This document shows positions 1-64,000 of a DNA stretch of 64,000 bases, piece after piece (within the stretch, counting starts at the first letter, position 1; each line of letters opens with the position of its first letter). A model generated the notes under the pieces. That model was not told the origin of the DNA. It saw only the letters and a list, made by a program, of their open reading frames with translations, and did not search any database. The position numbers were made by a program, and so were the translations under genes. This DNA is from an uncultured Oscillospiraceae bacterium (GTDB lineage: Bacteria > Bacillota > Clostridia > Oscillospirales > Oscillospiraceae), in assembly GCA_944382965.1 (NCBI GenBank), contig CALWOA010000016.1, positions 1 through 64,000 of the forward strand. The letters run 5' to 3'.

Positions 1-190
1 GGGTCCGGGTCTACAGGGCCGGAAGGATCCGAAGGGTCCGGGTCTACAGGGCCGGAAGGATCCGAAGGGTCCGGGTCCACAGGGTCGGAGGGGTCCGAAG
101 GATCAGAGGGATCCGAGGGGTCAGAGGGGTCAGAGGGATCCGAAGGGTCCGAGGGATCGGAAGGGTCAGAGGGGTCAGAGGGCTCCGAAG
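1..190 (-). repeat. Tandem repeats encoding a Pro-Asp-Ser linker
   Basis: Positions 1-99 hold three 33-bp units in tandem; the first two are identical and the third differs at a few bases. Each encodes DPSDPSGPVDP-type residues. Positions 100-190 are shorter 9-bp units encoding DPS or EPS. The array is in frame with the adaptor gene and continues beyond the edge. It is a coding repeat, likely an extended acidic linker that can change length by slippage. Confidence 0.85.
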
Positions 191-920
191 GTTCACTAGG
201 CTCTACTACCATATTCTGCAAATCTTCTGCCCGCTGGCGAATTTCTTCCAAAAGGCCGTTGTCAATATTGGTGCTGTCCTGAAGCCAGCAAATCAGCGCC
301 AGTTCCGGGCTGCTGCCGTTATACTCCGGATTGTCGGAAATCCGGTAAGCTTCCATCAGCATGGAGCCCGTGTTGATATCCTCGTCGTAGGACGGTTCCT
401 CAAAGGACGGCTGCTGCATGGGTTTCATGCCGGCGATTCTGTTCAGTTCTGCCTTGGCATCTTCCAAATCCAGCTTAAGTTTTTCCACTTCCAGCCGTTT
501 ACGCTCCAATTCCAGTTCCGAAAGGGTGGTATCAAAGCGCAGCAACACATCGCCTTTTTTCACCATATCGCCCTGGGATACCAGGACTTCCGTCACCGTC
601 TGAGTATCGGATAGGAAAACTGTCTGGATCCGGTCAGTGGTTACAGGGCCGTAGCTTTCCTGGGAGTCTCCCCAGTACTCGGTCATGCCGATATCCATAA
701 AGGAGTAAACACCTATAGGTTCAGACTTTCCTCCTGCGCCCAGCCAGATTCCTGCGCCCAAGGCAGCCACCAGCACAACCGCTGTAACACTCACAAGCAG
801 TTTTTTATTCTTCAGATTGGCTCTCTTCAGAGAAACCTTCTCCAGTTTGATCTTCGGTAGATTCTCTTTCTTCACAGAGAGCTTCTTCAGATTTATGCTC
901 TTCAGATTCAGTTTCTTCAT
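1..920 (-). CDS. HlyD-type exporter adaptor (3' end outside window)
   Basis: Extracytoplasmic adaptor of an ABC exporter, cut by the window edge (306 residues visible). The ATG at 920 follows an AAGGAG site. Residues 1-40 are Lys/Leu/Asn-rich (starting MKKLNLKSIN), 41-60 form one membrane anchor, about 100-130 look like the biotinyl-lipoyl strand region (VLVSQGDMVKKGDVLLRFD), and 131-162 form a charged coiled-coil arm. From residue 240 a Pro/Ser/Asp linker of DPS units begins and leaves the window. Its first 116 bp overlap the 3' end of the ATPase gene in another frame. The matching permease is probably beyond the edge. Family assignment rests on architecture and neighbours; exported substrate unknown. 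Confidence 0.75.
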   Translation of the reverse strand, partial: MKKLNLKSINLKKLSVKKENLPKIKLEKVSLKRANLKNKKLLVSVTAVVLVAALGAGIWLGAGGKSEPIGVYSFMDIGMTEYWGDSQESYGPVTTDRIQTVFLSDTQTVTEVLVSQGDMVKKGDVLLRFDTTLSELELERKRLEVEKLKLDLEDAKAELNRIAGMKPMQQPSFEEPSYDEDINTGSMLMEAYRISDNPEYNGSSPELALICWLQDSTNIDNGLLEEIRQRAEDLQNMVVEPSEPSEPSDPSDPSDPSDPSDPSDPSDPSDPSDPSDPSDPVDPDPSDPSGPVDPDPSDPSGPVDPD

Positions 921-1614
921 CTGCGTCTCCTTCCTGCAGTGTTTCACCGGTATGCAGCTCGCCGTCCAAAATCCGGTAGGTCTTGTCGGCACAGGCGGCA
1001 ATACTGGGTTCGTGGGTAATCATGATTATGGTCATTCCCTCCTGGCTCAGCTGGCGGAAAATGTCCATAATCTGGTTACCCGCCTTGGTATCCAAAGCGC
1101 CGGTGGGTTCGTCTGCCAGCAGAAGGTCCGGCTTTCCCACAATCGCCCGGGCAATGGCCACTCTCTGGCACTGACCGCCGGACATCTGGTTGGGCAAAAA
1201 GTGCATCCGCTCTTCCAGGCCTACAGACTTCAGTGCTTCCGCCGCCCGTTCCCGCCGCTCCTGTACCGGGACACCGGCATACAGCAGCGGCAGCGCCACA
1301 TTATCCAAGGCATCCATCTTTGGCAGCAGGTGGAAACTCTGGAACACAAAGCCCAGGTGTTTGTTGCGGATTTCCGCCAAGTCGTCGTCAGTCAGATCCT
1401 TCAGGTTTTTTCCGTCCAGCTCATAGCTTCCGGAGGTGGGGACATCCAGGCATCCGATGATATTCATCAGTGTGGTTTTTCCGGAGCCGGAAGGACCCAT
1501 AATTGCCAGATAGTCTCCCTTTTCCACGGTCATATTGACATTTTTCAGAACACGCACTGGCTCTTTGCCCTGCATATAGTCCTTACAAATGTCTGTCAGC
1601 TTCAAAATGGGCAT
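805..1614 (-). CDS. ABC exporter ATPase (MacB/LolD type)
   Basis: Cytoplasmic ATPase subunit, 269 aa, of a MacB/LolD-like exporter. Walker A GPSGSGKTT lies at 40-48, signature MSGGQ at 144-148, Walker B LLLADEP at 164-170 and the switch His at 201. The catalytic core ends near residue 223, the usual family length. The remaining 46 residues are a Glu/Ser-rich tail read from the same DNA as the basic N-terminus of the next gene. Its ATG overlaps the stop of the upstream adaptor as TAATG, so translation is coupled. Substrate unknown. Confidence 0.9.
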   Translation of the reverse strand: MPILKLTDICKDYMQGKEPVRVLKNVNMTVEKGDYLAIMGPSGSGKTTLMNIIGCLDVPTSGSYELDGKNLKDLTDDDLAEIRNKHLGFVFQSFHLLPKMDALDNVALPLLYAGVPVQERRERAAEALKSVGLEERMHFLPNQMSGGQCQRVAIARAIVGKPDLLLADEPTGALDTKAGNQIMDIFRQLSQEGMTIIMITHEPSIAACADKTYRILDGELHTGETLQEGDADEETESEEHKSEEALCEERESTEDQTGEGFSEESQSEE

Positions 1615-2822
1615 TATGCCACCTCACCTTCCACCATAGCATTCTGGGGCTCCTGGGTTTCCTCTTCCTGAACCTTGGGGGCCTCCCGGGTGGTAGGTGC
1701 GCCTTCCTTACACAGTTCCGGATCGGGGAACGCAATGTATTCCTCCATGCTCAGGCCTTCGGTAATTTCCTGTGCATCAGCCATGGGATTGTATTCTCCC
1801 AGCACCACTTCCCGCTTCTCCAGCTTGCCACCCTTTTCCGCCCAGACATAAGCAGTTCCGTCCTCTTCATAGCAAATGAACGCACTGCTGATGCTGGGAC
1901 CGGTAGTCTGGCCTTCCTCGGTCAGGATTTCCAGGTAGACATGCTGTCCCAGAATTAAACCGTCGGTGCTGTCCAGTTCTACATAGAACGGATACTTACT
2001 GGAAGCGCTCATCTCGTCGGAGCTTCCACCCATGATCACCATGCCGCTATTATTATTGTTCTGAATGGGGCTTTCGTAGTCCACCAAGGTCACCGTACCG
2101 GTCCAGCTCTTGCTCTCATCGGTACGGGAAAGAATCTTCAGCCGGTCGCCCTGGGTGATGCCGCCGCGCTGCAGCTCTCCAAGAACGCCCTTGATGCGAT
2201 ACGAACCCACCTGCTGAATGGTGATATAGGGCAGGGGCTTTCCGTTATTGTCTGTCTGCCCGTCTTCGCTGATGGCCTGTACACGACCGTCGATCGGCGA
2301 AACCACAGTGGCATTGGCCAGCAAATCTTCGGATTTCTTGACTTCTGCCTCCTTGGTCTTTACTTTCAGTTCTGCCTCTTTCAAATCCACCTGGGTGGAC
2401 TGGATCTGGATGGTATACTGCAGCTTCTGGTTTCCGCCAACAGTCTCCCGTTCCCTTTCCAAAGTAGCAATCTGGTTTTTGTAATTTTCAATAGAGGCTA
2501 CCAGCTGCTCCAATTCCAAGCGCTGCTTGTCCAGCGTCAGCTGCAGCTCTTCGGTATCGTAGCTGAACAGCTCCTGCCCCATTTTGACATCATCGCCTTC
2601 TTTGACCTTCAGTTCCTTGACGGTCTTTTCGCTGTCTTTCTGGATCTCCGTCACATTCTCAGACACCACCATGCCTGCAAACCGGTCGCCGGGGGCAATA
2701 CCGCCCAGGCCAGCCAGCACTTCCACAGACTGGACATAGACCGCCGTGCCACCGCCGCAGCCTGCCAGACCTACAGACAGACACAACGCACAGGCAAGTG
2801 CCAGCCATTTTTTCATCTTCAT
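1614..2822 (-). CDS. HlyD/RND-type adaptor lipoprotein of ABC exporter
   Basis: First gene of the exporter operon, 402 aa. The N-terminus is a lipoprotein signal with Cys22 (VGLAGC), so the mature protein is likely tethered to the outer face of the membrane. About 95-170 form a long helical coiled coil, flanked by half lipoyl motifs (VKEGDDVKMGQELFSY before, VVSPIDGRVQAI after). A beta-barrel-like region follows, then an acidic Pro/Glu tail. The start has a GGGAGG site. With the ATPase and second adaptor it forms a two-adaptor exporter of unknown substrate. Confidence 0.85.
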   Translation of the reverse strand: MKMKKWLALACALCLSVGLAGCGGGTAVYVQSVEVLAGLGGIAPGDRFAGMVVSENVTEIQKDSEKTVKELKVKEGDDVKMGQELFSYDTEELQLTLDKQRLELEQLVASIENYKNQIATLERERETVGGNQKLQYTIQIQSTQVDLKEAELKVKTKEAEVKKSEDLLANATVVSPIDGRVQAISEDGQTDNNGKPLPYITIQQVGSYRIKGVLGELQRGGITQGDRLKILSRTDESKSWTGTVTLVDYESPIQNNNNSGMVIMGGSSDEMSASSKYPFYVELDSTDGLILGQHVYLEILTEEGQTTGPSISSAFICYEEDGTAYVWAEKGGKLEKREVVLGEYNPMADAQEITEGLSMEEYIAFPDPELCKEGAPTTREAPKVQEEETQEPQNAMVEGEVA

Positions 2823-2866
2823 AAGGTAACCCTCCCGTTGCTATGCTGACGCATTTTTTGAATTTA

Positions 2867-2895
2867 ATTATACGGAGTTTCTTCCGGGGAATCAA
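2867..2895 (-). promoter_or_regulatory. Promoter of the ABC exporter operon
   Basis: Minus strand TTGATT (2895-2890), 17-bp spacer, TATAAT (2872-2867). It lies 45 bp upstream of the adaptor start at 2822. Confidence 0.7.
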
Positions 2896-2968
2896 CCGCA
2901 CATCCCTTAAGGATTTCTTAAGTTATTCCTAAAGTTTGCTATATGGGAATATTTTCCGGCTTTGGCGC

Positions 2969-3007
2969 AAAAATGTCCGTTCTTCAAAGACGAGAGCGGA
3001 CATTTTT
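2969..3007 (-). terminator. Terminator after plsC
   Basis: Hairpin with 11-bp arms AAAAATGTCCG and CGGACATTTTT, 17-nt loop. On the minus strand it ends in a T-run and lies about 80 bp after the plsC stop. Confidence 0.75.
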
Positions 3008-3085
3008 CGTCAATTTGGTTCTTGCTTTGCAACACAGACGATGCTGCAGCCGAATCCATCATAAATCTGACATTGACCCTCTGCG

Positions 3086-3796
3086 TCAGATACATTCCTG
3101 GATTTTCTGTGCAATCCGGCTCTTTACCAGCTGCGCCACTTCTGCCGGTTTCATGCCTTCGTATTCTTCATAGGCAATCGGCTTGAGGTAGTGAATCTGG
3201 ATGGAAACCGGCTTACTGCCTTTCTGATCCAGCACCTTGAAGCAGTCAATCAGGGCAATGGGCACAATCGGGCATTTGCTCTTGGTTGCACAGCGGAAGC
3301 TGCCGCCGTGGAAGGGCAGCATCTCATTACCCCGCTTGCTGCGGGTTCCTTCCGGAAAAATCAGATAGCCTCTTCCCTTTTTCACTTCCTCGGTGACATT
3401 TTGGATCACCGTCAGCGATTGGCGCACATCCTCCCGGTCCATGGCAAAGGACTTGGTGCACAGCACAATCTGATGCAGGAACGGAATATCGTACAGCTCT
3501 TTTTTCAGCACCGCGCCGATGGGCCGGTCGCAGGTAGCCGCAATGGCCAGCACATCGAACATGCCCTGGTGGTTGGCGTAGAACATGAAGCCGCCTTCCG
3601 CCGGGATGTTTTCCTGGCCAGTGACGGTCATTTCCACGTTGCCTCCCTGAATGGCATGCTGCAGGATGTACTGAATGTGGCGATATTTTTCCGCTTCCGG
3701 ATATTCGTCGGTATGCTTGGCATAACGGCAGAGCTTAATCCAAGCGCTGGGGACAATCCATAGATTTTTCAGCACCATCGTCACAATACGGTTCAT
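3086..3796 (-). CDS. plsC: 1-acyl-sn-glycerol-3-phosphate acyltransferase
   Basis: Membrane-associated acyltransferase of phosphatidic acid synthesis, adding the second acyl chain to lysophosphatidate. The catalytic HX4D motif is seen as NHQGMFD, the substrate-binding block as FPEGTRSKRG, and block IV as VPIALI. Length (236 aa) is normal for PlsC. The ATG at 3796 is chosen; a GTG at 3814 lacks a ribosome site. The gene is monocistronic, with its own promoter and terminator. Confidence 0.9.
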   Translation of the reverse strand: MNRIVTMVLKNLWIVPSAWIKLCRYAKHTDEYPEAEKYRHIQYILQHAIQGGNVEMTVTGQENIPAEGGFMFYANHQGMFDVLAIAATCDRPIGAVLKKELYDIPFLHQIVLCTKSFAMDREDVRQSLTVIQNVTEEVKKGRGYLIFPEGTRSKRGNEMLPFHGGSFRCATKSKCPIVPIALIDCFKVLDQKGSKPVSIQIHYLKPIAYEEYEGMKPAEVAQLVKSRIAQKIQECI

Positions 3797-3828
3797 ATCG
3801 CTGCACTTCCTCACCCGAAATTTCTGTT

Positions 3829-3857
3829 ATCTTACCATAGATCCCCATAAGTTGCAA
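3829..3857 (-). promoter_or_regulatory. plsC promoter
   Basis: Minus strand TTGCAA, 17-bp spacer, TAAGAT, 33 bp upstream of the plsC start. Confidence 0.6.
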
Positions 3858-3898
3858 CCGGGATTCTACAGTCCCGCTGGGCAGAAACTCGATCTGCC

Positions 3899-3928
3899 TT
3901 GACAGGTTCCGATTTCCTGCGTTATACT
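3899..3928 (+). promoter_or_regulatory. MATE exporter promoter
   Basis: TTGACA (3899-3904), 18-bp spacer, TATACT (3923-3928), about 65 bp upstream of the gene. Confidence 0.65.
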
Positions 3929-3992
3929 ATTGTAAAAACCGACATCGGGCAGCTCTGCGCCGATCCGACGCGATTACCAAGGAGGAACTGTT

Positions 3993-5363
3993 TTGACCCA
4001 GGGAAATGAAAAAACCTACCTGTTTGAGGCCATGCCCATTCCCAGGGCCGTGGCGGAATTGTCCATTCCCATGGTTGTGGCATCTCTGGTTATGGTCATC
4101 TATAACCTGGCCGACACCTTTTTTGTGGGAATGCTCAATGATCCGGTGCAAAATGCGGCAGTCACCCTGGTGTATCCGGTCATGCTGGCTTTCAATGCGG
4201 TGAACAATCTGTTCGGCATCGGCACCTCCAGCATGATGAGCCGGAGTCTGGGACGGGGCGATTACGAGATGGTCCGCAGCAGCTCCGCCTTCGGCTTTTA
4301 CGGTGCCGTGTTCAGCGGTCTGCTGTTTACCCTGCTGTGTACCCTATTCCGAAACCCGCTGCTGGCCCTGCTGGGTGCTGACGAGATTACCTGGGAGGCA
4401 ACCGCCGGGTATATGCTCTGGACGGTAAACTGCGGAGCCATACCTGCTATTTTAAATGTAGTTCAGGGACAGATGGTTAGAAGCGAAGGCGCCAGTGTCC
4501 ACGCCAGTATCGGCACCATGAGCGGATGCATCCTCAATATTATCCTGGACCCCATTTTCATCCTGCCCTGGGGTCTGAATATGGGTGCCGCCGGCGCCGG
4601 TCTGGCAACTTTCCTGAGTAACTGCGTTGCCTGCGGTTACTTCTTCGTCCTGGCCCGGGTCAAGAAGGGCAAGACCTTTATCAGCCTGGACATCCGCCGT
4701 CTGAAGACCATGAGCAAAGAGGTCGTCATCGGCATTCTGGGTGTGGGCGTTCCCGCCGCGATTCAGAATTTGCTGAATGTAACAGGCACCACCATTTTGA
4801 ACAACTTTACCGCCGTATACGGTGCCTCTGCAGTAGCCGCTATGGGCGTAGCGCAGAAAATCAATATGCTGCCCCTGCAGGTGTGTCTGGGCTTCTCCCA
4901 GGGAATTATGCCTCTGGTCAGCTACAACTACGCCAGCGGTGACCGCAAGCGAATGAAAAATGCCATTGTCTTTTCCATGGGGTTGATTCTGCCGATTATG
5001 CTGGCAGTTACCGTGGGCTGCTGGTTCGGCGCACCCAGCCTGATTCAGATGTTTATGGACAATGCCGACATCATCGCCTATGGCTCTGCGTTCTTGCGGG
5101 GACTGTGTCTGGGCATGGTGTTTCTGTGCACTGACTTTATGGCAGTCGGCGTATTCTCCGCATTGGGTCTGGGAAGACACGCTCTGGTGTTCGCCATTTT
5201 GCGTAAGGTGGTACTGGAGATTCCTCTGCTGTTCCTGCTCAATGCCCTGTTCCCGCTGTACGGACTGGCCTATGCCCAATTCGTGACAGAAGTGGTTCTG
5301 ACAGCTGCCGCGATTCTCATGCTGATGCGTATTTTCCGTCAGGGCGAAAAAGTCCAGCGATGA
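3993..5363 (+). CDS. MATE family multidrug/sodium antiporter
   Basis: Integral membrane exporter of the MATE (NorM/DinF-like) family, 456 aa with about 12 hydrophobic helices in two related halves. Typical family features are the opening helix with SIPMVVASLVMVIYNLADTF and the mid-protein GVPAAIQNLL stretch that begins the second half. The start is TTG at 3993, chosen because AAGGAGGA sits 7 nt upstream and no ATG lies nearby. Substrate cannot be read from sequence. Single-gene unit with its own promoter and a shared terminator. Confidence 0.92.
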   Translation: MTQGNEKTYLFEAMPIPRAVAELSIPMVVASLVMVIYNLADTFFVGMLNDPVQNAAVTLVYPVMLAFNAVNNLFGIGTSSMMSRSLGRGDYEMVRSSSAFGFYGAVFSGLLFTLLCTLFRNPLLALLGADEITWEATAGYMLWTVNCGAIPAILNVVQGQMVRSEGASVHASIGTMSGCILNIILDPIFILPWGLNMGAAGAGLATFLSNCVACGYFFVLARVKKGKTFISLDIRRLKTMSKEVVIGILGVGVPAAIQNLLNVTGTTILNNFTAVYGASAVAAMGVAQKINMLPLQVCLGFSQGIMPLVSYNYASGDRKRMKNAIVFSMGLILPIMLAVTVGCWFGAPSLIQMFMDNADIIAYGSAFLRGLCLGMVFLCTDFMAVGVFSALGLGRHALVFAILRKVVLEIPLLFLLNALFPLYGLAYAQFVTEVVLTAAAILMLMRIFRQGEKVQR

Positions 5364-5378
5364 CCCCCACTATTTCAA

Positions 5379-5412
5379 AAAGTCCGCAGCCGGTTTCCCG
5401 GCTGCGGACTTT
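5379..5412. terminator. Bidirectional terminator, MATE / phosphoglucomutase
   Basis: Perfect 15-bp arms AAAGTCCGCAGCCGG and CCGGCTGCGGACTTT with a TTTC loop between converging genes; A-rich on one side and T-rich on the other, so it can serve both strands. Confidence 0.9.
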
Positions 5413-5422
5413 CTTTGCATTG

Positions 5423-7105
5423 TCAGGCTAAAATGGGCTTTAGTGCGTTGGCAAGCACTTCCTTCTGTGCCTCTGCCTCAGCCAGATCCTTGCCCAGGGT
5501 GGTAAAGTAGGTCTTGATCTTGGGCTCGGTACCGGAGGGACGCACCACCACCGTAGCGCCGCCTTCCAGAGCATAGATCAGGACGTTGGCGGCAGGCAGG
5601 CCGGTCTCCTCAAACTTCTTATAATCGGTAACCTTGGTCACGGCATAACCGCCGATTTCCTTGGGCGGGTTATTGCGCAGGGAGTCCATGATGCTGGCCA
5701 TCTTGTCCATGCCGGACAGGCCGGGGAACTCGAAGGAGTCCACCTTGTTCAGGTAGCGGCCGTACTTGGCGTAGATAGCTTCCAGCCGCTCCTTGATGGA
5801 AGAGCCAATGGAGCGATAGTACGCTGCCATTTCGCAGATCAGCATGGAACCGATGATGGCATCCTTGTCCCGAACGTAGGGGCCAGCCAGATAGCCATAG
5901 CTTTCCTCAAAGCCGAAGATAAACCGCTCCACCTCTCCGGCAGCCTCCAGGCCGGCAATCTGATCACCAATCCACTTAAAGCCGGTGAGCACATTGCGCA
6001 TTTCCACGCCGTAATTGGCGGCAACTGCATCGGCAAGGGGGGTAGAGACAATGGACTTCACCGCCACAGGATTGTTGGGCATGGTGCCGTTTTCGATCCG
6101 GCCCTGGCAGATGTAGTCCAGCAGCAGCACGCCCACTTCGTTGCCGGAAACCAGCTCGTAGCTGCCATCGGGACAGCGGATGGCAATGCCCACCCGGTCA
6201 GCATCCGGGTCGGTGGCCAGCATCAGGTCAGCGCCGGAGGACTTGGCCAGCTCCAGGCCCAGGCGCAGGGCTTCAAAAATCTCCGGATTGGGATAGGGAC
6301 AAGTGGGGAAATTGCCGTCAGGATACTGCTGTTCGGGAACAATGGTAATGTCGTCAATGCCGATATCCCGCAGAACCCGGGTAACCGGCACCAGGCCGGA
6401 ACCGTTCAGAGGAGAATACACCAGCTTCAGTCCGGCGGTTTTGCACAGGCCGGGACGGACGGAGCGGGCTTTGATGGCGTCATACAGTGCTTCCTTGCAG
6501 TCATCGCCTACATAGGCAATCAGCCCCTGAGACAGTCCATCCTCAAAGGACATCATCTTGGCGCCGGTGAGAATGTCGGTTTTCTGGATTTCCGCATACA
6601 CAATGGCGGCGGCATCATCGGTCATCTGGCAACCGTCAGGACCGTAGGCCTTATAGCCGTTATACTTGGCAGGGTTGTGGGATGCGGTAATCATAACACC
6701 GGCGTTGGCGCCATAATACCGGGTGGCAAAGCTCAGAGCCGGTACCGGCATCAGTGCGTCATAAATCCGCACCCGGATTCCGTTGGCAGCCAGCACGCAG
6801 GCTGCGGTTTTGGCAAAAACATCGGAATTGATTCGGCTGTCGTAGGAAATGGCCACCAACTGATTGCCGCCCTGGGTTTTGACCCAGTTGGCCAGGCCCT
6901 GGGTTGCCTGCCGGACAACGTAAATGTTCATCCGGTTGGAGCCAGCGCCCAAAACACCCCGCAAACCGGCGGTGCCGAACTTCAGAGCTACGGCAAATCG
7001 TTCCTTGATCTGTTCGTCCTGACCGGCAATTTCCTGCAGTTCCTGCTTCAGCGCCGGATCCTCCAGGTCTGTTTCCAGCCAGCGACGGTAATCGTCCATG
7101 TACAT
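5423..7105 (-). CDS. pgcA: Alpha-phosphoglucomutase / phosphomannomutase
   Basis: Interconverts glucose-1-phosphate and glucose-6-phosphate, feeding glycogen, cell-wall and glycolipid precursors. The 560-aa length and four-domain layout fit PgcA-type enzymes. The phosphoserine loop is TASHNPAKYNGYK (Ser142), the metal loop TDPDADR near 298-304, the sugar loop FEESYG, and the phosphate-binding loop RPSGTEPKIK near the C-terminus. The start at 7105 is preferred over the GTG at 7114 because GGGTG is correctly spaced from it. Confidence 0.93.
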   Translation of the reverse strand: MYMDDYRRWLETDLEDPALKQELQEIAGQDEQIKERFAVALKFGTAGLRGVLGAGSNRMNIYVVRQATQGLANWVKTQGGNQLVAISYDSRINSDVFAKTAACVLAANGIRVRIYDALMPVPALSFATRYYGANAGVMITASHNPAKYNGYKAYGPDGCQMTDDAAAIVYAEIQKTDILTGAKMMSFEDGLSQGLIAYVGDDCKEALYDAIKARSVRPGLCKTAGLKLVYSPLNGSGLVPVTRVLRDIGIDDITIVPEQQYPDGNFPTCPYPNPEIFEALRLGLELAKSSGADLMLATDPDADRVGIAIRCPDGSYELVSGNEVGVLLLDYICQGRIENGTMPNNPVAVKSIVSTPLADAVAANYGVEMRNVLTGFKWIGDQIAGLEAAGEVERFIFGFEESYGYLAGPYVRDKDAIIGSMLICEMAAYYRSIGSSIKERLEAIYAKYGRYLNKVDSFEFPGLSGMDKMASIMDSLRNNPPKEIGGYAVTKVTDYKKFEETGLPAANVLIYALEGGATVVVRPSGTEPKIKTYFTTLGKDLAEAEAQKEVLANALKPILA

Positions 7106-7164
7106 GTGAATCACCCTATCCTTTATATGAATTTTGCGTATTTCTTCATTATGGAATCAAGTAT

Positions 7165-7193
7165 ACTATACGGCATTTGTATTGCCTTGTCAA
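7165..7193 (-). promoter_or_regulatory. Phosphoglucomutase promoter
   Basis: Minus strand TTGACA (7193-7188), 17-bp spacer, TATAGT (7170-7165), 60 bp upstream of the start. Confidence 0.75.
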
Positions 7194-7228
7194 CAATCTG
7201 TAGGGACGGAAATATCCTGATTTCAGTC

Positions 7229-7274
7229 CAAAAAAGAATGGGAGAATCTGCGAAAACTCGCGGATTCTCCCATT
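7229..7274 (-). terminator. Terminator of the nucleoside salvage operon
   Basis: Hairpin with AATGGGAGAATC arms (7237-7274) followed on the minus strand by TCTTTTTTGG. It closes the seven-gene operon that begins at 14865. Confidence 0.9.
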
Positions 7275-7336
7275 ACATTTCAGATATTGCTTTTCTAAAC
7301 CGATTATGCGGCAGGAATTGGGGGATCTGACCTGAG

Positions 7337-8065
7337 TTATATGGTTTGCACCAGGGTGATAACTCCGGAAACAATCAGGAACAGATAGATGACCTTCTTT
7401 ATTTTTTGGTGCGATATTCTGTCCACAACCCGAATACCAATATACTCGCCCAACAATATTGCGGCGATTCCCGGAACCGCCATCATCAGCAGTTCCCGAT
7501 CAAAAACACCGCTGAATATGCGGATCATCGTTGTATAAGCGCTGGTCAGCAGGAAGTACGTCTGCGTTGTTCCGATGTACGTTTCCTTATCCTTTGTGAC
7601 AGTCAGAAAGTACAGTGCCATAGGCGGTCCGCCGATGCCGAATAATCCGTTTGCCGCCCCCGCAAGGGCTGCGCACACCGCCACCGTGGGGAGATTGGCC
7701 TCCAGTTTGATTCGTTCGGAGAAGAAGATAAAATACAATGCCAGTGCGATCAGAAACACGCTGAAAATCATCTTCATAACAGCCAGTTCCAGGTTGTTTC
7801 CAATATAAATACACAGCGTACTTACCGCAAAGCTGATGACCGCCGGCATGAGTACCAACCGCATATTGATTGATTTCCTGTACTTGACCACCAGCATCAC
7901 GTTGAGGATCATCGTGATCAGAACGCTCAGGCCCGAAGCCTGAACCACCGGCATGATATACGGCAGGAACAGCATGATCACGATGCCGCATCCGAAGCCT
8001 GTAACTGTCTGCGCAAATCCTCCCAGCATGGATCCGATCAGCACAATAATGGTATTCATCAACAT
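7337..8065 (-). CDS. TauE/SafE family membrane permease
   Basis: Integral membrane protein, 242 aa, about 7-8 helices. It carries the two family-typical glycine-rich stretches, GGFAQTVTGFGCGIVIM near the N-terminus and GAANGLFGIGGPPMALYFL in the middle. Known members export sulfite, sulfoacetate or other small organic anions. Here it is the last gene of the nucleoside operon, 21 bp after the nucleoside hydrolase, and ends in the operon terminator. By context it may move a product of nucleoside cleavage, but no substrate can be read from sequence. Confidence 0.88.
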   Translation of the reverse strand: MLMNTIIVLIGSMLGGFAQTVTGFGCGIVIMLFLPYIMPVVQASGLSVLITMILNVMLVVKYRKSINMRLVLMPAVISFAVSTLCIYIGNNLELAVMKMIFSVFLIALALYFIFFSERIKLEANLPTVAVCAALAGAANGLFGIGGPPMALYFLTVTKDKETYIGTTQTYFLLTSAYTTMIRIFSGVFDRELLMMAVPGIAAILLGEYIGIRVVDRISHQKIKKVIYLFLIVSGVITLVQTI

Positions 8066-8086
8066 CCGGAAAGCCCCTTCTTCCGC

Positions 8087-9097
8087 TTACTTTGTGACCA
8101 GGTCACCCATAATCTTGGCAAACTTCTCCCGATCAGCCTTCATGACCAGATTCACATTCTTGACAGCGGGTCTGAAAATGCCGTCCAGATCCCGGGACAT
8201 ATCCTTGAAGTTCACCAGGCTCACGCCGTCGGCGGTGCCGCCGCTGATGTCCATTTTCATGTTGCAGCTGACAATCTCAGTAAACACGGAGCGATCCAGC
8301 AGGCCAGCCACGCACAGTGCGTCGTGGATAGGAGCACCGGCTTCGTCCACATGCCAGTTCTTGCTCCAGGTCTCGTAGTTACCGATTCTGCGCTTGATAA
8401 AGGTAGCTGCCGCATAACCTGCCTTGGTGCCGGATGCCTCAAAGGCCAGCGCCTCGTCCATGTGGATGCAGGTCTTGTGGGTCACGTCCAAGGGAACCAG
8501 GGTAATCTTGCAGCCGCTCTGCAGAACAATTTCTGCTGCCTCAGGGTCAGCCCAGAAATTGAACTCCGCGCGCTGGGACGGGCCGGAGTTACCCTCTTCC
8601 AGAGAGGCGCCCATGATAATCATTTCTTTGATCTTGCCGCAGATTCGGGGTTCTGCACGCATGGCGCAGGCTATGTTCGTCAGAGGGCCTACCGCAATCA
8701 GGGTAATATCTCCCTCGGAAGCCATCAGCGTATCAATATAGTACGACACAGCGCACTTCTCCTGGGGCTTCAGCTGAGTCTCGGGAAGATCCAGGTGGTT
8801 GCCATGGTTCTCCTGACCGTCAAAATACTTATCGCCATAGGGAATCAGCGGTCTTCTGTCTTTATTCAGCGTGCTGACCAGAGGCAGAGCGCAGCCCTTA
8901 TAGACCTTGACCTCATCGCCCTTGCCGACGAAGTCAATCACCCGCAGCGTATTGTCCGTAGTCAGCTCGATGTTCCGGTTTCCGTTTACAGAGCAGACAC
9001 CCAGCAGGTCGATCTGATCAGAAGCCATGGCCATCAGCAGTGCGACTGCATCATCCGTTCCGGTGTCCACATCCATAATTACCTTGTACTTTTCCAT
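8087..9097 (-). CDS. Nucleoside hydrolase (inosine-uridine preferring family)
   Basis: Cytoplasmic N-ribohydrolase splitting nucleosides to base plus ribose. The N-terminal Ca-binding signature is DVDTGTDDAVAL (residues 9-20) and GPLTNIA occurs mid-protein. A C-terminal HDALCVAG supplies the conserved His-Asp pair of the family. Length (336 aa) is normal. AAGGAGG precedes the start. Its product ribose would be used by the ribokinase at the head of the same operon, and its substrates would enter through the BMP-type importer. Confidence 0.93.
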   Translation of the reverse strand: MEKYKVIMDVDTGTDDAVALLMAMASDQIDLLGVCSVNGNRNIELTTDNTLRVIDFVGKGDEVKVYKGCALPLVSTLNKDRRPLIPYGDKYFDGQENHGNHLDLPETQLKPQEKCAVSYYIDTLMASEGDITLIAVGPLTNIACAMRAEPRICGKIKEMIIMGASLEEGNSGPSQRAEFNFWADPEAAEIVLQSGCKITLVPLDVTHKTCIHMDEALAFEASGTKAGYAAATFIKRRIGNYETWSKNWHVDEAGAPIHDALCVAGLLDRSVFTEIVSCNMKMDISGGTADGVSLVNFKDMSRDLDGIFRPAVKNVNLVMKADREKFAKIMGDLVTK

Positions 9098-9198
9098 GTT
9101 CGTGTCCTCCTTGTATTTTTGTTCGTCATGAGAGATGTTTTTCCACTACTTAACGATCCCGGACTTGAGAGTAAGAGAAGCCGGCTTGTTTGCCACAC

Positions 9199-10134
9199 TT
9201 ACTCCTTTGCCATCAGCAGTTCCTTCTTCTTCTTTTCTTCCCGGGCCATATCGTGTTTGGCGAAAATAATCAATGCGATAATCGTGATCAGATATGGCAG
9301 CATCTGCAGGGGTTCTGCCGGCAGATTCAGTGTCTGCAGCGTCATTGCCAGCGCATCCACAAAGGCAAACATAATGGCAATGAACATGGTCCGGAAGGGG
9401 CGTGCATTGGAAAGGTTCATTGCGGACATACCAATGAAGCCGCGTCCGGCGATCATGCTGGCAGAGAACCAAGACAGGTAGCCCATGGACATGTACGCGC
9501 CGCCCAGAGAGCAGATGGCGCCAGTCAGCGCAAACGCCAGGATTTTGATTCCGATAACATTGATACCTACGGATTCCGCAGCCTTTTCACTTTCACCCAC
9601 AGCGCGGATCTGCAGGCCCAAAGGCGTCTTGTAGATCAGGAACCAGACGGCCACCACCACGAGGAAAGCCACATAAGTCAGCAAATTGTGACCGGAAATT
9701 ACGCTTCCCAGGAAGGGGATGTCCTGAATGATGGGGATATTGACCGTAGGAAATGTGAGAGAAGGCAGCTTGATTGTGGTTCCCTTATCCCCTACCAGCA
9801 GGAAAATGATAAAGATGGTCAGGCCATCGGCCAGACGGTTGATAGAAATACCGGTCAGGGTCATATCCGCGCTCATCTTCAGGGACATAAAGCCCATGAA
9901 CACGGAAATCAGCAGGCCGCTCATCATCGCACCCAGCAAACCGATGAACAAGTTCTGGGCGTAGGCACTGAACACAGCGCCCGCCATTGCGGAGATGAGC
10001 ATGGTGCCTTCCAGCGCGATGTTATTGGAACCAGACTTACGGGTGATCAGACCACCCATGGAGGAAAAAATCAACGGTGTGGACAGACGAATGGTGGAAA
10101 ACAGCAAGCTTGTTAAAAATGATATAGAAAACAT
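9199..10134 (-). CDS. Nucleoside ABC importer permease 2 (NupQ/YufQ-like)
   Basis: Second membrane subunit of the importer, 311 aa, with about 8-9 helices. It has the family pattern TPLIFSSMGGLITRKSGSNNIALEG near the N-terminus (written here only as a family landmark, residues about 20-45) and an EKAAES..GINV loop in the middle. It starts 2 bp after the preceding permease ends. By synteny with BMP-family guanosine/nucleoside importers (B. subtilis NupNOPQ) it forms a heterodimeric channel with the gene at 10137-11219. Confidence 0.88.
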   Translation of the reverse strand: MFSISFLTSLLFSTIRLSTPLIFSSMGGLITRKSGSNNIALEGTMLISAMAGAVFSAYAQNLFIGLLGAMMSGLLISVFMGFMSLKMSADMTLTGISINRLADGLTIFIIFLLVGDKGTTIKLPSLTFPTVNIPIIQDIPFLGSVISGHNLLTYVAFLVVVAVWFLIYKTPLGLQIRAVGESEKAAESVGINVIGIKILAFALTGAICSLGGAYMSMGYLSWFSASMIAGRGFIGMSAMNLSNARPFRTMFIAIMFAFVDALAMTLQTLNLPAEPLQMLPYLITIIALIIFAKHDMAREEKKKKELLMAKE

Positions 10135-10136
10135 AA

Positions 10137-11219
10137 TCAGTTCGCTCCTTTCCCACTCATAGAGTCCTTAATCAGCATGCGGTGTCTGGTAGTGGCAAGC
10201 AGGCTCTTGGCAGCAATGAAGATAACCACCAGCGACTGGATCACGGTTACGAACTCGGTGGGAACATCCGTCATCCGGTTTACCAGATCTCCGCCTGTAC
10301 GCAGGTAAGACAGAATGAACGCCACCACCGGTACCAGCAGCGGATTGTTTTTCGCAATAATTGCAATCAGCATGCCGTCAAAGCCATATCCCAGCTGAAC
10401 TTCCCAGTTCAGCTGCTGATAAATACCCATGCATTCAATGGCGCCGCCCATACCAGCCAGCATACCGCCGATGAACTGGGCAGACAGAATGGATTTCTTG
10501 GTGTTAATGCCCACATACCGTGCAAACGCCGCGTTTTGTCCGGAATAGCGCATGTTATAGCCGATTTTGGTTTTGTACAGCAGGATATACGTAACGATAA
10601 CCGCCGCAATCAAAATAAAAATGCCGGTATGGATTCGGGTTCCGGGCACGATGCGTGTCAGCAGTGCGTTTTCCGGGAAGAAAGGGGTTCCGTTGTAGGA
10701 GAAGGTGGGGTCCTTCAGCCAGTGAATCAGCAGGAATCTGCCCAGATACAGCAGCACATAGTTCAGCATAATACTAGATACCACGATGTGGGCCTTGTAT
10801 TTCTCATTGATATAGGCAGGAACAATGGTCACACAGCCGCCCACCAGCGCAGAGACCACAATGATGACTAGCGGGAAAATAATCGGCGGCAGATCCAAGT
10901 ACAGTGCCAGAATGGCTGTGGCGCTGCCCGCAATGAAGAAGGCACCTTCACAGCTCATATTAAAGCGGTTTACCTGGAACATCATGCACATGCCCAGACC
11001 GCAGAAGCCCAGTGGTATCAGCAATTCTATGACCGTACCAAATCTTCTCAGCGTGGTAACCGGTCCGACCACCAGCCAGTACAGCACATCCAAGGGCTGA
11101 TCGCTGACGAAGAAGATAACCACCATGATAATGGCAATGGCCAAAAAGACCGCGAAAGCAACACGGATCGCTTCAAAGTATTTAATTGCGGTTTTCCGCA
11201 TTTTCTCTGTAAAGCTCAC
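10137..11219 (-). CDS. Nucleoside ABC importer permease 1 (NupP/YufP-like)
   Basis: First membrane subunit of the BMP-type importer, 360 aa, about 9-10 helices. It opens with a cytoplasmic amphipathic segment and a long hydrophobic helix, and includes the coupling-loop-like GQNAAFARYVGIN segment in the second half. It starts at GTG that overlaps the ATPase stop as GTGA, so the two are translationally coupled. Confidence 0.88.
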   Translation of the reverse strand: MSFTEKMRKTAIKYFEAIRVAFAVFLAIAIIMVVIFFVSDQPLDVLYWLVVGPVTTLRRFGTVIELLIPLGFCGLGMCMMFQVNRFNMSCEGAFFIAGSATAILALYLDLPPIIFPLVIIVVSALVGGCVTIVPAYINEKYKAHIVVSSIMLNYVLLYLGRFLLIHWLKDPTFSYNGTPFFPENALLTRIVPGTRIHTGIFILIAAVIVTYILLYKTKIGYNMRYSGQNAAFARYVGINTKKSILSAQFIGGMLAGMGGAIECMGIYQQLNWEVQLGYGFDGMLIAIIAKNNPLLVPVVAFILSYLRTGGDLVNRMTDVPTEFVTVIQSLVVIFIAAKSLLATTRHRMLIKDSMSGKGAN

Positions 11220-12772
11220 TGCAGCGCACCCCCGATCTCTTCTTCTGTCTGTCGCTTGACACCAAGCATGTATTCACCGATCATGTACTCGTCCACCTGA
11301 GTGGTATCCGGGAAATAGGCGCTGATTTTGCCGTCAACCATAACAATCAGGCTATCGCTGACCGACAGAAGTTCCACCAGGTCGGCGGAAACCAGCAAGA
11401 CGCCCACATCAGATTCCCGGCTGATGTCAATGAGCCTATGGCGGATATACTCAGCCGCGCCCACGTCAATGCCGCGTGTGGGCTGGTTTGCGATTACCAG
11501 CTTTGCTCCGCTGGTAAACTCCCGGGCTACAATTACCTTCTGAATATTGCCTCCGGACAAAGCGCCGATGGGATTATCCTTGCTCATGCACAGAACGCTG
11601 AACTCTTCAATCAGCTCTTCCGCTTCTTTTTCAATTGCCGCTTTATTGATAAACCCCTTCTTGGAGAATTTCTTCTTAAAGAATCGGTCCGCTACCAGGT
11701 TATCCGTAATGGAGGAAGTGGCCGAGCAGCCGTCCACCATCCGGTCTTCCGGAATGTACGCAACGCCCGCTTCTCTCCGCTTGCGAATGTTTTGCGATGT
11801 AATATCCACGCAACCCAGGGTGGTCTGCCCTGCCGATGCCTTCTTCAGGCCAGCGATGATCTCTGCGACTTCATTCTGTCCGTTTCCTTCCACAGCAGCG
11901 ATTCCCAGGATCTGCCCTGCGCGAATGGAGAAGCTCACGCCGTTGACGACTTTTTTGTTGAAGTCATTGACGTAAACCAGGTCTTTCACTTCCAGAACCT
12001 TTTCCTTGAACTCTGTTTTCTGCTTGTGCATGTCCAGGTCGATCTCACGTCCGACCATCATTGCCGACAGACTGGAAGGGGTTTCACTTTCGATGTTTCC
12101 GGTTCCGGTCACTCTGCCTCGTCTGAGGATGGTGTACCGGTTGCAAATTTGAATGACCTCGTCCAGCTTGTGAGAAATGAAGATGATTGTGTGTCCGTCA
12201 TGGGCCAGCATTTTCAGGGTTTCAAACAGCTCTCCTGTCTCCTGGGGGGTCAGCACGGCGGTAGGCTCGTCCAGAATTAGGATTTTCGCGCCGTGCAGCA
12301 ATGCTTTCAGGATCTCCAGTTTCTGTTTGCCGCCAACGGACAGATCCATTACCCGCATCTGGGGGTCCAGCAGCATGTTATACTTTTTGCCCAACTCAAT
12401 GCAGGTTTCCACGGCCTTTTTGGAATCGATGGTAAACATTGGCCCTCTGGGAATATCTCCCAGGATCAGGTTTTCCGTTACGGTCATCGATGGTACCAGC
12501 ATGAAGTGCTGGTGAACCATACCAATTCCCAGATGGATGGCTTCCAAAGCGTTTTTAATCTTTACTTCTTTTCCTTCAATAAAGATTTGTCCGCTTTCGG
12601 GTCTTTCAAAGCCGAACAGCATTTTCATCAGCGTCGTCTTTCCCGCGCCATTTTCGCCAAGCAAAGCATGAATCTCGCCACGGTTTACTGACAATGTTAC
12701 ATCTTTATTCGCTACAAAGCCATTGGGATAAACCTTTGTCATCTTATTCATCAATAACACATTGTCACTCAT
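11216..12772 (-). CDS. Nucleoside ABC importer ATPase, two NBDs (NupO/YufO-like)
   Basis: Tandem ATPase of the sugar/nucleoside class, 518 aa. First domain: Walker A GENGAGKTT, signature LSVGGKQ, Walker B LILDEP. Second domain: a degenerate Walker A (AAVEGNGQNE), a signature LSGGNIQK and a VIANQPTRGIDVG Walker B region, as is typical for this class where the two sites are unequal. The ATG at 12772 follows GAGGAG; a longer frame to 12856 runs through the upstream hairpin and has no ribosome site. Energises uptake with the two permeases that follow. Confidence 0.93.
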   Translation of the reverse strand: MSDNVLLMNKMTKVYPNGFVANKDVTLSVNRGEIHALLGENGAGKTTLMKMLFGFERPESGQIFIEGKEVKIKNALEAIHLGIGMVHQHFMLVPSMTVTENLILGDIPRGPMFTIDSKKAVETCIELGKKYNMLLDPQMRVMDLSVGGKQKLEILKALLHGAKILILDEPTAVLTPQETGELFETLKMLAHDGHTIIFISHKLDEVIQICNRYTILRRGRVTGTGNIESETPSSLSAMMVGREIDLDMHKQKTEFKEKVLEVKDLVYVNDFNKKVVNGVSFSIRAGQILGIAAVEGNGQNEVAEIIAGLKKASAGQTTLGCVDITSQNIRKRREAGVAYIPEDRMVDGCSATSSITDNLVADRFFKKKFSKKGFINKAAIEKEAEELIEEFSVLCMSKDNPIGALSGGNIQKVIVAREFTSGAKLVIANQPTRGIDVGAAEYIRHRLIDISRESDVGVLLVSADLVELLSVSDSLIVMVDGKISAYFPDTTQVDEYMIGEYMLGVKRQTEEEIGGALQ

Positions 12773-12790
12773 TGATTCAGCTCCTCTGTT

Positions 12791-12827
12791 AACATACAGG
12801 CAGGAAACCCGTTCCTGCCTGTATGTT
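12791..12827 (-). promoter_or_regulatory. Intercistronic stem-loop between binding protein and ATPase
   Basis: A perfect inverted repeat with 16-bp arms (12791-12806 and 12812-12827) and a 5-nt loop, without a T-run on the minus strand. In binding-protein operons such hairpins commonly protect the upstream message from decay, so the binding protein is made in excess. That role is inferred. Confidence 0.7.
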
Positions 12828-12839
12828 TCGTTTTTATCT

Positions 12840-13946
12840 TTACTGACAGCTTTCAACGTACGCGTTGAACTCTTCTTCGGAAATGGTAAAGGCGCTCTCC
12901 ACCTCGATCTCGCCGCTGATTACCTTTTCCTGCAGTTCCAGGATCTGGCTTTCCACATCATCGGGAACATTTTCCGCCAGAGGCGCAATCTCTACAGCGC
13001 CTTCCACCAGGCCCTGAGATTCAATGCTGCCCCAAGGCAGGTCATTACCGTTCAGGAACCGATCCACAATGGAGAGCAGCAAAGAAGCACCGTTCTTCAT
13101 TGCGCTGGATGCGATAAGGGCGGACATTTCCGGGTTGGATTCGGCGTAGGCTGCCGCCTGGTCCGCGTCCACACCAAGACTCCAGACAGAAGCTTCCTTC
13201 GCTGCATCCAGAACACCCAGGCCAGCCGTACCGGCTACCTGCTGCACGACGTCAGCACCCAGGCCGATCTGTGTAGCCGCCAGTTCCTTTGCCTTGGCAG
13301 AATCCAGGAAGTCGCCGATGTAGGAGATCAGGATCTTGATATCGGGGTTGATATACTGCGCGCCCTGGATATAACCAACGGTAAAGTCATTGATAACGGC
13401 ATTGGACATACCAGCCACGTAGCCGATGGTGCCGGACTCACTCAGCAAGGCTGCCAGAGCGCCGGTCAGGAAGGTTGCCTCGTTCTGCTTGTAGGCGATA
13501 CCCGCCACATTGTCAGTGGTAATGCCTTCGTATGCTGCGCTGCAGTCCACCAGAACAAACTTGACATCCGGATAATCCCGAGCGGCCTTGGTGGCAATCA
13601 GATCCGCAAAGCCGGAGCCGGCGGGGGTAATGATCAGATCCGGTCCCTGGTCACAGGTATCATAGATGGTGGATTCAAACTTAGAGGAATCGCCTGCGCA
13701 CTCGGTGAAGGTAATATCAACCGTATCCGGGTACTTCTCCATTACCTGCTCGACACCGTTGTAAACGGAATCGGTGAAGCCCAGGTCGCCCCGCTTCTGC
13801 GGTACGATCACAGCAACCTTCAGCGGGTCAGCTGCTTGCGTGTTGTTTTCTCCGGCGGAAGGAGCTTTCTCTTCATTTGCACCGCCACAAGCGGTCAGGC
13901 CTACGAGCATTGCGATCACCAAAAGAATTGCAAGTGTTTTTTTCAT
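12840..13946 (-). CDS. BMP family nucleoside-binding lipoprotein
   Basis: Extracellular substrate-binding protein of the importer, 368 aa. Lipoprotein signal peptide with Cys20 (VGLTAC), followed by an acidic linker and a two-lobe BMP/PnrA-like domain. Family-like stretches include DLGFTDSVYNGVEQ near the N-terminus and VDADQAAA in the second lobe. BMP/PnrA proteins bind purine nucleosides, which fits the hydrolase and ribokinase in this operon; exact ligand not known. Confidence 0.92.
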   Translation of the reverse strand: MKKTLAILLVIAMLVGLTACGGANEEKAPSAGENNTQAADPLKVAVIVPQKRGDLGFTDSVYNGVEQVMEKYPDTVDITFTECAGDSSKFESTIYDTCDQGPDLIITPAGSGFADLIATKAARDYPDVKFVLVDCSAAYEGITTDNVAGIAYKQNEATFLTGALAALLSESGTIGYVAGMSNAVINDFTVGYIQGAQYINPDIKILISYIGDFLDSAKAKELAATQIGLGADVVQQVAGTAGLGVLDAAKEASVWSLGVDADQAAAYAESNPEMSALIASSAMKNGASLLLSIVDRFLNGNDLPWGSIESQGLVEGAVEIAPLAENVPDDVESQILELQEKVISGEIEVESAFTISEEEFNAYVESCQ

Positions 13947-13959
13947 GTTTTTTCCTCCT

Positions 13960-14865
13960 TTAGTATACTGTAATGGCTTCCAATTCCTCTTTTGTTGGAA
14001 TCGATTCCTGTGCTCCCCTGCGTGTTACCGCAATCGCAGATGCCCGGTTGGCAAATTGCATTGCCTCTTCTACGGTGTCTCCACGATCCAAAGCGGCTAC
14101 AAACGCACCGTTAAAGCAATCCCCTGCAGCTACCGTATCTACAGCGTCTACCTTACAGGCAGGCACATGAATCGACTTTGCTTCCTTTGAAAAAAGTCTG
14201 GCTCCTTCCGATCCCAACGTAACCAGTACATTCTGAACACCGAGTTTCATCAATTTCTCTGCGTTCTGTTCCAGGTCACCATCTGCTCCGGCCATGACAC
14301 TGATTTCCACTTCGTTCGGCGTCATATAGGTAATGTAGGGATACAGTTTCGGATTGATCCGATCACTTGCCGGAGCCGGGTTCAAAACGACTTTCTTTCC
14401 GTACTTTGCAGCAAGCGTAATGGCTTCCTCAATTGCGTCAAAGGGGATCTCCATCTGGAGCAGTACATAATCACAGTTGCGGAAGCAATCTTCATTCTCG
14501 CGTATATATGCCACATCACAGTCCAGATTGGCACCCTGAATCACGACAATGGTATTGTCGCCCCGGTCATCCACATTGATGATCGCCGTTCCCGTTCTGC
14601 GGGCAGCGCTGTATTTCACGCGATCCATGTTGACGCCGACGCTTTTCAGATATTGCACGATTTCATGTCCGTGTCCATCATCACCCACGCAAGTCAGGAA
14701 AGTAGTATCCGCCCCGAGCTTTCCCAATGCGCAAGCTTGGTTGGCACCCTTGCCGCCGTATCGGTATTGAACTTCTTTCCCCAGCAGAGTCTCCCCTTTA
14801 ATCGGGAAACGCTCCATGCTGGCTGAGATATCAATGTTCGTGCTTCCGATGATTAATACGCTCAT
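13960..14865 (-). CDS. rbsK: Ribokinase
   Basis: PfkB-family kinase making ribose-5-phosphate from ribose, 301 aa. The N-terminal signature GGKGANQACALGKLG, the substrate Asn/Asp of STNIDIS, and the catalytic anion-hole motif DTVAAGDCFNGAF are present. First gene of the nucleoside operon; it stands opposite the LacI-kinase fusion gene and shares that 330-bp control region. It would capture the ribose freed by the nucleoside hydrolase encoded five genes downstream. Confidence 0.94.
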   Translation of the reverse strand: MSVLIIGSTNIDISASMERFPIKGETLLGKEVQYRYGGKGANQACALGKLGADTTFLTCVGDDGHGHEIVQYLKSVGVNMDRVKYSAARRTGTAIINVDDRGDNTIVVIQGANLDCDVAYIRENEDCFRNCDYVLLQMEIPFDAIEEAITLAAKYGKKVVLNPAPASDRINPKLYPYITYMTPNEVEISVMAGADGDLEQNAEKLMKLGVQNVLVTLGSEGARLFSKEAKSIHVPACKVDAVDTVAAGDCFNGAFVAALDRGDTVEEAMQFANRASAIAVTRRGAQESIPTKEELEAITVY

Positions 14866-14893
14866 ACATAACCACCCCTCACAAGTAACTAAA

Positions 14894-14919
14894 CAATTTT
14901 CCTAAACCATTTTCCCAAA
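14894..14919. promoter_or_regulatory. Tandem 13-bp repeat next to the operon promoter (operator candidate)
   Basis: Two adjacent imperfect copies, CAATTTTCCTAAA (14894-14906) and CCATTTTCCCAAA (14907-14919), 11 of 13 bases identical. They lie immediately downstream of the -10 box of the ribokinase operon promoter. This is where an operator for the adjacent LacI-type regulator could be, although LacI operators are normally palindromic. Confidence 0.4.
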
Positions 14920-14922
14920 CTC

Positions 14923-14951
14923 ATTATGCATCATTTTCTCCCAGTTGTCAA
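14923..14951 (-). promoter_or_regulatory. Promoter of the nucleoside salvage operon
   Basis: Minus strand TTGACA (14951-14946), 17-bp spacer, CATAAT (14928-14923), 58 bp upstream of rbsK. Confidence 0.75.
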
Positions 14952-15047
14952 ATCACAGTTTCTACAAAATATCCAAAAACTTTATGTACACATTGACCAA
15001 ATTCTACTTTTTATAATAAATTTATTCCAAATATGCAGGATGCAATC

Positions 15048-15076
15048 TTTACTATTTCCCTTCATTCCCTTATAAT
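15048..15076 (+). promoter_or_regulatory. Promoter of the LacI-kinase fusion gene
   Basis: TTTACT (15048-15053), 17-bp spacer, TATAAT (15071-15076). The start codon is 120 or more bases downstream, so the message has a long leader. Confidence 0.65.
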
Positions 15077-15195
15077 GGGAGAAGATAGAAATTGTCCTTA
15101 CACGAAAATCCGGCACCGCAAAATCTGTACAGGACATCCCTGGAAGAGGGGGCACTACTTGAAAAGGAGGAGCAAGCAGCGCATACCGGGTCAGC

Positions 15196-17121
15196 ATGGC
15201 GGCCGGCAGCGTAGTGCAAAAATCAGCAATGGTCAAAATCAAAGAAATTGCCAGACTATCCGGTGTTTCAACTTCGACTGTGTCTAAAATCGTAAATAAC
15301 AAAGCCGATGACATCAGTCAGGAAACCATCAACAAGGTATTATCCATCGTCAAGCAGTACAATTACACCCCATATGGCATTGCGCGGAGCAATCCCGCTA
15401 AGAAAAACTTTACGATTGGTCTGCTGTTGCGGAAAATGTATCATACCAATCTGCTCATCAACGGCCTGATTCAGGTTCTGAATCAAAGCGGATATACGCT
15501 TATGCTCCTGGACAGCAACAACTCCCTGGAAATCGAAGCAAAAAACCTGTCCAAGATTGCCTATCAAAATCTGGACGGGCTGATCTGGGAGCCTGTCTGC
15601 GAGGAAAGTCTGCGCAATCGGGAGATTCTGAAAAACTGCAACACCAACATCATTTACATCGATTCCCTGTTCCAGCAGGGAGAATGCTACTTTGTCGATT
15701 ATCAGAAAATCGGCTACTTTGCCGCTTCTGCGCTGATTGAAAAAGGGCACACCAAAATCGGGTGTGTCATCCGGAATGGAAGCCGCCGTTCTACGGAAGT
15801 GGTTTCCGGATTCAAGCAGTGTCTGTTCGACAATAATATTTCCTTTACTCCGGAAATGGTGTTGTCGATGGAGAATTTTCACCTGGAATCTTTCCAGGCA
15901 GAGTCTTTTTCCGCACTGATCTCTTCCCATTTCGCCATTACCCAGGAACTGACTGTGCTGCTGGAACAGCTGAACATCTCCATCCCCTATGATCTGTCGC
16001 TGCTTTCTCTTCGGGATGACATCCGGGAAGGGCTGAATATCACAAACATTTCAACGATCAAGATCCCCTATTATGAATTCGGAACTTATCTCGGGGAAAG
16101 AATTGTGTCTGCGTGTGAAGCAAAAAAAGAAGCAAATGCGCCAAAAAACTTCGATTTTTCCCCGTCCATTGAATCTTACGTATCCATTGATGTTCCCCAC
16201 GATATGCGCCAGAAAAAAATAACCGTGGTAGGAAGTATCAATATGGACAATACCATCTACCTGGATCAGTTTCCTACCAACGGCATGACCAGTTACGCCA
16301 GAGAGTGCATCTCCTTACCCGGAGGAAAGGGATTGAACCAGGCCATCGGCGCCTCAATGCAGAAAAAAGAGGTAACGCTCATCGGCCAGATCGGAAAAGA
16401 CCCTGCCGGAAGAATGATATACAAAACTTTGGCCGATCACGGAATCGAGATTTCCTCTCTGATTACCAACGCCAATACAGAAACGGGCAAAGCATTTATC
16501 ATTGTCGATAAAATCGGCGACAGCATCATAACCGTGTTGGAGGGGGCCAATAGTTCCCTGGTTCCGGAGGACATAACCAGCCACGCCAAAGCCTTTGAAA
16601 ATACCGGCGTCTGTCTGCTGCAGACCGAGATTCCCATTGCAGTTGTGAGAGAAGCAGCCAGAATCGCCAAGCATTATCACGCCACAACCATTCTGAAGCC
16701 TTCCTCCATTGGTGAAATGACGGATGAGGATTACGAGAACATCGACATCTTTGTCCCCAACCAGAAAGAGTCCTTGCGGTTAAGCGGCAAAGACAATGTA
16801 GAAGAAGCTGCCGAATATTTCCTCTCAAAAGGCATCAAAACCATCATCATTACCCTGGATAAAGACGGAGCCTTGCTGCGCACCCAGGATACTCTGAAAT
16901 ACTATGATGCGCCTCAGGTGGACGTCATCGACGCCACCGGCGGTTCTGACGCTTTCATTTCCACCCTTGGCGCCAAGCTCCTGGATAATTATGAACTGGA
17001 TAAGGCCATCAAAGCCGCAACAATCGCTGCAGGTTTCTGTATTTCCAGATTTGGTGTATCCAATTCCATGATTGACTATGCCACGCTGGAAAGCTACATG
17101 ATCCAGAAAAACATGAAATAG
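15196..17121 (+). CDS. LacI-type regulator fused to a ribokinase-like domain
   Basis: Three-part protein, 641 aa from the first ATG. Residues 12-60 are a LacI helix-turn-helix (VKIKEIARLSGVSTSTVSK), about 68-340 a periplasmic-binding-protein-like sensor domain, and about 346-635 a complete PfkB/ribokinase fold (GGKGLNQAIGASM; end motif DATGGSDAF). The usual GAGD anion hole reads GGSD: the catalytic Asp is kept but two neighbours changed, so activity is uncertain. Start is ambiguous: ATG 15196 or 15229 (MVKIKEIA); the nearest AAAAGGAGG is about 25 bp upstream of the first. Divergent from the ribokinase-led operon it likely controls. It could sense ribose or nucleoside status through either ligand domain. 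Confidence 0.9.
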   Translation: MAAGSVVQKSAMVKIKEIARLSGVSTSTVSKIVNNKADDISQETINKVLSIVKQYNYTPYGIARSNPAKKNFTIGLLLRKMYHTNLLINGLIQVLNQSGYTLMLLDSNNSLEIEAKNLSKIAYQNLDGLIWEPVCEESLRNREILKNCNTNIIYIDSLFQQGECYFVDYQKIGYFAASALIEKGHTKIGCVIRNGSRRSTEVVSGFKQCLFDNNISFTPEMVLSMENFHLESFQAESFSALISSHFAITQELTVLLEQLNISIPYDLSLLSLRDDIREGLNITNISTIKIPYYEFGTYLGERIVSACEAKKEANAPKNFDFSPSIESYVSIDVPHDMRQKKITVVGSINMDNTIYLDQFPTNGMTSYARECISLPGGKGLNQAIGASMQKKEVTLIGQIGKDPAGRMIYKTLADHGIEISSLITNANTETGKAFIIVDKIGDSIITVLEGANSSLVPEDITSHAKAFENTGVCLLQTEIPIAVVREAARIAKHYHATTILKPSSIGEMTDEDYENIDIFVPNQKESLRLSGKDNVEEAAEYFLSKGIKTIIITLDKDGALLRTQDTLKYYDAPQVDVIDATGGSDAFISTLGAKLLDNYELDKAIKAATIAAGFCISRFGVSNSMIDYATLESYMIQKNMK

Positions 17122-17170
17122 CCATTTTAGAGGTTTGCTGTCACGTCAAATCTGCTTCCCACAAAGCAAT

Positions 17171-17196
17171 GGGCAGCGGGGTATCTCCCGCTGCCC
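17171..17196. terminator. Strong stem-loop after the fusion gene
   Basis: Perfect 10-bp arms GGGCAGCGGG and CCCGCTGCCC with a 6-nt loop, 50 bp after the stop. No T-run follows on either strand, so its role as a terminator is uncertain. Confidence 0.45.
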
Positions 17197-17204
17197 AAAA
17201 CCAT

Positions 17205-17251
17205 GCGCAAAAATCCAAAAAGCGGATGTTTTCTCCCGAAAACATCCGCTT
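17205..17251 (-). terminator. Terminator of the glycosyltransferase gene
   Basis: 14-bp arms (17220-17233 and 17238-17251) with a 4-nt loop; on the minus strand it is followed by TTTTTGGATTTTT. Confidence 0.75.
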
Positions 17252-17306
17252 CTATGTTCCAGTTGGTAATGTCCATGCCAGCTTTGTCTTCGCCCGGAGC
17301 AGCGAG

Positions 17307-18320
17307 TCAGCGACGGACGTTCGCCGCCAACCGCCACAGCTGCTGCAGAACAGTCATCAGCGCAAATCCCCACCTGGTATGTAAATGCCGGTACAGCCAG
17401 TCAAAGCCCTTGCCGATCCAGTCGTTTCGATCCGTTACGTAGCTGCACAGCATCGTGCAAGCCGCCGGGCGCTGGTATGGAAACAGGCCCTGCTGCGCCA
17501 GATCACGCAGTGCATTCCTGCGCTCCTTGGAGGGAAGCTGGGTAATTTCATACAGTGTATTCCACAAAAATGCCGTCAGTTTGTTGGCCGTCATGGAATC
17601 CTTGCTGCCGCCTGCGTAATAATCGGCCAGGATCTTTGTCACCGCCATGTGGGAGCGCAGCATCTTTCTCAGATGTTCCGGACTCCGCTCTGTCTCCGCC
17701 GAACCGGAATGTACCCGGTAAAAGTATAGGATCTCTCCCATTTCCACGCAGCTTTTCTGGCAGCGGGCTACTTCGTACATGAACAGCCCATCTTCTCCAT
17801 GGGTAATCTGGGGATACCGGAAAAAAAGCTGATTTTCTTCCAAAAAGCTGCGCTTGAGCAGACTGCGCCATACCACCGCGTCATACCAAGGTGCGTTGAC
17901 ACTCAGTCCTCCTGTGCTTGCCAGATTGACTTCTTCCGGGGCCAGTTCATCAGCGAACTGGTATGCCCCAAACACAAGTCGGTCGCAGTTTTCCGCTTCC
18001 ACTGTTGCGCGCATCTTTCCCAGAATGTTGTGCTGGACGAAGTCATCCGCATCCACAAACCACACATATGCTCCCCGGGCCTGCTTCAGCCCTGTGTTCC
18101 GCGCTGCGGCTACTCCGGCATTCTCCTGCTCGATAACGATAACGTTGGAGAATCTGTCCCCATATTCCCGCAGAATTTCTCCACTGCCATCCCGTGAGCC
18201 ATCGTTAACACAGACAATCTCATATTCCCGGGCGGGAATATCCTGAGCAAGCAGACTATCCAGGCATTGACGTAAATAGGTTTGTCCGTTGTATATGGGA
18301 ACAATCACACTCAGAAACAT
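17307..18320 (-). CDS. Family 2 glycosyltransferase
   Basis: Cytoplasmic or membrane-associated GT-A glycosyltransferase, 337 aa. The start LSVIVPIYNGQTYLRQCLDS, the VNDGSRDGS nucleotide-binding loop, the NAGVAAARNTG loop and the metal-binding FVDADD (DXD) are clear GT2 signatures. The C-terminal third is helical and basic. No other polysaccharide genes are adjacent, so the acceptor is unknown. The start has GAGGTG well spaced. Confidence 0.9.
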   Translation of the reverse strand: MFLSVIVPIYNGQTYLRQCLDSLLAQDIPAREYEIVCVNDGSRDGSGEILREYGDRFSNVIVIEQENAGVAAARNTGLKQARGAYVWFVDADDFVQHNILGKMRATVEAENCDRLVFGAYQFADELAPEEVNLASTGGLSVNAPWYDAVVWRSLLKRSFLEENQLFFRYPQITHGEDGLFMYEVARCQKSCVEMGEILYFYRVHSGSAETERSPEHLRKMLRSHMAVTKILADYYAGGSKDSMTANKLTAFLWNTLYEITQLPSKERRNALRDLAQQGLFPYQRPAACTMLCSYVTDRNDWIGKGFDWLYRHLHTRWGFALMTVLQQLWRLAANVRR

Positions 18321-18487
18321 TGACTTTCACCTCTCTCTTTTTGGGATTATACAATATTTCCCGGTCAAATGCAACTGCATTCCCCATATAGCGGTGAAAA
18401 AAACGCCTGTTTTCCCTTGCTTTCGACATAGGGTTTGGGCTACTGTGTGTTGTGGCAGGTATTCCCCATCTCGCGACAACCAGCCTG

Positions 18488-18518
18488 GCGCCGCACCGGC
18501 TCTCCCCCGGTGCGGCGC
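18488..18518. terminator. GC-rich hairpin after sipL
   Basis: 12-bp arms GCGCCGCACCGG and CCGGTGCGGCGC, 10 bp past the sipL stop. The T-run (TTGTTTTTT) is on the plus-strand side, so it is a typical terminator only for plus-strand transcription; for sipL it may act mainly as a stabilising end. Confidence 0.5.
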
Positions 18519-18528
18519 GGATTGTTTT

Positions 18529-20028
18529 TTAGCTGACAGGAATCAGCAGCATCTGGTTGGGAGCCGGTTCATCCTGAAGGTTGTTGGCCTTGCGAATCGC
18601 CTCGACTGTAGAGTTGCTTGCCTTTGCAATATCCCACAGCCGGTCTTCTCCCGTCCGTCGCAGAATCAGAGACGGACGATTAGGGTCCAGTTTGCGCTGG
18701 TCTCCCAGAGTCAGGCCGGTGACCATGGGAATCTCCTGCCGGGTGGTCGCAGTCAGATCCATGGAAAGGTCGCATTTGACGGTAATGGTCCCATTTCCAA
18801 CCGCCGCCTGGGCTTCCTCTCCCGTGGAAATCTGAACGCACAAATGGGTATCGTCATCGGCGCTGACACTGTGCTGCCCTTCCCAGCGGGCAGCGCCGGC
18901 ATGAAGCGCCCCATCTTCTCCATAGTAGAGCATCTGGAAGGCTCCCGGAATCTCCAGCCGCACCTGGTTTTCTTCCTGCTGCTGTCGGGGAAAATCCGGA
19001 AGGAATGTAACATCCGCCACCACGTTGGCCTCCGCCGTCATCGACTGCTCGGCGGAAAGGGTCTCCCGACGGGTATCCAGCACCGCCGGCAGCTGAAGCT
19101 TCTGAATCTGCAGGTTCAGTTCTCGGCTGGGACTGTAAGCATCCTCAATCAGCTCCAGCATCTGCTTGTCGGTAATCAGATACTGGGCAACAATGCCGCT
19201 TTTTGCCCGAATATGGCCTTCCTCATCCAGTTCCACTTCCATACTGGTGGGCATCAGCTGCAAATCCACCTGGGCATCGCTGCCGTGTTCGGCAGACAGT
19301 TCCGCATACTGAGAGTACGGCAGCGGGAAATCCCAGCTGTGCAGCTGTCCTTCTTCGCTGCGGTAGAGGATATGCAGATTGGCATTTCCCCGAAATACTG
19401 CTTTGTCCGACAGGACCTTCTTGTCCAGCACTTCCGGTGACATCCGGTAGTAGATGATTTTCTCCGGCTGGGGCGCAGAATCCGGCAAGGTCAGCTCTTC
19501 GTCCACCAGAAAGCTCTTCTCCCCCATCTCCTTGGGCAGACGGATGGGGTAGGTACTGCTGAGCAGCTGCACATCACCGGGAATCTTGTCCGGCTCATAT
19601 ACTTCTGCCTCCATCGGCACATAGGCTTCCGCCATGGCCCCCATTCCCGCCCGGACCATAATCTTCCGGGCCGAAACCGATCGGGCGTCTACGAACCGGG
19701 GAAGGCACCGGATGCGGATCTTTCCTTCCGGGGCGCCGTCAGGCAAATCCCACTTCATTTGAAACGGAATCCAAGCTTCCAGGCAGCGCTCGGTGCTGCC
19801 GTCCTCCGGGGCGTAAAGCACCCAGACCATCATGCCGCCGGAGAAGGAAATGGTATCGCTGCGCCATTCTTTGCTCCGGAGGATAGCCTGTCCCCAGGAG
19901 GCCAGGATTCGTCCAATATCCGGCATGCCGTCAGGCAGCTTGATTTCCTGGGTCTGCTCCCCGCTCTGCATCTCCCGCACCAGGGGATTCAGGCAGGTGC
20001 ATAGGGTTTTTCCAAAGTTCAGTTCCAC
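18529..20028 (-). CDS. sipL: SipL-like spore coat assembly protein (SPOCS/DUF3794 plus LysM)
   Basis: Mother-cell protein needed to attach the spore coat; in C. difficile SipL binds SpoIVA through its LysM domain. This 499-aa protein (C. difficile SipL is of similar length) has several SPOCS/DUF3794 units (about 30-120, 155-260, 300-420) and a C-terminal LysM at about 452-497, with DRLWDIAKASNSTVEAIRKA and a final LLIPVS. Starts at GTG with AAGGAG upstream. A sigma-E-like promoter is possible at 20062-20093. Good evidence that the host sporulates. Confidence 0.88.
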   Translation of the reverse strand: MELNFGKTLCTCLNPLVREMQSGEQTQEIKLPDGMPDIGRILASWGQAILRSKEWRSDTISFSGGMMVWVLYAPEDGSTERCLEAWIPFQMKWDLPDGAPEGKIRIRCLPRFVDARSVSARKIMVRAGMGAMAEAYVPMEAEVYEPDKIPGDVQLLSSTYPIRLPKEMGEKSFLVDEELTLPDSAPQPEKIIYYRMSPEVLDKKVLSDKAVFRGNANLHILYRSEEGQLHSWDFPLPYSQYAELSAEHGSDAQVDLQLMPTSMEVELDEEGHIRAKSGIVAQYLITDKQMLELIEDAYSPSRELNLQIQKLQLPAVLDTRRETLSAEQSMTAEANVVADVTFLPDFPRQQQEENQVRLEIPGAFQMLYYGEDGALHAGAARWEGQHSVSADDDTHLCVQISTGEEAQAAVGNGTITVKCDLSMDLTATTRQEIPMVTGLTLGDQRKLDPNRPSLILRRTGEDRLWDIAKASNSTVEAIRKANNLQDEPAPNQMLLIPVS

Positions 20029-20061
20029 GTTGGCTTCACTCCTTATCCCATGTTTGCTGAT

Positions 20062-20093
20062 ACAGTATATTCCTGCCGGGACAAGATTATGAC
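20062..20093 (-). promoter_or_regulatory. Possible sigma-E-type promoter of sipL
   Basis: Minus strand GTCATAAT (20093-20086), 16 bp, then TATACTGT (20069-20062). The first box fits the sigma-E -35 consensus well and the second fits its -10 only partly. No good sigma-A promoter is seen. It overlaps the end of the small gene at 20087-20245. Confidence 0.35.
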
Positions 20094-20245
20094 CGGTATT
20101 TCTGCCGCAGAATCCACAACCCCAGAATCATCAGCGCTGCGCCGCCGCAGCAGCATAAAAACCAGCTTTCCAGACAATGCCCCACAATCAGCCCCGCTCC
20201 GAAAGCCATGATGCAGCACCCGTGCAGATGATTTTTCCGGCACAT
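20087..20245 (-). CDS. Small Cys-rich membrane protein, 52 aa
   Basis: Short gene starting MCRKNHLHGCCIMAFGAG and ending RQKYRS. It contains one hydrophobic hairpin (about 12-45) and six Cys, including a CCC cluster at 31-33. A good ribosome site, AGGGGGTG, lies 8 nt upstream of the ATG. That site is inside the 3' arm of the liv operon terminator hairpin. Function unknown; I do not recognise a named family. It sits between the liv operon and sipL on the same strand. Confidence 0.65.
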   Translation of the reverse strand: MCRKNHLHGCCIMAFGAGLIVGHCLESWFLCCCGGAALMILGLWILRQKYRS

Positions 20246-20246
20246 A

Positions 20247-20283
20247 AAAACACCCCCTGCTAATCCTATGCAGGGGGTGTTTT
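20247..20283 (-). terminator. Terminator of the liv operon
   Basis: 14-bp perfect arms (20247-20260, 20270-20283) around a 9-nt loop, ending in a T-run on the minus strand, 12 bp past the livF stop. Confidence 0.9.
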
Positions 20284-20294
20284 GGCTATGACGG

Positions 20295-20993
20295 TCAGCC
20301 GCCCAGGTAGGCCTTCTTCACGTCGTCGGAGCTTGCCAGCTCCGCACCGGTACCGCTGAGGGTGATCTTGCCGGTTTCCAGGACGTAAGCCCGGTCGGCA
20401 ATTTGCAGAGCCTTGCGGGCGTTCTGCTCCACCAGCAAAATGGTAGTGCCTGCCTTGTGCAGCTCCTTGATAATGGCGAAAATCTGATCCACCAGAATGG
20501 GGGCCAGGCCCATGGAAGGCTCATCCAGCATCATCAGCTTCGGATGGCTCATCAGTGCCCGGGACATGGCCAGCATCTGCTGCTCACCGCCGGACAGGGT
20601 TCCGGCAATCTGCTTGCGCCGCTCCTTCAACCGAGGGAAGTAGTTAAATACCATCTCCAGATCCGCCTGAGACACTTCCTTGTTGATGTAGGCGCCCATC
20701 TCCAAGTTCTCCTGAACGCTCATCTGCAGGAAGATCCGCCGTCCTTCCGGAACATGGGCAAGACCGGTACGCAGCAGCTTGTAAGCGTCCACATGGGTAA
20801 TGTCCTGGCCGCAGAAGGTAATGGAGCCGCTGCGGGGGTGCATCAGGCCGGACACGGTTTTCAAGATGGTGCTTTTGCCAGCACCGTTGGCACCGATCAG
20901 GGCAACGATCTCCCCTTCACCGACCTCAAAGGACACACCCTTGATGGCGTGGATGGCGCCGTAGTAAACGTGCATGTCTTCAATCTTCAGCAT
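20295..20993 (-). CDS. livF: Branched-chain amino acid ABC importer ATPase LivF
   Basis: ATPase, 232 aa, of the LIV importer. Walker A GANGAGKST, signature LSGGEQQ, Walker B LMMLDEPSMGLAP and the C-terminal LVEQNARKAL typical of LivF are all present. Its ATG overlaps the livG stop as TGATG, indicating coupled translation. Last gene of livKHMGF, 12 bp before the terminator. Confidence 0.96.
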   Translation of the reverse strand: MLKIEDMHVYYGAIHAIKGVSFEVGEGEIVALIGANGAGKSTILKTVSGLMHPRSGSITFCGQDITHVDAYKLLRTGLAHVPEGRRIFLQMSVQENLEMGAYINKEVSQADLEMVFNYFPRLKERRKQIAGTLSGGEQQMLAMSRALMSHPKLMMLDEPSMGLAPILVDQIFAIIKELHKAGTTILLVEQNARKALQIADRAYVLETGKITLSGTGAELASSDDVKKAYLGG

Positions 20994-21838
20994 CAGGCAT
21001 CCGCCTCCTCTCTGCCAAGGTAAGCTTCAATCACCGCAGGGTTCTGGCGAATCTCCTCCGGGGTGCCCTTGGCAATGATCCGGCCGTAGTTGACCACGGC
21101 GATGGCTTCACAGACGTTCATCACCAGGTTCATATCGTGCTCAATGAGGAAAATGGCGATGTGGAAGGTATCCCGGATGCGCCGGATCTGGTGCATCAGC
21201 TCGGTGGTTTCGCTGGGGTTCATACCGGCAGCAGGCTCATCCAGCAAGATGATGGAGGGGTTTGTAGCCAGTGCCCGGACAATTTCCAGCCGGCGCTGGA
21301 CACCGTAGGGCAGGCTGCCCGCCTTTTTGTCCGCCACATCCGCCAGACCCATAAAGTCCAGCAGTTCCATGGCCTTCTGATTGGCCTTTTTCTCCGCCTT
21401 GTAGTAAGAAGGCAGGTGCAGCAAGGATGACAGGAAGGAGCACTTGATTTCATTGTGCATACCCACCTTCACGTTATCCAGGGCCGTCATATCCGTAAAC
21501 AGACGGATGTTCTGGAAGGTACGGGCAATGCCCAGCTTGTTGACCTTATGGGTGGTCATGCCCTTGGTATCGATGCCGTTGATCAGAATGGAACCGCGGG
21601 TAGGCTGATACACCGAGGTCAGCAGGTTGAAGATGGTGGTCTTACCTGCGCCGTTGGGACCGATCAGTCCGGAAATCTCGGTGGGGCCGATGGTAATATT
21701 GAACCCATCCACCGCAGTCAGGCCGCCGAAGTCAATGCCCAGATTCCGGACATCCAGAACCGGCAGCTTATCTTTATCCTGTTCCCGCAGCAGAGTATAG
21801 GTGGGAACCTTCAGCATCTTTCTGGAATACTCATTCAT
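20993..21838 (-). CDS. livG: Branched-chain amino acid ABC importer ATPase LivG
   Basis: Second ATPase, 281 aa. Walker A GPNGAGKTT, a signature-region SLPYGVQRRLEI replacing the usual LSGGQ (normal for LivG), Walker B ILLDEPAAGMNP and the LIEHDMNLVM switch region. There is an N-terminal extension of about 25 residues before the NBD. Its start overlaps the livM end by 8 bp. Confidence 0.96.
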   Translation of the reverse strand: MNEYSRKMLKVPTYTLLREQDKDKLPVLDVRNLGIDFGGLTAVDGFNITIGPTEISGLIGPNGAGKTTIFNLLTSVYQPTRGSILINGIDTKGMTTHKVNKLGIARTFQNIRLFTDMTALDNVKVGMHNEIKCSFLSSLLHLPSYYKAEKKANQKAMELLDFMGLADVADKKAGSLPYGVQRRLEIVRALATNPSIILLDEPAAGMNPSETTELMHQIRRIRDTFHIAIFLIEHDMNLVMNVCEAIAVVNYGRIIAKGTPEEIRQNPAVIEAYLGREEADA

Positions 21839-22901
21839 TGGTCCCCGCCTCCTTTCTCTTGAAAATGCCGCTTACTTTGTCGGTAACCACAGACAATACT
21901 TCCTTGACCTTAGGCGACCAGGTGCAGAGCATTACCACAATCAGCACCACCGCGTACAGGATCATCCGGTAATCTTCCAGGCTCCGCAGAGCTTCCGGCA
22001 AGACGTACAGTAGCGTTGCGGAAATGACGGAACCCAGGATATTGCCCATGCCGCCCAGCACCACGAATACCAGGATGTTGATGGAGGTGTTGAAATTAAA
22101 CTTGGTTGCCGTGATGGAAGAGTAGTTCAGGCCGAACAGGGCTCCGGCCATGCCTGCCAGGAAAGCAGAAACCACAAAAGCCTTCATCCGGAAGGCGGTG
22201 ACATTGATGCCCACGGACTCGGCAGCAATCCGGTTGTCCCGGACAGCCTTGATTGCCCGGCCTTCCTTGGAGTTAATCAGATTCAGCACCACAAACAGGG
22301 TAAACAGCACCAGCACAAAGCCCATGGTGAAGGTAGCCAGTTTCTCCACACCGGTGGCGCCCAAGGGGCCGTTGATGATGTACTTTCCGCCAGCTTCCAG
22401 CTTCATCTTGCTGGTGGAAACCGCCATGTGGAAGCCTGTATCGTCAATACCGGCATAGGTATTGCCCACGATGTTTTTCATAATTTCGCCAAAGGCCAGG
22501 GTCACAATGGCCAGGTAGTCGCCCCGCAGCCGCAGCACCGGTACGCCAATGATAAAGCCCACAAAGCCTGCCAGGATGCCGCCGCCAAACATGGCGCATA
22601 CCAGCCGCAGAGCATCATTGGGAATGGTATCTTTCAGCAGCGCCGCAATCACGATGCCGGAGAAAGCGCCGATGCCCATGAAACCGGCATGGCCCAAGCT
22701 CAGCTCGCCGCAGACGCCTACCAGCAGGTTCAGCGATACCGCCAGGGAGATGTACACACAGATGGGAACCAGGTATCCCTTCATGGAGCTGCCCAGCACT
22801 CCCTGGGAATTGAGCACCTGCATCACCACAAAGGCTACAATGACCACCAGGTAAGTCAGCAGATTGGTGCGGGTATTTTTATTTTTCAGCATTGTCTTCA
22901 T
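21831..22901 (-). CDS. livM: Branched-chain amino acid ABC importer permease LivM
   Basis: Integral membrane permease, 356 aa, about 8-9 helices. Family landmarks are GELSLGHAGFMGIGAF, GVPVLRLRGDYLAIVTLAFGE (residues about 120-140) and AIRENxIAAES-type loop seen as AVRDNRIAAESVGIN. A basic N-terminal stretch precedes the first helix. Forms the channel with LivH. Confidence 0.95.
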   Translation of the reverse strand: MKTMLKNKNTRTNLLTYLVVIVAFVVMQVLNSQGVLGSSMKGYLVPICVYISLAVSLNLLVGVCGELSLGHAGFMGIGAFSGIVIAALLKDTIPNDALRLVCAMFGGGILAGFVGFIIGVPVLRLRGDYLAIVTLAFGEIMKNIVGNTYAGIDDTGFHMAVSTSKMKLEAGGKYIINGPLGATGVEKLATFTMGFVLVLFTLFVVLNLINSKEGRAIKAVRDNRIAAESVGINVTAFRMKAFVVSAFLAGMAGALFGLNYSSITATKFNFNTSINILVFVVLGGMGNILGSVISATLLYVLPEALRSLEDYRMILYAVVLIVVMLCTWSPKVKEVLSVVTDKVSGIFKRKEAGTNE

Positions 22902-22910
22902 AGCGCTACC

Positions 22911-23792
22911 TCACACCTTCTCCTGGATCTGCTTGCCCAAAAGTCCGGCAGGCTTCACCAGCAAAATGATAATCAGGACCGAGAATACAATGGCATCGGA
23001 GAACTGGGTAGACAGGTACGCCTTGGAGAAGGTCTCAATGATACCCAGCAGGATGCCACCCAGCATAGCGCCGGGGATGGAGCCGATGCCGCCAAACACC
23101 GCCGCGGTGAATGCCCGGATACCAGGCATGGAGCCGGTGGTGGGCATCAAGGTGGGGACGGTGGAACACAGCAGCACACCGGCAATGGCAGCCAGGGCCG
23201 AGCCAATGGCAAAGGTGGTGGAAATGGTCCGGTTGACGTTGATGCCCATGAGCTGGGCTGCGTCCCGGTCTTCGGACACGGCCCGCATGGCTTTACCGGT
23301 ACGGGTCTTGCTGGTAAACAGGGTCAGGCCCACCATGACCACAATGCAGGCCGCCACCGTCAGCAGCACCTCACCGGTGATAACCAGCTTGTCATCCATC
23401 AGCACAATGGGGTCCATGGTCACCACACTGGTAAAATTCTTGGGGCTGCTGGACCAGATCAGCTGGGCCGCATTCTGCAGAAAGTAGCTGACACCGATGG
23501 CGGTAATCAGCACCGCCAGGCTGGGGGTGCCCCGCAAAGGCTTGTAGGCCAGGCCTTCAATGACGATGCCCAGCACCGTACACACCACCACAGCAGCCAG
23601 TACGGAAACAAAGGACGGAAGTCCCAGATAATTGGTCACACAGAAGGATATGTAGGCGCCCACCATAATCACATCGCCGTGGGCAAAGTTCAGCATCTTG
23701 GCAATACCATAGACCATGGTATAGCCCAGCGCGATAATGGCGTAAACCGAGCCGATGCTGATGCCGTTGATCAGATACTGTAAAATCTGCAT
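22911..23792 (-). CDS. livH: Branched-chain amino acid ABC importer permease LivH
   Basis: Integral membrane permease, 293 aa, about 8 helices. The opening QYLINGISIGSVYAIIALGY and the coupling loop AVSEDRDAAQLMGINVN are typical of LivH. It follows livK after a 132-bp gap that contains a stem-loop, and livM follows 9 bp later. Confidence 0.95.
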   Translation of the reverse strand: MQILQYLINGISIGSVYAIIALGYTMVYGIAKMLNFAHGDVIMVGAYISFCVTNYLGLPSFVSVLAAVVVCTVLGIVIEGLAYKPLRGTPSLAVLITAIGVSYFLQNAAQLIWSSSPKNFTSVVTMDPIVLMDDKLVITGEVLLTVAACIVVMVGLTLFTSKTRTGKAMRAVSEDRDAAQLMGINVNRTISTTFAIGSALAAIAGVLLCSTVPTLMPTTGSMPGIRAFTAAVFGGIGSIPGAMLGGILLGIIETFSKAYLSTQFSDAIVFSVLIIILLVKPAGLLGKQIQEKV

Positions 23793-23887
23793 AAGCTACC
23801 TCTCTTTTCTGAATGATATCGACAGCCTATGACGGCGGTAATGCCGTCCAGCTCTGCCGCTCTCATTGACTGTCGAAAACGCACATT

Positions 23888-23917
23888 CGGGATGGGAAGG
23901 TTGCCCTTCCCATCCCG
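23888..23917 (-). promoter_or_regulatory. Stem-loop between livK and livH
   Basis: Perfect 13-bp arms CGGGATGGGAAGG and CCTTCCCATCCCG with a 4-nt loop, 7 bp after the livK stop. No T-run follows on the minus strand; probably lowers read-through or protects the livK message so that binding protein exceeds transporter. Confidence 0.65.
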
Positions 23918-23924
23918 GGATGTG

Positions 23925-25136
23925 TTAATCCATGGGAACGTAAACACCGTCGGTGACAACCACGGCTGCGGGAGCCTTGGAAATCATACCGTTCTCATCC
24001 CAGGTCATGGACTTACCGGTCAGGCCATCGAAGGTCATGCCAGCGAACTGCTCCTGCAGCATAGCGCAGGCTTCCTCAGCAGGAGTATTGCCGTCGATAC
24101 CGGCAGCCACGCAAGCGTTGTACAGAGCGTAGATGACATCGTAGCCATCAGCAGCGAACTGGTTGGGCACCTTGCCATCGTTGTTTTCCTTGAACTGAGT
24201 CACGAAGGAAACGGTAGCATCGTCGGTAGCGTTGGCATCGAAGGGAGTCATCAGAACCAGACCCTCAGCCAGGGAGGTGTCAAAGCCTTCCACGTTCAGA
24301 ATGCCGTCCATGCCGTCGCAGCCGAAGAAGGTGGGCTTATAGCCAACGGTGTTGGCGTAGGTCAGGACCTGAGAAGCCTCGGTGTAGTAGAAGGGCAGGA
24401 ACACCAGGTCGCAGCCAGCGTCCTTGCACTTGGTAACCTGAGTGGACAGGTCGGACTTGTTGTCAGCGGTGAAAGATGCATCGCTGACTGCCACATTCAG
24501 GCCCAGCTCCTCAGCCTTGGCCAGGAAGCCTTCCACAATACCGGAAGAGTATGGATCGGAGGAGTCATAAATCACACCAATGGTGGCATCCGGCCACTTC
24601 TGAGACATCAGCTCAGCAGCGGAAGCGCCCTGGTTGGGGTCGGTGAAGCACATCTGGTAGATGTTGGAGCCGGTCATAGCCACGTCCACAGCAGAAGCTG
24701 AGGGAGTCAGCATGAAGATCTGGTCATTGGCAGCCTCAGCAGCGATGGCCAGGGAGGAGCCGGTGGTCACAGCGCCGGCGAAGATCTGCATGCCCCAGTC
24801 CTTCAGGGTGTTGTAAGCGGAAACCGCCTTGTCGGAGCCGTCGGCTTCGTCGTCTTCTGCCTTGAAGTCGATCTGCAGGCCGCCCTTGGCATTGATCTCA
24901 GCCACGGCAATTTCCATGCCGCCCCGGACAGCCAGGCCGTACTCGGAAGTACCGCCGGTGAGGGGGCCGGTCAGGCCGATCTTAATAGCGGGAGCGGAAC
25001 CATCGGCAGCAGCGGCCTGGGTTTCACCGGAGTTATTGGCAGCAGCCTGAGTTTCCTTGGGCTCAGAAGCGCCGCAGCCTGCGAACACGGAAGCTACCAT
25101 CAGGCAAGCCAGCAGCAAAGCAACAAACTTTTTCAT
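23925..25136 (-). CDS. livK: Branched-chain amino acid-binding lipoprotein LivK
   Basis: Extracellular binding protein, 403 aa. Lipoprotein signal with Cys21 (SVFAGC), a short Ala/Glu/Gln-rich linker, then a two-lobe type I periplasmic-binding fold (IKIGLTGPLTGGTSEYGLA; DGYDVIYALYNAC). AAAGGAG precedes the ATG. First structural gene of livKHMGF and placed 37 bp after the leader terminator. Ligand specificity within branched-chain or related amino acids is not certain. Confidence 0.94.
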   Translation of the reverse strand: MKKFVALLLACLMVASVFAGCGASEPKETQAAANNSGETQAAAADGSAPAIKIGLTGPLTGGTSEYGLAVRGGMEIAVAEINAKGGLQIDFKAEDDEADGSDKAVSAYNTLKDWGMQIFAGAVTTGSSLAIAAEAANDQIFMLTPSASAVDVAMTGSNIYQMCFTDPNQGASAAELMSQKWPDATIGVIYDSSDPYSSGIVEGFLAKAEELGLNVAVSDASFTADNKSDLSTQVTKCKDAGCDLVFLPFYYTEASQVLTYANTVGYKPTFFGCDGMDGILNVEGFDTSLAEGLVLMTPFDANATDDATVSFVTQFKENNDGKVPNQFAADGYDVIYALYNACVAAGIDGNTPAEEACAMLQEQFAGMTFDGLTGKSMTWDENGMISKAPAAVVVTDGVYVPMD

Positions 25137-25169
25137 AACATGTTCTCCTTTTCTCGTCCAAAATACTAT

Positions 25170-25200
25170 AAAAAAGCGGCTAGCATTTTTGCAGCCGCTT
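25170..25200 (-). terminator. Leader terminator upstream of livK
   Basis: Arms AAGCGGCT (25174-25181) and AGCCGCTT (25193-25200) around an 11-nt loop. On the minus strand the hairpin runs directly into CTTTTTTAT. It lies after the leader peptide stop and before the livK ribosome site, as expected of an attenuator terminator. Confidence 0.8.
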
Positions 25201-25232
25201 CTTCATACAAACAGAATCCCCGGCCGCAGTTT

Positions 25233-25376
25233 CTATCTCGGAACCTCTATACGGTCAACGCAAATGGACACTACCGACAACAAGGCAGTGTCCAAATGGG
25301 GGCAAATCCGCCCAGAGGAATATGCCGCTGCGCAGCAGCGGGAATCAGCAAAATCAAACTCAGACCATGCCTTCAT
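25233..25376 (-). CDS. Leader peptide of the liv operon, 47 aa
   Basis: Starts MKAWSEFDFADSRCCAAAY and ends DRIEVPR. The ATG at 25376 has AAGGAGG 9 nt upstream and lies about 25 nt after the predicted transcription start. The segment HLDTALLSVVSICVDRIEV has nine Leu/Val/Ile residues in 18-19 positions. The Leu-Leu-Ser-Val-Val codons lie within a stable stem-loop (25265-25294), followed by a terminator. This arrangement matches ribosome-mediated attenuation by branched-chain amino acid supply. The peptide itself probably has no other role. Not a family I recognise. Confidence 0.65.
   Translation of the reverse strand: MKAWSEFDFADSRCCAAAYSSGRICPHLDTALLSVVSICVDRIEVPR
25265..25294 (-). promoter_or_regulatory. 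Leader stem-loop covering the Leu/Val codons
   Basis: 11-bp arms, TGGACACTACC (25265-25275) and GGCAGTGTCCA (25284-25294), one G.U pair, 8-nt loop. It includes the ACT GCC TTG TTG TCG GTA GTG codons of the leader peptide. Confidence 0.7.
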
Positions 25377-25406
25377 ATGCATATACCTCCTTCCGAATCT
25401 GGAAGT

Positions 25407-25435
25407 ATTGTATCTCACACAAGGACATTTGTCAA
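25407..25435 (-). promoter_or_regulatory. Promoter of the liv leader and operon
   Basis: Minus strand TTGACA (25435-25430), 17-bp spacer, TACAAT (25412-25407). It is a near-consensus promoter, so control by termination rather than initiation is plausible. Confidence 0.8.
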
Positions 25436-25497
25436 CGAGAAAAACACCACAGAAACGAAACGGATTTTTTAAATTTTTTGTAAACAATGCACAAAGG

Positions 25498-26871
25498 TTA
25501 TTCCCCGTCCATCACCGCTTTGCAGGCGCTGAGTACTTTGCTCAAAATCGGCACGCAGGTATGGCTGCCGTAGCCGCCATTTTCCACCACCACAATGAAG
25601 GCCAGGGGGTATTCTTCGTTCTCCACGAACCCGGCGAACATGGCGTTGGAAACTTCGCTGCCGCCCAGCTGGCTGGTGCCGGACTTGGCACACACCGACA
25701 GCCCCGGGAAGTTGCCGTCGCCGTAGACTGCCTGCACATTGTTGCGCATGTACTGGCGCACCGTGGCAGCGGTTTCCTCGGACATGATCCGGTCACTGTA
25801 CTGGGTTTTGGCCTGGTAGGTCACCTGGCCGCCGTTGGTCACCTGCTCCATCAGGTAGGGCATGGCCCCCTTACCGCCGCCGGCGATGGCGCCCATAAAG
25901 GCCATATATCGGGCCGGATTGATCTGGTCGGTATGCTGACCGATACAGCTCCAGGCAAAGGATACCGTAGCGGTATCGGAAACATCATAATTTCCTTTCA
26001 CCGTGGTCACACCGTCGAAGGACAGGGGTTTGACTACCTCAAATTTATCCACATACTTGACCATGTTCTGCTTGCCGATCAGCTCCGCCACTTGGGCAAA
26101 GGCACAGTTACAGGAGTTCGCGAAAGCTTGACGCAGATTTTGCTGACCATGGGCCTTTTCACAGGTAACCGCCTCCGTACCGTATTCCCGTTTACCATCG
26201 CAGCTGAATGTCCGGTCTAAAATATCAGGCACGGTTTCCAGCGCCGTGGCTACCGTCACAATTTTAAAAATGGAGCCGGGGACGTAGGCAGACTGCAAAA
26301 ACCGGTTCAGGTACACGCCGTCATAGGCGCCGCTGGTATCGTTTGCAATATCCGGCACGTTGTCAGGGTCAAACGTGGGGGAAGTCACGGCGCAGAGAAT
26401 TTCTCCGGTTTTGTAGTTGTACACGCCAATGGTGCCCTTCCGGTTGCCCAGGGCTTCCAGTGCAGCATTCTGCACCGCAGCGGACAAGGTCACTCTGGCG
26501 GTTCCTCCTTCGCCGGAAGCATCATAAATTCCGTTGAACAGGTCAAAGCCCGCCATCTGACCGGCGTAGTTGGTAACTGCCGAAGCCTTGATAAATCCAT
26601 CCCGGTCTCCCAGCCAGTGAAGGGTAGACTTCCGGGTAAGGGCATCGGAAGCGTAGGTTCTGCTTTCGGTAATGTCCAGCAGCATGGTTCCGGATCGATC
26701 TGTCACCGTACCGCAGCCTAAGTTGGAGCTGTTGTACACATGAGGCGATCCGGAAAATCCCACCCACTGGTCAGCCTCCGTCAGATACTCCCAGAGAAAA
26801 AACAGCATGCCTCCCAGCAGCAGAATAATAAACAGGCTCATGAGCCAGGTTCTTTTGGTCACACGATTCAT
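25498..26871 (-). CDS. Penicillin-binding transpeptidase (PbpA/FtsI class)
   Basis: Membrane-anchored D,D-transpeptidase crosslinking peptidoglycan outside the cell, 457 aa. One N-terminal membrane helix (10-30), then a dimerisation-type region and a transpeptidase domain with SIFK at 200-203, SCN at 253-255 and KSG at 396-398 (KTG is more usual). It follows the FtsW/RodA fusion gene after 4 bp, so it is very likely the dedicated class B PBP partner of that SEDS polymerase. Confidence 0.93.
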   Translation of the reverse strand: MNRVTKRTWLMSLFIILLLGGMLFFLWEYLTEADQWVGFSGSPHVYNSSNLGCGTVTDRSGTMLLDITESRTYASDALTRKSTLHWLGDRDGFIKASAVTNYAGQMAGFDLFNGIYDASGEGGTARVTLSAAVQNAALEALGNRKGTIGVYNYKTGEILCAVTSPTFDPDNVPDIANDTSGAYDGVYLNRFLQSAYVPGSIFKIVTVATALETVPDILDRTFSCDGKREYGTEAVTCEKAHGQQNLRQAFANSCNCAFAQVAELIGKQNMVKYVDKFEVVKPLSFDGVTTVKGNYDVSDTATVSFAWSCIGQHTDQINPARYMAFMGAIAGGGKGAMPYLMEQVTNGGQVTYQAKTQYSDRIMSEETAATVRQYMRNNVQAVYGDGNFPGLSVCAKSGTSQLGGSEVSNAMFAGFVENEEYPLAFIVVVENGGYGSHTCVPILSKVLSACKAVMDGE

Positions 26872-26875
26872 CGGC

Positions 26876-28585
26876 TCACTCTCCTTTCTTCATCAGGCGA
26901 ACGGCAAAGCTGGCATTCTGCCGAGTATCCGCCGCTTTGACAAAGGCCAGCAGCCCCCAGGCACCGATCATACTGGTGCCGCCGTTACTGACAAAGGGGA
27001 AGGTAACGCCGGTGAAGGGCAGAATATCCAACGTGCCCAAACAGTTCAGCACCGTCTGAATCACCAGAACACTTGCAGCGGTGCAGGCACCGATGGTATA
27101 GAAGCTGCTTCTGGCCACCCGGGCAGTACGGATGGGGAAAAAGCCCAGGGCTACGATGCACATCACCGTCATCATTGCCGTCAGTAGGCCCCATTCTTCC
27201 GAAATAGTAGCAAAGACAATGTCCGAATCCGCCGCAAACACATACTGCAACAGGCCATTCTCCGGTCCCAAGCCCAGCAGGCCGCCGGAGGCAATGCACA
27301 TCAGCGCCCGGGTCTGCTGATAGCCACCCACCAGGGGGTCCTCCCAGATGTGCCGCCAGGTGGCAAACCGCTGCAGGGCGTGAGGGGCAATTTTCAGGCC
27401 GATCACACCGGCAAATCCCAGAGCGGTGATGGCCAGGGCCACGGTGCCCATACTGCCGGAACGAAGATACGCAATCACCAGGAAGGCGCAGAAGAAAATC
27501 AGTGCCGTACCGAAGTCATTCATCAGTGCCAGCAGTCCGCAGATGATCACCGAATAGACGATGAACAAAATCAGGTTCCGCTTGGTCATAATCCGGTCCA
27601 TGGTGGACGCGCCGGCAAACACGAAACAGACCTTACTCAGTTCCGAAGGCTGCAAGGACATGTTGCCGATAATCAGCCAGTTTTTGGCGCCGTAGTATTC
27701 CGTACCAAACACCAGCGTCACTACCAGGAATCCCACGCCGGCGATGGTTGCCAGGTAGCGCACAACCTTGGCCCGCTCCAGGTCCCGCAGGGACCAGCCA
27801 ATGATCAGAAACAGCACCACGCCCATAATCATGGCAATCAGCTGCTTCACCGTCTCCTCCGGCTTGACCGTGGAGATAGCCGCCATGCCGATGGTACACA
27901 GGAAAAAGGCGATGGTCTCCACCTCAAAGGACTTTCGTTGAATGAGGCAATAGAAAATGTACAAAATCCACTGGCACAGGACAATGCCCAAAAAGCCTTG
28001 CAGCACATTTACAAAATCCGACTGCTGACTGTTGAGCAGAAAGCCCAGCAGCATAATGCACTGCAAAATGGTCAGCAGCATCAGATTCGTCACCGTATCC
28101 CACCCGCTGGCTGCCTTGGTACGCAGCTGGGCCTGGCGCTCCTCCTGCCGCTCCGTGATGGGCTGCAGCTGCATGTCCACACCGCCGATGGAGATTTTCT
28201 CCTTGGATGTCAAAGCGCAAATCTGCACTCTGCGTCCGTTGACCCAAGTGCCTTCCTTGGAACCAACGTCGGTTATGGTCCAGCTTCCGTCGTCATAGCG
28301 GGTCAGAACCGCGTGGTTACGGGATACTGTGGGAAAGTCAATGGTCACGTCGCAGCTTTTGCTCCGGCCGATGACATTTTCCCAGTGGGTAATGGGCACC
28401 TGCTGGCCGGTGGCCATATTCAGCCAGGCCCAGATTTCCGGCTCCCGCCGGAAGGTCAGCAGCGGCAGCACACACCGCAGCAGCAAAATTGCCGTAAGAA
28501 TGGGCACAGCCCAGCGCAGAAATCCCACATACTCTGTGGCAAGCAATGCCTGGTCTACAGAAAGGGTGTTCAGAAATTGTTCCAT
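26876..28585 (-). CDS. FHA domain fused to FtsW/RodA/SpoVE SEDS polymerase
   Basis: Peptidoglycan glycosyltransferase of the SEDS family, 569 aa. Residues 20-47 form a first membrane segment, 58-140 an FHA domain with VIGRSKSCDV, SRNH (88-91) and NG (116-117), all phosphothreonine-binding positions; about 165-560 are the SEDS helices. The C-terminal region has the family-typical GVTFPFVSNGGTSM. The ATG at 28585 is used because a strong AAGGAGG precedes it; the longer frame to 28660 has none. The FHA domain suggests control by a Ser/Thr kinase of the PrkC type, by inference. Confidence 0.93.
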   Translation of the reverse strand: MEQFLNTLSVDQALLATEYVGFLRWAVPILTAILLLRCVLPLLTFRREPEIWAWLNMATGQQVPITHWENVIGRSKSCDVTIDFPTVSRNHAVLTRYDDGSWTITDVGSKEGTWVNGRRVQICALTSKEKISIGGVDMQLQPITERQEERQAQLRTKAASGWDTVTNLMLLTILQCIMLLGFLLNSQQSDFVNVLQGFLGIVLCQWILYIFYCLIQRKSFEVETIAFFLCTIGMAAISTVKPEETVKQLIAMIMGVVLFLIIGWSLRDLERAKVVRYLATIAGVGFLVVTLVFGTEYYGAKNWLIIGNMSLQPSELSKVCFVFAGASTMDRIMTKRNLILFIVYSVIICGLLALMNDFGTALIFFCAFLVIAYLRSGSMGTVALAITALGFAGVIGLKIAPHALQRFATWRHIWEDPLVGGYQQTRALMCIASGGLLGLGPENGLLQYVFAADSDIVFATISEEWGLLTAMMTVMCIVALGFFPIRTARVARSSFYTIGACTAASVLVIQTVLNCLGTLDILPFTGVTFPFVSNGGTSMIGAWGLLAFVKAADTRQNASFAVRLMKKGE

Positions 28586-28682
28586 GGCCTGCCCCCCTCC
28601 TTTCTCTTTCACATCGGGCTCCCCGCCCGGATTTTGGTAATTCCAGGGATATTTCCCCAACTCTTTTTGGGCTTTTACCTAT

Positions 28683-28711
28683 AAAATGACACACTTTATT
28701 CAATCTGTCAA
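28683..28711 (-). promoter_or_regulatory. Possible promoter of the FHA-FtsW operon
   Basis: Minus strand TTGACA (28711-28706) with 17 bp to a weak CATTTT; a TTTTAT lies 2 bp further on. The -35 is good, the -10 uncertain. Confidence 0.35.
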
Positions 28712-28722
28712 ATGAACTTTTT

Positions 28723-28893
28723 CTTAAGGAACCTCTGATTCAATCGGCAAGAGCTGACGGCAGAAGATTTTGGCTCAGACGAAAGTTCTGAAAATGGAGG
28801 AATACTGTATGTATTTCCCATTTTCAAAACTGCGCGGATGGGGCAAAAGATTCGCCGCTCAGCCGAAGACGAATGATTCAGAGATTCCTTAAG
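28723..28893. mobile_element. MITE-like imperfect palindrome, 171 bp
   Basis: The ends are inverted copies: CTTAAGGAACCTCTGATTCA on the left and TGATTCAGAGATTCCTTAAG on the right, 18 of 20 matching. Internal parts (ATTCGTC/GACGAA-like; TTTTCAGAACT/AGTTCTGAAAA-like) are also partly complementary. TTAA at each border could be a target duplication. No transposase is encoded. It fills most of the gap between the FHA-FtsW gene and nfo. Confidence 0.6.
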
Positions 28894-29713
28894 ATTCCAT
28901 TTGCCGCAGAAGGGCAATTTCTTTTTGATAGCCGGGCAGTTCGTTGGGAGTTTCCAAAATCATGGGCTTGTCCCGCAGAACCGGGTGATTGACGATGGCC
29001 CGGAAGGTGTCCAGTCCCAGGCTTCCCTCTCCCAGGCAGGCATGGCGGTCTTTGTGGCTGGCGAAGGGATTTTTGCTGTCGTTGACATGGAGAGCTTTCA
29101 GCCGGTTCAGGCCAATGACCCGGTCAAATTCCGCAAGCACGCCGTCCAAGTTCCCTACAATGTCATACCCGCCGTCGTAAACATGGCAGGTATCCAGGCA
29201 TACGCCCACATGGTCACTGCCTACCGCATCGAGAATCATACGGATTTCTTCAAACCGTCCGCCGATTTCGCTGCCTTTGCCCGCCATGGTTTCCAGCAGC
29301 ACCGTCACCGGGTAGTCGTGGCGCAAAGCACGGGTCAGGGCCTGGGCGATATACGCAATTCCTGCCTCCACCCCCTGCCCCACATGGCTGCCGGGATGGA
29401 AGTTATAAAAATTCCCAGGCAGCGCCGTCATCCGGCGCAGGTCATCTTCCAAAATATCCGCCGCAAAGGCCCGGGCTTCCGGGTCAGCAGTACACAAATT
29501 CATAGTATACGCGCCGTGGGCTACCAATTTCCCAAAATTATGCTCTTTCATCAGTGCCACAGCTTTTGCGGCATCCTGAGGATCTTCCTGTTTTGCCTTG
29601 CTGCCCCGGGGGTTGCGGGTAAAGAAAGCAAAGGTATTGGCGCCGATGGACAGTGCGGTATTGACCATGGCGGTGCTGCCTTTTCCGGCGGACAAGTGAC
29701 ATCCAAAATACAT
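28889..29713 (-). CDS. nfo: Endonuclease IV (AP endonuclease)
   Basis: Cleaves abasic sites in base excision repair; three-zinc TIM-barrel enzyme, 274 aa. Motifs in order: NFHPGSHVG, VLLETMAGKG, CLDTCHVYD, HVNDSKN, and the DRHACLGEGSLG/LETP region carrying metal ligands. The ATG at 29713 follows AAGGAGGGGG; the longer frame to 29749 crosses the promoter. Its TAA stop lies in the TTAA border of the MITE-like element, so the element may have reset the C-terminus. Confidence 0.94.
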   Translation of the reverse strand: MYFGCHLSAGKGSTAMVNTALSIGANTFAFFTRNPRGSKAKQEDPQDAAKAVALMKEHNFGKLVAHGAYTMNLCTADPEARAFAADILEDDLRRMTALPGNFYNFHPGSHVGQGVEAGIAYIAQALTRALRHDYPVTVLLETMAGKGSEIGGRFEEIRMILDAVGSDHVGVCLDTCHVYDGGYDIVGNLDGVLAEFDRVIGLNRLKALHVNDSKNPFASHKDRHACLGEGSLGLDTFRAIVNHPVLRDKPMILETPNELPGYQKEIALLRQMES

Positions 29714-29737
29714 AAAAAAGCCCCCTCCTTTTTGGAC

Positions 29738-29766
29738 AGTATAGCACATTCCCCGGCAAAATGCAA
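29738..29766 (-). promoter_or_regulatory. nfo promoter
   Basis: Minus strand TTGCAT (29766-29761), 17-bp spacer, TATACT (29743-29738). Confidence 0.65.
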
Positions 29767-29798
29767 ATTCCCCTCTTTCAGGGAGGGGGGCGTTGTGC

Positions 29799-29804
29799 TA
29801 TAAT
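29799..29804 (+). promoter_or_regulatory. -10 box of the WYL regulator gene
   Basis: Consensus TATAAT, 30 bp upstream of the GTG start; the -35 (TTTCAG) is weak. It rules out the ATG at 29813 as a likely start, since transcription would begin near 29811. Confidence 0.5.
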
Positions 29805-29833
29805 GAGGCAAAATGAAAAAAGGAGGGATTTCC

Positions 29834-30829
29834 GTGCCCAAGTCCGACAACCAGAAGCTGAAGATTTTCTACATTCTGGACTATTTACAAAGAAACTCCC
29901 ACCAGGATCACCCGGTGAGAGCGGCACAGCTGCTTGCCATGCTGGAACAGCAGCACAATATTGTCTGCGACCGCAAAACCGTCTACTCGGACATTGCGGC
30001 GCTGCAGGACTACGGCGTGGACATTGTCTCCATCCCCGGTAAAAACGGGGGATACTATATTGCCTCCCGGAACTTTGAACTGCCCGAGCTGAAGCTGCTG
30101 ATTGACGCCGTGCAATCCAGCCGGTTTCTGACCGAGAAGAAATCCCGGGAGCTGATTGAGAAACTGTGCAGCCAGTGCAGCGTCTACGATGCCCGGCTGA
30201 TGCGCCGGGATGTGCTGGTCAGCGGACGGGTCAAGAGCATGAATGAGACCATCTACTATAACGTAGACGCCATTCAGGACGCCATTGCGGAAAGTCAACA
30301 GATTTCCTTCCGCTACTTTGATTACGGTCTGGACGGCAGCCGGTGCTACCGGGACCGGGATTACCAGGCCAGTCCCTATGGTCTGTGTCAGGACAACGAA
30401 AACTGCTATCTCCTGGCCCACTCCCCCCGCCACGGCGTAACCTCCTACCGGGTAGACCGGATGAGCCATATCAAGCGACTGGATCTGCCCCGGACCCCCT
30501 GTCCGGAATTGACCGGCAAGGCCCTGGTAGAGCACGCCAACCGGCTGTTTCAGATGTATTCCGGTGAAATGGCCACGGTGAAGCTTCGCTTTCACCGCAG
30601 CCTCATTAACGTGGTCATCGACCGGTTTGGCCGGGATATTCTGCTGATTCCCGACGGGGATGAGCACTTTGTCTTTACCGTGGATGTGGCGGTGTCGCCC
30701 ATCTTTTTAAGCTGGGTCATCGGCTTTGGTGCCAAGGCAAAGATTCTCCATCCCCAGTCCGTGGTGCAAAAATGCCAGGAGCTGTGCCGGGAGGCACTTT
30801 CCCAGTACGACGCTGCTAAACCAGACTGA
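29834..30829 (+). CDS. WYL-domain transcriptional regulator
   Basis: DNA-binding protein, 331 aa. The N-terminal winged helix (about 8-70; AAQLLAMLEQQHNIVCDRKT, YSDIAALQDYG) is followed by a WYL ligand-binding domain near 130-210 (SFRYFDYGLDG, GLCQDNENCYLLAHS, YRVDRM) and a C-terminal WCX-like extension. Start GTG at 29834, with AAAGGAGG correctly spaced; an upstream in-frame ATG is too close to the -10 box. WYL regulators often sense nucleotides or single-stranded DNA. It is divergent from nfo, a DNA repair gene, so a damage link is possible but unproven. Confidence 0.9.
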   Translation: MPKSDNQKLKIFYILDYLQRNSHQDHPVRAAQLLAMLEQQHNIVCDRKTVYSDIAALQDYGVDIVSIPGKNGGYYIASRNFELPELKLLIDAVQSSRFLTEKKSRELIEKLCSQCSVYDARLMRRDVLVSGRVKSMNETIYYNVDAIQDAIAESQQISFRYFDYGLDGSRCYRDRDYQASPYGLCQDNENCYLLAHSPRHGVTSYRVDRMSHIKRLDLPRTPCPELTGKALVEHANRLFQMYSGEMATVKLRFHRSLINVVIDRFGRDILLIPDGDEHFVFTVDVAVSPIFLSWVIGFGAKAKILHPQSVVQKCQELCREALSQYDAAKPD

Positions 30830-31313
30830 AAGAGCCAAATACATCGCTCCAGACGATCTGGCTGGTTTTGGTGGTATCTGCATCCCGCAGAGCCGACATG
30901 CAGTAGTGGTAATTTCTATCGTCCAGAATCACTGCCCGTCCCAGACGGTCCCCCTCTTCCCCGGCGCTGGCCCAGACGAAATCGTACCGGGTCACATCGT
31001 CCCACTGGGTCTCCATGATGGTCACATTATCCCGGCTGTAGCCGCTGATGGCTTGGATGGTGGCATCCAGGTCTCCGGCGGACAGGGTTTCAATCACAAT
31101 TTCGTATTCCTCGCTGACGTACATCTGCTGAGCATCGCTGTCCAGCACCGGCGCCAGGGCGTCATCCGGCAGCCGCACCGAAATTTCCCGGGGTTGGGCC
31201 ATTACTGATTGGAGCAGTTCGTCGGCCACCGTTTCAAAGGTCATTTCCTGGCTGCACCCCAAAAGTCCCAGGCACAGCGCTCCAGTAATTGTCAAAATCC
31301 AGAATTTTTTCAC
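30816..31313 (-). CDS. Predicted lipoprotein of unknown function
   Basis: 165 aa, GTG start at 31313 with AGGAGGG upstream; the longer frame reaching 31682 is antisense to the DUF1294 gene. The signal peptide has a lipobox LLGC (Cys20). The mature part reads as an alpha/beta domain with VKKF-SQEMTFETVADELLQS-type start and a strand-rich end (RAVILDDRNYHYCMSALRDA). I do not recognise the family. The 3' end overlaps the WYL regulator's 3' end by 14 bp, tail to tail. Confidence 0.75.
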   Translation of the reverse strand: MKKFWILTITGALCLGLLGCSQEMTFETVADELLQSVMAQPREISVRLPDDALAPVLDSDAQQMYVSEEYEIVIETLSAGDLDATIQAISGYSRDNVTIMETQWDDVTRYDFVWASAGEEGDRLGRAVILDDRNYHYCMSALRDADTTKTSQIVWSDVFGSFSLV

Positions 31314-31340
31314 TGTAATCCCTCCTGAAAGGAAATCCCC

Positions 31341-31607
31341 ATGACAAAGCTTATCCTGCTTTACCTGCTTATAATCAATGCAATTGGTTTTGTGCTTATG
31401 CTTGTGGACAAGCACAAAGCCCGGAAAAATCTCTGGCGGATTCCGGAAGCCACCCTGATGAGCGCCGCTGCCCTGGGCGGAAGCATCGGGTGTCTGATCG
31501 GCATGTACACCGTCCGGCACAAAACCCGGCACCTGAAATTCACGCTGGGCATTCCCTTGATTCTGGCAGCGCAAATTGCCCTCGCCCTGTTTTTCCTCCT
31601 GAGATAA
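31341..31607 (+). CDS. DUF1294 small membrane protein
   Basis: 88 aa. Three hydrophobic segments and the DUF1294 landmarks DKHKARKNLWRIPE and GGSIGCLIGMYTVRHKTRH. Members are often fused to cold-shock domains in other bacteria; this one stands alone. Function unknown. AAAGGA lies upstream of the ATG. It diverges from the lipoprotein gene 27 bp away. Confidence 0.88.
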   Translation: MTKLILLYLLIINAIGFVLMLVDKHKARKNLWRIPEATLMSAAALGGSIGCLIGMYTVRHKTRHLKFTLGIPLILAAQIALALFFLLR

Positions 31608-31612
31608 AAACC

Positions 31613-31865
31613 GCCCCTCGGAAATGTCCGAGGGGCACAGCGTGTCAAAAAAGCCTCGCAGAGTTTGCTGCGACAGCAGCAAATAAAGTTAAAACCGTTT
31701 TCTGTCAGGGCGTGTACCTGGCAGAAAACACTTCTCAGGCTGCAAGTGTGAAATTTGTCCCCCATCGGGGGACAAATTATGCGCGCAGCAGACTGCCAAA
31801 GTTTGTCGGAAAAGCCCGCAAGGGATTTTTCGACAGTCTCCGCCCCTCGGAAAAATCCGAGGGGC
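31613..31865. repeat. Tract of seven hairpins between convergent genes
   Basis: In order: GCCCCTCGGA stem 31613-31636; TTTGCTGC stem 31664-31683; GTTTTCTGTCAGG stem 31697-31729; ACACTT stem near 31728-31750; AATTTGTCCCCC stem about 31752-31779; TGTCGGAAAA-type stem about 31804-31833; and a second GCCCCTCGGA stem 31842-31865, identical to the first. The two outer hairpins may be terminators of the flanking genes; the inner five are not explained by that. No reading frame with a ribosome site was seen inside. Confidence 0.75.
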
Positions 31866-31872
31866 ATTTTGT

Positions 31873-32826
31873 TCAGGTAAACAGCAGAGCCACCATATTC
31901 ACCAGCATGAAAATTGCCAGAACCAGGAATCCGGAATTAAGGAAGAACCACTTCAGGCACCGCCCGTCCATGCGCTCTTGCTGGCGGTAAGCACGAATGT
32001 CCTGTCTGCGGCTGATCAGGATCACCACAGAAGCCAGGGCAAATCCTCCAAAAATCAATAGATTGATGGCATTCTGGGCAAGTATCGGCCAGTTTTTAGT
32101 CAGCCGGGTCAGGAGATCCGCCAGCACCAGATTATTGAACAGGTGCAGCGCCATGGCCCAGAGAATGGAATACTCCATCGTCACATACCCCAGCACCAAT
32201 CCCATCAAGAATGCATAGGGGGTTTGCAGCAAATTTCCATGGAACAGCCCAAACAGCAGCGCCGAACCAAGAATGGCGAACCGCCGCCCATAGGGCTGCA
32301 GGCTGCGCAGCACCAGCCCCCGGAAGAGGATTTCCTCGAAAAACGGGGCCAGCAAAGAGGCATACAGGAACATACTGAAACTTCCGGTATCGCCGGATAC
32401 CGTTTCCAGCATCTGCATTACCGACAGGTCTAATTGGTTGAGCAGACTTTCCAGCAGGGTAATCCACAGGCTGTTGACCATCTGCGAGCCGATGCACAGG
32501 CTCATCAGGCAGAAAAAGATTCCGGCAGATATGGTTTTTTCCTTCCGGAATACCTCTTCCTTCCAAAAATCAGCGTCTTTCCAGGCCAGCAAGACCACCA
32601 TGGCCACAGCGATGGAAAGGATATAGCCCCAGGCGTTGTTCATTAAGCTGCTGAGATCCAGCTGGGGAAATTCTCCCCCCATCAGGCTGGCCATACTCTG
32701 GTATACGGCCTCCACTCCCACGGCTGCCAACACCAGAATATTCATCAGTACATTGTAGCCAATCAGAATCCAGCAAATGGCTGAAAATCCGCGGCGCAAA
32801 AATTTATTGATTTTCTTTTCTTCCAT
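31873..32826 (-). CDS. CPBP (CAAX/Abi) family membrane protease
   Basis: Integral membrane metalloprotease family, 317 aa, about 8 helices. Motif 1 FFEEILFRG (two Glu and Arg), motif 2 FGLFHGN and motif 3 HLFNN supply the expected metal ligands. In Firmicutes such proteins act in peptide processing or bacteriocin immunity. AGGAG precedes the ATG. Its start overlaps the preceding flavoprotein gene by 23 bp. Confidence 0.9.
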   Translation of the reverse strand: MEEKKINKFLRRGFSAICWILIGYNVLMNILVLAAVGVEAVYQSMASLMGGEFPQLDLSSLMNNAWGYILSIAVAMVVLLAWKDADFWKEEVFRKEKTISAGIFFCLMSLCIGSQMVNSLWITLLESLLNQLDLSVMQMLETVSGDTGSFSMFLYASLLAPFFEEILFRGLVLRSLQPYGRRFAILGSALLFGLFHGNLLQTPYAFLMGLVLGYVTMEYSILWAMALHLFNNLVLADLLTRLTKNWPILAQNAINLLIFGGFALASVVILISRRQDIRAYRQQERMDGRCLKWFFLNSGFLVLAIFMLVNMVALLFT

Positions 32827-34396
32827 AGGTTTCTCCTAAAATCGCTTCTGCGGTCAGAATCCCGTCAATGGCTGCGGACATAATACCTCCGGCGTAACCG
32901 GCGCCCTCTCCGGTGGGATACAGTCCCCGAATCGCCGACTGTCTGCTTTCACCCCGGACAATCCGTACCGGAGAAGAGCTGCGGGTTTCCGGCGCAGTCA
33001 GCACCGCATCCGGATGAGAAAACCCGGAAAGCTTCTGGTTCAACCGGGGCAATGCCTGAGCAAGGGAATCCGTAATGGTGTCCGGCAGGACTTGGTGCAG
33101 ATCACACCATGCAACACCGGGCCGGTAAGTGGGCTGTACGCTGCTCGCTCCGGTGCTGGCCACTCCCGCCAGGAAGTCGCCCACCTTCTGGGCCGGCGCC
33201 CGATAGCTGCCGGTGAGATTAAAGGCTGCTTCCTCAATTTCCCGCTGCCACTGCATGCCGCCCAAAGGGCCTTGGTAGGGGAACTGGGCAGGATTCACCG
33301 TCACCAGCAGAGCGGCATTGGCGTTTTCCCCATTCCGGTCGGCATAGCTCATACCGTTGGTGACCACCCGGCCTTCTTCACTGGCTGCCGCCACCACATA
33401 ACCGCCGGGGCACATGCAGAAGGTGTAAACCGTTCCCTCCTCCAGGTGCTCCACCAGCTTGTAATCTGCCGGGGGCAGGGCAGGATTTTCCTGACCGTAC
33501 TGGGCAAGGTTGATGCTGCTCTGTTTCTGTTCAATCCGCACTCCCATGGCAAAGGGCTTGGGTTCCATGGGAATTCCACTATGTTCCAGCATCTGGAAGG
33601 TATCCCGGGCGCTGTGGCCGATAGCCAGCACGGCGCTGTCGCAGGGGATTACCGTTCCGTCTGCCAGCTCAACGCCGGTGAGGCGGTTTTCCTCCATCCG
33701 CAGCCCCGTAACCTGGGTCCGGAACCGGACCTCACCCCCCAGCTGCTCAATCCGATGCCGCAGATTCTGTACTACTGTCAGCAGCACGTCGGTGCCTACA
33801 TGGGGCTTGGCATCGTAGAGGATGTCCTCCCGGGCGCCGGCTTTCACAAATTGCTCCAGAATCCAGCCGATTCTGGGGTTATTCACCCCGGTATTCAGCT
33901 TGCCGTCGGAAAAGGTTCCGGCACCACCCTCGCCAAACTGGACATTGCTCCGGGGGTCCAGTTTTCCTGTTTCAAAAAAGTGTTCCACCGCTTTGTGCCG
34001 GGAAAGGGCATCCTCCCCCCGTTCCAGAACCAGGGGTTTCCACCCCGCCAAACTGAGAATCAGGGCGGCAAACATGCCCGCCGGACCGAAGCCAATGACC
34101 ACCGGCCGCTTTTCCGGCGGGGCAGAGGGCTTTGGAGGTGCATAGTAGGAAACCGGTGCAAGGCTCGCCCGCTTGCAGCCGGACTGGCGAAGGATTTTCT
34201 TTTCGTTTCCCTCCACCCCCACATCGATGGTATAGATGATTTTTACCTCCGGCTTCTTCCGGGCGTCCACGCTGCGGCGGACAATCCGAAGCTGCCGGAT
34301 TTTGGAATTGGAAATGTGCAGCATCTGGGCTGCTTCAAACTGGAGCTGGTGGGCGTTATGCTCCGGGGGCAGGGAAATATCCCGCAGTCGTATCAT
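32804..34396 (-). CDS. FAD-dependent dehydrogenase (COG2509-like)
   Basis: Uncharacterised flavoprotein, 530 aa. A basic N-terminal domain (1-90; MIRLRDISLPPEHNA) precedes the dinucleotide-binding GFGPAGMFAALILSLAG and a glycine-rich GEGGAGTFSDGKLN stretch typical of this family. A second nucleotide region with GEGAGYAGGIMSAA lies near the C-terminus. Start 34396 with AAGGAG; 4-bp overlap with the upstream flavoprotein gene. Substrate unknown. Confidence 0.88.
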   Translation of the reverse strand: MIRLRDISLPPEHNAHQLQFEAAQMLHISNSKIRQLRIVRRSVDARKKPEVKIIYTIDVGVEGNEKKILRQSGCKRASLAPVSYYAPPKPSAPPEKRPVVIGFGPAGMFAALILSLAGWKPLVLERGEDALSRHKAVEHFFETGKLDPRSNVQFGEGGAGTFSDGKLNTGVNNPRIGWILEQFVKAGAREDILYDAKPHVGTDVLLTVVQNLRHRIEQLGGEVRFRTQVTGLRMEENRLTGVELADGTVIPCDSAVLAIGHSARDTFQMLEHSGIPMEPKPFAMGVRIEQKQSSINLAQYGQENPALPPADYKLVEHLEEGTVYTFCMCPGGYVVAAASEEGRVVTNGMSYADRNGENANAALLVTVNPAQFPYQGPLGGMQWQREIEEAAFNLTGSYRAPAQKVGDFLAGVASTGASSVQPTYRPGVAWCDLHQVLPDTITDSLAQALPRLNQKLSGFSHPDAVLTAPETRSSSPVRIVRGESRQSAIRGLYPTGEGAGYAGGIMSAAIDGILTAEAILGETYGRKENQ

Positions 34397-35607
34397 AGCA
34401 TGCTCCTTCCGGCATGGGCTCCCGCCAGGCGGCCGGAACTCCACGCCCATTGCAAATTATAGCCGCCGCAGTCTCCGTCGATGTCCAGCACCTCGCCGCA
34501 GGCGTAGAGGCCCGGCACCAGAATGCTTTCCATGGTGGTTTCCTCAAATTCCGAGGTCAGAATTCCTCCGGCGGTAACCTGGGCGCTGTCCATGCCCATA
34601 GGCTCCGTCAGCTCCACCTCGAATCCCTTCACCGCAGCGGCGGCCTGGGACAGTTCGTAGTCTGACAGCTGAGAAATGGGACAGTTGGAGGAGATCCCCA
34701 CCGCCTGGGTCAGCACCCGGCCCAGCCGATTGTGGAGAATCCCCGTCAGCAGCTCCGAGGCGGGCAAAGCGTTGGTTTTTCTTCTCAAAAGTTCGTCTTT
34801 CAGGGTTTCTTCCGGAATTTCCGGCAAGAAGTCCAGACGGCACAGCCAGTCTCCCTTTCCCTGACACACATCCCGGGAGATTTCAAAGATCACTGGGCCG
34901 GACAGACCGTAGTCCGTAAACTGCAATTCTCCGCTGCTTTCCCGGAACAGCTGACCGTCCCGGAAAATGGCGGCATGGCAGTTGGCCCGGACGCCTTTCA
35001 GGCCGGCGATGCCGCCCCAGCCGGTTTTCAGCTGCACCAGAGTGGGACGCAGCTTGGTGCAACGGTGGCCCAGGGAGCGCAGCAGCTGGTAGCCGGACAT
35101 GGTGCCGCCCAGCTTGGTGCCTGCCAGACCGCCGCAGGCGACAATCAGCTTTTTGCACTCCAGAGTCTCGCCGCCGAATTCCAAACGGAAGCCATCTTGG
35201 GTCTTGCGCACCTTGTCCACGGTTACCCCCAGCTTTACCTGAATATTCGGCTTTTCCAGGGCAAACCGCAGCACATCCACAACGGAATTGGCCTGGTCGG
35301 AATAGGGATACACCCGGCCGGAATCTTCCGCCACGGTAAACAGCCCCAGCTGGCGGAACCATTCCAGGGTCTTTTCCGGAGGGAAGGCTTCCAGTGCATA
35401 CCGGGCAAAGGTGGGATTTTCCCCATGGTAGCCTCCTTGCCCGGCATGGAGATTGCTTAAATTGCAGCGGCCGTTGCCCGTTGCCTGGAGCTTCCGCCCT
35501 ACCCGGGCCTGGCGCTCCAGCAGGATCACCTGGGCCTGGGGATTTTCCGCCGCAGCCAGAGCCGCCGCCATTCCCGATGCACCGCCGCCGATAATTCCGA
35601 TGGTCAT
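34393..35607 (-). CDS. BaiN/HI0933-like flavoprotein
   Basis: FAD-binding oxidoreductase, 404 aa. The Rossmann start TIGIIGGGASGMAAALAAA, the KLQATGNGRCNLSN family signature, GGLAGTKLGGTMSGYQLL and the C-terminal CGEVLDIDGDCGGYNLQWA are typical of HI0933/BaiN proteins. BaiN of C. scindens takes part in bile acid 7-dehydroxylation, but most members are unstudied and no bai genes are nearby. The longer frame to 36618 is antisense to the next gene. First gene of a three-gene overlapping operon. Confidence 0.92.
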   Translation of the reverse strand: MTIGIIGGGASGMAAALAAAENPQAQVILLERQARVGRKLQATGNGRCNLSNLHAGQGGYHGENPTFARYALEAFPPEKTLEWFRQLGLFTVAEDSGRVYPYSDQANSVVDVLRFALEKPNIQVKLGVTVDKVRKTQDGFRLEFGGETLECKKLIVACGGLAGTKLGGTMSGYQLLRSLGHRCTKLRPTLVQLKTGWGGIAGLKGVRANCHAAIFRDGQLFRESSGELQFTDYGLSGPVIFEISRDVCQGKGDWLCRLDFLPEIPEETLKDELLRRKTNALPASELLTGILHNRLGRVLTQAVGISSNCPISQLSDYELSQAAAAVKGFEVELTEPMGMDSAQVTAGGILTSEFEETTMESILVPGLYACGEVLDIDGDCGGYNLQWAWSSGRLAGAHAGRSML

Positions 35608-35683
35608 AGTCCTCTCCTTCCGCAAATCCGGTGGATTTTTCCCCATTATACCCGATAAATCCCCCTCACACAAGAAAAACTTC

Positions 35684-35712
35684 TTTTCACCGGGAAAAAG
35701 ATGTGGTATAAT
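35684..35712 (+). promoter_or_regulatory. Promoter of the YlmH-like gene
   Basis: TTTTCA (35684-35689), 17-bp spacer, TATAAT (35707-35712). Transcription should begin near 35719, which excludes the ATG at 35701 as start. Confidence 0.6.
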
Positions 35713-35727
35713 GCCTTCGGTGATACC

Positions 35728-36513
35728 ATGGATCGGAAAAATATCGAAAAAATTGCCCATACCAGCGAGGATAAGCTGCTGCTTGCCAAGCTGTGGGACA
35801 AAATCACTGCCGGAATGCAGAAAAACATCCCCGCAAGTACCTGTTTTCTCTCTCCCCGGGAGCTGGAAATGGCAAAATACCTTTTTGGCGAAGCAGAAGG
35901 TCTGTTTTCCTTCGGAGGATACCCCGATGCGGAGCGGAAAATGCTGGTGTACCTGCCGGAATACCTGGACGAAAGCGCCCTGATGGACGAGGACAGTCCC
36001 TGCGTGTGTCTGCGCGCTGACTTTTACCAGGAAGACACCCCCACCCACCGGGATTTTCTGGGCGCCCTGATGGGAGCCGGAATCGGACGGGAAACTGTGG
36101 GCGATATCTGCGTGGGCAAGGGGCAATGCGATTTTTTCGTTACCGCGGACATTGCCCCCTATATTTTGCAGAATTTCACCTCTGCCGGACGGGTAAAGCT
36201 GCATCTTTCCCGGATTGCGCTGGAAAACGCCCGGATTCCGGAGCCAGAAATTCAGGAGATTCGGGATACGCTGGCATCCCTGCGGCTGGACAGTGTGATT
36301 TCCTCCGGTTTTCGGATCGGTCGGAGCCTGGCGGCTGCCCACATTCAGGCAGGAAAAGCCGCCGTAGACGGGCTGCCTTGTGAAAAACCGGACAAACTGA
36401 TTGTGGAAGGTCAGAAAGTTTCCCTCCGGGGCTTTGGAAAACTGAAGCTTGCCAGTATCGGCGGGAAAACCAAAAAAGATCGAATTTCGGTGGTCATCCA
36501 CCGCTATGTGTGA
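35728..36513 (+). CDS. ylmH: YlmH-like RNA-binding protein with S4 domain
   Basis: 261 aa, start at 35728. N-terminal YlmH fold (GYPDAERKMLVYLPEYL; DFLGALMGAGIGRETVGDI) and C-terminal S4 domain (about 175-240; LRLDSVISSGFRIGRS, AGKAAVDGLP, LRGFGKLKL). YlmH homologues help rescue stalled large ribosomal subunits and lie near division genes in Gram-positives. Here it is followed by DUF896, 10 bp downstream. Confidence 0.9.
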   Translation: MDRKNIEKIAHTSEDKLLLAKLWDKITAGMQKNIPASTCFLSPRELEMAKYLFGEAEGLFSFGGYPDAERKMLVYLPEYLDESALMDEDSPCVCLRADFYQEDTPTHRDFLGALMGAGIGRETVGDICVGKGQCDFFVTADIAPYILQNFTSAGRVKLHLSRIALENARIPEPEIQEIRDTLASLRLDSVISSGFRIGRSLAAAHIQAGKAAVDGLPCEKPDKLIVEGQKVSLRGFGKLKLASIGGKTKKDRISVVIHRYV

Positions 36514-36523
36514 GGAATTGTGT

Positions 36524-36727
36524 ATGAAAATGGATGAAGTCATCGCCCGGATCAACGTCCTGGCAAAGAAAGCAAAGACCGAGGGCTTAACTGCCGAGGA
36601 AACTGAAGAGCGGGACAAGCTCAGAAGAATCTACATCGACTCCGTCAAGGCCAATCTGGTAGGTCAGCTGGAAAACACCTACATCATCGGCACCGACGGC
36701 GTGAAGCGGAAGGTTCAGCACAAATAG
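36524..36727 (+). CDS. DUF896 (YnzC-like) small protein
   Basis: 67 aa, ATG at 36524 with GAGGA upstream. The sequence MDEVIARINVLAKKAK, LTAEETEERDKLRRIYI, and VKANLVGQLENTYI is the whole DUF896 helical hairpin. B. subtilis YnzC is SOS-controlled; the function is poorly known. It shares a transcript with ylmH and ends in a terminator. Confidence 0.92.
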   Translation: MKMDEVIARINVLAKKAKTEGLTAEETEERDKLRRIYIDSVKANLVGQLENTYIIGTDGVKRKVQHK

Positions 36728-36735
36728 TTTGTTTC

Positions 36736-36767
36736 CCCCGGGTTGCCCAGATGTCAGCAACCCGGGG
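36736..36767 (+). terminator. Terminator after DUF896
   Basis: Perfect arms CCCCGGGTTGC and GCAACCCGGGG, 10-nt loop, followed by CCTTCTTTT. Confidence 0.85.
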
Positions 36768-36801
36768 CCTTCTTTTGTCTGAGGGCAAAGGGGGTGAAGA
36801 A

Positions 36802-37206
36802 ATGAAACAAATGCTTTGTACCCTGGTGGGGATTCTGGGCAGCAGCATCTGTGCGGCCTTCGGCGGCTGGGATGCGGCCCTGTCGGCGCTGATCGTATGC
36901 ATCAGCATTGATTATATCAGCAGCTCGCTGGTAGCGTTGGTATTTCACAAAAGCACCAAGTCCGAAACCGGCGCATATAACTCTTCCTACGGCTTTCAAG
37001 GTCTGTGCCGGAAGGGGTTGATGCTGCTGTTTGTTGTGGTGGCTGTCCAGGTAGATCATCTGGGCGGCACGGACTTTGTCCGGGATGCGGTATGCATCGG
37101 CTTTTGCAGCAACGAGGTGCTGTCCATTATGGAAAATCTGGGTCATGCCGGCGTTCCCATGCCGGAGGTAGTAAAAAAGGCTCTGGAACAGCTTCAGAAA
37201 CAATAA
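36802..37206 (+). CDS. Holin-family small membrane protein, not in a prophage
   Basis: 134 aa with three to four hydrophobic helices and the Holin_4/toxin-secretion-holin layout (ALIVCISIDYISSSLVALVF; GFCSNEVLSIMENLGHAG). Such proteins make membrane pores in phage lysis or non-classical export (TcdE relatives). No endolysin, phage structural gene or toxin is nearby. Start 36802 with GGGGTG; the gene has its own terminator. Confidence 0.82.
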   Translation: MKQMLCTLVGILGSSICAAFGGWDAALSALIVCISIDYISSSLVALVFHKSTKSETGAYNSSYGFQGLCRKGLMLLFVVVAVQVDHLGGTDFVRDAVCIGFCSNEVLSIMENLGHAGVPMPEVVKKALEQLQKQ

Positions 37207-37222
37207 GCATCTTTCCCATCCA

Positions 37223-37252
37223 GCGTGCGCAAAAACTGCGCACGCTTTTTTT
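37223..37252 (+). terminator. Terminator after the holin gene
   Basis: Arms GCGTGCGC and GCGCACGC with a 7-nt loop followed by TTTTTTT. Confidence 0.92.
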
Positions 37253-37277
37253 GCTTCCCTTTCGGCAGAAAATCTGC

Positions 37278-37283
37278 TATAAT
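37278..37283 (+). promoter_or_regulatory. -10 box of the YgiQ-like gene
   Basis: Consensus TATAAT, 30 bp upstream of the start; the -35 at correct spacing is poor (TTCCCT). Confidence 0.45.
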
Positions 37284-37312
37284 GAGGGAAAATGGTTATC
37301 AGGAGGTAGAAT

Positions 37313-39220
37313 ATGGATTTTCTGCCCATAAATAAGCAAGAAATGTTGGATCGGGGCTGGCAGCAGTGCGACTTTGTCTATGTCATCGGCGACGCCTACG
37401 TTGACCACCCGTCCTTTGGTCACGCCATCATCAGCCGGGTTCTGGAAAGCCACGGCTATTCTGTGGGCATCATCTCCCAGCCAGATTGGAAAAATCCCAA
37501 GTCCATCCAGATCTTCGGCCGACCCCGGCTGGGCTTTCTGGTCACCGGCGGCAACATGGACTCCATGGTCAACCACTACTCCGTCACCAAGCACCGGCGC
37601 AAAACCGATGCCTTTACCCCCGGCGGAGTCATGGGCAAGCGGCCGGACTATGCAACCATTGTCTACTGCAACCTGATCCGCCAGAGCTACAAGGATGTAC
37701 CCATCCTCATCGGCGGCATCGAGGCCAGTCTGCGGCGGCTGGGGCACTACGACTACTGGTCAGAGAGCATGAAGCGCTCCATTTTGCTGGACAGTCAGGC
37801 AGACCTGCTGATGTACGGTATGGGAGAAAAAAGCATCGTCGAGATTGCCGACGCTCTGAACTCTGGACTGGATGTAAAGGACATTACCTACATTGACGGC
37901 ACGGTATTCAAAACGTCCCAGCTCGATGACAGCCTTCCCACCATCGTTTTGCCTGCCTTTGAAGCGCTGAAAGCGGACAAGCGGAAATATGCCGAATCCT
38001 TCCGGATTCAGTATGGAAACTGCGACCCCTTTACTGCCAAACGGCTGGCGGAGCCTTACGGCAAGGAGTTTGTGGTGCAGAACCCGCCCCAGAAGCCTTT
38101 GACCATGGAAGAAATGGATGCGGTCTATGCCTTGCCCTATATGCGCACCTGGCACCCCAGCTACACCAAAGCCGGCGGCGTGCCTGCCATTGAAGAGGTA
38201 AAGTTCAGCCTGGTCAGCAACCGGGGCTGCTTTGGTGCCTGCTCCTTCTGCGCCCTGACCTTCCACCAGGGCAGAATCATTCAGGTCAGAAGCCACGAGT
38301 CCATTCTGGCGGAAGCAGAGGAAATGGTCAAGGACAAGGATTTCAAAGGCTACATCCACGATGTCGGCGGCCCCACCGCCAACTTCCGTCACCCGGCCTG
38401 TGAAAAGCAGCTGACCAAAGGTGCCTGCGGTGGACGGCAGTGCCTCTACCCCACCCCCTGCAAAAATATGAAGGCCGACCACAGCGACTACATCGCCCTG
38501 CTTCGCAAATTGCGGAAAATTCCGGGAGTAAAAAAAGTCTTTATCCGTAGCGGCATCCGATTTGACTACCTGCTTGCGGACAAAAAGGATACCTTCTTCA
38601 AGGAACTGGTACAGTACCACATTTCCGGACAGCTGAAGGTAGCTCCGGAGCATGTGACCGACGCGGTTCTCAGCCGGATGGGCAAGCCCAAAAATGCGGT
38701 GTACAATCAGTTCGTGGACAAATACTTCGCCCTGAACCGGCAGTACGGCATGAATCAGTACCTGGTGCCCTATCTCATGTCCAGCCACCCCGGCTCTACC
38801 ATGAAAGAAGCGGTACAGCTGGCGGAGTACATCCGGGACATGGGCTACAATCCGGAGCAGGTCCAGGACTTCTACCCCACCCCCTCCACCTTGTCCACGG
38901 TGATGTATTATACCGGACTGGACCCCCGGACCATGGACAAAGTCTACGTTCCCACCGACCCCCACGAAAAGGCCATGCAGCGGGCGCTGATTCAGTACCG
39001 CAACCCCAAAAACTACTACCTGGTGCGGGAAGCCCTGCTGGCCGCCCACCGGGAAGATCTCATCGGTTCCGGCCCCAAGTGCCTGATCCGGGCGGTGCCT
39101 CCCAAGGCGGGCAAATCCGCCCCGCCTCCGAAAGCGGCAAAAGGTCGTCCTGCCGGAAAGCCTGCCCCCGCTCTCCGGAAAAAGCCCGTCCCCGCCAAAC
39201 CCAAACGCACCCGAAAGTAA
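37313..39220 (+). CDS. YgiQ family radical SAM protein
   Basis: 635 aa. N-terminal region ([33 protein letters not shown]) is the YgiQ-specific cobalamin-like domain; the radical SAM cluster motif CFGACSFC lies at about residue 305; and the C-terminus is a Lys/Pro/Ala-rich basic tail. The reaction is not established for the family. AGGAGG precedes the ATG. The gene is monocistronic, ending at a strong terminator. Confidence 0.94.
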
Positions 39221-39224
39221 ACAG

Positions 39225-39261
39225 TCAGCCCGGAGCCTACCATGTGTACGCTCCGGGCTGA
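39225..39261. terminator. Bidirectional terminator, YgiQ / rhodanese
   Basis: Arms TCAGCCCGGAGC and GCTCCGGGCTGA with a 13-nt loop; TTCTTTTTA follows on the plus strand. Confidence 0.85.
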
Positions 39262-39267
39262 TTCTTT

Positions 39268-39648
39268 TTATTCTGTTTCCGTGGGGCCGGTCCAGGTGTT
39301 GATGCCGCCAAACTCCAGCACATTGGTATATCCCAGATCTGCCAGTTTCTGGGAAGCCTGCTTGCTGCGGTTGCCGCTGCGGCAGTAAACCAAAATGGTA
39401 GCGTCCTTGTCCGGCAGCTGGGGGATTTCCTCGGTGCCGATGGTTTCGTTGGGGATGCAGATGGCGCCGGGGATATGGCCCTGGGCAAATTCCTCGGTGG
39501 TGCGCACATCCAGCAGGATGTAATCGTCCCCGCTTTCCATCATCTTCGCTGCTTCTTCCTGGGTAATCTGGCGATAGCCGCCGCTCTCGCTGCCGCCGCA
39601 GCCGGTAAGCATCAGCGCGGTCAGCAGCAGGGAAATCAGATATTTCAT
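39268..39648 (-). CDS. Rhodanese-domain lipoprotein
   Basis: 126 aa extracellular, lipid-anchored rhodanese. Lipobox LTGC (Cys17), then one rhodanese domain with LLDVRTTEEFAQGHIPGA and the active-site loop YCRSGNRS (Cys89). May handle persulfide or thiosulfate sulfur outside the membrane. It follows folA by 12 bp and may be co-transcribed with thyA-folA, although the functions are unrelated. Confidence 0.92.
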   Translation of the reverse strand: MKYLISLLLTALMLTGCGGSESGGYRQITQEEAAKMMESGDDYILLDVRTTEEFAQGHIPGAICIPNETIGTEEIPQLPDKDATILVYCRSGNRSKQASQKLADLGYTNVLEFGGINTWTGPTETE

Positions 39649-39660
39649 TTGGGAATCTCC

Positions 39661-40149
39661 TTATTTTTGGTTTTTTCTCCGGTAGAGGAGCATTTCATAG
39701 GCAATGCCGTTCTCCTCCCCGGACTGGATCGTCTGCTCCAGATACCACTGAGAGTCCTGATCCAGGTTGGGGAAAAAGGTATCGGATGGGGGGCAGACAT
39801 GCACTTTGGTCACATAGGCGCTGTCGCAGTAGGGCAGCATCTGCCGGTAAACACTGCCGCCGCCGATGACCATGGCCCGGTCGGCATACTTCGCCAGCTT
39901 TACCGCTTCCTCCGGAGTCCGGCACACCGTAAAGCCCGGAATTTCCTGGCAGCTGCGGCTCAGGGCCACATTGACCCGACCGGGAAGGGGCTTCTGTCCC
40001 GGAAAGTCCTGGATGGTGCGCCGCCCTACAATCACCATGGCCCCCCGGGTGGTTTCCCGGAAGAACTTCCGATCTGCAGACAGGGCAATGGGCTGGGTTC
40101 CGTCCCGTCCGATGCCCCAATCATCATATACCGCTACAATCAGTTCCAT
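39661..40149 (-). CDS. folA: Dihydrofolate reductase
   Basis: 162 aa. MELIVAVYDDWGIGRDG start, FFRETT, GRRTIQDFPG and the MVIGGGSVYRQML nucleotide-binding loop identify DHFR. Regenerates tetrahydrofolate used up by ThyA. The first loop is somewhat divergent (no LPW), as in many Clostridia. Starts 11 bp after thyA ends; ATG at 40149 rather than 40188, which is inside thyA. Confidence 0.93.
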   Translation of the reverse strand: MELIVAVYDDWGIGRDGTQPIALSADRKFFRETTRGAMVIVGRRTIQDFPGQKPLPGRVNVALSRSCQEIPGFTVCRTPEEAVKLAKYADRAMVIGGGSVYRQMLPYCDSAYVTKVHVCPPSDTFFPNLDQDSQWYLEQTIQSGEENGIAYEMLLYRRKNQK

Positions 40150-40159
40150 CGTTTCTTCC

Positions 40160-40990
40160 TCAAATTGCCATGGGAATTTCAAAATCAAAGGGGTGGTACT
40201 GGTAATTGTCCATCCGGAAGCTGTCCTTGGTAAAGGCGTAGAAATCGGTAATGCTTTCGTCCATGGAGAATTTCGGAGCGGGGAAGCCTTCTTTTTCCAG
40301 CATGGCCTTTACCGCCGGGATGTGCCGGTCATAAATATGGCAGTCGGCAATCACATGCACCAGCTCCCCTACCTTCAGCCCGGAAACCTGGGCCATCATG
40401 TGGGTCAGCACGGCATACTGCACCACGTTCCAGTTGTTGGCTGTGAGCATATCCTGGGAACGCTGGTTCAAAATGGCGTTCAGGGTGTCCCCGGTGACGT
40501 TGAAAGTCATGGAGTAGGCACAGGGGTACAGATTCATCTCGTGCAGGTCTTCAAAGTTATAGATGTTGGTCAGAATCCGCCGGGAAGCCGGGTTGTGCTT
40601 CAGATCATACAGCACCCGGTCCACCTGGTCGAACATGCCCTCTTTGTACTGGTGCTTCTTTCCCAGCTGGTAGCCATAGGCCTTGCCGATGGTGCCGTCG
40701 GGGCCTGCCCACTCGTCCCAGACATGGCTGCCCAGGTCGCTGATCCGGTTGGATTTCTTCTGCCAGATCCACAGCAGTTCATCCACGGCGCTTTTCCAAT
40801 AGGTCCGGCGCAGGGTCATAATGGGAAATTCCTCCGCCAGATTGTACCGGTTCACTACGCCGAATTTTTTGATGGTGTGGGCCGGGGTGCCGTCTGCCCA
40901 GCGGGGACGGACTTCCAAATTCTCATCGGAAAAACCGTTTTCCAAAATATCCAGACAGGTCTTTTTGTAAAGTTCGTCCGCTCTGCTCAT
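40160..40990 (-). CDS. thyA: Thymidylate synthase
   Basis: 276 aa. Makes dTMP from dUMP using methylene-tetrahydrofolate. Active-site Cys in YPCAYSMTF (PPCH in E. coli), then LNQRSQDM, MMAQVSGLKVGELVH and DCHIY, which keep the dUMP-binding Arg-Ser-Asp and His-Tyr. The active-site loop is divergent from the E. coli type, as in some Clostridia. First gene of thyA-folA-rhodanese. Confidence 0.93.
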   Translation of the reverse strand: MSRADELYKKTCLDILENGFSDENLEVRPRWADGTPAHTIKKFGVVNRYNLAEEFPIMTLRRTYWKSAVDELLWIWQKKSNRISDLGSHVWDEWAGPDGTIGKAYGYQLGKKHQYKEGMFDQVDRVLYDLKHNPASRRILTNIYNFEDLHEMNLYPCAYSMTFNVTGDTLNAILNQRSQDMLTANNWNVVQYAVLTHMMAQVSGLKVGELVHVIADCHIYDRHIPAVKAMLEKEGFPAPKFSMDESITDFYAFTKDSFRMDNYQYHPFDFEIPMAI

Positions 40991-41022
40991 AAGATAATTC
41001 CTCCCTGTTGTTTTCTTGGTGT

Positions 41023-41051
41023 ATCATAGCATACCTTGCCTAAAATGTCAT
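41023..41051 (-). promoter_or_regulatory. thyA promoter
   Basis: Minus strand ATGACA (41051-41046), 17-bp spacer, TATGAT (41028-41023). Its -35 touches the -35 of the divergent LacI gene. Confidence 0.6.
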
Positions 41052-41080
41052 TTGATTTTTTCGACAATATCCACTATAAT
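41052..41080 (+). promoter_or_regulatory. Promoter of the LacI-type regulator gene
   Basis: TTGATT (41052-41057), 17-bp spacer, TATAAT (41075-41080), 34 bp before the start. Confidence 0.65.
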
Positions 41081-41114
41081 GGTACTATATGATTGGAAGA
41101 TTGGAGGAACCGCA

Positions 41115-42194
41115 ATGGCAACCATGGAAGATATTGCCCGGCGCCTGGGCATTTCCAAAAGTACCGTCTGCAAAGCCCTGAACGATGCCGCCGATGTCAG
41201 CAGCGCCACCCGGGAAGCTGTGTATCAGGTCGCCCGGGAGTTGGGCTATATTCAGGTTTCTCCTTCCGACGCCGGAAAAATCGCCCTGTTCCTGGAAAAC
41301 ATGGCCTATACCTCCCCCAACGACTACGTCTGGTCCATCATCGCCGGGTTCCGGCAGATGGCAGAAGGAAACGGCTACCAGATTGACGTGATTGCTCTGG
41401 ACCCGCTGATGCAGACCCAGGTGCTGTACGATGCCTACATGCAGGAGCGGGGATATGCTGGGGCTCTGTTTTTGGGGCTGGCCCCGGGAGATCCCTGGCT
41501 TCAGGATTTCCAAACCTGCCGGCATCCGGCGGTGGTGTGGGATATCCCCGTTCCCGGCAATCCCCGGGTTGCCCACTTGGGCGGGGACAACGAGGAATCC
41601 ATGTATCAGGTGGTTACCTGTCTGCAAAAGCTGGGGCACAAGAAAATCGGCTATCTCAGTGGGGATTTGAATTCTTATGTCAACCAAGTGCGGTATTTTT
41701 CCTTCTTCCGGGCATTACGCAAGTGCGCCCTGCCCAGCAATTCCCGTCTGGCAGGCCGTTCCAGCCATACCAGCGAGTGCATTGACAAGCATCTGCCCCG
41801 GCTGTTGGAAGAAGGGGTCACCGCCATTGTTTGCAGCCAGGATCTGCTGGCCCATGCGGTGATGGTTCATTGCCAGGAACTTGGACTTCAGGTTCCTCAG
41901 GATGTGAGCATTGTGGGCTTTGACGATTCTCCCTTCTGCGCCTATACCGTTCCGCCCCTTGCCTCGGTGCGGGTGGATCGGATGCAGCTGGGACGAAGCG
42001 GTTTTCTGACCTTAAAAGCATTGATGGACGGCTTCCCCTTAGGGGCCGTGCTGCTGCATACCGAACTGGTACGCAGAAAGTCCATGGGCCGCTATCCCAA
42101 CAAAGACAAGGTCACCTTCCAGGAAACCCAATTCGCCACTGTGGAAGAAGATCCTTCCGCAGCAACAGAAGCACAGCTGCAATTTGAAGTTTAA
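41115..42194 (+). CDS. LacI family transcriptional regulator
   Basis: 359 aa. The helix-turn-helix (1-50; MATMEDIARRLGISKSTVCK ...) and a type I periplasmic-binding sensor domain (about 60-340; IVGFDDSPFCAYTVPPLASV) are complete. The ATG at 41115 has GGAGG 7 nt upstream; the longer frame to 41016 crosses both promoters. No sugar gene is adjacent; it diverges from thyA, so its target may be elsewhere or itself. Confidence 0.92.
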   Translation: MATMEDIARRLGISKSTVCKALNDAADVSSATREAVYQVARELGYIQVSPSDAGKIALFLENMAYTSPNDYVWSIIAGFRQMAEGNGYQIDVIALDPLMQTQVLYDAYMQERGYAGALFLGLAPGDPWLQDFQTCRHPAVVWDIPVPGNPRVAHLGGDNEESMYQVVTCLQKLGHKKIGYLSGDLNSYVNQVRYFSFFRALRKCALPSNSRLAGRSSHTSECIDKHLPRLLEEGVTAIVCSQDLLAHAVMVHCQELGLQVPQDVSIVGFDDSPFCAYTVPPLASVRVDRMQLGRSGFLTLKALMDGFPLGAVLLHTELVRRKSMGRYPNKDKVTFQETQFATVEEDPSAATEAQLQFEV

Positions 42195-42204
42195 CCAGAA
42201 AAAT

Positions 42205-42246
42205 ACGCCCGCAGAACTTCCTGTGCGAAGATCTGCGGGCGTTTTG
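42205..42246. terminator. Terminator between LacI gene and NifS-like gene
   Basis: Arms ACGCCCGCAGA and TCTGCGGGCGT with a 16-nt loop, then TTTT on the plus strand; serves the converging genes. Confidence 0.85.
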
Positions 42247-42249
42247 CTG

Positions 42250-43389
42250 TTATTCCTGGGCCAGTTCCCTCAGCGCCTGAATGGCAGCATCCACTTCCTG
42301 CTCCGTATTGAACCAGGAGAAGCTGAACCGGACGGCTCCCTGGGAGGCGGTGCCCAGAGCCTTATGCATTCTGGGGGCGCAGTGAGCACCGGAGCGGACC
42401 GCAATGCCGTAATCCTCCATCAGCGCATCCGCCATAGTGCTGGAATCCACGTCTTTCAGGTTCAGCGCCACAATGGCCCCCCGCCGGGGCTGGGAAAAAT
42501 CTCCATACACCCGGATGCCGGGAATCTGCTGCACCCCGTCCAGGAAACGGCGCAGCATGCGGTTTTCTTTTTCTCCGATGGTGTCAATTCCCACCTCCTG
42601 CAAAAAGTCCAGGGCGGCAGACAGTCCGGCGATGCCGTGACCGTTAAGGGTTCCCGCTTCCAGATGGGTGGGATATTCTTCCGGGTGGGTGCGGCTGTAG
42701 GAATGAAAGCCGGAGCCGCCCACCTTCCAGGGCCGCAGCTCCACTCCTGGGGCGACGCACAGTCCTCCGGTACCTTGTGGCCCCATCAGCCCTTTATGTC
42801 CGGTAAAGCAGAGGATATCAATACCCCAATCTTCCATGAAAATGGGAATGCTTCCCGCCGTCTGGGACACATCCGCCACCAGGAGCAAACCATGGGCTTT
42901 GGCAAATTTCCCCACCCGCTGCAAGTCCACCAGATTGCCGGTGAGATTGGAGGCGTGGGTAATCACAATGGCCCGGGTATTGGGCCGGAGCAGAGATTCC
43001 AGGCAGCGATAGTCTGGATTGCCCAGGCTGTCCGCCGGAAGAAAATCCAGGGAAATTACCCCCTGATCTTCCAGGCGGTACAGGGGGCGCAGCACGGAAT
43101 TGTGCTCTAAGTCCGAGGTAATCCCATGATCCCCGGGCTGAAACAGGCCATTGATGGCAATATTCAGCGCTTCGGTTGCATTGGCGGTAAACACCACCCG
43201 CTCCGGGTGAGAAAACCCGAAAAGAGCGGCAACTTTACACCGGGCATTCCAAATCACCCGGTCTGCCTGCAGTGCTCCCGAGTGGGCGCCCCGGGAGGCA
43301 TTGCCCAGAGTCTGCATAGCTTCCGCCACCGCCTGGATCACCTGAGGCGGTTTTTGCATGGTGGTGGCGGCATTGTCCAGATAAATCAT
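42250..43389 (-). CDS. Cysteine desulfurase / selenocysteine lyase-like (NifS family)
   Basis: PLP enzyme, about 379 aa. It starts MIYLDNAATTMQKPPQV, has the PLP-lysine loop FTGHKGLMGPQGTGG, and the active-site Cys loop RSGAHCAPRMHKALGT of the group II type. An alternative ATG lies at 43404. As last gene of selD-yedF-DUF3343-nifS-like, it probably delivers selenium or sulfur for labile selenium cofactor assembly. Confidence 0.9.
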   Translation of the reverse strand: MIYLDNAATTMQKPPQVIQAVAEAMQTLGNASRGAHSGALQADRVIWNARCKVAALFGFSHPERVVFTANATEALNIAINGLFQPGDHGITSDLEHNSVLRPLYRLEDQGVISLDFLPADSLGNPDYRCLESLLRPNTRAIVITHASNLTGNLVDLQRVGKFAKAHGLLLVADVSQTAGSIPIFMEDWGIDILCFTGHKGLMGPQGTGGLCVAPGVELRPWKVGGSGFHSYSRTHPEEYPTHLEAGTLNGHGIAGLSAALDFLQEVGIDTIGEKENRMLRRFLDGVQQIPGIRVYGDFSQPRRGAIVALNLKDVDSSTMADALMEDYGIAVRSGAHCAPRMHKALGTASQGAVRFSFSWFNTEQEVDAAIQALRELAQE

Positions 43390-43407
43390 TGACTGCTCAC
43401 CCATTTT

Positions 43408-43644
43408 CTAAAGTTCCAGGATACGCATATCCTCCCAGCAGATTCCCGCCTGCGTCAGGCTCTGAAGTAGCTGCTCCTGAGCATCGGTTGGCGCTTTCCA
43501 GGCAAGACCGCATCCTGCGGTAATCTCCCGGGGCACGGGAATCATCCGTCCGGGAAGGCCTCTTTCCAGGCAGAATGCTTCCATCCGAATTGCGGCAGTG
43601 GTGGAAGAAAAGGTAATCACCAACGCCGGTTTCTTCTGTCTCAT
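43408..43644 (-). CDS. DUF3343 protein (putative Se/S carrier)
   Basis: 78 aa. The pattern ALVITFSSTTAAIRMEAFCLE, GRMIPVPREITAGCGLAWK has two Cys, one in the conserved GCG position. DUF3343 genes are known in the same neighbourhoods as YedF and selenium hydroxylase genes and have been proposed to carry selenium. Tight spacing on both sides. Confidence 0.9.
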   Translation of the reverse strand: MRQKKPALVITFSSTTAAIRMEAFCLERGLPGRMIPVPREITAGCGLAWKAPTDAQEQLLQSLTQAGICWEDMRILEL

Positions 43645-43652
43645 AGGCCCTC

Positions 43653-44270
43653 TCAGGGTCTTACGATGCAGCTTGCCTGCATCATTTTCTCAGCGATGGC
43701 GTACATGTTGGTGACCTGGCCTACCCGGAGTTTCTCCGTTAGACCGTAGTAATTCAGGCAGGTGCCGCAGGTGAGAATCTCCACCCCCTGGGCTTCCAGA
43801 GATTTCAGGTCCTCCAGACTGGCAGAGCCTTCACAGGACAGCGCCGCACCGCCGTTGTAGAGAAGTACTGTGCTGGGCAGGGTATCCTGCTGGCACAGGG
43901 CATAGACAAATCCTTTCATCAGCGCCGTACCCAGTTCATCGCTGCCCGTTCCCATAGTGGAGGAAGAGAGTACCACCACCGTGTTTTTCTGTTTGGCTTC
44001 CGGAGTAACCAGGCAAGTTTCTTCCCCGGCATTTGTTTCCTCTTCGGCTGGTTCGCCTACGGTCATAACCACCCGGAATTTTCCCTGTTCCAACTTCTCG
44101 GAGCGAATGGCATAGCCTTTCTGATTTGCCATTTTCGTCAGGTTTTGTACGGCAATTTCGTTATCCACCAAGGTTTCCACCGAGCCGGGGCCGCCCAGCT
44201 GGGCAATGGCGTTTTTGGTTTTGACCACCGGAATGGGGCAGGCATCTCCCATGGCATTGACATGAATCAT
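43653..44270 (-). CDS. yedF: Selenium metabolism protein YedF (TusA + DsrE-like)
   Basis: 205 aa, two domains. N-terminal TusA-like sulfurtransferase (1-75) with the CPIPVVKTK active motif, and a C-terminal DsrE-like domain (about 95-205) with VVLSSSTMGTGSDELG and a GTCLNYYG loop. Known as a marker of the selenium-dependent molybdenum hydroxylase trait. GAGGAG precedes the ATG. 11 bp after selD. Confidence 0.94.
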   Translation of the reverse strand: MIHVNAMGDACPIPVVKTKNAIAQLGGPGSVETLVDNEIAVQNLTKMANQKGYAIRSEKLEQGKFRVVMTVGEPAEEETNAGEETCLVTPEAKQKNTVVVLSSSTMGTGSDELGTALMKGFVYALCQQDTLPSTVLLYNGGAALSCEGSASLEDLKSLEAQGVEILTCGTCLNYYGLTEKLRVGQVTNMYAIAEKMMQASCIVRP

Positions 44271-44281
44271 AACGTTCTCCT

Positions 44282-45319
44282 CTATCTTTCCAAATTGGTT
44301 ACCAGGATCTCCTCCTGGGCTTTTTCGGTAATGTATCCGACGATCGCAGCAGGCAGTCCGGCTGCTTGGAGTTTCTCTTCCAGCTCCGGGGCGCTTTCCT
44401 TCGGCAGGGCGATCAGCAGGCCGCCGGAGGTCTGGGGATCAAAGAGCACTTCTTCCATGGCAAAGGGGACGTTCTCAAATCGGACAGCCTTTCCTGCATG
44501 GTTGCGGTTTCGCTGGGCTGCTGCTGTCAGCAGAAACTCGTCGGCATATTCCAGTGCATGAGGGAATACCGGCACCTGGTCTGGGTAAATTCGGGCAGAG
44601 TACCGTCCGTCCAGCATTTCCAAAAGGTGTCCGATAAAGCCGAAGCCGGTAACATCGGTGCAGGCATGAACGGGGAATTCCCGGCAGATTTGGGACGCCC
44701 GTTTGTTCAGGGTAGTCATGGAAGCGATGGCAGCGTCCATGGCTTCCGGGCTGGCCTGACCCACCCGGCCCGCGGTGCAGATAATCCCCACACCCAACTT
44801 CTTTGTCAGAATCAGCGCATCTCCCGGCTGACAGGCATTGTTGGGATAGATTTTTTCAGGGTGGACAATGCCGGTGACGGACAGGCCGTATTTGACGCTG
44901 TCGTCGGCAATGGAATGTCCCCCTGCCAGAATGCCCCCGGCCTCCATCACCTTCTCGCTACCCCCCTGGAGAATCTGCCCCAGAATGTTCAGATCCATGG
45001 TTTCCGGGAAGCAGACGATGTTCAGAGCGGTTTTCACCTCGCCGCCCATGGCATAGATGTCGCTGAGGGCATTGGCCGCCGCAATCTGCCCGAAAAGATA
45101 GGGGTCATCCACCATGGGCGGGAAGAAGTCCAGCGTCTGGACAACCGCCAGGTCATCGGTCAGTTTATATACCGCCGCATCGTCCCGGCTGTCGTAGCCG
45201 ATGAGCAGATTTTCGTCCGGCTGTCCCTTGGGCAGTTTTTCCAGCACATGGGTCAAAACTCCCGCTCCCAGCTTGGCGGTGCAGCCACCGCCCCGGCAAA
45301 ACACAATGGATGGTTCCAT
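44282..45319 (-). CDS. selD: Selenophosphate synthase (Cys type)
   Basis: 345 aa. Makes selenophosphate from selenide and ATP. The N-terminal catalytic loop reads [12 protein letters not shown] with Cys13 and Lys16 (E. coli Cys17 and Lys20); the second Cys of E. coli (Cys19) is Ala. Metal/ATP motifs [15 protein letters not shown] and [30 protein letters not shown]-type region (about 75-105) are present. Start 45319 with GGGAGA. First gene of the selenium operon. Confidence 0.94.
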
Positions 45320-45349
45320 ATTTATCTCCCAGTTCGTTATTTTTCTATA

Positions 45350-45378
45350 AGAATAACGCTTTCTTTGAAAAAGGTCAA
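45350..45378 (-). promoter_or_regulatory. selD operon promoter
   Basis: Minus strand TTGACC (45378-45373), 17-bp spacer, TATTCT (45355-45350). The -35 is inside the inverted repeat described next. Confidence 0.7.
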
Positions 45379-45438
45379 GGATTCTTTCCATTCACCTAAT
45401 TTTTCTCAGGCAAAAGCAGAAAGAAGCCTTGACCTTTT
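45369..45438. repeat. 20-bp inverted repeat holding both divergent -35 boxes
   Basis: Left arm 45369-45388, right arm 45419-45438, 19 of 20 bases matching, 30-bp centre. Each arm carries the TTGACC -35 of one of the divergent promoters (selD, yqeC). A regulator binding the arms would control both units alike. Confidence 0.75.
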
Positions 45439-45457
45439 GATCAAATCCCAGTATGCT
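45429..45457 (+). promoter_or_regulatory. yqeC promoter
   Basis: TTGACC (45429-45434), 17-bp spacer, TATGCT (45452-45457). Confidence 0.65.
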
Positions 45458-45489
45458 ACAAGAAACGTTTTTTTCTTTCAGGAGGCGCC

Positions 45490-46197
45490 ATGAAACCGTC
45501 ACCGTGCATAGCCATCATCGGCAGCGGCGGCAAAACCACCGCCATGCTGACTCTGGCAAGAGCCTGCCCCAGCCAGCGGGTGCTAATTACCACCACCACC
45601 CATATTTACCCTGTACCTCCACCGGAAAGCCGGGAACTGCTGGTCAATCCCAGTGCACAGCAGCTGAAAGCCGCGCTGTCCCGGCCCGGAATTGTCTGCG
45701 CCGGAATGGCTGCAAAGGAAGGAAAGCTATCCGGACTGCCGGAGGATTTGTTTTCCCTGGGCCGCAGCTTTGCCGACATTACACTATATGAAGCCGACGG
45801 TTCCCGGCAGCATCCGCTGAAACTCCACCGAGAGGGAGAACCGATGATTCCTGCCGGATGTGATCTGTGTTTGATTGTATTAGGGCTGTCCGCCCTGGGG
45901 CAGCCGGTTTCCCAGGCGGTGCATCGCTGGCAGCTGTGTCCAAAATGGACGGAAGAAACTCCGGTATCTGCCGAAGTGCTGCTTTTCTGCGCCCGGGAGG
46001 CTTTGCAGTCCTCCGGTCTGCCGCCGGAGAATTGTCTGATGCTTTTCAATCAGGCGGAAGGGACTTCGCAGCTTGCCGCCGCTCAGGAGGTTTCCCGGGC
46101 GCTGGAACAGGAAGGACCATCCTGCCGGATTGGCAGTCTGAAAGAGGATGCTTCCTTCCTGGCCCCCTGGGTTTTGGGGCATCTTCACAGCAGCTGA
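45490..46197 (+). CDS. yqeC: Selenium-dependent hydroxylase accessory protein YqeC
   Basis: 235 aa P-loop protein. GSGGKTT at 11-17, LITTTTHIY, LYEADGSRQHPLKLH are typical of YqeC. It is a marker of the SDMH (selenium-dependent Mo-hydroxylase) trait; biochemical role not established. AGGAGG precedes the ATG. Its 3' end overlaps that of yqeB by 13 bp, tail to tail. Confidence 0.93.
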   Translation: MKPSPCIAIIGSGGKTTAMLTLARACPSQRVLITTTTHIYPVPPPESRELLVNPSAQQLKAALSRPGIVCAGMAAKEGKLSGLPEDLFSLGRSFADITLYEADGSRQHPLKLHREGEPMIPAGCDLCLIVLGLSALGQPVSQAVHRWQLCPKWTEETPVSAEVLLFCAREALQSSGLPPENCLMLFNQAEGTSQLAAAQEVSRALEQEGPSCRIGSLKEDASFLAPWVLGHLHSS

Positions 46198-47021
46198 ATC
46201 CGCTTCTTAGTCCCCAGGAAAAGCAGGGCTTCCACCACGCCGCCGCCAATGTTGCGGGCCTTGTCCGATACCGTATCGCAGAAGGCCGCCTGTTCCAGAC
46301 GGGGGTCGATGTCTGCAATTTTCAGTCCCTTGGTTACCGGGTACCCTTCCCGAATCAGTCCCCGGAGAACACCGGTCAGGGTTGCATATACCGGGGTTTG
46401 TCCCACCCGGGCAATGATCTGACCTTCCTTCACCACAGACCCGATATCGACAATTTTCCCCGCTTCGTCTGTGACGAACGTCATCTTCCCGCTGTCCGGG
46501 GCGTGGATCACCCGCTGGGAAGTAAATCCGCCGATGTTTCCCGGGATGCCGGTATTGGCAATGGCGCTGCCTTCCAGAATCACCCGGCCAAGATGATGGC
46601 CCCGCATGGTCTCCACCACCGCGTCCACATCCTCCCCGGCGGTAAATCCCGGGCCAAGACCTACGGTGATAGGGGCCATCGCCCGGTTGGTTCCCAGGTT
46701 TTTCTTGGCGATGATGGCATCTACCACAACGTCGGCCTGCAGAGCAGAAATTGCTGCTCCGGTTTCATCCACCAGCAGCGGAATCTTCCCCTGCTGCCAG
46801 ACGGCTTCTGCTTCCTCCGGATGGGCAATCCGTACGCAGGTCAGACCTTCCACTTCCATGCTCCCTTGCCAGACCGCTTCACAGAAAGCCGCTTTCCGGC
46901 GGATGGCGGAAGGATTGCCGCATTCCAGGGCGCAGACCCGAAAGCCGCAGCGCACCAGCCGGACGATCACGCCGGTGGCCAAATCTCCCGCGCCCCGTAC
47001 CACAATCCAGGGTTTTTCCAT
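46185..47021 (-). CDS. yqeB: Selenium-dependent hydroxylase maturation protein YqeB (EF2563 family)
   Basis: 278 aa. VVRGAGDLATGVIVRLVRCG start, MLVDxTG-like IPLLVDETG, DAIIAKKNLGT, GLGPGFTAGEDVDAVVETMRG are family landmarks. EF2563-type proteins are thought to act in maturation of the selenium-containing molybdenum cofactor. Start at 47021; the longer frame to 47303 is antisense-overlapping the patatin gene. Confidence 0.92.
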   Translation of the reverse strand: MEKPWIVVRGAGDLATGVIVRLVRCGFRVCALECGNPSAIRRKAAFCEAVWQGSMEVEGLTCVRIAHPEEAEAVWQQGKIPLLVDETGAAISALQADVVVDAIIAKKNLGTNRAMAPITVGLGPGFTAGEDVDAVVETMRGHHLGRVILEGSAIANTGIPGNIGGFTSQRVIHAPDSGKMTFVTDEAGKIVDIGSVVKEGQIIARVGQTPVYATLTGVLRGLIREGYPVTKGLKIADIDPRLEQAAFCDTVSDKARNIGGGVVEALLFLGTKKRIQLL

Positions 47022-47084
47022 AGAGTTTCCTCGTTTCTTTTTTGTTTTCCATTGTAGCATCAAAACGGGGGCGGTGCAACCGCG

Positions 47085-47115
47085 AAAAAACCGCAGAATC
47101 TCCCCGATTCTGCGG
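47085..47115 (-). terminator. Terminator of the patatin gene
   Basis: Arms CCGCAGAATC and GATTCTGCGG around a 5-nt loop, followed on the minus strand by TTTTTT. Confidence 0.9.
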
Positions 47116-47125
47116 CTCTGTTTTT

Positions 47126-48034
47126 TCAGACTTCCAGGTAAGCCTTCAAGGCCTCCAGCTGGTCCTTGCCGTCGTTGTAGCCCAGGTAGTAGAAAGCACC
47201 CAGCTTTTCCATATCCTTTTCCAATCTGGCGACAGTAAAGTGGGATGAAGGGCTGATGACGAACACTCTGCCGGAACGGCGCAGCAGTTCCAGTTCCCCG
47301 CACAGCTGGTTATACCGCTGGGCAGTGTTTCCCAGGACTTCGGCAAAGGCAGGATAGCCCCGGTAAACCCGCTGGGCCAGGTGCTTGGACCGCTCTTTCA
47401 CCTTGCTGCGGAAGCCGTTGGGACGGGTCCGCACCACCACAATCTTCTCAAAGCCCTGATCCATGGCCCAACGCAGGGGAATCTTTACCGAGCAGCCTCC
47501 ATCCAGGCAGGGGATGCCGTCCACGTCCACCGGTTCGGACACATAGGGCATGGAGGCCGAAGCCTGCACCGCCTTGCGGATATCCACACCGCTGCCCTTT
47601 TCAAAATATTCTGTCTGGCCAGTCAGGCAGTTTGTGGCCACCGCCACAAACCGACGTTCCGGGCGGTTAAAGGCCTCCCAGTCAAAAGGCTCCCAGGTTT
47701 CCACACCATCCATCAGGAAGTCAAAGCCGATGATGCCCCGGTTGGCTTGGATGGCCTTCAAACCCACATATCGGGGATCATGCCGGTATGTCAGGTTGAT
47801 GCGCCCGGCGCGGCCGATCTGCCCTGCGGTATAGTTCATGCCATTCATAGCCCCGGCAGAGACGCCAATGGTACAGGCGATGTTAATATCCGCCTCCATC
47901 AGCGCATCCAGCACGCCGGAGGTATAGACACCCCGAAAGGCGCCGCCTTCCAGCACCAGGCAGCCCTGGGTCAGATGGTCAGAAGCTTTCCCCCGGGGAA
48001 GATTGTCAATTCCGGAATATACGATATTTTTCAT
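47126..48034 (-). CDS. Patatin-like phospholipase
   Basis: 302 aa acyl hydrolase. Oxyanion loop GGAFRGVYT, catalytic Ser in GVSAGAMNG, catalytic Asp in DGGCSVKIPL. This is the YjjU-type bacterial patatin family. GGAGTG precedes the ATG. No obvious partner; it is separated from the pilus operon by that operon's terminator. Confidence 0.93.
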   Translation of the reverse strand: MKNIVYSGIDNLPRGKASDHLTQGCLVLEGGAFRGVYTSGVLDALMEADINIACTIGVSAGAMNGMNYTAGQIGRAGRINLTYRHDPRYVGLKAIQANRGIIGFDFLMDGVETWEPFDWEAFNRPERRFVAVATNCLTGQTEYFEKGSGVDIRKAVQASASMPYVSEPVDVDGIPCLDGGCSVKIPLRWAMDQGFEKIVVVRTRPNGFRSKVKERSKHLAQRVYRGYPAFAEVLGNTAQRYNQLCGELELLRRSGRVFVISPSSHFTVARLEKDMEKLGAFYYLGYNDGKDQLEALKAYLEV

Positions 48035-48139
48035 AAGTAGTCACTCCATTTTTGCGAAACGACAAATCCAATACCTTCACTATTGTACCGCAGATTTTTA
48101 AAAATGCAAGTGTCCCTCCTGGACAGGAACAGGCTGCAG

Positions 48140-48177
48140 AAAAACAGCGGCAGGGAAGCAATGGTTTTCCCTGCCGC
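48140..48177 (-). terminator. Terminator of the pilus operon
   Basis: Arms GCGGCAGGGAA and TTCCCTGCCGC, 9-nt loop, followed on the minus strand by TGTTTTT; directly after the base-pilin stop at 48187. Confidence 0.9.
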
Positions 48178-48186
48178 CATATGCAA

Positions 48187-48777
48187 TTATTTCGGTTGCC
48201 GCTTCTGTTTCTTACCAGCAACAACAAACAAAGTGGTCAGTGCCAGCAGCGATGCGGCGCTCACACCAATCCAAAGCGATGGGTTGAATGAATCTCCTGT
48301 CTTAGGAGGTCCGGATGAATTACTGGCTTTGTATTTGTTCTGGAACTCCGCGCTGGTGGACTTGACGGTGCTGCCTTCTTCGTTGATATAAACAAACGCA
48401 GTCAACTTGCCATCGTTATCTGACTCCACCTGTACCGTTACCTGGTAGACGGTGTCATCGTAGGTATAGCCTTTCTTACCGTCATCCACTTCCCGAATGG
48501 TATAGTGATAATCATCCGGTACGGTATAGGTAATGGGCAGGAAAGATTTACTGCCCGTACCACTGATGGTAATGGTATTCTCTGCCGGCATGGGCGCATC
48601 ATCCACGGCTTCCAATACAAAGGTGAAGTTTATGGATGTTGGAGGTTTGTCCCCGGTCAGCTTGTTATCCACCTTCAGCCGTACCATCACGGGGGTGTTC
48701 GCCGCACTTACCGGCAGAGCCAAAAGCAGCAGCATCCAAATGCATAAAACAACGCTGAACAATCGTTTCCGTTTCAT
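48187..48777 (-). CDS. FctB-type minor/base pilin with PPKTG sorting signal
   Basis: 196 aa surface protein. Signal peptide 1-25, one Spy0128/FctA-like Ig domain (about 27-145; FTFVLEAVDDAPMP, YTIREVDDGKKGY, EFQNKYK), then PPKTG at 157-161, a hydrophobic helix and a KKQKRQPK tail. The ATG overlaps the sortase stop as ATGA, so they are coupled. Last gene of the pilus operon, the place of FctB in streptococcal FCT loci. Likely the wall-anchored base. Confidence 0.88.
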   Translation of the reverse strand: MKRKRLFSVVLCIWMLLLLALPVSAANTPVMVRLKVDNKLTGDKPPTSINFTFVLEAVDDAPMPAENTITISGTGSKSFLPITYTVPDDYHYTIREVDDGKKGYTYDDTVYQVTVQVESDNDGKLTAFVYINEEGSTVKSTSAEFQNKYKASNSSGPPKTGDSFNPSLWIGVSAASLLALTTLFVVAGKKQKRQPK

Positions 48778-49607
48778 TCTCCCATAGCACCTCCTTCCAT
48801 GTTGGAAATCTCGATCAGTCGTCCGAACACTACGGTTCGGGCATTGGTTGACGTATCTGAGCAAGTGGACAGGGCAATCACCCTATCCTGGCTGCTCACG
48901 CCAATTTCACGGTATTGGGCAGAATCTTCCTTGATTCGCTCTAGGAATTGATTCAATTCCCCCTCAGATAAATTCCCCGGGTAAAACACCTGTGTATCGT
49001 AAGCATCCGTCTGCAGGCAGGCAAATATTTCGATCCGGCAGGCACGGTTGGGAAGCAGCAGGGTTCCGGTAGGATGCTCGTCAAAGTAGTCCTGCTTCAG
49101 AAATTGAGCAAGTTCGCCGAACATTACCCCTCCCTCCATATGATGTCCATACAGCAGAGAGTAGGAATCTGTAAAATCCCCGGCATTGCGGTAGTCCAGG
49201 AAGATGCTGCCGGAGAGGGAAAACTCTCCATACACATCGGTGTTGACATATTTGGCGTTGTCCTCACCCTGTACCACCGGATAGTCAATGTGGGTATCCT
49301 CCACTGTGAGCCAGGCGCATACTTCGGGATTAATCTGCAGCAGTTCGGCAAAGCCATCCCCTTCTTCCACCAGGTTCAGCTGAGGCTTGTAGCGCAGCAG
49401 GTCCTCGTCAATACCGGCGCTGTCGTAGATGCGCCAGGTATCCCACAGGGCAAAACTGGCATAGGCCAAGATCACCAGCAGCAGGATGGACAGCAGGGCG
49501 GTCAAAATCCGATCGCCCCACCGTGCCATTCCTGCGGCAAGCTGCAGGAAGGAAAGTTCCGTGGACTGTCTTTGCGTTCTGCCTTTTAAATATCTCCCTG
49601 TCCGCAA
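48774..49607 (-). CDS. Class B pilus sortase
   Basis: 277 aa membrane transpeptidase joining pilin subunits. N-terminal anchor 36-58, catalytic His in LLYGHHMEGG (155), Cys in ALSTCSDTSTNAR (249) and Arg257; the SrtB-type helix insertion is present. The start is TTG at 49607 with GAGGG 7 nt upstream. Placed between backbone and base pilin as SrtC1/SrtC2 in GAS FCT islands, which are also class B-like. Confidence 0.93.
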   Translation of the reverse strand: MRTGRYLKGRTQRQSTELSFLQLAAGMARWGDRILTALLSILLLVILAYASFALWDTWRIYDSAGIDEDLLRYKPQLNLVEEGDGFAELLQINPEVCAWLTVEDTHIDYPVVQGEDNAKYVNTDVYGEFSLSGSIFLDYRNAGDFTDSYSLLYGHHMEGGVMFGELAQFLKQDYFDEHPTGTLLLPNRACRIEIFACLQTDAYDTQVFYPGNLSEGELNQFLERIKEDSAQYREIGVSSQDRVIALSTCSDTSTNARTVVFGRLIEISNMEGGAMGE

Positions 49608-49631
49608 AGGTTATCCCTCAGAAACGGAGAA

Positions 49632-50756
49632 TCAACGCTCGCGGCGTCTTCTGGTAGCGAACAGGACCACGAAGCCGGCAATCACCACAACGGCCAGAGC
49701 GATATAGGGGGCAATCTCCAGCAGCACGCCAGTGGGGACGGTGCCTTGTCTGTCGTTAGTGAAGGTGACGGTGTGGGCAGTCGTGGCCATCTCAGTCTCT
49801 TCAAGTGTTCTGCTCTTAACGGCAGGGTTGCTGTCCAGCTGATAGGAAATCTGATATCCCTGCTTAGCGGCATTCTCGCTCTCTTCAATCGCAAACTTGT
49901 CAGTGGGGGCCATGTCATTAATTGTGATAGACTGACCGTTCTTCAGCTTGTAGGTCGCAGTGATAGTGCCGTCATCGTCAGTGTCTTCGAGACTTGCCGA
50001 ATTGCTATTATCACCATTCTGAGGAAGTGTCACGGTATAAGTAGCTCCGCTAGCGACTTTCAGCGTCACGGTGAAGTCAAACAGTGCATCACGGTCACCC
50101 TGGTTGCCAGTAACGGTTTTGGTCAAGGTCAAGTCGTTTGTTGCATAGGTATTGGTGTAATCATTGAGCTTTGCAGCAGTGTTAGGATTGCCAGTACCAA
50201 CATGAAGAACGTAGTATTTAAATTCCAGATCCGTATTGGAGCCTTGCTTGTACTCTACGTAAACATCCAGCGTACGTGTAGTATTAGCATCATTGGTGAC
50301 ACCAGAGACACTACCGCTCTCGGTGATGGTGTAGCGGTAAATACCAGGCTTAGTAAAATTAGCAGCCGTCAGGGTAACAGTGACCTCTTTAGTGGCATAC
50401 TTCTGGGTATTATCAGCTGCATTAGTAGGCGTGCCTCTTGTAGTAGTATCGCCTGTTGTAAAAGTGGCATTGGTAATGCTGGCTCCTGCAGGTCCAGCAT
50501 AGATCGCAGGACTGTCCCCAGTTGCGTCGACGGGGTTGCCCGGGGTAATCTGAAAATTGAAGGTTCCTACAGGAACGTTGGCCTCTGCCGGCATAACCAA
50601 GTACTTATTGAATGTAAAAGTATTCCCTTCCGTTGGAGCTACATTGGCAGCCTGAGCAGGAACGGCGGCAGCGAAGACGGTGAATACCATCAGCATGGCT
50701 GCGGCAATGGTCATGACGCGTCTAATGAGCTTCGTCATTTTGACGTTGGTTTTCAT
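49632..50756 (-). CDS. FctA/Spy0128-type backbone pilin with VPTG sorting signal
   Basis: 374 aa. Signal peptide (1-36, ending AVPAQA), two Ig-like pilin domains: about 38-200 (FTFNKYLVMPAEANVP, YRYTITESG) and 205-338 (LTLTKTVTGNQGDRDALFD, FAIEESENAAKQGY, VTFTNDR). Lys, Glu and Asn in the positions of isopeptide bonds are present. VPTG at 340-343, a membrane helix and RRRRER end the protein. GAS FctA also carries a VPTG signal. Probably the main shaft subunit. Confidence 0.92.
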   Translation of the reverse strand: MKTNVKMTKLIRRVMTIAAAMLMVFTVFAAAVPAQAANVAPTEGNTFTFNKYLVMPAEANVPVGTFNFQITPGNPVDATGDSPAIYAGPAGASITNATFTTGDTTTRGTPTNAADNTQKYATKEVTVTLTAANFTKPGIYRYTITESGSVSGVTNDANTTRTLDVYVEYKQGSNTDLEFKYYVLHVGTGNPNTAAKLNDYTNTYATNDLTLTKTVTGNQGDRDALFDFTVTLKVASGATYTVTLPQNGDNSNSASLEDTDDDGTITATYKLKNGQSITINDMAPTDKFAIEESENAAKQGYQISYQLDSNPAVKSRTLEETEMATTAHTVTFTNDRQGTVPTGVLLEIAPYIALAVVVIAGFVVLFATRRRRER

Positions 50757-50816
50757 ATAACTTACATCCTTTCATATATTCCTGTTTTCTTACGTTTATC
50801 CCATATTCTTTACAGG

Positions 50817-51380
50817 TCAGATTCCCCGCCTGCGCAGAATTGTGAATACTTTTCCATCCAGCTGAGAGATGGCAACCGGGCCATAGCTGCGGCTGTCGGT
50901 GGCGTTGGTTCGGAAATCGCACAGGAGGAAAACGCTTCCAATGGGAACTTGGCAGGGGTAGGAGGTTTTCCCATCCACCGCCTCGGTCAGATAGAAGATT
51001 TCCTCATCCTGAATGCTGCCATTGACCAGCAGCTGTCCTTCCTCGGTGATGTCTACCGCATCGCCGCCCTGGGCCACAATCCGGCCGGTATAGCGTCGCC
51101 CGTCCTGAGTGAAGGTCACCACATCGCCGATGTGGTAGCCATTCTGCAGACGGTAGAACACCATCAAATCTCCATCCCGAATCCGGGGGTACATGTCTTC
51201 CCCCTGCATCACCGCAAGGCCAAAGACAAATCCCACCAGAACCCAGACGGAAACGGCCACCACAATCAACTTAATTACAAAAGACCGGATATCATACCAG
51301 GCATCTTTTTGGCGCCGGGCCTTCTCATCGAAGGCCCTTTGCTGATCCGGAGTCTCCTCCGGCAGAATCTCATCTGGCAT
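50817..51380 (-). CDS. Catalytically dead signal peptidase-like pilin chaperone (SipA-like)
   Basis: 187 aa, one membrane helix (about 35-57), then the S26 peptidase fold. The nucleophile motif, GxSMxP in active enzymes, reads GEDMYPRI: Ser is Asp62. The general-base Lys (YxKR in active enzymes) is Gly99 in YTGRIVAQGGDAV. Later boxes (VPIGSVFLLCDFRTNATDSRSYGP, residues about 145-168) are otherwise normal. In the GAS pilus protein SipA the same two positions are Asp48 and Gly85, also 37 apart, and the protein is needed for pilus assembly. Overlaps the adhesin gene by 11 bp. Confidence 0.92.
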   Translation of the reverse strand: MPDEILPEETPDQQRAFDEKARRQKDAWYDIRSFVIKLIVVAVSVWVLVGFVFGLAVMQGEDMYPRIRDGDLMVFYRLQNGYHIGDVVTFTQDGRRYTGRIVAQGGDAVDITEEGQLLVNGSIQDEEIFYLTEAVDGKTSYPCQVPIGSVFLLCDFRTNATDSRSYGPVAISQLDGKVFTILRRRGI

Positions 51381-54300
51381 ACTTTCCTCCCCGTCTTCCG
51401 CGTCCCCGGGTCAGAAGCAGTACTGCGCCGGCAGCAAACACGACCAGAACTGCCAGAATCATCGGCGTGGTATCCAGCCAGATGCCGGTATTGACACCAG
51501 TCTCCCGGTTGTTAGTGAAGGCAACAGTCTGCAGGGCATCCGTCACGGTTCCGGATGCGCTGTGGTCCGGTGCATCAACCGCGTTGCCATTGTTGGTTGC
51601 CACCTTGGTGGTGTAACCATCCTTTCCAGCGTCCGGCTCGGAGATGGTGTAGCTTGCGCCTACCGGCAGGCCGTAGATTTTGATGCTTTCCCCATGCTTC
51701 AGCTGGAAGGTTCCCTTACCCTGACCGTCCAGAGTAATCGGTTTACCATTGGAGATGGGGAAGGAGCCGGTCACCGGCGTGCCATCTTGGGTCACAGTAA
51801 TCTGGAAATCGAAAGGCTTATCCCGGTCGCCCATAGCACCGGTTACCGTCTTGCTGATGGTCAGGCTGGCAGCAGCGTTGGTGAAGGCTGCCTTATTTTC
51901 CTCAGCCTCATCGTCAGCAAAAGGTGCGCCGGCATTGGTGTAGGTAACGGATTCAACTTCCAGCACATCACCTGTCTTCTTTATCACAACCGTTGCCACC
52001 GCAGTATGCCGGTCATAGGCAATATCACCATCAGCTTCAGGAGTCTCTTCCTTAATGTTAAAGGTGTAGGTATCCGCTTCCTTGAAGGTAATCGCATCGA
52101 AGGTAAATTTCTCTGTGCCTCTTACACTTACCTCCGGGTTTGCAGGAAGCTCCACCTTCTTCTTGGTAATGGCTGCTTGAGTTGCATCATTGCCCGCCGT
52201 CAGCGTAAATGTGAAGGTTTCCGTGGAATTGGTTCTTCCCAGGAACGTCTTGGTGCCTTCCAGCGACACTTTGGCGGTGCCGTCATAGGTGTTGATGTAG
52301 GCCAGGGTCACCGCCTGATTTTCCGCGGTGCAATGGGGGATCTTACCGGTGACGGTTGATCCATTTACGGTACCAGTTCCAGTCACTTGGACCTGCGTAG
52401 AGTAGCCGCCTGCTGCGGCCTCCGTAACAGTGTAGTCCGCATTATAAGGCAGCCCCAGAATAGTCAGGCTTTCGTTATGTTCCAACGTTACTTCGGCTTT
52501 GCCATCTGTAAACGTGATAGTACCGTTACCGGTGCCGCTCTTGGTATTGAAAATTCCGTTCAACGGAGTTGTGCCATCCATAACGCTAACCGTGAAGGTA
52601 AACTCGGCATTAGCAGGCGGATTTTCACCGTCAACTGTCTTGCTGATCTTCAGGTTGCCGGTCCGGTCGTTGACCACACGAACCGTTACCGTGCCGGAGA
52701 AGAGTTTGGTAATATCTTGTCCATTCAAATTCTTCCAGTAGCCACCTGGTTCCGCATTGTGCTGTTGATCGCACTGCCGAATCAGCAATTTGGACCAGCC
52801 CACATCGGTTTCCAGCGCCAATTCGCCGTTATCAGCATGGGGGCCATAGTCCAACCTTCCTCCTTCGTTATCATACTCCAGATGGAGGACATCCTGGCTG
52901 TCCCAGTTAGCTTCCTTATAAATTATTTCTCCATCTTGATATTGCACATCAGAAGCCAATGCCGCCTTGATGTTATGCAGGGTGGTATCCACATTGTCGC
53001 CTGCAGCAAACTGTACCATGCTGCGCACCACCGAGCCAACACCCCGGAGGACGGTGACATTGTCATTTGCTACGCCTGCATCCGCATAGACGCCGGTATC
53101 GTCCACCACCACATGGATGGGTTTGCTGACCAGCTTTTTATATCCGGTAGGTGCTGCGGTTTCCACCAGGTAGTACTCGCCGTTGGGCAGAACCTTCCCG
53201 GAACTTGGGAACAGGCCGCCGCCTTTCAACGTCAGAGGATTGGTTATGTTCTGCGTTGTCAGCGTGTCATAAGGCGTGGCACTCTCTGGAATGGTCACCG
53301 TACCGTCTGCAGCTATGCTAACATTCTCATCCTTATACAAGGCAAACTCCGCACCGTTGACAGGGTTTCCTTCTTCGTCCACCTTCTGCACCAGCAGATA
53401 GTTTTTAATGTTGCTGACGTAAACGTCCATGGAGAATACACGGCTCACCTTGTATCCTTGATCATTTGTGTCCGAATCGATGCGCCAGGTATTTTGGGCA
53501 GTTGCCCCCGTCAGGGTTCCTGCTGTTGTATAATAGTAGGCGATGGTATACTGTGCATTAGGTTTGTCGCTGGTAACGTAGTAGTAGCTCGTGATATCGC
53601 CAGGCAGGTTGGAGACTTCCACCTGGTAAGCGCCGCTGCTGGCAAGCTGGAAGATATAAGGGTTGTCTTTTGCCGCTGCCAGGACACAGCCCCAGCTACT
53701 ATCTGGCTGCACATACCATCCACCAATGGGATCACCGGAAATGGGCAGCCAAGTATCATCCTGTTGCTTCTGGTACACCACAGCAAACATCAGCGGGTTC
53801 TCAACTGCATCTTGGCCAACCAGTGTAACGTCATCATGAGCTCCAGCAGTATTGCTCTTCTCCAATTTAATTGTACTGGCAGTAGTGGCGGTAACCTTGG
53901 ACATGGCGTAGGCGCCTTCCGTCCATGTGTCATTGGACAGCAGCAGCACCTCACCGTTGTCAGACACCGCAAACTTGAGGCCAATGTCCCCCACAGGGCG
54001 GTAGCCTTCCGGGGATCCTTCTTCTTTGAGGATCAGATTGTTACCCTCGCTGTCCACCTTGCCATTGTACTTATTGTAAAGTTCCTGTATGGTAATGGGG
54101 TACTGGTTTCCCCCCGCTTCCTTCAGGAATACAAACTCGCCGCTTCCATCGGTGGTACCGGTGGCAATGGCATTCGTTGGATTGTCTGCGGCGTACAGGC
54201 CGAAGGTTACACCAGGAATTCTGTTGCCCAGCTGGTCGACCTTGATCACGGAACTTTCCGGAATGGTGACCAGGTTGTACTTCAGCTTCATATTGGAGTC

Positions 54301-56556
54301 AACGTTGCCCCGCTCCAGGTAGAAGAAGTCCAGAGTGTGGTAACTGTTGTTAGGAAGGGTATCGCTGCCAGTTTCCCAAATCTCTCCTAAAGTCTTTTCC
54401 TGTTCCTGGCCATTAACTTTTATAACACCCGTAGCAAAGTTAATGGAAATGCTGGCTGCATCGTGGATACCACCCAGGTCTCCCACCAGTTGGCCATCAA
54501 TGAAAATCCAAACATCATCGTCACCGGTAAATTCATAAGTTACCGCAGTGTTCTTAGTACTATCCGTATGTCCGCCGTTCTGCTGTACAAAACGGGTAGA
54601 CATGTGGATGCCGAAGTAGTGATTAAGAGTAGGATCTGTGGAAGGCACTCCATTCATCAGCTGATACTGCACTGAAGGATTTCCATAAGAGAAGTTTTCT
54701 CCGTCACTAGTTGCCTTATTGAAGGGGAAGAACTGGCCCACCGGCGACGTGCCACCAGGCAGTATGCCCGGCAAGTTGTATAACGTGAAGGCCCCGGCAT
54801 CCGGGTAGTACACTGCGTAATTCTTAGTGCTGTCGAAATAGTAATATCCATCGCCATCCACCTGAAGCAGGCCCTGTACATCGGAAAAACTAGCCTTTCC
54901 ATTGTGACTATAGGTAGGATCAAACAAATACCGCAGGGACTCATTGCCGTCCCTTCCCGCCAGATCATCAACGAAGTCAGTCTGTAAATTATTCAGCTTG
55001 GGATAGCCATCTCCTCCCAGCTGACTGCTTACAATGCCACTTCTTACGGTTGACGTCCCTGTCCAATCATTCCAGCTGCCATTACTACCATTCATGCCTC
55101 TCCCAAAGAGCAGCGCATGTTCAGCATTAATACCCCGATTCAAGAAATTCTGCGGGTTCTCGTCATCTGCATTCGTCTGCTCATCAATCCAGTAGTCAAA
55201 CAGTTCAATAGTTGTTCCGTTGGGAGACACACCGGGAATGATGTGATCCTCATAGGGGGGCGTACCGCTGGGAAGTTCAGTAAAGGTCTGGGTCTGACCC
55301 AGCTGCAGGGTTAGGGTCAGCGCCGGCGCATCCGCCGCCAGAACATAGGACGGGTCGACAATCTTGGCCTGGAGAACATACTCGCCGGAATCGGCATTCT
55401 CCGGAATGACGCTCAGATCCCATTCCACATCCAGGGTTACCTCTTCGTCGGTCTCAGTAGTCGCGGTGATCTGCTGGGGCAGCATCGTCAGAAGCTCCGC
55501 CATGGCCTCCTGAGTCAGAGGATTCTCCTGATTGACACCGGGAAGGCCAATGCCCCACACGCCGTCAATCTCCACCAGCATCTCCTGCTCGTCCACCCAG
55601 TTCCAGGAAACGACGCTGATGGTCTGTACCTGTTCCTGCTCAAACTCAGGCAAGAAGGTAACGTCATCATCGATGACAAAGCTGCCGCTCTCATCTTTCC
55701 AGGCAATGAAGGTGCTGCCGTCCAGGGTGGGCAGCTCGCCGCCATATGTAAAGTAGAACACATCGCCAATGGTAAAGGTATAGTAGTAACGGGCAGGCTT
55801 GTCCCCTTCCGCCTTGCTCACCAGATAACGGGTGACGGAAATCTCCTTATGCTCCTGCTGATCCAGGGTGAAGTCAGCCGGGGCGCTCCACTGCTCCGGT
55901 TCCTTCTCTTCCCCTTCCTCCTGCTCCACAGTCCAGTCCTTTTCCTCCATGTCCGTCCAGGGAGTCTGGTCATCGTCAGTCCAGAGGACGGAACCCTTGG
56001 GCACTTCAATCTGCCACAGCTCGTTGCCGTTGCCATCCTGGAACACGACCAGCTTCATCTTATCCTCTTCCTCTTCGGGAGGATCGGTAGGATCCGTAGG
56101 TTCCGTGTCCTGGGTCGGCTCCGTGACCTGAGTGGGATCGGTATCCTTGGTAGGATCGGTATCCTGAGTGGAATCGGTATCCTTGGTAGGGTCCGTAACC
56201 TGGGTCGGCTCTGTCACCTTTGTCGGCTCCGAAACCTCTGTATCGCCGTCTGGTCCCTTGTTGTCGTCCGTGTTGGTCGGCGGTGTGAGCTGATCGGTCT
56301 CATCGCCCTGCTTCCCATCCGTCTGCTTTTCGCCCGTCTGCTGACCACCGTTGAGAGACGCCGGATCCTGGCCCGTTACTGTACCGGACCGGGTGTCGTC
56401 CTCGTCAACAAGGCTTTGATCCCCCGGCGCCGAGCCAGTATTCTCCGAGGAAACCGCACTGCCGGTATCTGCAAATACCTGGCCGGGTACCACGCCGATC
56501 ACCAGCACCACTGCCAAGAGCAATGCAATCAGCCTGCTGCACTTTTTGTTCTGCAT
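51370..56556 (-). CDS. Giant pilus tip adhesin with fibro-slime and Cna-B domains
   Basis: 1728 aa. Signal peptide 1-30; Thr/Pro/Asp-rich stalk about 85-165 of six-residue TDPTxx units; strand-rich region to about 480; fibro-slime/PA14-like domain about 480-760 with FTGDDDVWIFIDGQLVGDLG; Cna-B domains near 768-860 and 1050-1150 (LLVQKVDEEGNPVNGAEFALY); three FctA-like domains 1305-1680; sorting signal VNTG at 1688-1691, helix, RGRGRRGG tail. No thioester Cys-Gln domain of the Cpa type is seen. First gene of the operon, so likely the tip subunit. Ligand unknown; mucin or glycan is a guess. Confidence 0.9.
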   Translation of the reverse strand: MQNKKCSRLIALLLAVVLVIGVVPGQVFADTGSAVSSENTGSAPGDQSLVDEDDTRSGTVTGQDPASLNGGQQTGEKQTDGKQGDETDQLTPPTNTDDNKGPDGDTEVSEPTKVTEPTQVTDPTKDTDSTQDTDPTKDTDPTQVTEPTQDTEPTDPTDPPEEEEDKMKLVVFQDGNGNELWQIEVPKGSVLWTDDDQTPWTDMEEKDWTVEQEEGEEKEPEQWSAPADFTLDQQEHKEISVTRYLVSKAEGDKPARYYYTFTIGDVFYFTYGGELPTLDGSTFIAWKDESGSFVIDDDVTFLPEFEQEQVQTISVVSWNWVDEQEMLVEIDGVWGIGLPGVNQENPLTQEAMAELLTMLPQQITATTETDEEVTLDVEWDLSVIPENADSGEYVLQAKIVDPSYVLAADAPALTLTLQLGQTQTFTELPSGTPPYEDHIIPGVSPNGTTIELFDYWIDEQTNADDENPQNFLNRGINAEHALLFGRGMNGSNGSWNDWTGTSTVRSGIVSSQLGGDGYPKLNNLQTDFVDDLAGRDGNESLRYLFDPTYSHNGKASFSDVQGLLQVDGDGYYYFDSTKNYAVYYPDAGAFTLYNLPGILPGGTSPVGQFFPFNKATSDGENFSYGNPSVQYQLMNGVPSTDPTLNHYFGIHMSTRFVQQNGGHTDSTKNTAVTYEFTGDDDVWIFIDGQLVGDLGGIHDAASISINFATGVIKVNGQEQEKTLGEIWETGSDTLPNNSYHTLDFFYLERGNVDSNMKLKYNLVTIPESSVIKVDQLGNRIPGVTFGLYAADNPTNAIATGTTDGSGEFVFLKEAGGNQYPITIQELYNKYNGKVDSEGNNLILKEEGSPEGYRPVGDIGLKFAVSDNGEVLLLSNDTWTEGAYAMSKVTATTASTIKLEKSNTAGAHDDVTLVGQDAVENPLMFAVVYQKQQDDTWLPISGDPIGGWYVQPDSSWGCVLAAAKDNPYIFQLASSGAYQVEVSNLPGDITSYYYVTSDKPNAQYTIAYYYTTAGTLTGATAQNTWRIDSDTNDQGYKVSRVFSMDVYVSNIKNYLLVQKVDEEGNPVNGAEFALYKDENVSIAADGTVTIPESATPYDTLTTQNITNPLTLKGGGLFPSSGKVLPNGEYYLVETAAPTGYKKLVSKPIHVVVDDTGVYADAGVANDNVTVLRGVGSVVRSMVQFAAGDNVDTTLHNIKAALASDVQYQDGEIIYKEANWDSQDVLHLEYDNEGGRLDYGPHADNGELALETDVGWSKLLIRQCDQQHNAEPGGYWKNLNGQDITKLFSGTVTVRVVNDRTGNLKISKTVDGENPPANAEFTFTVSVMDGTTPLNGIFNTKSGTGNGTITFTDGKAEVTLEHNESLTILGLPYNADYTVTEAAAGGYSTQVQVTGTGTVNGSTVTGKIPHCTAENQAVTLAYINTYDGTAKVSLEGTKTFLGRTNSTETFTFTLTAGNDATQAAITKKKVELPANPEVSVRGTEKFTFDAITFKEADTYTFNIKEETPEADGDIAYDRHTAVATVVIKKTGDVLEVESVTYTNAGAPFADDEAEENKAAFTNAAASLTISKTVTGAMGDRDKPFDFQITVTQDGTPVTGSFPISNGKPITLDGQGKGTFQLKHGESIKIYGLPVGASYTISEPDAGKDGYTTKVATNNGNAVDAPDHSASGTVTDALQTVAFTNNRETGVNTGIWLDTTPMILAVLVVFAAGAVLLLTRGRGRRGGKYAR
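56085..56260 (-). repeat. 18-bp repeats encoding the adhesin stalk
   Basis: About ten imperfect in-frame units encoding EPTQVT / DPTKDT residues. Coding, not CRISPR: there are no spacers of unique sequence. Confidence 0.8.
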
Positions 56557-56823
56557 AACGCTTCTCCTCTCACTGCCGCAGCACAGTTGCTTCCCTTCTC
56601 CGGAGATGAGCAGGGTACATGCCGCTGAAAATCAAAATATGACATATGACCACCAGCAAGATATTCGTCCCGCCGGATGATATCCGTTTCCATTTGCCTA
56701 TGACATTTTCCATCAGGCAATATCGAGCAGGAAAGAAACACAATTGGTTTTCTGTCACAAAGCATAATTACCATTCATTTCCATCCGCCAAAATGATTTT
56801 TTGTCCGACTTGCGGACGGATAT

Positions 56824-56852
56824 ACTATACCATGACTGAAATTATATTTCAA
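56824..56852 (-). promoter_or_regulatory. Promoter of the pilus operon
   Basis: Minus strand TTGAAA (56852-56847), 17-bp spacer, TATAGT (56829-56824). The leader to the adhesin ATG is about 260 nt. Confidence 0.65.
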
Positions 56853-57285
56853 TATACATTGTAGACAATTATCAAAATCTCGAAAAATTTTTTCATGCGG
56901 GATTGGGGTTTTATTCCCTTTTTTGACAATTTTCAACATTTTCAAGATGCAATGTCGTTGCTGTCTTTTTTCTGTCACTTAAGGATTCCATATGACAAGT
57001 ATATATTTTAAAAATGGATTCAATTATATTAAATCGAATTACATTAGTTATAGGGACCAATCACTTGTCAAGTTATATAGCTTGTCGTTATCTGCGCCGA
57101 CATAATCCATCTTTTTTAACCCTGTTTCCCATTCTGCAACTGCCCAAGTATTTGATTTCGTGGTGCATAGGAAACGGTGTATTTGTCAAGATTATGGACC
57201 TGCACAAAGAAGACGCACTTTCCGAACAGCCTGGAGCAGACTTGTTATCCCGTATTTCGAGTTGAAGCTTACCTAAATCTTTTAC

Positions 57286-57314
57286 TTGCTTTTTCCCTTC
57301 CTATGTCGTAGTAT
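57286..57314 (+). promoter_or_regulatory. Promoter of the C39/SleB gene
   Basis: TTGCTT (57286-57291), 17-bp spacer, TAGTAT (57309-57314). The leader contains a hairpin with a short T-run, a possible attenuator. Confidence 0.5.
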
Positions 57315-57415
57315 AGAGGGTGTACAGAAAGCAGATCAATCCCCAGAGCAGTTCCTGCTCCGGATTTCTGTTTTTGTAGAAGATACTTGTGCAGCGTGCT
57401 GAGGAGGGATCGCCC

Positions 57416-58672
57416 ATGGGTTTCGGCCCCGTAAGATGCAATTGGGATTGGGGCAAAAAGTTTTGCTGCATCGGACTGACTTGGGCACTGGTACTGGGCA
57501 TTTTTCCCTTAACCGCTTCCGCCTCGTCTGATCTTACCGAGGAATCCACCCCTTCCGTCTGCGCCTCCGAGGGGTCCCCTGCTGACACCGATGTCATTCC
57601 TCCCCAGGCCTCCCCTAAGGAACTGGACCCAGAAGATCCCCAGAATCCCTTCCTGCAAGAGAGCATCCCCCCTGAAACCGAGGAGGCTGTGATTGATATA
57701 CCAGATCCCACTGAAAGTGAAACCATACCGGAACCTACTGAGGTACCCGCCGCATCTGCCAGAACTGTCCCTTTGTATTTTCAGACGGATTACCCCAACC
57801 ATCGGTATGGAAACGGCACCATCGAGAGCAGCGGCTGCGGCATTACCTCCCTGGCAATGGTTGCTACCTACCTGACAGGTCATGAATATCTGCCCGACGA
57901 GCTGGCCGATTACTTCGGCGGCCGCGCGGAGAACAACATTCAGCGGCTGGAAATTGGATCAGACACACTTCAGCTTCCGTGGCATAAGGCGGAAAATATA
58001 CACGAAGCCATGGCCGCCTTGGAAGATGGCGATGTGGTCATTGCCCTGATGGGCCCTTCCTCGCTGTTCACCCAATCCCAGCACTTTATTGTTTTGACCG
58101 GTCTGAACGAACAAGGGAAAATCATGGTCAATGACCCCTATGCACCAAACTATAGCCTGTGGAACCTGGAAAATGCCTTCGTCAACGGATTTGACCAAGG
58201 CGATATCTTCTTGGGGTATCAGGGCGCATGGATTTACGATGTCAGCGAAATGCCGGCGGAGCCGTTCATTTACACGGAAGAAAAGCCCTATGTGGAGCCC
58301 CGATATCCGGATATTGAACTGACTTGGGAAGAGCAGCAGCTGCTGGCAAAGGTCATCTGGGTAGAAGCCAGAGGCGAATCTGCCGAAGGTCAGCAAGCCG
58401 TCGCGGAAGTCATCTTCAACAGAATGGTTTCCGATGATTTTCCCGACACCCTCAGCGGCGTAATCTATGCCGACGAGCAGTTTCGTTCCTCAAAATTTTT
58501 GGAAGATGCCGAGCCTGCTCAGGCGCAGTATGACGCCCTGGATGACGCTTTGGAAGGGCCGTACATTCTGCCCATAGATGTTGTACATTTTGCCACCTAT
58601 CCGGTCAATGACGATGTGTGGGGCACCATCGGCGGACATATTTTCTGCTATGGCTATAGCGATGCATCTTGA
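57416..58672 (+). CDS. Exported protein: C39-like peptidase plus SleB-type wall hydrolase
   Basis: 418 aa. Signal peptide (residues 1-45), a Pro/Glu/Ser-rich linker to about 118, a C39-type (papain-like) domain about 120-280 with SSGCGITSLAMVA (Cys about 140) and QSQHFIVLTGLNEQGKIMVNDP (His, Asp), and a Hydrolase_2/SleB domain 300-418 with LAKVIWVEARGESAEGQQAVAEV-type region carrying the catalytic Glu. ATG at 57416 has AGGAGGG; a GTG lies at 57389. Such proteins cut peptide or peptidoglycan outside the cell or in spores. Adjacent and divergent to the pilus operon. Confidence 0.88.
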   Translation: MGFGPVRCNWDWGKKFCCIGLTWALVLGIFPLTASASSDLTEESTPSVCASEGSPADTDVIPPQASPKELDPEDPQNPFLQESIPPETEEAVIDIPDPTESETIPEPTEVPAASARTVPLYFQTDYPNHRYGNGTIESSGCGITSLAMVATYLTGHEYLPDELADYFGGRAENNIQRLEIGSDTLQLPWHKAENIHEAMAALEDGDVVIALMGPSSLFTQSQHFIVLTGLNEQGKIMVNDPYAPNYSLWNLENAFVNGFDQGDIFLGYQGAWIYDVSEMPAEPFIYTEEKPYVEPRYPDIELTWEEQQLLAKVIWVEARGESAEGQQAVAEVIFNRMVSDDFPDTLSGVIYADEQFRSSKFLEDAEPAQAQYDALDDALEGPYILPIDVVHFATYPVNDDVWGTIGGHIFCYGYSDAS

Positions 58673-58685
58673 CGGCTTCTTCAGA

Positions 58686-58728
58686 AAAACCGGCATCTTT
58701 CCGAAACTTCAGGAAAGGTGCCGGTTTT
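58686..58728. terminator. Bidirectional terminator, exoprotein / XRE regulator
   Basis: 17-bp arms with AAAACCGGCATCTTTCC on the left and GGAAAGGTGCCGGTTTT on the right; 9-nt loop. Confidence 0.9.
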
Positions 58729-58740
58729 CTGTTGAGACAA

Positions 58741-59463
58741 TCATTCTTTTGTTCTTCCAGGGGCAAAAACCAACCATCCCGCTGCTCCCAGAAAGCAGTA
58801 GACAAAGGGATATGCATACATGAGATTCAGAAAAAAGGAAAATACCTGCTGGTACACCGGAATGTAAGGAAAAGTCATGGAAATGCTGTCTGTGCCGAAA
58901 CGGACTTTCACAAGGATGACCAAACACCATAGAACAAACGGCACCATCGCCGCAGTGTTGACAGCGGCCAAAATAACCAGTGTCCGCCGCCCCAGGGTCT
59001 GAAATTTGCTTTTTCTCACCTGTCCCACGCCAATGCTCCAGTCCAAGCCCTGCATCGCAGCTGCTCCCAGGAAGGTCATGCACAGCGGCACCTGCACCAG
59101 GCGCACCAGCAGCCTGGGTGTGGGATCATAAGTGCGTCTGAACAGGGCATCCGTGTAGCGGCACAGCCGGATTGTTACAATCACCGACGCCAAAACCGCC
59201 AAAGCCAGCATCACTGCTGCTTTTTTCTTACTGGCTCCCGGCTCCGGCTTTCCATACAGCAGCCACGTCACTTCCACATCCAATAGGGTAGAAAGTTTTT
59301 GCAGCGTTTCCAGATCCGGCTGGGACCGGCCGGTTTCATAGTTGGACACCGTCTGCCGGGTCACATACAGCGCTGACGCCAGGGTCTCCTGCGAAATTCC
59401 CTTTTCCATCCGGAATTTCCGGATATTGGTTCCAATGGATTTGCCCATCGATTTGCTTGACAT
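58741..59463 (-). CDS. XRE-type regulator with C-terminal membrane domain
   Basis: 240 aa. N-terminal helix-turn-helix about 8-65 (IGTNIRKFRMEKGISQETLA, VTRQTVSNYETGRSQPDLE), then from about 80 five to six hydrophobic helices. This is a membrane-bound one-component regulator layout. Several ATGs in a row (59469, 59466, 59463); 59463 is best spaced from GGTGGGG. No target is evident; it lies between the pilus/exoprotein region and tRNA-Leu and might regulate either or be unrelated. Confidence 0.85.
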   Translation of the reverse strand: MSSKSMGKSIGTNIRKFRMEKGISQETLASALYVTRQTVSNYETGRSQPDLETLQKLSTLLDVEVTWLLYGKPEPGASKKKAAVMLALAVLASVIVTIRLCRYTDALFRRTYDPTPRLLVRLVQVPLCMTFLGAAAMQGLDWSIGVGQVRKSKFQTLGRRTLVILAAVNTAAMVPFVLWCLVILVKVRFGTDSISMTFPYIPVYQQVFSFFLNLMYAYPFVYCFLGAAGWLVFAPGRTKE

Positions 59464-59683
59464 CATCATCACCCCACCATGATTTTATCACATCAAAAGC
59501 CCAAATGGGTAGCAAAGATTCTTTGCAGGCAGGAGATATACCCATTTTTTATTTCCTCCTCAAAAAGCAGATAAATTCCGGAGCCTGGGGTACCAATGAT
59601 AGACCTTGCAGCCGCATGACCAAGCCGCCGGTAGGCTGGCGCTCGCCAAGCGCCGCAATTCCATGATTCCAGTCCACATTGCA

Positions 59684-59726
59684 AAAAAAGAGTCCGCTCC
59701 CGAAAACCAGGATACGGACTCTTTTT
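59684..59726 (-). terminator. Terminator of tRNA-Leu
   Basis: Arms AAAAAAGAGTCCG and CGGACTCTTTTTT, directly after the CCA end, with a T-run on the minus strand. Confidence 0.9.
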
Positions 59727-59813
59727 TGGTGCCGCTGACGGGACTCGAACCCGTACAGTATCGCTACCGGGGGATTTTAAGTCCCCTGTGTCTACCGATT
59801 CCACCACAGCGGC
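59727..59813 (-). tRNA. tRNA-Leu (anticodon TAA)
   Basis: 87 nt including an encoded CCA. Acceptor GCCGCTG / CAGCGGC, D-arm GGTGGAATCGGTAGACAC, anticodon arm GGGGA-CTTAAAA-TCCCC giving TAA, long variable arm typical of Leu (GGTAGCGATACTGT) and T-arm ACGGG-TTCGAGT-CCCGT. Confidence 0.97.
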
Positions 59814-59864
59814 AGGTTTGGTGGCTTTCGTAATAGTAGCATAGTTTTTTCTTTCCGTCAAGCC

Positions 59865-60440
59865 TTACAGTTGGTCCAGGTTCAGGGTGTAGGCTCCCAG
59901 GCAGTTGTCCAGAAACCAGTCCAGTTCCGGACGGTTCATGGCCTTCATGGCATCCCAGGTCTGCTTGGCTGCGGTATCAAATTCCGTATTGCCTGCCTTC
60001 TGTTCTTCCAGGCACTTGATGTGGGCGGAGAGTTTGTCCGCCGCCTTCACAAAGGGCAGCACTTCTTCCTCGTCTTCCAGCACCAGATGGGCATAGCTGT
60101 CTCGCAAAGGCTGGGGCAGCATGTCCAGCAGCCGGTTTCCTGCCACCCGCTCCACCTGCTTGTAGGCATCCTTGATTCTGGGATTGTAGTACTTGATAGG
60201 GGTGGGCAGATCTCCTGTGAGAATCTCCGAAGCGTCGTGATACAGCGCCGCCACGGCGCAGCGGTCCGGATTTGGGGTGGGCAGATTCAGAATGTCCCGG
60301 CGAATCAAGGCCAGGGCGTGGGCCAGCACCGCCACCTGATGGCTGTGCTCGGAGATGTTTTCAGAAAAGGTGTTGCGCATCAGGCCCCAGCGGGTGATGT
60401 AGCGCATCCGCCCCATCAGTGCGTAAAATTCATTGGCCAT
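59865..60440 (-). CDS. HD-domain 5'-nucleotidase (YfbR-like)
   Basis: 191 aa. HD-domain residues in ISEHSHQVAVLAHA, LYHDASEILTGDLPTPIKYY and KAADKLSAHIKC. YfbR hydrolyses deoxynucleoside 5'-monophosphates. GAGGA precedes the ATG. Starts 9 bp after the HAD phosphatase gene ends; both may serve nucleotide or metabolite clean-up. Confidence 0.92.
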   Translation of the reverse strand: MANEFYALMGRMRYITRWGLMRNTFSENISEHSHQVAVLAHALALIRRDILNLPTPNPDRCAVAALYHDASEILTGDLPTPIKYYNPRIKDAYKQVERVAGNRLLDMLPQPLRDSYAHLVLEDEEEVLPFVKAADKLSAHIKCLEEQKAGNTEFDTAAKQTWDAMKAMNRPELDWFLDNCLGAYTLNLDQL

Positions 60441-60449
60441 GGTGTGTCC

Positions 60450-61097
60450 TCACTTCTGCCCCGCCAGGCGATCAATGGCACGAACCATTTCCTCTGCATC
60501 GGCGCAGAGGCTCTGGGCTCCGGCTGCTTCCAGAACGTCCCGGTCCCGGAAGCCCCAGAATACGCTGACACAGGGCATGTTTGCATTTTGAGCGGTCAGA
60601 ATATCTACTTCGCTGTCGCCCACATAAATCCCCCGGTCTGCGCCGATGGCCTTCAGGGCTTTTTCGATCATGTCCGGAGCCGGTTTGCGGGGGCAGTCCG
60701 GCGTTTCTCCCAGGGCATACATTCCGGGGAAATACTGGGCGCACAGTTCCTTTACCGCAGCGTCAGGCTTGTTGGACACAATGGCCAAGGCATACTTCCC
60801 TTCCAGCTGTTCCAAGGCTTTTTCAATTCCCGGGTAGGGTCTGGTTTTTTCCTGGCAATGGGCAGTATAGTAGGGCTTGTAATCCGCGAGAACAGCCTGG
60901 ACAACTTCCTCCGCCGTTCCTTCGGGCAGGGATTTGCGAATCTGGTTCAGGGCGCCGTTGCCCACCACCCGGCGCAGCTGGGACAGGCTCCGCTCCGGGA
61001 AACCATGAAGCTTCAGGGCGTGGTTGGTGGCATCCAGCAGATCTTCCAAGGTGTCCAGCAGCGTGCCGTCCAGGTCAAACAAAATTCCAGTTTTCAT
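60450..61097 (-). CDS. HAD family hydrolase (phosphoglycolate phosphatase-like)
   Basis: 215 aa. Motif I LFDLDGTLLDT, motif II IVSNKP, motif III region RKPAPDMIEKAL, motif IV VGDSEVDILTA; an alpha-helical cap lies between motifs I and II (subclass I). Start at ATG 61097; the GGGGG ribosome site lies in the end of the upstream gene. Substrate uncertain. Confidence 0.92.
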   Translation of the reverse strand: MKTGILFDLDGTLLDTLEDLLDATNHALKLHGFPERSLSQLRRVVGNGALNQIRKSLPEGTAEEVVQAVLADYKPYYTAHCQEKTRPYPGIEKALEQLEGKYALAIVSNKPDAAVKELCAQYFPGMYALGETPDCPRKPAPDMIEKALKAIGADRGIYVGDSEVDILTAQNANMPCVSVFWGFRDRDVLEAAGAQSLCADAEEMVRAIDRLAGQK

Positions 61098-61099
61098 CC

Positions 61100-62083
61100 T
61101 CAATACCCCCTGTTTTTCAGTACTCGGATATCCTCCCCCACAAAGGTCAGACGCTGAAAGCCCCCGTGGAGACGGGAAGCAATCTGGGGAGAATACCGGC
61201 GGCTCATTTCGTCTACGTTCAAGTTGGTGGAGATCACCATGGGCTTTCCTGCCAGAATCCGGTCGTTGAGCAGGGTGTACAGGGAAGCCGTCACAAACTG
61301 CCCTGCCATTTCCGTGCCCAGGTCATCCACAATCAGCAGATCGCACTCGGTAAACCGGGCTGCTTCCCGGCGGTTTTCTTCATTTGGCTGGAATCTGGCC
61401 TGCTCCAGCTTGGAAAACAAGTGGGCAGCAGATTCGTACACCACACTGTAGCCCCGATCCGCCACCGCCCTGGCGATGCAGGCAGACAGGAAGGTTTTGC
61501 CCAGTCCCGTTCCGCCCACGAACAGCAGGTTGCCGGCATTGGGTGTAAAGGTCAGGGCGTACCGGCGGCAATTTTGCAGATTCTTCTCCATAATCACCCG
61601 GGGACTGGCGCCATACTGAGGGTCAATCCGGTCGGGGTAATAATCCAGCCGGAACTGATTGAAACTCTCCTTGCTGCCGGAGAGGATGGAAACTTCCTTC
61701 TTCTGCTCCTGGCGGCACAGTTCCCGCAGGCATTCGCACATGGTGGTTCCCACGTAGCCGCTGCCGCCGCACTTATCGCAGATGGGGCTGTCGTCCAGGT
61801 AGCCCTCTTCAAAATATGCCGCCGCCAGACTGGCACGCTCCCGCTGCAAGGCCAGATTTTCCTGCCTTGCCTGTTCCATCAGCTCCCGTCCGTCGCTGCC
61901 CTGCTGAAAAGCAGCCTGGGCAGCCCGGGCCAAGGTAGCGCGCAGCTGCACGTCAATTTCCTTGATGCGGGGGACTTTGGCATAAGCCTGGGCCAGGTGC
62001 TGACGGTTTTCCGATTCCCGATCCTCCTTGGCCTGGGCCAAACGGGCTCTGGCCCGCCGCACCACTTCTGAACTGTATGCCAT
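61100..62083 (-). CDS. DnaI/DnaC-like helicase loader ATPase
   Basis: 327 aa. Helical N-terminus, a Cys4 metal site (CDKC at 102-105, CEC at 116-118), Walker A GGTGLGKTF at 190-198, Walker B LLIVDDLGTE and a sensor-like NLNVDEMSRRYSPQIASRL. AAA+ helicase loader in replication initiation; Clostridia usually pair it with the DnaD protein encoded 3 bp upstream, as here. Confidence 0.93.
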   Translation of the reverse strand: MAYSSEVVRRARARLAQAKEDRESENRQHLAQAYAKVPRIKEIDVQLRATLARAAQAAFQQGSDGRELMEQARQENLALQRERASLAAAYFEEGYLDDSPICDKCGGSGYVGTTMCECLRELCRQEQKKEVSILSGSKESFNQFRLDYYPDRIDPQYGASPRVIMEKNLQNCRRYALTFTPNAGNLLFVGGTGLGKTFLSACIARAVADRGYSVVYESAAHLFSKLEQARFQPNEENRREAARFTECDLLIVDDLGTEMAGQFVTASLYTLLNDRILAGKPMVISTNLNVDEMSRRYSPQIASRLHGGFQRLTFVGEDIRVLKNRGY

Positions 62084-62086
62084 GGC

Positions 62087-62971
62087 TTATCCCTCCTCCC
62101 GCAGAACTCTCTGGATGGCTTCCAGTTCCGCTGTGCCCAGCTGACCGGAAGCGCCCTTGGGAACGCTGCTCTTGTGATCGCCGTTTCGGACTTCCTCGGC
62201 GGTGCGCAGGCCCTGCTGGTGCCAGTGCTGCAAAATTTTATTCATGTACGACCAATTCAGCCCTCCGGTATTCAGGCAGGTCCGCTCATAGGCCATGGAG
62301 ATCAGGTCGTCGTCCAGTCCCAGATCCAGCCAGTTCTGGGCGTAGCGTTCTTCTGCCCCCGTCAGGCTCCGGCCCCGGATCTGCAGCATCTGCATCAGCC
62401 GGTACAGCCGGGAATTGCGGACGTTCTGAGCCTGGATGTAGGCAGCCGCTTCCTCTACGGAGTCAATGCCCTGCTCGGCCCAGGCGTAGGCTTCCTTCTC
62501 GATGGTGCGAAGAGAGGGATTGCGCAGACTTCCCCGCTGCCGCGCCCGATCCTTGCAGTAGCATACCAGCACGGAAATCACATCCGCCGGGAATCCCAGA
62601 TATCGGACAAAGCCCAGCAGGATTTTCAGTTCCTCGGTGTTCAGGCTCCGGCCCAGCAGCCGCTGGACTTCGCCATAGAGGCTTCGGAAGGACTGGTCAC
62701 CGTCCATGGCTTCCAACACATCCTTTTCCGAGTAGCTGGGCCGCTCTCCCGGAGCAATGTGGCTGGGGCGGTTCTCCATAATCAGCCCCAGCTGCCGCAA
62801 TGTTGCCGCGGCGCAGCTGATCCGGGATTGGTTCATGTTCAGTTCGGCTTCCGCATCTTCCAGACGGTTGCCGCAGGCTAAGTACAAATGCAGCAGCGCC
62901 GCATCCGGGCTGGCTGCACTCAAAAGCTTCCGCACATCATTCTGGGAAAGCTTCAAAGATTCTGTCATCAT
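62087..62971 (-). CDS. DnaD family replication protein
   Basis: 294 aa. N-terminal winged-helix-like region (1-100) and two DnaB_2/DnaD-C domains, about 105-170 (GRSLNTEELKILLGFVRYLG) and 200-265 (GRSLTGAEERYAQNWLDLGL), each with the YxxxI-like end (LVCYCKDRARQ; YMNKILQHWHQQG). Part of the primosome assembly pathway with DnaI-like. ATG at 62971; the longer frame to 63352 is not coding. Confidence 0.93.
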   Translation of the reverse strand: MMTESLKLSQNDVRKLLSAASPDAALLHLYLACGNRLEDAEAELNMNQSRISCAAATLRQLGLIMENRPSHIAPGERPSYSEKDVLEAMDGDQSFRSLYGEVQRLLGRSLNTEELKILLGFVRYLGFPADVISVLVCYCKDRARQRGSLRNPSLRTIEKEAYAWAEQGIDSVEEAAAYIQAQNVRNSRLYRLMQMLQIRGRSLTGAEERYAQNWLDLGLDDDLISMAYERTCLNTGGLNWSYMNKILQHWHQQGLRTAEEVRNGDHKSSVPKGASGQLGTAELEAIQRVLREEG

Positions 62972-63375
62972 GGGGCATTCCTCGCAAATTTCGCTAATTA
63001 TAGACATTATAGCACAGCTTCCCCCTGGGGACAACGGAAAAACACAGGAGAATACTGTAAAAAAAGCCCCGCTCTTTTTTGGCACGCCACAGCATATTGT
63101 ATAGACGATGCCAAGCCCGCCCCCATTTTCATGAAAAGCAAAAAACCGGAGCCATCTGCCCCGGTTTTCCTTTCTTTTTGCTTTTGCTGTGGTAGTATGG
63201 ACAAGGGCGAGCTGTTCCCTTCTCACCCTTTTTCGCATCACACCGCTGCGCATTCGGCGATACACTTGACAGACTATGGAAACGGATGCTGCAATTGCCG
63301 TCGCATTTGCTTTCGGTTCCTTTGCTGTCCAAGGGTAGTATGCCCGGCACAATCTATGGTATACGGAGGAAATTT
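62972..63375. other. 404-bp gap between dnaD and bofA
   Basis: No gene is supported. It contains two hairpins with T-runs: a short-stem one at 63057-63081, and AAAACCGG/CCGGTTTT at 63142-63168 with T-rich flanks on both sides. The second could be a terminator for an unseen short transcript. A cluster of Cys/Phe codons around 63220-63350 has no ribosome site. Confidence 0.5.
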
Positions 63376-63630
63376 ATGGAAGAAATTGTTACGCTGCTGA
63401 TTCCTGCTTTGCTGGCCATTGTCCTGATCCGGCTGCTGGTGCTGCCCATGAAGCTGATTTTCAAAATCGCTCTGCACTCTGCTGCAGGTTTTATCTGTCT
63501 GTGGCTGCTCAACGCCATTTCCAGCTTTACCGGGATTTTGTTTCCCATTAACGCCGCCACAGTACTCATCGCCGGTTTTCTGGGGCTGCCGGGGATTGCC
63601 GTTATGGCGCTGCTGGCAATCATTCCGTAA
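63376..63630 (+). CDS. bofA: BofA family protein (pro-sigma-K processing inhibitor)
   Basis: 84 aa, two to three hydrophobic segments. The C-terminal BofA motif SAAGFICLWLLNAISSFTGI and FPINAATVLIAGFLGLPGI is clear. In Bacillus BofA blocks SpoIVFB protease until the forespore signals. In Clostridia that lack that pathway its role is open. ATG at 63376 has GGAGG 7 nt upstream; the longer frame from 63286 does not. Confidence 0.9.
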   Translation: MEEIVTLLIPALLAIVLIRLLVLPMKLIFKIALHSAAGFICLWLLNAISSFTGILFPINAATVLIAGFLGLPGIAVMALLAIIP

Positions 63631-63658
63631 CCGGTTCGCTCCTTTTCTTCTGCCAATC

Positions 63659-63686
63659 TTGACATTTTTCCGCCGGGTAGTATAAT
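63659..63686 (+). promoter_or_regulatory. Promoter of the phosphoribosyltransferase gene
   Basis: TTGACA (63659-63664), 16-bp spacer, TATAAT (63681-63686); 30 bp upstream of the start. Confidence 0.8.
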
Positions 63687-63716
63687 TGTTTTATAAGAGG
63701 AAAAGGAGTGATTTCC

Positions 63717-64000
63717 ATGTACTATCGTATGAAAGTCGCGGGCCTGGAGCGGGATCTGCCCATCTGTCCGGTCAGCGATACCCTGTATATTGCCGGTTTC
63801 GTCATTTTCGGTGATCCGGAACTCACCGTTGCCTGCGCCCGGGAACTGCTGGCAAAGGCCCCGGAGTATGACTACATCATCACTGCCGAGGCAAAGGGCA
63901 TTCCCCTGGCCCACGAGATGGCCCGTCAGGCGGGAAATTCCCGCTATATCCTGGCCCGGAAGGCGCCGAAACTGTATATGCGGGATGTGTTTGGCGTCAC
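63717..64000 (+). CDS. Adenine-type phosphoribosyltransferase (3' end outside window)
   Basis: 94 residues visible. Start MYYRMKVAGLERDLPICPVS, an IAGFVIFGDPELTVACARELL segment and AEAKGIPLAHEMARQAG (the APRT-like hood and PRPP approach region) fit the adenine/xanthine phosphoribosyltransferase family. AAAAGGAG precedes the ATG. The PRPP loop is beyond the edge, so the substrate cannot be fixed. Confidence 0.8.
   Translation, partial: MYYRMKVAGLERDLPICPVSDTLYIAGFVIFGDPELTVACARELLAKAPEYDYIITAEAKGIPLAHEMARQAGNSRYILARKAPKLYMRDVFGV

Follow-up and report, generated by a model that had tools for sequence, protein, structure and literature searches.

Leader-peptide attenuation is a classical switch, best known from amino acid synthesis genes. 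The ilvGMEDA, ilvBN, and leu attenuators of Escherichia coli were described, in the accessible part of the source, as combining leader peptides rich in branched-chain amino acids (BCAA) with mutually exclusive hairpins, and BCAA leaders were also reported there for Listeria, Lactococcus, Streptococcus, and Corynebacterium (PMC6123439). In sources that were likewise accessible in part, the ilv-leu biosynthetic operon of Staphylococcus aureus was described as controlled by a Leu-rich leader attenuator together with CodY (PMC5794164), and leaders of ilvB, leuA, and leuS were described in Actinobacteria (PMC1262725). In the literature covered, mostly without subscription journals and partly in excerpt, BCAA leader attenuators preceded synthesis genes or leuS, Firmicute leader peptides preceded hisS/hisZ (PMC5794164, PMC6123439, PMC2965389, PMC8632094, PMC1262725), and no BCAA leader attenuator was found before a BCAA importer.

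The leader described here lies upstream of livKHMGF in the genome of an Oscillospiraceae gut bacterium; the window, that is, the whole stretch of DNA analysed, is 64,000 nt long, and all parts of the attenuator are on its minus strand. Comparison with related sequences indicates that the leader is very probably a ribosome-mediated transcription attenuator, which senses charged Leu, Ile, and Val tRNAs and controls livKHMGF. Like the S. aureus ilv-leu attenuator, as far as the latter is described in the accessible text, it belongs to a Firmicute and consists of a leader peptide with BCAA codons and a terminator opposed by an antiterminator; the S. aureus operon is biosynthetic and also under CodY, whereas here the target is an ABC importer in a genome without a CodY match. 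The E. coli attenuators share the BCAA-rich leader peptide and the mutually exclusive hairpins but, according to the same partial sources, serve biosynthesis in a Gram-negative host. The leaders of Listeria and other Gram-positive genera, including those of Actinobacteria, similarly have BCAA-rich frames, mostly with terminators, but in the excerpts covered they precede synthesis or tRNA-synthetase genes, with no importer among them. T-box leaders likewise respond to uncharged tRNA and work through a terminator, but do so by direct binding of the tRNA, without translation. Premature termination has reportedly been seen at E. coli livJ. It is, in all likelihood, a real attenuator of classical mode, with an unusual target and host lineage; the target, the lineage, and the division of labor with a T-box (see below) appear new, although priority is not claimed.

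The livKHMGF locus and its relatives

The best models for the five downstream proteins, all encoded on the minus strand, were LivK, LivH, LivM, LivG, and LivF, with every score under the curated cut-off: the substrate-binding lipoprotein LivK (23925..25136, with its start at 25136; PRK15404, 3e-30), the permeases LivH (22911..23792; PRK10740, 4.5e-74) and LivM (21831..22901; PRK11301, 2.6e-50), and the ATPases LivG (20993..21838; PRK11300, 1.5e-94) and LivF (20295..20993; PRK11614, 5.4e-85). LivK also matched solved Leu/Ile/Val-binding proteins (3td9, 1e-24; 2liv, 7e-23; 1z15, 1e-22), and its substrate is likely a BCAA. Elsewhere in the window, a single frame (15196-17121, plus strand) resembles, from its translation alone, a LacI-type regulator combined with a ribokinase-like (PfkB) domain.

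On the far side of the gap from livK, a putative penicillin-binding protein gene was recognized by reading (25498-26871). The gap itself contains a promoter, TTGACA-17-TACAAT (25435-25407, minus strand), which has 11 of the 12 consensus bases and is kept in relatives, followed by the ribosome binding site AAGGAGG (25386..25392, minus strand) and a leader frame, translated by reading, of 47 codons and a TAG stop (25376-25233, minus strand; stop at 25235-25233). The GGAGG is placed 9 nt upstream of the ATG at 25376; an alternative in-frame ATG at 25382 is merely 3 nt past it. These elements had been proposed, with correct coordinates, in a preliminary description of the locus made from the sequence alone. 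A promoter scan of 7 kb returned five such sites, compared with 4.0 expected by chance, so that the scan by itself is weak evidence for the promoter.

Relatives were collected by a contig scan, from which the best 80 of 317 related places were kept, and by a DNA search of 99 genomes, which added loci. Related loci are given L numbers and genomes G numbers, with G000 denoting the window's own genome. Among the best 80 of 317, the nearest relatives were Candidatus Faecousia and other Oscillospiraceae metagenome-assembled genomes (MAGs), and the same layout was found upstream of livK homologues in a Faecousia-like genus of the Oscillospiraceae. In most related livK loci the promoter reads TTGACAAATGTC...TACAAT, and the exact pattern occurs in a single copy in the window's own genome. 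Over the collected loci, a promoter pattern was found at 55 places, which left 39 distinct upstream sequences after removal of 14 copies and of L016 and L036, where no livK start was in reach; it missed L022 and L104. A leader frame preceded by a ribosome site was recognized by comparison in 37 of these 39, the exceptions being L020 and L031, and similar purine-rich sites were seen upstream of the relatives' frames. The livK loci lacking the frame, identified partly by reading, were L016, L020, L031, L036 (identical to L192), L104, and L202, and at L155 a decayed leader lies upstream of a livK-like start at the contig end. Conservation of the promoter was found to extend past the hexamers (TTGACAAATGT...TACAAT), including at all of these loci without a leader frame except the redundant L192; the extended conservation is possibly an operator.

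Codon content of the leader

For codon counts, the 37 distinct leaders with a frame were reduced to 32 by dropping those at least 85% alike. A sharp contrast between the two parts of the frame emerged from the comparison. Upstream of the segment designated 1 (see below), only 20 of 616 residues (3.2%) were Leu, Ile, or Val, as against 166/616 and 138/616 in the two other frames and 134.7 ± 9.6 of 616 in shuffled sequences, none of which (0/2000) was as low. Past the inner hairpin, as far as the stop, the three residues made up 166 of 355 (46.8%), and in the inner-hairpin stretch 167 of 345. Over these comparisons, other frames gave 13-27%. When the last 20 codons were taken instead, Leu/Ile/Val reached 48.9%, compared with 10.8% of the remainder, 13.4% and 18.0% when the same stretch was read in the other frames, and 26.0 ± 1.6% in stop-free shuffles (0/2000 at the observed level); the baseline of eight window genes was 25.5%. 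Five leaders outside both the 37 and the 32 sets (L022, L123, L152, L153, and L154) agreed, with 4/107 before and 43/70 after. Counted by region, BCAA codons are excluded from the run-up and packed where a stalled ribosome would matter. Such scarcity of BCAA codons ahead of the switch could serve as a simple signature for finding other leaders of this kind in genomes that lack expression data.

The preliminary description had highlighted the Leu-Leu-Ser-Val-Val codons. BCAA codons are indeed present there, and Leu, Val, and Ile codons are strongly kept in relatives, but the counts from the 32 leaders suggest that the sensing zone begins with the inner hairpin and extends as far as the stop (25236..25294, minus strand), rather than comprising these five codons alone.

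A hydrophobic tail behind a good ribosome site, which is retained in relatives, would also be expected of a small functional membrane peptide followed by an ordinary constitutive terminator. This explanation is highly improbable, as the enrichment in the tail is confined to Leu, Ile, and Val: Phe/Met/Trp/Tyr fall to 5.0% in the last 20 codons from 11.0% in the remainder, and Ala/Gly to 15.8% from 21.8%. The tail is, therefore, not simply hydrophobic, and these depletions are not expected of a membrane segment. Substitutions among 14 close, partly overlapping leader pairs were even over the codon positions (154, 136, and 155), with none of the third-position excess that a functional peptide should leave; in these pairs, no purifying selection was detected on the sequence of the peptide itself. 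The link between the stop codon and segment 2 and the presence of alternative pairings, both described below, also argue against a membrane peptide. Under attenuation, a peptide sequence that is not conserved would be expected if codon content alone counts, and it constitutes no independent proof of translation.

Translation of the leader might instead report another signal, such as a ribosome-stalling drug, a different amino acid, or a general slowing of translation. Cysteine is the obvious candidate among amino acids, accounting for 7.2% of the first part of the leader and 4.7% of the last 20 codons, compared with 1.6% in the eight window genes, and for 27 of 355 residues past hairpin 2. In the tail, Leu/Ile/Val exceed Cys by about six to one; their codons are nearly absent where a stall would be remote from segment 2 and concentrated where a stall matters, and the genes controlled encode a LIV-type importer, which together make a different signal very unlikely. 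The sensing of charged BCAA-tRNAs is the reading retained below. The Cys richness of the first part, together with hairpin 1, falls outside the proposed model.

Hairpins and competing pairings

The folded region 25402-25130 was more stable than every one of 200 shuffles (z -4.5). Within it, hairpin 1 (CCGCTGC/GCAGCGG; 25325..25341, minus strand) lies in the codons for SRCCAA and has a predicted stability of -12 kcal/mol, which 3 of 200 shuffles equaled; in 27 leaders, the two arms fitted each other better when taken from one species than when mixed between species (z -2.7, 9/5000 permutations). Hairpin 2, the inner 11-bp stem-loop and a possible pause hairpin (25265..25294, minus strand), lies in the codons for LDTALLSVVSI. 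Its region (25255-25310) folds with -21.8 kcal/mol, equaled by none of 200 shuffles, and its matched arms paired better than swapped ones (z -4.5, 0/5000), which bears out the stem-loop noted earlier.

The conservation of both hairpins, and that of the extended promoter, could suggest a ligand-binding riboswitch or a protein-binding leader in which the reading frame arose by chance. This is exceedingly improbable: no Rfam family was matched at the gathering threshold, and hairpin 2 is missing, by reading of the alignment, from L021, L024, and L099, yet their Leu/Ile/Val codons were retained. The livK RNA motif of Pseudomonas is located before livK; the window gave no Rfam match to it, a result that is meaningful only if this family was among the scanned models.

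An intrinsic terminator hairpin formed by segments 3 and 4, with a T-run at 25175-25170, was identified by folding and alignment at 25207-25167 (minus strand), between the leader stop and livK, where the preliminary description had placed it. The region 25163-25220 folds with -23.9 kcal/mol (z -5.0), and none of 200 shuffles was equally stable; a simple terminator scan, which returned six sites compared with 7.0 expected, did not list it. In a structural alignment of the 3′ part of the 37 leaders (36 distinct rows), 94.2% of the terminator cells were paired, and both-side changes occurred in 29 cells compared with 4.3 in shuffles. RNAalifold returned the terminator as the sole structure of the leader alignment.

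The candidate antiterminator pairs segment 2 (25221..25228, minus strand), its 5′ strand, with segment 3 (25190..25197, minus strand), which is common to antiterminator and terminator; both were delimited by pairing tests, and a ribosome positioned on the leader stop can reach segment 2. In the window, the pairing of 25228-25221 with 25197-25190 comprises 8 bp and -16.6 kcal/mol (2/200 shuffles equally stable). Across relatives, the stem joins a GTAACCG-like sequence at the leader stop to a CGGTTAC-like sequence in the 5′ arm of the terminator, with an upper CTTCAT/ATGAAG stem. The 2:3 pairing was formed in 80.0% of cells, with values of 89.7% for the lower helix and 66.0% for the upper, and sliding it by 1-3 columns lowered this to at most 49.7%. 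The excess over shuffles was narrow for paired cells (78.4% in shuffles; 5/500 as high) and clearer for cells with both-side changes (19 compared with 9.7) and for the score (0.218 compared with 0.186), which no shuffle (0/500) reached. No excess was found for pairs with both-side changes (5 compared with 4.9; 320/500 as high) or for further pair types (17 compared with 19.3; 489/500 as high). Covariation in the 2:3 antiterminator was moderate.

Segment 1 (25294..25314, minus strand), when free of a ribosome, was proposed as a partner of segment 2 from an arm-swap test. In this test of 32 leaders, matched arms paired better than swapped arms for 1:2 (z -4.0), 2:3 (z -5.7), and 3:4 (z -6.9), each with 0/5000, as against z values of -1.4, +1.7, and +0.9 for three control arm combinations from the same leaders. 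Relatedness can inflate arm-swap tests, and the controls, drawn from the same sequences, argue against relatedness as the whole cause. In L030, L009, and L029, the 1:2 pairs were rewritten and still match. No single 1:2 register paired well throughout the alignment, which limits the 1:2 claim to the per-sequence test, and the pairing was weak in folds of truncated transcripts.

A different antiterminator had been proposed earlier, between AGCGGC in hairpin 1 and GCCGCT in the terminator. The two are complementary (25329-25324 with 25180-25175, by reading); as an antiterminator the pair was rejected, since matched arms had no advantage over swapped ones among the 27 leaders compared (z +1.3).

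Position of the stop codon and ribosome masking

In the compared sequences, the position of the leader stop was counted from the first nucleotide of the segment 2 core: the stop begins at +1 nt in 19 of the 32 leaders, and none of the 32 falls outside the range -13 to +1; in the window it is at -8, by reading. The consequence of ribosome position was calculated with a ribosome-sized mask on truncated transcripts, at equilibrium and with kinetics ignored. With the mask at the stop, at least five 2:3 pairs were retained in 3 of 32 leaders, compared with 17 of 32 when the mask was two codons upstream and 26-29 of 32 when it was at least four codons upstream. These calculations support a mechanism in which termination would be favored once the leader is finished, and read-through once the ribosome stalls. 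In the absence of a ribosome, the truncated transcript formed 2:3 in 27/32 leaders, which renders a 1:2 state doubtful.

In the proposed mechanism, transcription would start at the promoter and a ribosome would load on the leader, crossing a run-up nearly without BCAA codons before it enters the BCAA-rich zone. When charged BCAA-tRNAs are plentiful, the ribosome would reach the stop and cover segment 2, so that segment 3 would pair with segment 4 and bring transcription to an end before livK. When one of these tRNAs is short, the ribosome is expected to stall upstream of segment 2, allowing the 2:3 pairing to form and RNA polymerase to continue into the importer genes. If the leader is not translated, a 1:2 pairing that encloses hairpin 2 may put segment 2 out of action.

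Distribution of the leader

A covariance model was built from the 37 leaders, so that most of the matching leaders are training members and match by construction. Searched against 149 genomes, the model gave 32 matches with E-values no higher than 1e-8, every one in the window's own genus; 24 of the 32 fall within the 61 genus members G000-G060, assuming that all 61 were searched. A livK homologue follows directly, on the contig and strand of the match, in 31 of the 32 cases, at 26-39 nt in 30 of them and at 337 nt in G118, where the livK protein match starts only at residue 84. G060 has a model match, yet is absent among the livK matches listed at an E-value of 1e-90. A livK homologue of this kind was present in 39 of 101 genus genomes. 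The genus supplies more than 30 natural leader variants, losses included.

In samples of the family (300 genomes, E-value 1e-6) and of the order (295 genomes, E-value 1e-5), matches were found only in G000 and G001, both of the window's own genus; these searches used even sampling, the stricter filters of Infernal, and at most 10 scored candidates per genome, so that weak relatives can be missed. The leader is also carried by L024, which is recorded as Pseudoflavonifractor sp. MSJ-30, and a limit to one genus is, therefore, not proved. Among 12 regions at weaker model matches, L153 and L154 are upstream of livK-type genes, one is the decayed L155, and the remaining nine were judged by eye not to be leader-like. 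At 42 other livK loci, mostly from Gemmiger and Flavonifractor, no frame exceeded 0.4 Leu/Ile/Val by the tail measure.

Two proposed sensors of tRNA charging

At the gathering threshold, an Rfam scan of the window matched one tRNA and no T-box or other family, which indicates that no T-box is present there, in line with the preliminary description. CodY gave no match in the genome (90.8% complete), in a search whose control was positive in B. subtilis and L. lactis. The conserved codons, the lack of a T-box match in the window, and the lack of a CodY match in the genome support the reading as a BCAA attenuator.

T-boxes are present elsewhere in G000, with eight matches, two of them above the cut-off; none of the eight is the window leader. 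One of the eight (76.3 bits, with a cut-off of 93) lies upstream of a row of ilv-leu genes, ilvA, leuA, leuC, leuD, leuB, ilvB, ilvN, ilvC, and ilvD, of which ilvD was identified by a model and the others by reading of translations. Set against two other T-boxes, which precede genes read as ileS and thrS and have the specifiers AUC and ACC, its own specifier was read as CUG (Leu). The T-box is apparently Leu-specific and would control the whole row.

It seems reasonably probable that the BCAA supply of the genus is under two sensors of tRNA charging, a Leu T-box for synthesis and a translated leader for all three BCAAs for import. On this view, the leader would have originated or expanded inside the genus at a promoter already in place; selection would have favored BCAA codons in the sensing zone and disfavored them in the run-up, confining stalls to where they are helpful. 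A BCAA attenuator would stand before an importer, in Clostridia, and in a genome whose synthesis genes are preceded by a T-box, whereas the known ones, in the partial literature covered, precede synthesis genes (in Streptomyces also leuS). This split between T-box and leader offers a clean test of why the same tRNAs get sensed in two ways.

Three livK loci, L050, L053, and L077, gave no match in an Rfam scan at the gathering threshold. In L077 (4712-5003), from a red-deer gut MAG, a Leu/Ile/Val-rich leader frame and a terminator were noticed by eye before livK; this leader is unlike that of the window and possibly represents a second origin of such control. In L050, from another Oscillospiraceae MAG, a T-box-like GGTGGTACCGCG was seen by eye within the 330 nt before livK (start 5001), and the livK importer may be under T-box control there.
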